A stretch of 22,749 nucleotides of DNA. Origin: a virus. A program made the translations under genes and the position numbers. Under the pieces are notes generated by a model that saw nothing but the letters and a program-made list of their open reading frames with translations, was not told where the DNA came from and ran no database searches. Positions within the stretch are counted from its first letter, which is position 1. Each line of letters opens with the position of its first letter. Shown in pieces: positions 1 to 22,749 of this stretch. The DNA lies in the IMG/VR virus record IMGVR_UViG_3300020472_000185, positions 1 through 22,749 of that record; one strand, written 5' to 3'.

Positions 1-2737
1 AATCCCTACCAGGATGATTATTAGTATCAACAAAAGTTATAAAATGAGTTCCAATACCAGCATCTGCAGCATTAATACTACCTATACCAATTTTATTTGC
101 TTTCCCAAATGCTAAATCAGTTGGATTTACCCATGATACACCACTTGCTTGATTTGTTTCTAAAATATATCCAGAACTGGCACCAAAACTATTATCTTTA
201 TCATAAAATGCACCCTTTACCATCAATTGATCAGTACTAGTAATTCCCGTTACTGTAACTCCCATACCAGAAGTTTCTAATTTTTTACCAACACTTTCTC
301 CAGTAGCAGGAGTACCATTCCAATAAAGTTCTACATTACCATCAGCATGGAATTCAGCAAGACTATTTCTATTCTCATCTTCAATCTCAACTGTGTTTCC
401 ACTAATTATAGAGAGTGATTTTTCCCCAGAGCTAATAATGCTATGTCCACCACTAGGTTGTCCAGTAGTAACAGCATCATAATATATCTGCAAATCATCA
501 TCATTACCAAATACTGCTTTAACATCATCCTTAAACTCTAGTGCAGAGTTAGATGGACTCCAACCAATAGATGTTATTCCAGTAACACCACTATTGAAGT
601 ATACTTCACCATTGAATGATGTTATACCAGTAACACTTAATGTATCAGATGGGATCGTAGTTCCAATACCAACTCTTCCACCATTTTGAGGGTCATAAAC
701 AAATAATCCAGTTGAATAAAGTTTTTCATAACCCCTACCATCATGAGGATGATTAACATCAACAAAAGTTACAAAATGAGTCTTAATCCCAGCGTCTGTT
801 AGTGCTGGACCACTATAAATACTACCTACACCAATCTTATTTGCTTTCTCTACAGTTAATCCTTGAGGGTTTGCCCAATTTATTTTATTATTTCTAGACT
901 CTAAAATCCATCCATCAACTGCTACCCCATCTACAATTCCACCCAAATCACCATCTTTATCTTTAATCCCTGCATTGAATGATACATTACCCTCAAAACT
1001 GGATATACCTACAAATGTAGTAAAACCAGTTACATGTACACCTGCATTAAAAGTTGTAAATCCTACAAAACTAGATACACCAGATGTTACATTTATTCCA
1101 TTCTCATGTCTTGTTAATCCTACAAATGTAGATAAACCACTTACAAATAAATCAGTTGCAGATGCAATACCAAGAGTAGAAATACCAGAACTAAATTGTT
1201 TTGCAAATAGTGTACTCTTAGATGTTGTAATTCCTATAAACGTAGAAATACCAGCAACAACTATATTTCTACCAATACCAACATCAGTATGAAAAGTAGA
1301 AACCCCTACAAAAGTAGATACACCAGCAACAAATATATCATCTTTAAAAGTTGTAAACCCTACAAAAGTAGATATACCAGATGTTACAACTATTCCATCC
1401 TGATGTCTTGTTAGCCCCTCGAATGTTGATAATCCAGTAATTCTTAATTGCTCTGCAGTTATTACTATTGGACTCCATGAACCAGTATCAATATTATTAA
1501 CATAAACATAATCCCACCTATTATCTTGACTACCCAGATTAAATAAACCAACAGAAGCAGGACTAGGTATTAAATGACTAGTTACTAATCCAGTTACAGA
1601 AAGAACATTAGTGGTTGTAACACCACTAACAGTTACACCCATTCCAGTAACTTCTAATCTAGTATTTCCACCTTGTTGTAATTTAAGACTTCCTGTTGCA
1701 TTATCATTAATAATACTATCATTTCCATCATGTTTTATCTCTAAATCATCGTCAGCACCAAAATACAAAGATGTATTATCAGGAAATCTTGTGGTATCAA
1801 GAGTAGTAACACCAACAACTATCAATCCTTCAGAAGTAATCCTAACTCCTTTTCTTGCTGTAACAATTCCAATAGAATCTACATTAGTTACATCTTCATA
1901 TGTTAATACACCATCAATATTAACATTTCCATCAAAATCAGTTGTACCTTTAAATTTAGAATCACCTAGAACATCTAATAATTTAGTCGGTTGAGTACTT
2001 CCTATACCAATACGTTCATTTGTATAATCATAAACAAGTTTTGCAGCACCACCAAGATTTCCATCATCATTATGGAATTGAACCTGTGTAGTCTTTCCAG
2101 CAGCAACAGCAGTTGCACCAGATTGATCCGCCCAAACTAATCCACCAGTAGCACTTCTTACAAGAACCTGATTTTCATCTCCAGAATCATGAGATTTATC
2201 AAATACATTTCCAGTAATGAATAAAGTACCATCAATATCAAGAGTTTCTTGTGGTTGAGTACTTGCTATACCAACTCTATTATTAGTATTATCATAAGAC
2301 AATCCACTTGCTGCACCAAATTCCCCATTATTATTAAAAATAACTTCATGATCTTGTCCTATTGGAGCAGCAGTAATCGTAACTCCTGTTCCTGGATTTC
2401 CATCATCATCTAAAGTACCAACAGCAGTAAGAATATTACCTTTTATATTAATATCAGTAATACTACTAATACCTGAAGAATTTGGAAGAATATTTCCTTC
2501 TTCTCTAATAGTTATAGAACCTGGTTGAATACCTCCAGTAAGAGGTATCCAGAATCTTTCTCCTGGATGACTTTGAACAGAAACAATTTGATATTGTTGT
2601 CCAGTAGGAATATTATCAACTTCAGGTGGATCACCCAAATTTGGTTCTGCTTGATCTAGTCCAAGATATTGATACCTATCAGATGTTAATCCACTCTGGG
2701 GAGTTCTTTTTACTCTACCACTAAAATACTTAGGCAT
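1..2737 (-). CDS. Large repeat-built virion structural / tail fibre-like protein (3' end missing)
   Basis: The reading frame is open from an ATG at 2737 to the window edge: 912 codons without a stop, so the C-terminus lies outside. The N-terminus begins MPKYFSGRVKRTPQSG, and I see no signal peptide. The body is built of short beta-type modules: VGIG(S/T)TQP motifs, each followed by a hydrophobic LDV-type strand, and in the 975-1440 region many copies of STFVG(V/I/F)(S/T)TF. Such modules are typical of elongated trimeric fibre or baseplate-attached surface proteins in marine T4-like phages, and the same modules occur in the 1347-residue protein at 4422-8465. The start lies just after the stop of the upstream gene (TAATATG junction), so translation is probably coupled. 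Role inferred: external tail or baseplate fibre, possibly host contact. No T4 orthologue is recognised. Confidence 0.8.
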   Translation of the reverse strand, partial: MPKYFSGRVKRTPQSGLTSDRYQYLGLDQAEPNLGDPPEVDNIPTGQQYQIVSVQSHPGERFWIPLTGGIQPGSITIREEGNILPNSSGISSITDINIKGNILTAVGTLDDDGNPGTGVTITAAPIGQDHEVIFNNNGEFGAASGLSYDNTNNRVGIASTQPQETLDIDGTLFITGNVFDKSHDSGDENQVLVRSATGGLVWADQSGATAVAAGKTTQVQFHNDDGNLGGAAKLVYDYTNERIGIGSTQPTKLLDVLGDSKFKGTTDFDGNVNIDGVLTYEDVTNVDSIGIVTARKGVRITSEGLIVVGVTTLDTTRFPDNTSLYFGADDDLEIKHDGNDSIINDNATGSLKLQQGGNTRLEVTGMGVTVSGVTTTNVLSVTGLVTSHLIPSPASVGLFNLGSQDNRWDYVYVNNIDTGSWSPIVITAEQLRITGLSTFEGLTRHQDGIVVTSGISTFVGFTTFKDDIFVAGVSTFVGVSTFHTDVGIGRNIVVAGISTFIGITTSKSTLFAKQFSSGISTLGIASATDLFVSGLSTFVGLTRHENGINVTSGVSSFVGFTTFNAGVHVTGFTTFVGISSFEGNVSFNAGIKDKDGDLGGIVDGVAVDGWILESRNNKINWANPQGLTVEKANKIGVGSIYSGPALTDAGIKTHFVTFVDVNHPHDGRGYEKLYSTGLFVYDPQNGGRVGIGTTIPSDTLSVTGITSFNGEVYFNSGVTGITSIGWSPSNSALEFKDDVKAVFGNDDDLQIYYDAVTTGQPSGGHSIISSGEKSLSIISGNTVEIEDENRNSLAEFHADGNVELYWNGTPATGESVGKKLETSGMGVTVTGITSTDQLMVKGAFYDKDNSFGASSGYILETNQASGVSWVNPTDLAFGKANKIGIGSINAADAGIGTHFITFVDTNNHPGRD
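975..1440 (-). repeat. Intragenic STFVG-type beta repeats
   Basis: Within the partial fibre gene, minus-strand translation gives repeated V-A-G-(V/I)-S-T-F-(V/I)-G-(V/I/F)-(S/T)-T-F units separated by about ten variable residues. At DNA level the plus strand shows recurring near-identical blocks such as cctacaaaagtagatacacc. The tract probably forms a beta-solenoid or triple-helical shaft. Related blocks recur at about 6190-6470 in another gene. Confidence 0.75.
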
Positions 2738-2738
2738 A

Positions 2739-4418
2739 TTATTGTGCTGTTGAGTTTTCTAGGATACTACAAACCATTTCCATTTGTAGAGGACCAACTA
2801 GTCCACCAGCAGTTGATACTCCCACATTAACTGAAAATTCATTAGCCTTACCAACATTAACAGTGACTGTACCATTTCCTTGACTCACAGCAGTAATATC
2901 AATAGTTTTATTATATACTGGATCTGTAACTCTTGGATAATCATGTTCTGTTTGATTGGCATCTTTATCACATGTAAACTTAAGTGCACCTTGAGCAATT
3001 TTAACTTTATTGTTAGTAGTATAACTATGTGATGATGTACCTGTAAGGTCTATCAACAACTCACCAGTTAATCCATTATAAGTTGTACCAGAATCTGGAG
3101 TAAATGTGAGTGGATTACTAATACCATCAGCATCAGTAATTGTAATTGAATCAGGTTGTCCAGAAACAAAAGTATGAGCACCAGGAGTATTGACATATAT
3201 CTCATCAGAAGCACTACCCCAATGAGCTGGGTCAGTTGTTCTAGGATATTTGTGCTCTGTTAGATAACTATCTTGTGAACATTTAAATACAAATCCTTCT
3301 GTTGCAAGACCAACCTTTACAGTTTGTCTTTTTATTGAACCAGTTATACATGATTGGAATACATGAGCATTAGATATACCAGCAACACCTACATTACAAG
3401 TAAAAGTAGTATCATTAACTCTAGTAACTGGAATAAATTTTCCATAAAAAGGATCTGTAATACTTCCTGAACTTGTTGCTAATCTTGGATATGATTTACT
3501 ACCTCCTGAACCAAAATTACAAGAAAATGTAAGAGCATTTTCTTCAAATAAAACAACCATTCCAGTTTGCCATCCACCTGATGGTGTAGCAGTTGTTTTA
3601 ATTGTTAAGACACCTGTACTAGGATTATAATCAGTAACATTAGGATCTGTTGCAGTATAAGTTTCTGGATCTGCAAAATCATGTTCTGCAGTAAATCTAA
3701 CAATACCAGAAATAGGATCATAATCTGCTGCTGTTGGTTTTAAAGTACCACCTCCAATCTTTTGAACAGAACCCACCTCTGAACGAACAAATTGATGAAG
3801 TGCTGGCCTATAAGTATGAGGCAATCCTTTTACGATACCAGTATTAACAATAAATGTTTTAGATATTCCTACATTTCCATCCTCTGCAATAAGATTTGTA
3901 ATTGTAAATGCTGATTGTGGTGCAGGGAAAATAGCACTAGTGATACCTGCAGTTGAAGGACAAGTAAATGCAATACCTGTCATGGTTATTTGATTACCTA
4001 CACTAAATTCATGTGGATCTAATGTTGTTATTGTAGTAACCCCAGATGTATTATCATATTGAGCATCAGTAATTGTTGTAATACCACTCTGTATTCCACT
4101 AATAACAATTGAATCTGATACTATTGCTGTTCTTTCTAAAACTAATCTACCATCAACTAAAATTAATGCATCATTTGGTGGAACTTCACCATCTTTAATA
4201 AGTCTATTATTTCTTACATTACCTGCCGTTCTTGTTGCTACACTAGTTCTTCTATGCGTAAATGTAACACTAGGATATGATTGTCCTATACCAACATTAG
4301 ATACCTGTGCAAACAAAACAATTGCAGATGTTCCTGTAGGTGCAGTATATATTGTCTGTTCTCCGGGAGCAATTGGAACTGCTATGGTTAAAAATTTATT
4401 TAGTGGTGCGACTGCCAT
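2739..4418 (-). CDS. Virion structural protein with three FxC...YPR...DP repeats
   Basis: This 559-residue protein has no signal peptide or membrane segment. The N-terminal ~100 residues (MAVAPLNKFLTIAVPIAPGE...) look like a beta-rich capping or attachment domain. The C-terminal half holds three copies of a unit starting near residues 297, 377 and 480: F-x-C, then a YPR triplet, then a DP dipeptide and a strand of T-F-T-x-N-V-G type. One cysteine per unit at the F-x-C position is unusual in a virion surface protein. It sits between two fibre-like genes, with 3 bases to the upstream stop and a TAATATG junction downstream. I infer a tail or baseplate accessory structural protein. It resembles conserved proteins of marine T4-like phages, but I recognise no T4 counterpart. 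Function is otherwise unknown. Confidence 0.75.
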   Translation of the reverse strand: MAVAPLNKFLTIAVPIAPGEQTIYTAPTGTSAIVLFAQVSNVGIGQSYPSVTFTHRRTSVATRTAGNVRNNRLIKDGEVPPNDALILVDGRLVLERTAIVSDSIVISGIQSGITTITDAQYDNTSGVTTITTLDPHEFSVGNQITMTGIAFTCPSTAGITSAIFPAPQSAFTITNLIAEDGNVGISKTFIVNTGIVKGLPHTYRPALHQFVRSEVGSVQKIGGGTLKPTAADYDPISGIVRFTAEHDFADPETYTATDPNVTDYNPSTGVLTIKTTATPSGGWQTGMVVLFEENALTFSCNFGSGGSKSYPRLATSSGSITDPFYGKFIPVTRVNDTTFTCNVGVAGISNAHVFQSCITGSIKRQTVKVGLATEGFVFKCSQDSYLTEHKYPRTTDPAHWGSASDEIYVNTPGAHTFVSGQPDSITITDADGISNPLTFTPDSGTTYNGLTGELLIDLTGTSSHSYTTNNKVKIAQGALKFTCDKDANQTEHDYPRVTDPVYNKTIDITAVSQGNGTVTVNVGKANEFSVNVGVSTAGGLVGPLQMEMVCSILENSTAQ

Positions 4419-4421
4419 ATT

Positions 4422-7400
4422 TTATCTCAATGCTAGTATTAAAGGTGTAACTTCTGCTTGGATTGCTCTACTGAAATCTCGACCACGAATAGTAGATGTT
4501 GTTTGATCAATTTGAATTCCTTCACCAATGTCAAAATTACCTTTTTGGTCGGTAGAAGTGAATGGTATTTGTGCTCCATCTGTAGCAACAATTTCATTCG
4601 CTTTTATAGGTATTGCACCTTGTAAGGGTGTTGATCTATTTATGTCTGTTCCCGTACCTACATACTCAAATGAATGAGAACTTGTCAGTATACGACTAAT
4701 TCTTTTTAATGAGAATTCATCTCCAGGAAATAACTCATAAGGAATAAATTCATTAAATGTAATTGTTGTTAATCCAGTTTTATTTCCACTTCCAACACCA
4801 TTAACAACATCAGTTGCAGCATCAACAGTATAATATATTGGATTCATTACTGCTGTTGCAAGAGAAGTATCACCTTCAATAGAAACGACTATATTTTGTG
4901 TAGGGAGATAATTTCTTCCTTGTGCAATCACATCGATTTCAGTAAGATTTCCTTGAGCATCTACCGTAGCAGTTGCTTCAGCAATAATACCCTGTGGTCC
5001 TTTAGGATCTTGAATGCCATCAATATCTCTAATAATAACACTAGGAGGGTCTATCGCACTAAATCCACTTAAATCTACACCATCATTTAATTTAATAGAC
5101 TCTAATTGTGTTAATGGTTCTTCTAAAATTCCATTTCCTTGAACATCTGGATAATTATCCAAATTAATTTTAAAGAATAATGCCTGACCATCAAAAGGTC
5201 TTCTTGGATTACCTATTTCATCAAGAACATTAGAACAAACAACAGTATCTTGTTCTCCAGCATTTGTACTACCAATAATATCTCCTGCAGGATTGGTATT
5301 ACTTACAATACCTGTAAATTGTGTTGAACCTAATCCAACAGCAACTAATCCATAATTACCAAATGATGAGTTAGAGTTTGTTAAATCACACTGACCACCA
5401 CTATCTGCATATATTGCTATGTCAGAATTAATAGTGAATATAGAAACTAATTGTGCATAAGCATTATTTGTAAGTGATACACCAATACCCGCTTCATTAT
5501 ATTGTGTGAATGAATCACAAACCATAGATTTAAGATCTTGCCCAAATGTTGCTGCAGTAGCATGAGATCCATCAATTTTCATACCAATACTTTCACACAT
5601 AAAGTTGGTACAGTTTCTTACATAAGGACTCTTATATCTTTTATTACCAGGAACTTTAAATGGACCAAGAGAAATATATCCAGTATTTGCTATATCAGCA
5701 AGAGTATCTGGTGGGAATGCTACAGCACCAGCTCCCAAATGACTTGTGTGTATTGTTTGTCCAGCAAAGTTTAAATTTTCAATTAAACATCCATTTCTGA
5801 CATGAAAAACATCTTTTGTTGGATTATTTGGTATAACTGTAACCAATCTTAAATCTTCACCAGTAATTGAAACATCAGTTCTAAGACCAACTGGATTATT
5901 TTCAAAATATACACCTGGTCTTACTTTAATCGTGTCAGTCTCTTCTGCAATAGCTGCTGCAGCACCAATAGTTTCTTTTGCATCACCCTCTAATAAACCA
6001 CTATTATTATCATTACCACTCTTAGTAACCCAAATAGTCCTCTTAGTCTGAACACCAGATGGTCTCCATGATACACCAGCACCTACAGATGATAAACGCC
6101 AATCAGTTTTAGCAGCACCAACTCCAATATCATCATTTATATCTTCAATATGAGATTCTAAAGTTAAAGTTGAACCAATACCTACTGCATCTTTAAATGT
6201 ACTAACACCAATAAATGTAGAAAATCCTGCAACAACAACATTCTCTTTTACATAAACATCATTTCCAAAGGTAGATACTCCTATAAATGTAGAAAGACCA
6301 GCAACAATTATACTTCCACCGATACCAACTTCATTAAGAAAAGTAGCAACTCCAACGGTTGTGGAACCTCCACCAACATTTATATTACTGAGAAATGTAG
6401 AAAATCCTACAAATGTTGATACACCAGCAACACCTATATCATTTCCAAAAGTTGCAAACCCAACAAATTCAGATGTTTGATTGACTTTTAAATTATCCTC
6501 AATATCTACATTATCACCAACATATACATTACCTTTAATACCAGCTCCACCTTCAACTTGTAATGCACCTTCATCTTTGGCATTTGATTGAGTATTATCT
6601 TCAACTCTAGTAACACCTGCAATATTTAAATTTTCACCAATACCAACACCACCAGTAACAACTAATGCACCTGTCGAACTATTAGTTGAAGTTTGATTTT
6701 TTTGAAATCTAACTAATTCCTTAACATATAGATTTTCCTGTATACCAACACCACCAACAACCTGTAAAGCACCACTTTCAGGACTCGTGGATGTTGTGTT
6801 CTTTTCTACCTTAGTATCATCACCAATATAAAGTTTTTCACCAATGGCAACACCACCGACGACTTGTAATGCTGCTGCAGCACCAGAAGAAATTGCACCA
6901 GTTGCAGACTCTACTTTAGTTTCCTTACCAACAAATAATTTACCAACAATACCAGTTCCACCATCTACCGTTAATGCACCACCATCATTAGAAGCTTGTG
7001 CCTCTGTAACATCATTAAAATTGACAACCTTTTCAACAGTTAATGTATCATCAAATTGTACATCTTTAGTGGCATGAAGATTTCCTGTTATATCTAAATC
7101 ATAAGTTGGGGCATTCATTCCAATACCAACCTTAGTCATCCTATAAATGGATGCCTCATTACCAGTTCCAGTAAATCCCCAAAGATCCTTAGTAAATATC
7201 GTAGATAAACCAGCAGAACCGTATGCATTGGAATTACCAAGGAATGAAGCACCAGTTGCAGATCCAGATCCACCGAATGCTGTATCAAGTGTAATTTCTG
7301 AGTTTACAGTATCTACATTCGTAACCTTAACTGTACCAGTAAGTGTTACATTTTGATTGCCAGATATAAGAGTAATTAAATCATCTACATCAGGAAATGT

Positions 7401-8465
7401 ACCACTAACAGTTGAAATTATACTAGAACCATCACTAATATCACCAGTGAATGCTTTAGTACCATTTCCTAGAGTAGGTATTAATGTATCAGTTCCTATA
7501 CCTTGACTATTCTCTTGTACAAAATTTAAAGTTGAGAAAGATGCTGCAGCACCAACAACAGGAATATAATTACCTTCATCTTGAATATAAATTCCATCTG
7601 ATCTTTCTGGTTCAACTGCAACCCATCTTATTCCAGTTTGATCTCTTCTTAACCACCAATTATTTGCACCTGGAGAACCAGCAGAATCGTAAATATTTCT
7701 AGAAATGGCAATACTTCCATCAACAGAAAGTCTTAATGGTCCATTTGCAGCATCATCAATTAAATTGATACCATCTTCTCGTTGTGCTGATGTTAATGGA
7801 GTAGACCATGGCATTGTAGTACCAATACCAACTCTTAATGTATCTGTACTTAAACCACTAACAATAGTAACATCAGAATTATTACCATTCAAATGGAATG
7901 TTGCTAATGGGTCTGTTATACCAAGACCAACAGATCCAAATCCAGTAATTGAAAGAGAAGTATTTCCTAATCCAAGTTGGAATTTTGCACTTGGTTGTGT
8001 AGTTCCAAGTCCAACATTACCACCAGAAGTAACATTAAGAGAATCAAATCTAGAATTAACCTGCAATCTTGCATCAGGTTGTGTAGTTCCTATACCTACC
8101 CTACATGGGTTAACAATAACAGTTAAACATTCATTACCAACCTGAAATAATCCATCAGGTTGTGTAGTTCCTATACCAACACTACCCGTATGATTTGGTG
8201 AACGATCATCATAATTAATAGCAGTAAATAAAGTTCCACCTATTCCAACATCTAATCTCTTTGTAAATGTATTTCCAGCACCTATAGCAAGAAAATTACC
8301 ATTACTGTATAGACTATTATTTACAGTTAGATTATCAACCTCTAAATCAGTTTTGTTTATCTCTTCATTTGATATTAAATTTCCAGCAATTTCAACATCC
8401 TTTAGGAATATGACTTTCTCATTAAATTGAGCCTCATTTCCTGTTACGGTTCTATCGTTAGCCAT
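4422..8465 (-). CDS. Giant modular structural / tail fibre-like protein with beta-helix domain
   Basis: This 1347-residue protein has clear modules. Residues 1-90 are a likely attachment region. About 95-230 holds VGIGTTQP-type repeats. Residues 496-665 are five tandem ~34-residue units of G-A-L-x-V-x-G-G-x-G-I-x-x-x-L pattern. About 666-790 are STF(V/I)G repeats. From 809, the sequence RTIWVTKSGNDNNSG begins a region that looks like a right-handed parallel beta-helix of pectate-lyase/DUF1565 style (KVRPGVYFENNPV, then a ladder of short strands to ~1030). The C-terminus carries GNFDIGEGIQIDQ and GRDFSRA, a motif common at the ends of structural proteins of marine T4-like phages. The ATG at 8465 directly follows the stop of the spike gene and has a strong Shine-Dalgarno (AGGGGGAAG). 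It is probably an elongated fibre. Enzymatic activity of the beta-helix cannot be judged; no catalytic set stands out. Confidence 0.8.
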   Translation of the reverse strand: MANDRTVTGNEAQFNEKVIFLKDVEIAGNLISNEEINKTDLEVDNLTVNNSLYSNGNFLAIGAGNTFTKRLDVGIGGTLFTAINYDDRSPNHTGSVGIGTTQPDGLFQVGNECLTVIVNPCRVGIGTTQPDARLQVNSRFDSLNVTSGGNVGLGTTQPSAKFQLGLGNTSLSITGFGSVGLGITDPLATFHLNGNNSDVTIVSGLSTDTLRVGIGTTMPWSTPLTSAQREDGINLIDDAANGPLRLSVDGSIAISRNIYDSAGSPGANNWWLRRDQTGIRWVAVEPERSDGIYIQDEGNYIPVVGAAASFSTLNFVQENSQGIGTDTLIPTLGNGTKAFTGDISDGSSIISTVSGTFPDVDDLITLISGNQNVTLTGTVKVTNVDTVNSEITLDTAFGGSGSATGASFLGNSNAYGSAGLSTIFTKDLWGFTGTGNEASIYRMTKVGIGMNAPTYDLDITGNLHATKDVQFDDTLTVEKVVNFNDVTEAQASNDGGALTVDGGTGIVGKLFVGKETKVESATGAISSGAAAALQVVGGVAIGEKLYIGDDTKVEKNTTSTSPESGALQVVGGVGIQENLYVKELVRFQKNQTSTNSSTGALVVTGGVGIGENLNIAGVTRVEDNTQSNAKDEGALQVEGGAGIKGNVYVGDNVDIEDNLKVNQTSEFVGFATFGNDIGVAGVSTFVGFSTFLSNINVGGGSTTVGVATFLNEVGIGGSIIVAGLSTFIGVSTFGNDVYVKENVVVAGFSTFIGVSTFKDAVGIGSTLTLESHIEDINDDIGVGAAKTDWRLSSVGAGVSWRPSGVQTKRTIWVTKSGNDNNSGLLEGDAKETIGAAAAIAEETDTIKVRPGVYFENNPVGLRTDVSITGEDLRLVTVIPNNPTKDVFHVRNGCLIENLNFAGQTIHTSHLGAGAVAFPPDTLADIANTGYISLGPFKVPGNKRYKSPYVRNCTNFMCESIGMKIDGSHATAATFGQDLKSMVCDSFTQYNEAGIGVSLTNNAYAQLVSIFTINSDIAIYADSGGQCDLTNSNSSFGNYGLVAVGLGSTQFTGIVSNTNPAGDIIGSTNAGEQDTVVCSNVLDEIGNPRRPFDGQALFFKINLDNYPDVQGNGILEEPLTQLESIKLNDGVDLSGFSAIDPPSVIIRDIDGIQDPKGPQGIIAEATATVDAQGNLTEIDVIAQGRNYLPTQNIVVSIEGDTSLATAVMNPIYYTVDAATDVVNGVGSGNKTGLTTITFNEFIPYELFPGDEFSLKRISRILTSSHSFEYVGTGTDINRSTPLQGAIPIKANEIVATDGAQIPFTSTDQKGNFDIGEGIQIDQTTSTIRGRDFSRAIQAEVTPLILALR
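6468..6980 (-). repeat. Five tandem ~34-codon repeats (GALxVxGGxGI)
   Basis: Unit starts fall at 6980, 6875, 6773, 6671 and 6569 on the minus strand, giving spacings of 35, 34, 34 and 34 codons. Each unit begins G/A-A-L-x-V-x-G-G-x-(G/A)-I and ends in a Thr/Asn/Ser-rich linker. The regular spacing suggests one structural turn or shaft segment per unit. Confidence 0.85.
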
Positions 8466-9167
8466 TTATCTTCCCCCTCTAAATGCATTAACAACACGAT
8501 CCCTTTGTTTAGAAATTCGACTCTTAATATTCTGTATCTGTTCTGCACGTTTAGCAGCAAGAGTCTTTTTAGATACATCTGTTACATCAGCAACATCACC
8601 AACACCAGGAACAACTGGTTTCTTTAAGAACTTATCATCTGCAGGTGGATTTCTAAGATAATCCGTACCAACTTGTGTGGGTGCATAAATTCTTTCTATC
8701 CAAGAACCTATACTATGAACCAAATTACCAACAAGAGCATGTGCATCTGCCTTTAATGCTCTCAGAAGTATTCTTTGTCCTGCTTTAATGGTAACATTTC
8801 TACCAGCACTGAGATTAATATCTTCATCTGCCTGTAATGTAATACTAGTACCCCTAATTTTTACCTGACCATTCTCCAATACTGTTATTGTAATATCACC
8901 ACTCGCAGACTCTAATTTTATAGTTTGATCTGACTTTGAATTTTTTGATCCTGCAACAATCTCCATACTTTTTTCATTATGAAGTCTATATGTTCCAGAT
9001 TCACTTAATGCTGAAAACTGCCTATCTTTATTCTCCGTAACACCATACATGATATATGCATTTGGGCCATCAGTTCCCTCTTGAGGATTGTTAACGTCAA
9101 TCCTAAATTTGGATCCTCGACTATCAATATCCCTAGCTTCCCAATTTTGATTTGGTTTTTCTGCCAT
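8466..9167 (-). CDS. Baseplate central spike: gp5 C-terminal needle / VgrG-like beta-helix protein
   Basis: This 233-residue protein carries, at about 75-140, a run of short amphipathic beta strands (DITITVLENGQVKIRG, SITLQADEDINLSAG, NVTIKAGQRILLRA). This is the pattern of the gp5C/VgrG triple-stranded beta-helix that forms the membrane-puncturing needle. The N-terminus (SKFRIDVNNPQEG) is another beta region. The C-terminal 50 residues are basic and helical (SKKTLAAKRAEQIQNIKSR). It lies directly downstream of the OB-fold hub gene, with the ATG at 9167 next to that gene's stop. T4 has this domain as the C-terminal third of gp5, released by maturation cleavage; here it is its own gene. Whether the protein needs a further tip (PAAR or gp5.4-like) is not visible. 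Confidence 0.75.
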   Translation of the reverse strand: MAEKPNQNWEARDIDSRGSKFRIDVNNPQEGTDGPNAYIMYGVTENKDRQFSALSESGTYRLHNEKSMEIVAGSKNSKSDQTIKLESASGDITITVLENGQVKIRGTSITLQADEDINLSAGRNVTIKAGQRILLRALKADAHALVGNLVHSIGSWIERIYAPTQVGTDYLRNPPADDKFLKKPVVPGVGDVADVTDVSKKTLAAKRAEQIQNIKSRISKQRDRVVNAFRGGR

Positions 9168-9168
9168 A

Positions 9169-11178
9169 CTATGTTACACAATCTATGATTTGGAGAACTT
9201 CTCCTTGTGGAGAAAGTGGTAGTTTACCAATAACTGGTTTGATAAGTGCACCACTTCCAGTAGAAGAAGTCACAGTTATCTTAGGTAGATTAGTAATTTC
9301 AATACTATTTATTGGTATTGCAGATATGATTTTTCCATTATCAATATTAACATTATATTCAGTATTTCCATCACTTACTACCACATCTTCATACCCACTT
9401 CCACCATCAACAATAATTGCTTCAATTACACCCATCTGGACTTCATCTGAATTTATTGCATCAGAATTATCATTGACAACAGGATAATTTTCACCTTCAG
9501 TAATCATATTAATTGCAATAACTTGACCCCATCTTTCAGATGCTGGATCATAATCAACTACTGCTCTTGCAATTGCACCATATCCACTACCACAAGGATC
9601 TTGGAATGTAACTATAGGAGGTGCATCAAAATATCCCAAACCAGGATTATCTAATTCAACTCCAATAATACTTGCGGTTCTTGCACTATCTGCAGATTCT
9701 GGATCATCATCAACAAAATTACCAAGTATTGCTTTACCAGAAGCATCAAGACCACTACCACCAAAAATATTAACAGAAGGTGGAGCACAGAAAGATGGTT
9801 TAGCACAATCAGGATTTGAAAATGTTGGACTACCCTCTGGTTTATTAGAATTCTTAGTCACATTATTATATACCTGTGATATATCAAATTGCATACCAGG
9901 TCCCACACCAACTGTCCATTTCTTATTTCCACCTTGACCAACACAGTTAGAATCAGACTGATTACAATCTAAAAGATTACCTGCAGATTGAAACGCATTA
10001 GATGCACCACCAAGAATACTTTTAACACTCGTTCCTGCAGCTAAAATTTTACTTACTCCACCTAAAGGTGCTTTTAAGGCATCAGATATTTGATCATTTA
10101 TCTTATTCAATAATGATCCTGCAAATTGTTCAGTAACACAATCTCCATTATTAACAACATTAGAAAGTGCATCTTCTAATAAACCCCTAACAACATTTCC
10201 TAATCCACCCACAATTTTTCCAGGAAGACAATCTAAATTATCTTGCAACTTTTTAACTGGACCAATCATCATTTTCTGTGCTGCAATTCCTGCTAATGTT
10301 GCTTTAGCATCTGCAATAGATGTTGATTTAGTTGCGGCAAGAACTGGACCATATGTTCCAGCATATGTTGTATCAAATAACCTTTCCAATCCACCTTGAA
10401 GATTAGGAACTAGATTTTCGTATAATGAATCCATTGATGCAGTAACAGGGGCATTTGATAATTTCTGTATCTTCTCAGTGGCTGAAGCAATACCCTGCAT
10501 CAAATCTCCACCACCACCAACTTTGGCAAATAAATTATCCATTGTTCCAGCAACACTACCAACAAAATTATCCGCACAACCATCTGCTGGTATTTCTGTT
10601 AAACCAAATGTACTAGAAATAGCAATTTCTTTTAATTCACCTTCTTTCTTTTTAGAATTAAGTTTTTCAATTACTTTCTGGGAAGCAGTTCTTGGAGATT
10701 TTTGAGACTCCGTATTTGCCTCATTTGACTCACTTGCTGCTACAGTATTATCTGGTGGTGGAACACGAGTTGTATAACCAGTGAAAGGAACAAATGCTTC
10801 ACTTGGTGCATCTTGTGGAACTTGGTTTGTTCTACCAAAAGACCCCATAATCATTGGGAGTTGTCCATTATCACCATCCAAGAAAAATCCAATAACAATA
10901 TCACCTGGTTTAATTCTAGTACTCTGTGCATAGTTTGCAGCACCAGTTCCAGCAGTTGGTGGAATGACTACACCTGCCCATGGTAAATCATTGTCAGCAA
11001 GATCACCTTTACTATATGGATGATAACCTAAAATTCTAACTTTATATCTATTTCCCCATCCACCTTTTTCATTATTGGCCTGACCTTCCCATACCTCTAC
11101 TGGTGGTATCTGTCCTATCCACCAACGGAAACCATCTCTACCTATAAAATTACTTTTTAATAGTGATTCGTCTATCAT
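9169..11178 (-). CDS. gp5: Baseplate hub protein, gp5-like N-terminal OB domain, no lysozyme domain seen
   Basis: Residues 18-135 match the OB-fold region at the start of T4 gp5: WWIGQIPPVEVWEG, YKVRILGYHPYSKGD, LPWAGVVIPPTAGTG, then GDIVIGFFLDGDNGQLPMIMGSFG. The middle (about 200-420) is Gly/Ala/Ser-rich and helical, with scattered cysteines. The C-terminal part has NPGLGYFDAPPIVTF and DGGSGYEDVVV, glycine-rich beta repeats common in marine T4-like structural proteins. I could not find a T4-lysozyme-like catalytic block (Glu, Asp, Thr context), and the needle is encoded separately downstream. It follows a gp27-like gene with a 2-base gap, consistent with a gp27-gp5 hub complex at the tip of the tail tube. 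Assignment to gp5 rests on the OB domain and context; the remaining ~500 residues are unassigned. Confidence 0.75.
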   Translation of the reverse strand: MIDESLLKSNFIGRDGFRWWIGQIPPVEVWEGQANNEKGGWGNRYKVRILGYHPYSKGDLADNDLPWAGVVIPPTAGTGAANYAQSTRIKPGDIVIGFFLDGDNGQLPMIMGSFGRTNQVPQDAPSEAFVPFTGYTTRVPPPDNTVAASESNEANTESQKSPRTASQKVIEKLNSKKKEGELKEIAISSTFGLTEIPADGCADNFVGSVAGTMDNLFAKVGGGGDLMQGIASATEKIQKLSNAPVTASMDSLYENLVPNLQGGLERLFDTTYAGTYGPVLAATKSTSIADAKATLAGIAAQKMMIGPVKKLQDNLDCLPGKIVGGLGNVVRGLLEDALSNVVNNGDCVTEQFAGSLLNKINDQISDALKAPLGGVSKILAAGTSVKSILGGASNAFQSAGNLLDCNQSDSNCVGQGGNKKWTVGVGPGMQFDISQVYNNVTKNSNKPEGSPTFSNPDCAKPSFCAPPSVNIFGGSGLDASGKAILGNFVDDDPESADSARTASIIGVELDNPGLGYFDAPPIVTFQDPCGSGYGAIARAVVDYDPASERWGQVIAINMITEGENYPVVNDNSDAINSDEVQMGVIEAIIVDGGSGYEDVVVSDGNTEYNVNIDNGKIISAIPINSIEITNLPKITVTSSTGSGALIKPVIGKLPLSPQGEVLQIIDCVT

Positions 11179-11180
11179 TT

Positions 11181-12533
11181 TTAACTACCGTAAAAACCAA
11201 ATGTATCTCTAATTAACTTCATAGAAGTATATGAACCATCTGGATCAAAATGATGGCACAATTCTTTTATTATATATTTACCACTAGTATCAGGATCTAA
11301 TTCTGCAGAATCTTTTCTTGATATTTTAGGAAATTCACATGTAATAATATTACCAGCTCTTAAATCAGTATTACAAGGAACAGTCATGCTTATTGTCTGA
11401 GTAAACAATACATTATATCTCATGATTGCCTGTGATTGATACTTACTAGGATCAGCATTTTCTTCCTGTGAAACTCCTTGATCCATTGTTCCAATATCAA
11501 TTACACCAGAAAGAATTCTAGTTGGAAGATCATCCAATGTTCTTTCAGATTCATCTGATATCTTAGGAAGTTCTGATTTTACTTTCTTTTTTCCAAGATT
11601 TTTAATCTTATCATCTTGCAATCTAAATTTTCCTTGATCTGGTGTGGTAAATGTAAATGTATTTGGATTAAAGAACATTCTCTGACTTGAATATGTTCCT
11701 AATCTTAATTTTTTCAATAAATCCTGGTTCTTATCCACACTATACTTTAATATCCTATAATCATTATTCCTCTCTATGGAACTCTTAGTAACTTCAGTAT
11801 AAACATAAGTTGCCGCAGAATCTTGTTGGATCATATCATCAATAGATCTAAATTGAAGTCCATCTTGAGTTTGATAAAATAAAAATCCTGCTGTTCCATC
11901 TCCTGATGATTCTGGAACTGCCTTGGATGCTAACCACGTTATTACACTAAACGGTTTTCTATTATTACCAATAAAACCATACTTATTACTACTAGTATTT
12001 ACACTCTCATCGTCTAATTTAGATACTAATGTTTCTCCAACAATATTTCTAACAGATTCAGAAATTGGACCAGTATATTTCCTAAACACTCTTGTAGTCT
12101 CATTAGTTATTGCTTCTCTAGAAACTAAATTTAATAGAAAACTTTCTCTCTGTGTTTCTGATATAACATCAGTAATACTAGAAACATACATATATTTTTT
12201 AACATCCTTAGCAAAATCAATACCATCCTTCTCACTACCATCATAAGATTTTCCTTTATCAAGAATTTTAACAATAACTCTTTCACCACCTCTTAGTGGA
12301 AGACCATTATAAATTGATTGCTTTTCACCATCTGTTTTTTTAGAATCTGTTGCATCTTTTGGAGACATTGAATCTCCAGTATTAATTACCCTTACTCTTG
12401 CAGTAATAGTTGGTGAAAATATATCCTCATAATAATCAAATGCAACAGTACCCATTCTAAGATCGGCAGTTCTCTCCTGATCATTAGATTCTATTGTTAT
12501 TTGTTCGTAGGTTGCTGGATTTGCTGCTGACAT
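11181..12533 (-). CDS. Baseplate hub protein, gp27 / late-control-D-like
   Basis: This 450-residue protein lies between tape-measure-like genes and the gp5-like OB hub, the position of gp27 and gpD-type hub proteins in contractile tails. The C-terminal 100 residues have the family's usual form: a Met-rich strand (MRYNVLFTQTISMTVPCN), DLRAGNIITCEFP, SGKYIIKELCHHFDPDG, then a strand ending in MKLIRDTFGFYGS. The N-terminus (ITIESNDQERTADLRMGTVA, then DIFSPTITARVRVI) resembles the first tube-like barrel of hub proteins, where a short beta hairpin precedes a long strand. The start codon overlaps the upstream stop by one base (TAATG), so translation is coupled. Sequence similarity to T4 gp27 itself is low, so the call rests on pattern and gene order. 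Confidence 0.65.
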   Translation of the reverse strand: MSAANPATYEQITIESNDQERTADLRMGTVAFDYYEDIFSPTITARVRVINTGDSMSPKDATDSKKTDGEKQSIYNGLPLRGGERVIVKILDKGKSYDGSEKDGIDFAKDVKKYMYVSSITDVISETQRESFLLNLVSREAITNETTRVFRKYTGPISESVRNIVGETLVSKLDDESVNTSSNKYGFIGNNRKPFSVITWLASKAVPESSGDGTAGFLFYQTQDGLQFRSIDDMIQQDSAATYVYTEVTKSSIERNNDYRILKYSVDKNQDLLKKLRLGTYSSQRMFFNPNTFTFTTPDQGKFRLQDDKIKNLGKKKVKSELPKISDESERTLDDLPTRILSGVIDIGTMDQGVSQEENADPSKYQSQAIMRYNVLFTQTISMTVPCNTDLRAGNIITCEFPKISRKDSAELDPDTSGKYIIKELCHHFDPDGSYTSMKLIRDTFGFYGS

Positions 12534-13918
12534 TATGTGTATGCTAAATCTAATAAAATTTGTTGGTCTATCATACTATTTAATGTTTCTCCCATCACAT
12601 ATAATATAGGAGAAGACGAACCACCAGGACTTGATGTATCTGGAGGTGGTGGAGCATCATCAACCACAATAATATCCTGACCTTTTCTTTCTGGAGTTAT
12701 ATTAGAAACAGGTGCAGAAGGTGTTGTACCCGATATCTTTGCAGGAGAAGGAGAAGAAGTTGATGAAGAAGATTGTGTAGTAGTTGATGTCTTCTTAGAA
12801 GTAGTGGTTGTAGGAGTAATTTTTGCATCAGTATCATCTTTCTTCTTAGGTTTCACCTCAACTTCTTTAGAATCCTTTTCACCCTTTATTGGTGTTGTTG
12901 GTGAAGTACCAGATTTAAGATCAGTATTAACTGCCTTGGGTTTCTTATCTTTAGTAGGAACCTTTGTTTCAGTAGGAGTTACTTCTTTCGTAACAAGTTT
13001 TCCAGCATCACCTTCAGCATCCCCAGTAACTTTTGTAATTTGCTTCGTAGCATCTGCAAGTGCAGCATCAAGATTTTCTTTTCCTTTAGATACTTCTCCA
13101 CCAACCTTCTCTAAACTTCCCTTTAAACCTTTCACTTCTGTTGGTTCTTCAGGTTTTTGTGCTTTACCTTCTTCTAGTTTACCATCCTTTGCAGCTTTCT
13201 TAGGATCTTCATTCTTTTTCTTTTTAAGAATACCAAGACCTTCACCAATATTCTTTAAAATATTACCAAATGCATTTTTAAGACCATTAAACTTTTCCTT
13301 TATAGTATCACCAAGCTTACTAAGATCAAATGACGTGATTTTTTCCCATACACCACTGATAGCACCACCCAGTTTTCCAAATAACTCACCAACACTTTTA
13401 AAGAAATTGCCAATTTTATCACCAATATCTTGAAAGAACTTAATTATTTTTTTAATAAATTCAATTAATTTTGGTATTTTATCAACAATCCAACCAATTA
13501 GTATAGTAGAAAGAAAATCAATTATCTTTTGTAATGGACCACCAGGTTTGTTAGCAGATTTCTTGGCATCTGGTTTTTTCTTTGCGTCTTTAGATTGTTC
13601 TAAATTATTCTCCTCCTCTTCTCTTCTTTTCCTATCCGCCTCTATTTTACGTTGCTTCTCATCCATCATCAATTTTTTCTTATCAATACTTGATGACTTT
13701 TTATTATTTACTTTTACTATTTTATCAGTCTTAGCAGTACTTTTAACCAATTTACCACTGGCACCTCCACCACTTCTTACTATTGCACCACCACCTCTCA
13801 TTGCACTTGATGAAACTAATGTTTTAGTACCAACTGCTTTTGTAGTTGCCAGTGCACCACCTTTAACTGCACCACCTTTAACTGCTCCTAATGCTACTTT
13901 TCCTAATGCTGCCCACAT
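12533..13918 (-). CDS. Lys-rich tail protein, tape-measure-like (second of two)
   Basis: The 461-residue product has three zones. Residues 1-125 are Ala/Gly then very basic (MWAALGKVALGAVKGG, a run of KKK and RRKRREEEE). Residues 130-235 are an amphipathic, hydrophobic helical zone (PLQKIIDFLSTILIGWIVD, IPKLIEFIKKIIKFFQDIG and repeated GxxxxFFKSVGELFGKLG segments). Residues 240-430 are a Lys/Thr/Ser/Pro low-complexity tail ending ILYVMGETLNSMIDQQ. The hydrophobic core resembles that of the gene just upstream (LQKLQDFFMIIFGGFLMD), suggesting a duplicated or split pair. Position between the gp26 locus and the gp27-like hub, and composition, fit a tape-measure or tail-lumen protein analogous to T4 gp29, but no direct homology to gp29 is visible. 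Low complexity makes other roles possible. Confidence 0.6.
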   Translation of the reverse strand: MWAALGKVALGAVKGGAVKGGALATTKAVGTKTLVSSSAMRGGGAIVRSGGGASGKLVKSTAKTDKIVKVNNKKSSSIDKKKLMMDEKQRKIEADRKRREEEENNLEQSKDAKKKPDAKKSANKPGGPLQKIIDFLSTILIGWIVDKIPKLIEFIKKIIKFFQDIGDKIGNFFKSVGELFGKLGGAISGVWEKITSFDLSKLGDTIKEKFNGLKNAFGNILKNIGEGLGILKKKKNEDPKKAAKDGKLEEGKAQKPEEPTEVKGLKGSLEKVGGEVSKGKENLDAALADATKQITKVTGDAEGDAGKLVTKEVTPTETKVPTKDKKPKAVNTDLKSGTSPTTPIKGEKDSKEVEVKPKKKDDTDAKITPTTTTSKKTSTTTQSSSSTSSPSPAKISGTTPSAPVSNITPERKGQDIIVVDDAPPPPDTSSPGGSSSPILYVMGETLNSMIDQQILLDLAYT

Positions 13919-13919
13919 A

Positions 13920-15443
13920 TTAGTTCACCAAATTATAATTAATTTTAGAATACAATGTATAGAAGTTACTGGGATTTGAAGATGCAATAGCAGGAACTTG
14001 TGTCGATTGTCCTTGGCCAACAGGCATAGTAGGACCACCACCTTGTTGAGTTGGTTTCTTAACAACCACATTAGGTTTTGGGTCTCCAACTGGACCTGGT
14101 GTTGTTGGTGGTTTTACTCCTGATATTTCAGCATCTTTACCTTCACTTGTTGATACTTTTGCAGATGATTTACCATCAACTTTTGCATCAGTTTTAGGTG
14201 CAGCAGGTGCTGCTCCTCCAGTAATCTTTGCTTCCCATTTATCTCTAATACCTTTCTTTTTTTCCTTCCATGTTACTCTTGCTTCTTCCCAATGTAGTTT
14301 TCTTGCAGTACGATTAATACGTGGTGGAGAAGTTTTTCTAATATTCTCCCAGAATTCATCATGTGTCTTGTTTATTTCATCGTTCATACCATCTCTGATA
14401 CCATTAAGCCTATCCTTTTCTGCCTTAAAGTCCATATAAGCAGCTTTCTGTTCCTCTGTTCCGTGCTCCATTACATCAACATTCTTACCATCCACTTTAA
14501 TTTTTCCACCAGATGATACACCCATTGCATCCATATTTTTCAATTTGTCATTATTCTTTTTATGTGCCTCTCTAAATTCTTTACCACCAGCCATGGCAGT
14601 TCTTATAGCATTAGCACCTAAAACAGCAGCTCCAATACCAGCAATAACTGCTAATGTTATTAATCCTACTGGAGATAATAAAAATCCAATTATAGCAGCA
14701 CCAACAGTTGCAAGTGCAGATGCTACAGATGCTATTAAACCAGGTAGAGCAAAAAGCGCACCATTCATAGCCATCATTATACCACCAACAACAGCTACCG
14801 ATCCAATTATAGTACCAACAAGTCCTGCAAATTTTAAATAATCACCTTCCATAAATGCCTGAATTGCCTTCAGACCTTTATCCATTAAAAATCCACCAAA
14901 TATAATCATAAAGAAATCTTGTAATTTCTGAAGAATACCACCAGCAGCATCACCAATAGCTTTCACTGGTGCTAATAATGTATTCTTCATCTTTTCGGGC
15001 ATTTTCTCTAATAGCCCTTCTTTTTTCTGTGCCTTCTCCTTTTCACCTGCTAATAGAAGAGTTCTTTTCTTCTTTTTCTCAGCATCGTCTTTATCTTTCT
15101 TTTGCTCCAATAAAGAATCTGATATTTTCTTTACAGTCTCTTGTAATGTTTCAACAGATTTTCTTATATTTGATATTTCCTTCCAAACATCTTTGCCTCC
15201 ACCACCACTATCATCAGGTTTCTTTACTAATGCACCACCAGCATCAGGAAGAGCAGGTTGTGTAGGAGTTATTTTAGCAAGAGCAGACGATGTATTATTA
15301 TTACCAAAAACTTTATCTCTACTTATCTTAGTTTTGTGAAATGCAGCCTTTCTAGCCTCATTACTCATATATTCCCCAGTACCAGGATCCACGCCAGTGA
15401 TTGCTGGACTTAGTGTTGGTTTTAGAGAAATACTAGATGCCAC
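13920..15443 (-). CDS. Tape-measure-like tail protein with hydrophobic segments (first of two)
   Basis: The frame opens with GTG at 15443, overlapping the end of the 59-codon ORF by 11 bases; the next residues are ASSISLKPTLSPAITG. Of 507 residues, about 85-150 form a charged coiled-coil-like stretch (VWKEISNIRKSVETLQETVK, then Lys/Glu-rich). About 165-275 is strongly hydrophobic with four to five possible membrane-spanning segments (FFMIIFGGFLMD, GLVGTIIGSVAVVGGIMMAM, LIASVASALATVGAAIIGFL, LITLAVIAGIGAAVLGANAI). The tail is Pro/Ala/Lys-rich. Tape measure proteins typically combine coiled coils with hydrophobic segments delivered to the host membrane, and this is the first long gene after the chaperone-like gp26 locus. 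Shared hydrophobic-core sequence links it to its downstream neighbour. T4 gp29 is the nearest functional analogue; orthology is unproven. Confidence 0.6.
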   Translation of the reverse strand: MASSISLKPTLSPAITGVDPGTGEYMSNEARKAAFHKTKISRDKVFGNNNTSSALAKITPTQPALPDAGGALVKKPDDSGGGGKDVWKEISNIRKSVETLQETVKKISDSLLEQKKDKDDAEKKKKRTLLLAGEKEKAQKKEGLLEKMPEKMKNTLLAPVKAIGDAAGGILQKLQDFFMIIFGGFLMDKGLKAIQAFMEGDYLKFAGLVGTIIGSVAVVGGIMMAMNGALFALPGLIASVASALATVGAAIIGFLLSPVGLITLAVIAGIGAAVLGANAIRTAMAGGKEFREAHKKNNDKLKNMDAMGVSSGGKIKVDGKNVDVMEHGTEEQKAAYMDFKAEKDRLNGIRDGMNDEINKTHDEFWENIRKTSPPRINRTARKLHWEEARVTWKEKKKGIRDKWEAKITGGAAPAAPKTDAKVDGKSSAKVSTSEGKDAEISGVKPPTTPGPVGDPKPNVVVKKPTQQGGGPTMPVGQGQSTQVPAIASSNPSNFYTLYSKINYNLVN

Positions 15444-15612
15444 TTTGTTGTTGTTGCTTTAAATTTTCTTCTTCAATATATTGTTCTAATAGAGCAACAT
15501 ATACATCCTTTTCCCACGGAATCATATTTTCTATCTCCGTTAATGAGTATTTATGGTGTTGCATCAAGGCAAAGTTAATTTTAAAGTATGACGCTAAATC
15601 AGTGTGCGCCAT
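15433..15612 (-). CDS. Small ORF after gp26: likely -1 frame extension of a tail assembly chaperone (gp51 position)
   Basis: This 59-residue ORF has an ATG at 15612, two bases after the gp26 stop codon. The product is MAHTDLASYFKINFALMQHH followed by YSLTEIENMIPWEKDVYVALL and a Glu/Gln-rich end. The pattern of an aromatic/His-rich helix, then hxxhxxMxxWExxxxxxLL, is seen in the second (T-type) part of tail assembly chaperones. No proper Shine-Dalgarno precedes the ATG; the only AGG (TAGGTATG) is too close. The frame is exactly the -1 frame of gp26 entered through a slippery heptamer, so it may be made mainly as a 300-residue fusion. Independent initiation by coupling remains possible. It occupies the place of a gp51-type hub assembly factor, but similarity to T4 gp51 is not evident. 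Confidence 0.75.
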   Translation of the reverse strand: MAHTDLASYFKINFALMQHHKYSLTEIENMIPWEKDVYVALLEQYIEEENLKQQQQSGI

Positions 15613-15642
15613 ACCTATGCGAAAAAACTTGACAATCCCTCC
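15586..15642 (-). promoter_or_regulatory. Predicted programmed -1 ribosomal frameshift element in gp26
   Basis: Read on the minus strand, three elements stand in the standard order. First is an internal Shine-Dalgarno-like GGAGGGA (15642-15636). After 8 bases comes the slippery heptamer T TTT TTC in phase X XXY YYZ (15627-15621). After a 6-base spacer containing the gp26 stop TAG comes a stem-loop. Its arms GTATGGCGC (15614-15606) and GCGTCATAC (15594-15586) form nine pairs with one G-U, around an 11-base loop. The SD spacing and stem distance resemble those of E. coli dnaX and phage G/GT sites. The stem covers the ATG of the small ORF, which would also hinder independent initiation. Confidence 0.75.
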
Positions 15643-16334
15643 AATACAACTTCACTTTCAATACCCGTTTCAGGATTTTTAATCTTTATTGTATGAGATA
15701 GTTTAGGCATGGTCTCAAAGAAAGTTTCAATCTGCTTAAACTGTTTAGAACTTAATTGCTCAAGAAAAGTAGTAAGTTCTTTTTTAGTGCAGTCAGAAGC
15801 ATTCCATGATTCTTCTTCATTAAATACCTGCTCAATACAAGAAGTAATCATATCAAATGATTCTGTCACACCAATACCATTTTCCGTACTAAAATTATTT
15901 TGAATAAACTCAGATAATGATGGATATTTCATTCGCATCGTTAAATTTTCATCTACCTTAATATCTCTTGTATGTTTTTTATCTTTGACTACTTTAATAG
16001 CATCAAGGGGTATGGTAACAGGAACCTGTGTCTTATCGTCATCAGGACAAGTGATTATAACATCAACTTCTTCTCCGACTGATTTTCCACGAATATTTAA
16101 GAACAAATATTCAATATCAAATGTTGATAATTTCTCAACTTTAATACCTCTAGTCAAAATACAATTACTAATAACATTTTTAATAGCAGTTGTAATTTGC
16201 TTTTGGTCTTCAGATTCCATTGCAATAATGAGAATCTTCTCTTCTTTCACTAAGAAAGGTCTGTATTTAATTTTCCTGCCACTGGATGGTAGTACCATCT
16301 CATAGGTAGGAGTTGAAATTGTTGGTAAGGGCAT
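15615..16334 (-). CDS. gp26: Baseplate hub assembly protein gp26 (T4 base plate protein family)
   Basis: This 239-residue protein begins MPLPTISTPTYEMVLPSSGR and continues KIKYRPFLVKEEKILIIAME, the hallmark N-terminus of the T4 gp26 / T4_baseplate family in marine T4-like phages. The middle has NCILTRGIKVEKLSTFDIEYLFLNIRGKSVG followed by a small beta region (VDVIITCPDDDKTQVPVTIP), and the end is helical. T4 gp26 (208 residues) is needed for central hub assembly and is usually treated as an assembly factor. Here the gene stands directly before the tape-measure-like genes, where tail assembly chaperones lie in other phages, and ends in a frameshift signal. A TATAAATA late promoter lies 25 bases before the ATG. 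No good Shine-Dalgarno is seen. Confidence 0.85.
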   Translation of the reverse strand: MPLPTISTPTYEMVLPSSGRKIKYRPFLVKEEKILIIAMESEDQKQITTAIKNVISNCILTRGIKVEKLSTFDIEYLFLNIRGKSVGEEVDVIITCPDDDKTQVPVTIPLDAIKVVKDKKHTRDIKVDENLTMRMKYPSLSEFIQNNFSTENGIGVTESFDMITSCIEQVFNEEESWNASDCTKKELTTFLEQLSSKQFKQIETFFETMPKLSHTIKIKNPETGIESEVVLEGLSSFFA

Positions 16335-16359
16335 AATGTTTATAGCACTTCAGTATTTT

Positions 16360-16367
16360 TATTTATA
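16360..16367 (-). promoter_or_regulatory. T4-type late promoter upstream of gp26
   Basis: The minus strand reads CCCCTATAAATAAAAAT, containing a perfect T4 late promoter box TATAAATA. It lies 5 bases beyond the stop of the tube-like gene and 25 bases before the gp26 ATG. This would be recognised by a gp55-type sigma with gp33 and the clamp, and gp33 is encoded in this window. Confidence 0.75.
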
Positions 16368-16371
16368 GGGG

Positions 16372-17070
16372 TTAATTGCCAAAAAATCTAGAGGCTCCTG
16401 CCCAAGAATTAGGAAGATTATTTTGAAGAACCCCTTTTCTTATATCGTTACTATTATTCTTACCAGCAACATATCTCTCATAATTAAATGTACAATTAAC
16501 TCTTAGAGTATCTGAATTACCATATTGAACAGGAGTAGAAGATAAACTAATCGGAAACATTCCTATAAATGAATACTCTATTTCATTATCATAATCACGA
16601 TCAAATTTAACAATTTTAATACTATCACTCTTATAACCACTATCACCTCTAGGATATCTCATTCTATAAAAATATGCAGGAGATGATTTATCTACCTTTG
16701 AACTACCAGCAATCTCAGATCCACTTGCAATATACTCTATCCAGTGCTCTAAGAACTTAATCATTTTATAATCTGCATCTACATAAAAATCTAAAACCAA
16801 TTCTGTAAAGATTCTAGTATGAGCAAATTTTTCTTGGACACCAGTAAAGTTTCCAAATATGTCACTTGTTCCTAAAGTACTTCCAGGAATAGAGGCAGAA
16901 TTACACAACAATCCAGCTCTTTCTGATATAAATCTTTTATCAACCCCTTTTGAGGCTAGGTGACTGAATAGACTTCCCGACAATCCATCAAAAAATACCT
17001 GATAATGGGATGTTTGTGCAACATGACCAATCGTGGATTTAAAATCACCTATTTTTCTAGGACGCACCAT
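16372..17070 (-). CDS. Tail-tube-fold baseplate protein (gp54/gp19-like)
   Basis: The 232-residue product ends in the pattern of tail-tube-family proteins: an aromatic-rich strand (NEIEYSFIGMFPISLSS), a short linker (PVQYGNSDT) and a last strand (LRVNCTFNYERYVAG). T4 gp54 and gp19 end with the same P-I-S/T-x, then D-x-T-x-x-Y arrangement. Residues 80-120 (FAHTRIFTELVLDFYVDADY, then MIKFLEHWIEYI) match the long strand and helix of the tube fold. It is the first gene of the minus-strand tail operon, divergent from gp4, gp48 and gp53. gp48 and gp54 together cap the baseplate and start tube polymerisation, so gp54 is the best guess. A second tail tube protein is the alternative. It has a late promoter box and no clear Shine-Dalgarno. 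Confidence 0.65.
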   Translation of the reverse strand: MVRPRKIGDFKSTIGHVAQTSHYQVFFDGLSGSLFSHLASKGVDKRFISERAGLLCNSASIPGSTLGTSDIFGNFTGVQEKFAHTRIFTELVLDFYVDADYKMIKFLEHWIEYIASGSEIAGSSKVDKSSPAYFYRMRYPRGDSGYKSDSIKIVKFDRDYDNEIEYSFIGMFPISLSSTPVQYGNSDTLRVNCTFNYERYVAGKNNSNDIRKGVLQNNLPNSWAGASRFFGN

Positions 17071-17112
17071 CTAAATACTTTATGTTTACTTATCTTATAA
17101 TGTATTTAGATG
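17068..17112. promoter_or_regulatory. Symmetric divergent late promoter region
   Basis: CATCTAAATAC (17068-17078) and GTATTTAGATG (17102-17112) form a perfect 11-bp inverted repeat with a 23-base centre. Each arm holds a CTAAATA late-promoter-like box for one strand and the start codon of the gene on the other strand. On each strand the box ends 32 bases before the ATG it would serve. The two boxes would drive gp4-gp53 rightward and the tail operon leftward. Confidence 0.65.
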
Positions 17113-17547
17113 TCTTATAAAGGAAAATATAAACCAAAGCATACCAGAAAGTATAAAGGTAACCCCACCAACATAATATATCGTTCTTTATGGGAACTTA
17201 AATTTATGAAATATTGTGATGGTAACAAGAATATCTTAGAATGGTGCAGTGAAGAAATAGTATTACCATATCGTTCTCCTATTGATAATAGAATACATAG
17301 ATATTTTCCAGACTTCTATATTAAAGTCAAAGAAAATAATGGTACAGTTAAAAAAATGATTATTGAAATTAAACCAAAGAAACAATGTGTGGAACCAGTG
17401 CCACAGAAAAGAAAGACGAAAGGATATATCTTCGAAGTTTATGAATATGCAAAAAATCAAGCAAAATGGAAAGCAGCAAAGAATTATTGCCTCGATAGAG
17501 GATATGAATTTAAAGTTATCACAGAAGACGAATTAGGTATCAAGTAA
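17110..17547 (+). CDS. gp4: Head completion protein gp4 (PD-(D/E)XK nuclease fold)
   Basis: This 145-residue protein is close to the ~150 residues of T4 gp4. The N-terminus is basic (MSYKGKYKPKHTRKYKGNP). A nuclease-like set follows: Glu29 in YRSLWELKF, Asp68 in YFPDFYI and Glu86-Ile-Lys88 in MIIEIKPK. This is the E...PD...ExK arrangement of TnsA/Holliday-junction-type PD-(D/E)XK enzymes. In T4, gp4 joins the filled head before tail attachment. Its nuclease-like residues suggest it acts on the packaged DNA end; that role is inferred. It is first of a four-gene plus-strand operon, and its stop overlaps the next start (TAATG). The ATG at 17110 lies inside the inverted repeat and lacks a Shine-Dalgarno. 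Confidence 0.85.
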   Translation: MSYKGKYKPKHTRKYKGNPTNIIYRSLWELKFMKYCDGNKNILEWCSEEIVLPYRSPIDNRIHRYFPDFYIKVKENNGTVKKMIIEIKPKKQCVEPVPQKRKTKGYIFEVYEYAKNQAKWKAAKNYCLDRGYEFKVITEDELGIK

Positions 17548-17927
17548 TGACTAGTAGTTACCCAACAGATGATAAAACCAATAGAATTAGAGGAGTGGCA
17601 GATGGTTTAATTGGAACCGAAGACCCAGATGACTTAATGTTAGATTTAATGGAAGCTTGTAATAATACAGTAACACCCGTTCCTAATGTTGGTAGTTTTT
17701 ATTTCTTTGTATATAACCCAAAAACTCCAGATATTAGATATGACCAAAACCCTTTAGTAGCAGTAACTGAAATTTTTCAATGGGGTTTTAGAGGTATCAA
17801 TTTTCATTGGAATGATTATAGGAATTATACATGGAATGAAGTTGCTGGACAACTATATGAAGTATACTCTGAAGAACTAAATGACCTTGATATGATACCT
17901 TTTAAAAAAATCCTTCTAAATAGTTAA
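17547..17927 (+). CDS. Conserved hypothetical protein between gp4 and gp48
   Basis: The 126-residue acidic protein is rich in aromatic residues. After a polar N-terminus (MTSSYPTDDKTNRIRGVADG), the core reads VGSFYFFVYNPKTPDIRYDQ, then PLVAVTEIFQWGFRGINFHW and YTWNEVAGQLYEVYSEEL. The series Y-D-x-x-P-L-V, G-F-x-G-x-N-x-H-W is like proteins I associate with structural gene clusters of marine T4-like phages, where it is unnamed. No T4 gene is matched. No signal peptide or membrane segment is present. It is coupled to gp4 by a TAATG overlap, and a late promoter for gp48 lies in its last codons. A head-tail joining or baseplate role would fit its neighbours but is a guess. Confidence 0.7.
   Translation: MTSSYPTDDKTNRIRGVADGLIGTEDPDDLMLDLMEACNNTVTPVPNVGSFYFFVYNPKTPDIRYDQNPLVAVTEIFQWGFRGINFHWNDYRNYTWNEVAGQLYEVYSEELNDLDMIPFKKILLNS
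17916..17922 (+). promoter_or_regulatory. Late promoter-like box before gp48
   Basis: CTAAATA, followed by GTTAAAACG, lies in the last codons of the preceding gene and ends 24 bases before the gp48 ATG at 17947. It matches the boxes at the divergent region and the spacing seen for gp26. The gp4-to-gp48 junction is also the only one in this operon with a real gap (19 bases). Confidence 0.55.
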
Positions 17928-17946
17928 AACGTATAGGTCGATAAAG

Positions 17947-19002
17947 ATGTTAGGTGGAAAATTATTTGATACACCAGGAGAAGGTCCATATACTACTAAG
18001 AATTTAGATGGTCTCAGAGATGGGAGTAAAACATTAATTAAAGGTGCAGATGGTAAACCCAAATTTATAAAAAAAACTGGTGGAAGTAAAGCATCTGGTG
18101 GGTCAAAATTCAATTATAGATATCCAAATACACAATTAGAAGAAGATAGTGATTTTTTAGAAATTAAAGTAGTAGAATATAAACCACCTGGTATGGGAAG
18201 TGGAGGAGAACAATCATTCAAATTAAAAACAGGTACAGAAGCAGTACAAAAAAATATAGAGAACCCAATAGGATATATCTTTCTTCCTGTCCCAGAAAAT
18301 ATTCAGGATTCTAATGATGTAGAATGGGGTGCGGATAGTATTAATGGATTAGCAGCAAAAGGTTTTGGTATAGCAAAAAATGCTATTAGTGACGGAAACC
18401 CTGCTACAGCTATAGGTGGAATGATTGGTGGAACTGCAAAAGCAATAAGTTCCTTTGCTGGTGATGAAAGTGCTCAAGGGTTAACACAATCATTCTTTGC
18501 TTCCAAAGCAGTCAATATATTAGGTGGTAATACTAGTATGGAAGCAATGATGTCAAGGTCACAAGGACAAGTTTTAAATCCAAATATGGAACTTTTATTT
18601 ACAGGAGTTACTTTAAGAGGATTTAGTTTTGATTTTGATTTGGCTCCTAGAGATAAAAAAGAAGGTGAAACAATTAAAAATATAATTAGAACATTTAAAA
18701 TGAATATGAATGCTAGGAATTCATCTAGTGGTTCTGAAAATTCAAGTGGATTGTTTATTAAATCACCAAATGTTTTTCAATTGACATATAAAACTGGTAG
18801 TAGTAATCATAAATTCTTACATAAATTCAAACCGATGGCATTGAAAAATATGTCGGTTAATTATACTGGTGCAGGAACTTATGCAACATATGATGATACA
18901 ACACCAATTCATATGAAACTATCATTATCATTCCAAGAACTTAATCCAATTTATGCAGAGGATTATGAAAAAGAACAAGGATTAGAAGGAGTAGGTTACT
19001 AA
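17947..19002 (+). CDS. gp48: Baseplate tail tube cap protein gp48
   Basis: The 351-residue product is near the 364 of T4 gp48. The C-terminal half shows the tail-tube fold and gp48 features: NPNMELLFTGVTLRGFSFDF, then LAPRDKKEGETIKNIIRTFK (the long strand and helix), KSPNVFQLTYKTG, LHKFKPMALKNMSVNYTG and the last strand TPIHMKLSLSFQELNPIYA. The N-terminal third is a Gly/Lys-rich linker and an Ala-rich stretch (SINGLAAKGFGIAKNAIS; GGMIGGTAKAISSFAG). gp48 sits on the hub-wedge dome, caps the baseplate and contacts the tape measure and first tube ring. Its neighbour gp53 is a baseplate wedge protein, and the divergent gp54-like gene would be its ring partner. Start chosen at the first ATG after the late promoter box. 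Confidence 0.85.
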   Translation: MLGGKLFDTPGEGPYTTKNLDGLRDGSKTLIKGADGKPKFIKKTGGSKASGGSKFNYRYPNTQLEEDSDFLEIKVVEYKPPGMGSGGEQSFKLKTGTEAVQKNIENPIGYIFLPVPENIQDSNDVEWGADSINGLAAKGFGIAKNAISDGNPATAIGGMIGGTAKAISSFAGDESAQGLTQSFFASKAVNILGGNTSMEAMMSRSQGQVLNPNMELLFTGVTLRGFSFDFDLAPRDKKEGETIKNIIRTFKMNMNARNSSSGSENSSGLFIKSPNVFQLTYKTGSSNHKFLHKFKPMALKNMSVNYTGAGTYATYDDTTPIHMKLSLSFQELNPIYAEDYEKEQGLEGVGY

Positions 19003-19670
19003 TGGGTTATTTTAGGGAGATACCAAATCTTGAGTATCAATCACCATTTTCAAGTAGAATTTCAAGTTCCAGTTATGTAACTGCTAAGAATCTATTCAGA
19101 AGAATGAAGATTCGTGATGACTTACAAAGTATTTTTACGTTATTTAATAAGTATGAAATAGCACAAGGTGCACGACCAGATACTGTTGCAGAAGAACTTT
19201 ATGGAAAAGCATCTCTTGATTGGGTTGTAATATTATCTGCTGGTATTATTAATCTAAGGAATGATTGGCCATTATCAGATAAAGACCTCTATAATTATGT
19301 TGTAGAAGTTTATGGTTTAGATAGAAATAATACACGTCATTATGAAACTAAAGAAATTAAAGATGTAAATGATAAATTGATTCTACCTGCTGGTCAGGTA
19401 GTAGATTCTGATTTTTCTATTACATACTATGATGAAAAATTAAAAACAACAGTAACACCTACTTTATCAAATACGGTAATAGGAGTCTCTAATTATGAAT
19501 ATGAAGTAAGAAAAAATGACAAAAAAAGATCAATATATACACTAAGAACGGAGTATTTACAACAATTCCTAACTGATATGAGGAATGAAATGGTTTATAG
19601 TGAATCCTCACAATACGTCAATGATAAATTAATTAGAACCGAGAATACTAGAATTACAATTCCACAATAA
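19002..19670 (+). CDS. gp53: Baseplate wedge subunit gp53
   Basis: The 222-residue protein matches T4 gp53 (196 residues) in its N-terminal core: residues 35-75 read RMKIRDDLQSIFTLFNKYEI, then ARPDTVAEELYGKASLDWVV and ILSAGIINLRNDWPLSD. T4 has the same R-P-E-x-x-A-x-x-I-Y-G-N-P-x-L-Y-W-V-x-L block, ending at a D-W/Y-G-W segment. The C-terminal part (NYEYEVRKNDKKRSIYTLRT, then EYLQQFLTDMRNEM) corresponds to the long helix with which gp53 clamps adjacent wedges and helps join them to the hub. It starts by a TAATG overlap with gp48, behind an AGGAG about 12 bases upstream. It is the last gene before a bidirectional terminator. Confidence 0.85.
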   Translation: MGYFREIPNLEYQSPFSSRISSSSYVTAKNLFRRMKIRDDLQSIFTLFNKYEIAQGARPDTVAEELYGKASLDWVVILSAGIINLRNDWPLSDKDLYNYVVEVYGLDRNNTRHYETKEIKDVNDKLILPAGQVVDSDFSITYYDEKLKTTVTPTLSNTVIGVSNYEYEVRKNDKKRSIYTLRTEYLQQFLTDMRNEMVYSESSQYVNDKLIRTENTRITIPQ

Positions 19671-19696
19671 AAAAAGGGGTCGTGAGACCCCTTTTT
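19671..19696. terminator. Bidirectional intrinsic terminator
   Basis: AAAAAGGGGTC, a GTGA loop and GACCCCTTTTT form an 11-bp perfect hairpin with a T-run on each strand. It fills the gap between the convergent ends of gp53 (plus) and gp32 (minus), so it can stop both transcripts. Confidence 0.9.
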
Positions 19697-19700
19697 AATG

Positions 19701-20600
19701 TTATTCTGCCAATTTAGCAAAGTATGATAATGGATCATCTTCATCTTGAACCGATGAAGTAGGAGTAGGTGCAGCAACAGCAGCACTAACTAATTCTTCT
19801 GCAGAACCACGATCATTGTCCTCATCAAAAGTCTCTGCATCTTGACGAGCAGGAGCTTTATTACCAAGAACATAACCAAGACGCTTCTTCAAGTCATCAT
19901 AAGATTTGAACTGGTCAGCACCAACAAACTCTTGAAGAGAACTTTCTTTCTTCCAGAGTGCTTCAAGTGCATCATCATCACTATCCTCTAAAAGAGGACT
20001 CACAGCAGCAAACTCAGAAGAATCATAGTTCCTGTAACCAGCAACATTCTTTGCTTTCAACTTGAAGTTAGCACCTTGCCAGAAATCAAATGGATCAATT
20101 GCTTCCTCATCCTCAAACTCAGGCTGCATTGCTGCAGTTAGTTTGTCAAAGATTTTCTTCCCATACTTATATAAGAATACTTTACCTTCGTTCTCAGGAT
20201 TAGCAGGATCCTTTACAACATAGATGTTACTAATGTAAGTTAACTTACGTTTTTGCTTACGAGCAGCATCTTTACCTGCATCTGTTCCATTGTTCCATAG
20301 AGTAGTATTAAACTCAGAAACTGGATCTTTCTGACCTAATGTAGTCAGAGAGTTTTCGATATACCAACCACCAGGACCTTGGAAGGCATGGGAGTATAGT
20401 TTTACGAATGGTAGATCTTCACCATCTGGTGCAGGTAGGAAACGTATGACAGCATAGCCATTACCTGACTTGTCACATTCTAATTTCCACAAACGGTCAT
20501 CACCTGATGCACCGTTATTATTCATTTTTTCAACTTCTTTAACTAACTTTGCAGTTAAAGATCCTAATTTTGATTGCTTTTTAAGATTAGCAAACGACAT
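19701..20600 (-). CDS. gp32: Single-stranded DNA-binding protein gp32
   Basis: The 299-residue product (T4: 301) coats ssDNA during replication, recombination and repair. The N-terminal cooperativity segment is KKQSKLGSLTAKLVKEVEKM. The OB core has GNGYAVIRFLPAPDGEDLPF, SHAFQGPGGWYIENS, KRKLTYISNIYVVKDPANPE, EGKVFLYKYGKKIFDKL and GANFKLKAKNVAGYRNYD, closely following T4. The C-terminal tail is acidic (QDEDDPLSYFAKLAE), the protein-interaction end. The zinc ligands of T4 are not all present: His71 remains, but the three Cys positions are Ser84, Asp92 and Ser95; the only Cys is 42. A strong Shine-Dalgarno (CCGAGGTAATC) precedes the ATG, and a consensus sigma70 promoter lies upstream, consistent with heavy early expression. 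Confidence 0.95.
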   Translation of the reverse strand: MSFANLKKQSKLGSLTAKLVKEVEKMNNNGASGDDRLWKLECDKSGNGYAVIRFLPAPDGEDLPFVKLYSHAFQGPGGWYIENSLTTLGQKDPVSEFNTTLWNNGTDAGKDAARKQKRKLTYISNIYVVKDPANPENEGKVFLYKYGKKIFDKLTAAMQPEFEDEEAIDPFDFWQGANFKLKAKNVAGYRNYDSSEFAAVSPLLEDSDDDALEALWKKESSLQEFVGADQFKSYDDLKKRLGYVLGNKAPARQDAETFDEDNDRGSAEELVSAAVAAPTPTSSVQDEDDPLSYFAKLAE

Positions 20601-20639
20601 AGATTACCTCGGATTTAATTGGATTAGTTGGATGTTTAG

Positions 20640-20668
20640 ATTATAGCAACAAACTTGTTACATGTCAA
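20640..20668 (-). promoter_or_regulatory. Consensus sigma70 promoter for gp32
   Basis: On the minus strand TTGACA (20668-20663) is followed after exactly 17 bases by TATAAT (20645-20640). Both hexamers are perfect. The -35 lies in the last codons of the DUF1825-like gene, and transcription would start near 20633, about 33 bases before the gp32 ATG. It allows gp32 to be made by host polymerase independently of the operon above. Confidence 0.85.
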
Positions 20669-20987
20669 TAGACTTAAGTTTGTCGATAGTTTTGGCCATA
20701 GCATCAAATATTTGTGCCATATCAGTTCCTTGTGGGAAACCCATTAATTGAACTGATTTTTCCAAATTCTTTTTCATTTCTACAGCCGTTGGATCATCAG
20801 ATAAACTCATTCGAGTATACATAATTTTTTGTTTTTCTAACAAAACTTCAAGAGCATCAATATGTTCTGCTCTCTCATCTGGATCCATACTCCCCAATTG
20901 CATTGCATTGGTGTAAACTTCTCTTTGAAGTTCATTAATCTCTTCAAGTTCTTCTTGAATGATTTCCGAATCGAAAAATTTACTCAT
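20658..20987 (-). CDS. DUF1825-like protein
   Basis: The 109-residue, almost wholly helical protein reads MSKFFDSEIIQEELEEINEL, with PDERAEHIDALEVLLEKQKI, YTRMSLSDDPTAVEMKKNLE and GTDMAQIFDAMAKTIDKLK. This is the pattern of DUF1825, a short family of cyanobacteria: an F-F-D-S-E-I-V-Q-E-E start, a central E-x-L-x-E-K-x-x-I-x-x-x-R-x-x-L-S-D-D segment and an M-F-x-x-M C-terminal helix. Its function is unknown. It overlaps the gp59 stop by 8 bases and precedes gp32, so it is co-expressed with replication genes. It may have been taken from a cyanobacterial host, or represent a phage branch of the family. Resemblance is from memory of the family; a profile search would settle it. Confidence 0.75.
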   Translation of the reverse strand: MSKFFDSEIIQEELEEINELQREVYTNAMQLGSMDPDERAEHIDALEVLLEKQKIMYTRMSLSDDPTAVEMKKNLEKSVQLMGFPQGTDMAQIFDAMAKTIDKLKSIDM

Positions 20988-21576
20988 TGATAATATCTCT
21001 CAGTATTTTTTTAAAGGGGAATGTATTAATATTTAGGAAAGGATTGTATTTTTTTATCTTTAAACTGACGGATTCCCACACTGGGTCAGTAAGTTTTTTA
21101 TCAAATTTACTTACGAAAGAAAAGACTTTTTCCAGTATCGTAAGCGTTTCTAACGAAATCTCTCCACCCAGATATTTTTTTAGTATTGGGGGATGTCCCT
21201 TCGAGCAATCGAATACTTCGTTCAAGTTTTTCTCCAACAGCAATTCGTTGCTTTGTTCTTTGAATAAGTAAGTCAAACTCTGATTTCTTTTCATCCATTG
21301 TGAGTAATTCCTTTCTCCTGAGTTGATGATTTCTCCAATCCATAAGTTTTGTGGATTGTCGGTAGTTGCAAAATTTGATAAAAGAAAATCTATAATTTCT
21401 TGGTCCGAATACTTCCTAGAAGTCTTTTCAAACCAATACTTATCTTTTCTTTTATTAAAGGATGTTATAGTGGCTCTTGATTTGCCACCATATTTAAAAA
21501 AGTCAAATTTAGGATTAGTAAAATGACTTTTCATCGAAAGATATGTTCGATAGGTTTCAAATGGGGTCACTTTCAT
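20980..21576 (-). CDS. gp59: Loader of DNA helicase gp59
   Basis: gp59 loads the replicative helicase gp41 onto gp32-coated DNA. The 198 residues beginning MKVTPFETYRTYLSMKSHF follow T4 gp59 (217) along the length: YLSMKSHFTNPKFDFFKYGG, KRKDKYWFEKTSRKY, IIDFLLSNFATTDNPQNLWI, then GEISLETLTILEKVFSFVSK and the C-terminal D-P-V-W-E-x-x-S-L-K-I-K-K-Y-N-P-F-L-N-I-N. T4 has L-V-W-N-N-Y-S-I-K-L-K-A-Y-R-K-I-L-N-I-D in that place. I choose the ATG at 21576, which has a Shine-Dalgarno (GGAAGAG) four bases upstream. An in-frame ATG at 21591 would add five residues. The start overlaps the previous ORF by 20 bases. The order gp33, gp59, gp32 is as in T4, with two small genes inserted. Confidence 0.85.
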   Translation of the reverse strand: MKVTPFETYRTYLSMKSHFTNPKFDFFKYGGKSRATITSFNKRKDKYWFEKTSRKYSDQEIIDFLLSNFATTDNPQNLWIGEIINSGERNYSQWMKRNQSLTYLFKEQSNELLLEKNLNEVFDCSKGHPPILKKYLGGEISLETLTILEKVFSFVSKFDKKLTDPVWESVSLKIKKYNPFLNINTFPFKKILRDIINE

Positions 21577-21763
21577 CAATCTCTTCCACATTATCTAATT
21601 CTGTTATAGAGTCAACAGGGACTTCATGACCATTAATACTATACCAATGTTGGTCTACACCTATACTATCTGGACGAACTCCAAGATATTTAAGTTCTGG
21701 GAAATTATGTTCTCGCATCATTGCCTGAAGACGATAATGCATTAATTCCGACTGAGTTGGCAT
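21557..21763 (-). CDS. Small hypothetical protein between gp33 and gp59
   Basis: The 68-residue product is acidic at its end (ELDNVEEIDESDPI) and has a helical start (MPTQSELMHYRLQAMMREHN) followed by a small beta-like part (LGVRPDSIGVDQHWYSINGH). It has no cysteine, membrane segment or known motif. It is very probably real: its ATG overlaps the gp33 stop by one base (TAATG) and its end overlaps the gp59 start, as in the rest of this tightly coupled operon. I recognise no family. Confidence 0.6.
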   Translation of the reverse strand: MPTQSELMHYRLQAMMREHNFPELKYLGVRPDSIGVDQHWYSINGHEVPVDSITELDNVEEIDESDPI

Positions 21764-22023
21764 TAGATTGGTAACTTTGCTCTTGATGTTTTCTTCATAA
21801 AATTAAGATTAATAGCATCATACTTTAATCTTTCTTTCAATGGTTTTGAAATTAATTTAGAAACAGATTCTACCTCAATTTCGTTAGTATCGCAATACTG
21901 ACAGATAGCATCAATATAATTTAGATTTTGTTCAGCAACAATAGTTTCTATCTCCATGGCAAATTTTTGAGGAGTTAAAAATTTCTTTTCTATTGCTTTT
22001 TGCAATTCTTTATTCGGTTCCAT
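21763..22023 (-). CDS. gp33: Late transcription coactivator gp33
   Basis: The 86-residue product from the ATG at 22023 reads MEPNKELQKAIEKKFLTPQK, then AMEIETIVAEQNLNYIDAIC and YCDTNEIEVESVSKLISKPL. T4 gp33 has the same layout (E-K-M-V-E-E-x-x-M-S-Y-L-E-A, then E-E-N-S-I-P, then a helix with I-I-E-K-I). gp33 binds the RNA polymerase beta-flap and, with gp55 and the sliding clamp, turns on late promoters. An ATG at 22128 in the same frame would give 121 residues but would overlap the exonuclease gene by 119 bases and adds low-complexity sequence; the later start leaves a normal 14-base overlap. T4 gp33 (112 residues) ends in a clamp-binding DFLL-type tail, whereas this one ends SRAKLPI. Position next to gp59 agrees with T4 order. 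Confidence 0.75.
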   Translation of the reverse strand: MEPNKELQKAIEKKFLTPQKFAMEIETIVAEQNLNYIDAICQYCDTNEIEVESVSKLISKPLKERLKYDAINLNFMKKTSRAKLPI

Positions 22024-22690
22024 AGAGTTCCAATTTATCGTTAACAAATTTTGTAATATATTGTTGGAGCAATCTGATGTACTTTGCTTTGTCGTATTCT
22101 TCATAGACTTTACATTCTCCATTTTCACATGCCATAATGATTACAAGTTTTTTGACGGGTATATCCCGCATTTCGTACAACATACATCCGTATGCCATAC
22201 ACTGGACAAAATAGTGTTCAACCCAGTTTCTTGGTTTAGGTTTTTTAGATGTCTTAAAATCTATTATTGCTAGTTCACCATTATATTCTGCAATACAATC
22301 GACGGTTCCTGCAACACCTAACTGTTTACTATAGAGAGGTCCTTCCAGGGCATATATATTATTTATCTTATTAAGTTCAGTTTTTGCGATTTTAAATAAG
22401 AAATCGGAAATAGGTTGAACTGTAGGAAGATCATCATTTTTTAAGTAATGCTCTGTAAGAGTATGCATATCAGTTCCACGACTTGTTGCCGCTTTAGTGA
22501 TACGATCTGCCTCTTTATTACCAACTTTTTTACGCCAATTGATAAAAATATCTTTATTAAAGTGACTAGTTACCGAAGTAATAGACACCATTTTAACAAG
22601 TTCATCTTCATTAGGGATTTTATAATAACGAACACCATCTATATGTTCTCTTTCTAAAGGAGAAAGATTCAAATCAACATGATCAAACAT
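22010..22690 (-). CDS. PD-(D/E)XK exonuclease, RecB/Cas4/MGME1-like
   Basis: The 226-residue protein has the full motif set of the RecB-type nuclease family. SRGTDMHTLTEHYL gives His76 and Glu80. ALEGPLYS gives Glu116. VAGTVDCIAEYNGELAIIDFKTSK gives Asp131, Asp144 and Lys146. Q-x-x-x-Y follows at Gln163-Tyr167 (VQCMAYGCML). The compact length and motif order resemble MGME1-like ssDNA exonucleases more than full RecB helicase-nucleases. Co-transcription with gp33, gp59 and gp32 suggests a role in replication, recombination or host DNA breakdown. The ATG at 22690 overlaps the previous stop by one base (TAATG). No T4 gene of the 33-59-32 cluster corresponds; it is a common marine T4-like addition. 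Confidence 0.8.
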   Translation of the reverse strand: MFDHVDLNLSPLEREHIDGVRYYKIPNEDELVKMVSITSVTSHFNKDIFINWRKKVGNKEADRITKAATSRGTDMHTLTEHYLKNDDLPTVQPISDFLFKIAKTELNKINNIYALEGPLYSKQLGVAGTVDCIAEYNGELAIIDFKTSKKPKPRNWVEHYFVQCMAYGCMLYEMRDIPVKKLVIIMACENGECKVYEEYDKAKYIRLLQQYITKFVNDKLELYGTE

Positions 22691-22749
22691 TAAAGTCCCA
22701 TTTCAATTTTGGCAGTAAGATATTCTTTGACTAATCCAGAACGAACTAT
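22690..22749 (-). CDS. C-terminal end of an unidentified upstream gene (truncated by window edge)
   Basis: Only the last 19 codons and the stop (22690-22692) are inside the window: IVRSGLVKEYLTAKIEMGL. The frame is open to the edge and ends in a TAATG overlap with the exonuclease gene, so it belongs to the same operon. Too little is present to assign a family. Confidence 0.6.
   Translation of the reverse strand: MVRSGLVKEYLTAKIEMGL

Follow-up and report, generated by a model that had tools for sequence, protein, structure and literature searches.

The window analysed here is a 22.7-kb virus record (22,749 nt) whose gp26 locus is read on the − strand, as are all of the features described below. 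Its gp26-like ORF (15615..16334, 239 aa), which would be the product of standard decoding, matched the whole of the PF12322 T4_baseplate domain (E 1.2e-75; 254 bits against a curated cut-off of 24.5) as well as phrog_150 (E 5.4e-82), and 761 phage records matched it. Past its end the −1 frame remains open (15433..15621), yielding an extension of 62 residues beyond a potential slip site that includes a 59-codon ORF at 15612-15433. This 59-aa part matched phrog_634, the baseplate hub assembly catalyst family (E 1e-28), and also aligned to the C-terminal positions 239-278 of phrog_150, which means that the latter profile already holds joined proteins. Both domains are therefore homologous to proteins of T4-like phages.

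Upstream of the gp26-like ORF lies a 232-aa gene of the tail-tube family (16372..17070; phrog_45, E 9.3e-40; PF23849, E 8.6e-18), so that the order would be tube, tail assembly chaperone (TAC) and tape measure. The 507-aa gene that follows (13920..15443) had no family match in the profile search; its position and a hydrophobic block at residues of about 202-284 make it a likely tape measure gene. In Caulobacter phage Cr30, an annotated tape measure protein is encoded two genes past the extension ORF. At the corresponding position, some cyanophages (for example, ACG-2014j, S-RSM4 and S-CAM8) encode very large proteins, compared with 507 aa in the window, which are annotated as late control gene D, endolysin, oxygenase/peptidase-like or hypothetical.

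Read on the − strand, the 3′ end of gp26 presents GGAGGGA, TTGTCAAG, T TTT TTC, GCATAG and then the stem GTATGGCGC / GCGTCATAC. The first of these (15642-15636) is a Shine–Dalgarno (SD)-like motif recognized from the sequence and a putative stimulator. The 8 nt of TTGTCAAG separate it from the slippery heptamer T TTT TTC (15627-15621), which stands in the X XXY YYZ phase, and the gp26 stop codon TAG (15617-15615) falls inside the 6-nt spacer GCATAG that leads from the heptamer to the stem. The 5′ arm GTATGGCGC (15614-15606) is placed by the MFE fold and by pairing in relatives, the 3′ arm GCGTCATAC (15594-15586) by both of these and also by compensatory changes at the pair 15607/15593; together they form 9 bp, one of them G·U, around an 11-nt loop. 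A −1 slip at 15621 would re-read C15621 and add 62 residues, giving a 300-aa fusion with the junction SSFF-RIG. Among the 4688 codons of nine window genes there is a single in-phase TTTTTTC, namely the one at the gp26 site. A sequence-only reading of this DNA had described the same arrangement, from the SD-like motif through the 8-nt gap, phased heptamer, stop-containing 6-nt spacer and 9-bp stem to the 11-nt loop, and every coordinate and count in it was right; its 300-residue fusion was likewise reproduced by translation across 15621.

That reading had also called for an alignment of relatives. We gathered 260 sequences, comprising the window, IMG/VR contigs obtained with gp26 queries (80 + 80 + 2 + 80) and 17 named phages, and kept 205 distinct gp26 loci after dropping identical junction regions and short ends; using gp26 of Cr30 and D491s as queries gained hardly any extra contigs. 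An in-phase heptamer was present in 202 of the 205 loci. It lay exactly 10 nt ahead of the gp26 stop in 201 of them, as TTTTTTC in 199 and TTTTTTT in 2. In Ochrobactrum phage ORM_20, TTTTTTC (around 2130-2145) stands 13 nt ahead of the stop, with one extra zero-frame codon between the two. The heptamer-bearing set extends to Aeromonas phage Ah1 (Straboviridae), Stenotrophomonas phage Moby, Acidovorax phage ACP17, Caulobacter phage Cr30 and Vibrio phage D491s, and conservation spans relatives as distant as about 25-30% protein identity. No −1-frame stop was found within 120 nt in any of the 205 loci. The sequence-only reading had expected relatives that keep both proteins to keep the heptamer. 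This held throughout the window's clade and failed only farther afield, in T4, which has two genes, and in three distant, Ackermannviridae-type loci in which no canonical heptamer was found (Vibrio phages K369 and YC, and Salmonella phage Maynard). Their −1 frame past gp26 is nonetheless open, in YC the ORF beyond gp26 matches phrog_634 weakly, and YC shows a TAATG stop–start overlap. Re-initiation, or a slip of a non-standard type, may thus operate in these three loci.

Selection at the slip site acts on nucleotides, beyond the protein sequence. The Phe-Phe pair of the site is encoded by TTT-TTC in 199 of 201 loci, compared with 15 of the 200 Phe-Phe pairs located elsewhere in these genes. 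The codon preceding it is always NNT (TCT, AAT, AGT, GCT or GAT, covering four amino acids), whereas elsewhere Ser codons end in T in 62% and Ala codons in 34% of cases. At the SD position, Glu is encoded by GAG in 97 of 123 loci (79%), as against 28% elsewhere. Because the loci are related, these codon counts are not independent, and the control consists of other codons in the same genes. GGAGG itself occurs in 60 loci and invariably ends 10 nt ahead of the heptamer; an SD-like motif is absent from 74 of 201.

Downstream of the heptamer, fold prediction for the window extended the stem by two pairs to 11 bp (−14.1 kcal/mol, z −4.55), and none of 200 shuffles was equally stable. Mean fold energy in 45-nt windows was −12.6 kcal/mol immediately past the stop, compared with about −3 to −7 over the 240 nt upstream and −3 to −5 farther on. 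Across 68 distinct relatives from the window's clade, the nine stem pairs formed in 91.5% of cells; sliding the pairing lowered this share to 20-48%. Both sides were altered in 34 cells (shuffled mean 12.3; 0 of 500 shuffles reached this value). Most of this signal comes from the pair 15607/15593, seen as CGC/GCG, CTC/GAG and CAC/GTG in 31, 29 and 6 loci, respectively. In most loci the 5′ member of this pair occupies the synonymous third position of an Ala codon, and this third base tracks a non-synonymous change on the opposite arm. The pair types require 16 changes on the gp26 tree, and both sides were altered together in four of four supported independent pairs (sign test, p 0.125; the well-supported branches are too few for this test to reach significance). 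RNAalifold, applied to a 72-row alignment of the window's clade, called the inner three pairs only, the outermost pairs being less conserved. S-PM2-like and ACG-2014j-like phages carry different stems at the same place, such as TGTTCTATAATA...TATTATAGAACA and CCCTCT...AGAGGG, which indicates that the position of the structure was kept while its sequence was replaced. Judged from these alignments, structure downstream of the heptamer is under selection.

Taken together, the junction of gp26 and the 59-aa ORF is almost certainly a site of programmed −1 ribosomal frameshifting; slippage in cells, and its rate, are what we infer from the signal. Most ribosomes would stop at the gp26 TAG and release the 239-aa protein. 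A minority would be delayed between the stem-loop in front and the pairing of their 16S rRNA to GGAGGGA behind; shifting back by one base on T TTT TTC, they would produce the 300-aa form, the C domain of which would be the ORF at the gp51 position. The most likely identities are the short chaperone, TAC-N, for the gp26-like protein and its C-terminal extension (TAC-C) for the 59-aa ORF, the two being joined in TAC-NC. If the analogy with lambda gpG/gpGT holds, TAC-N would form a coat on the tape measure protein, and the recruitment of tail tube subunits would fall to TAC-NC.

A different account of the same ORFs treats the 59-aa ORF as a separate gene, translated by termination–reinitiation at an ATG 2 nt past the gp26 stop, with no fusion required. 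Such an ATG exists in the window and in many relatives, so gp51 may to some extent also be made independently, and the P-SSM2 and S-PM2 records call the extension a separate gp51. However, this leaves unexplained the invariant in-phase heptamer, its fixed distance from the SD motif and a −1 frame without stops as far back as the heptamer in every heptamer-bearing locus. ATG, GTG and TTG are all missing from the first nine −1-frame codons in 49 of 205 loci, and the C domain is still conserved there, so separate initiation offers no general explanation; that the extension stays conserved in loci lacking a start codon also bears out what the sequence-only reading had proposed. The annotated gene of S-RSM4 is truncated, with its start placed inside the domain, S-CAM8 and ACG-2014j have no annotated gene there, and T4 carries this domain within a single polypeptide together with a gp26-like part. 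We regard a separate gene as very unlikely. Still less probable is transcriptional slippage on the T run, which would create mixed-frame mRNAs and for which a homopolymer of six T could be cited. Polymerase slippage usually requires longer runs than this. The run here is exactly six, since the base in front of it is never T (the codons concerned being TCT, AAT, AGT, GCT and GAT) and C follows it in 199 of 201 loci, and such slippage would need no phase, stem or SD motif. Both accounts were rejected. So was chance, that is, a T-rich Phe-Phe end that happens to lie beside an unrelated small ORF in an AT-rich genome: the single in-phase TTTTTTC among 4688 codons speaks against this reading, and the retention of an in-phase heptamer by 202 of the 205 distinct loci, some of them sharing no more than about 25-30% protein identity, refutes it and leaves it a vanishingly small probability.

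We opened the gp26 records of 17 named phages; a joined gene was annotated in none of them, and the extension domain lies without any annotated gene in ACG-2014j, Ah1, ACP17, S-CAM8 and ORM_20. The gp51 or baseplate hub assembly catalyst annotation in many marine T4-like phages would thus denote, mainly if not wholly, the C-terminal portion of a protein made by frameshifting. In T4, genes 26 and 51 are separate and lie on opposite strands. T4 gp26 covers the N part of phrog_150 (positions 14-235) and gp51 both the N and C parts (positions 13-280 of 282), so the short and long forms correspond to two T4 genes. On this profile evidence, marine phages make the two forms from one gene and T4 makes them from two. 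The abstract of Vladimirov and colleagues is said to describe frameshifting as conserved in several T4-like groups and T4 as using genes 26 and 51. We give an even chance to a broader scenario in which TAC-NC was ancestrally made by frameshifting throughout the T4-like supergroup (Kyanoviridae, Cinqassovirus, Menderavirus and Vibrio, Caulobacter and Ochrobactrum phages), the heptamer stayed unchanged while every clade acquired a stimulatory stem of its own, and T4 genes 26 and 51 arose from such an ancestor by duplication and fusion.

The design of the signal has a close parallel in E. coli dnaX, where an SD lying about 10 nt ahead of the heptamer is combined with a downstream stem-loop, as in the window; gene, heptamer and purpose differ. 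With lambda gpG/gpGT and the tail-chaperone cases of Xu, Hendrix and Duda (2004), the window shares a predicted −1 slip shortly before the short chaperone gene ends, a short C-terminal extension and the order tube, chaperone, tape measure. Unlike these, the window combines a strong upstream SD with a strong downstream stem. The P2 FETUD operon (gpE/gpE+E′; Christie et al. 2002), which encodes tail proteins of a phage with a contractile tail, likewise contains a programmed frameshift. In the TAC locus of Vandenendeviridae/Andersonviridae (phage Adele, PMC12846349), a −1 frameshift was similarly deduced from a conserved poly-T motif and an open −1 frame, the motif being GTTTTT rather than TTTTTTC.

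The frameshift mechanism and the G/GT analogy put forward in the sequence-only reading are supported by the conserved heptamer, by the upstream purine-rich site and by a stem that covaries, with compensatory changes, in the window's clade. Its implication that frameshifting would be new to T4-like phages was mistaken. According to PMC12846349 and PMC10885494, Vladimirov, Gautam and Davidson (Virology 2022, 566:9-15) identified TAC genes in T4-like phages; the former credits them with −1 frameshift signals of the poly-T type in the TAC-N genes of T4-like phages, and the latter with T4-like phages that carry a short gene and a fused long gene instead. Thus, the principle of tail-chaperone frameshifting in T4-like phages is already published, and the detail of the stimulators is possibly undescribed. 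The gp26 loci also form an extensive natural collection of −1 signals in which a single heptamer is combined with several different stems.

As to function, the window encodes a short protein and its predicted frameshift-extended form ahead of the putative tape measure gene, and this pair and its position between tube and tape measure match TAC-N and TAC-NC, which by analogy points to a chaperone role. Searching solved structures with a gp26 profile found nothing. An AlphaFold model of gp26 (pLDDT 85) compared with the PDB gave its highest probability to the HK97 tail assembly chaperone 2ob9, a weak and non-significant match (probability 0.72, E 0.89). Elsewhere in the window, 4422-8465 (− strand) encodes a 1347-aa protein with many degenerate repeats of the GGVGIGENL and VAGVSTFVGFSTF types, which is probably a fibre or baseplate-attached structural protein.
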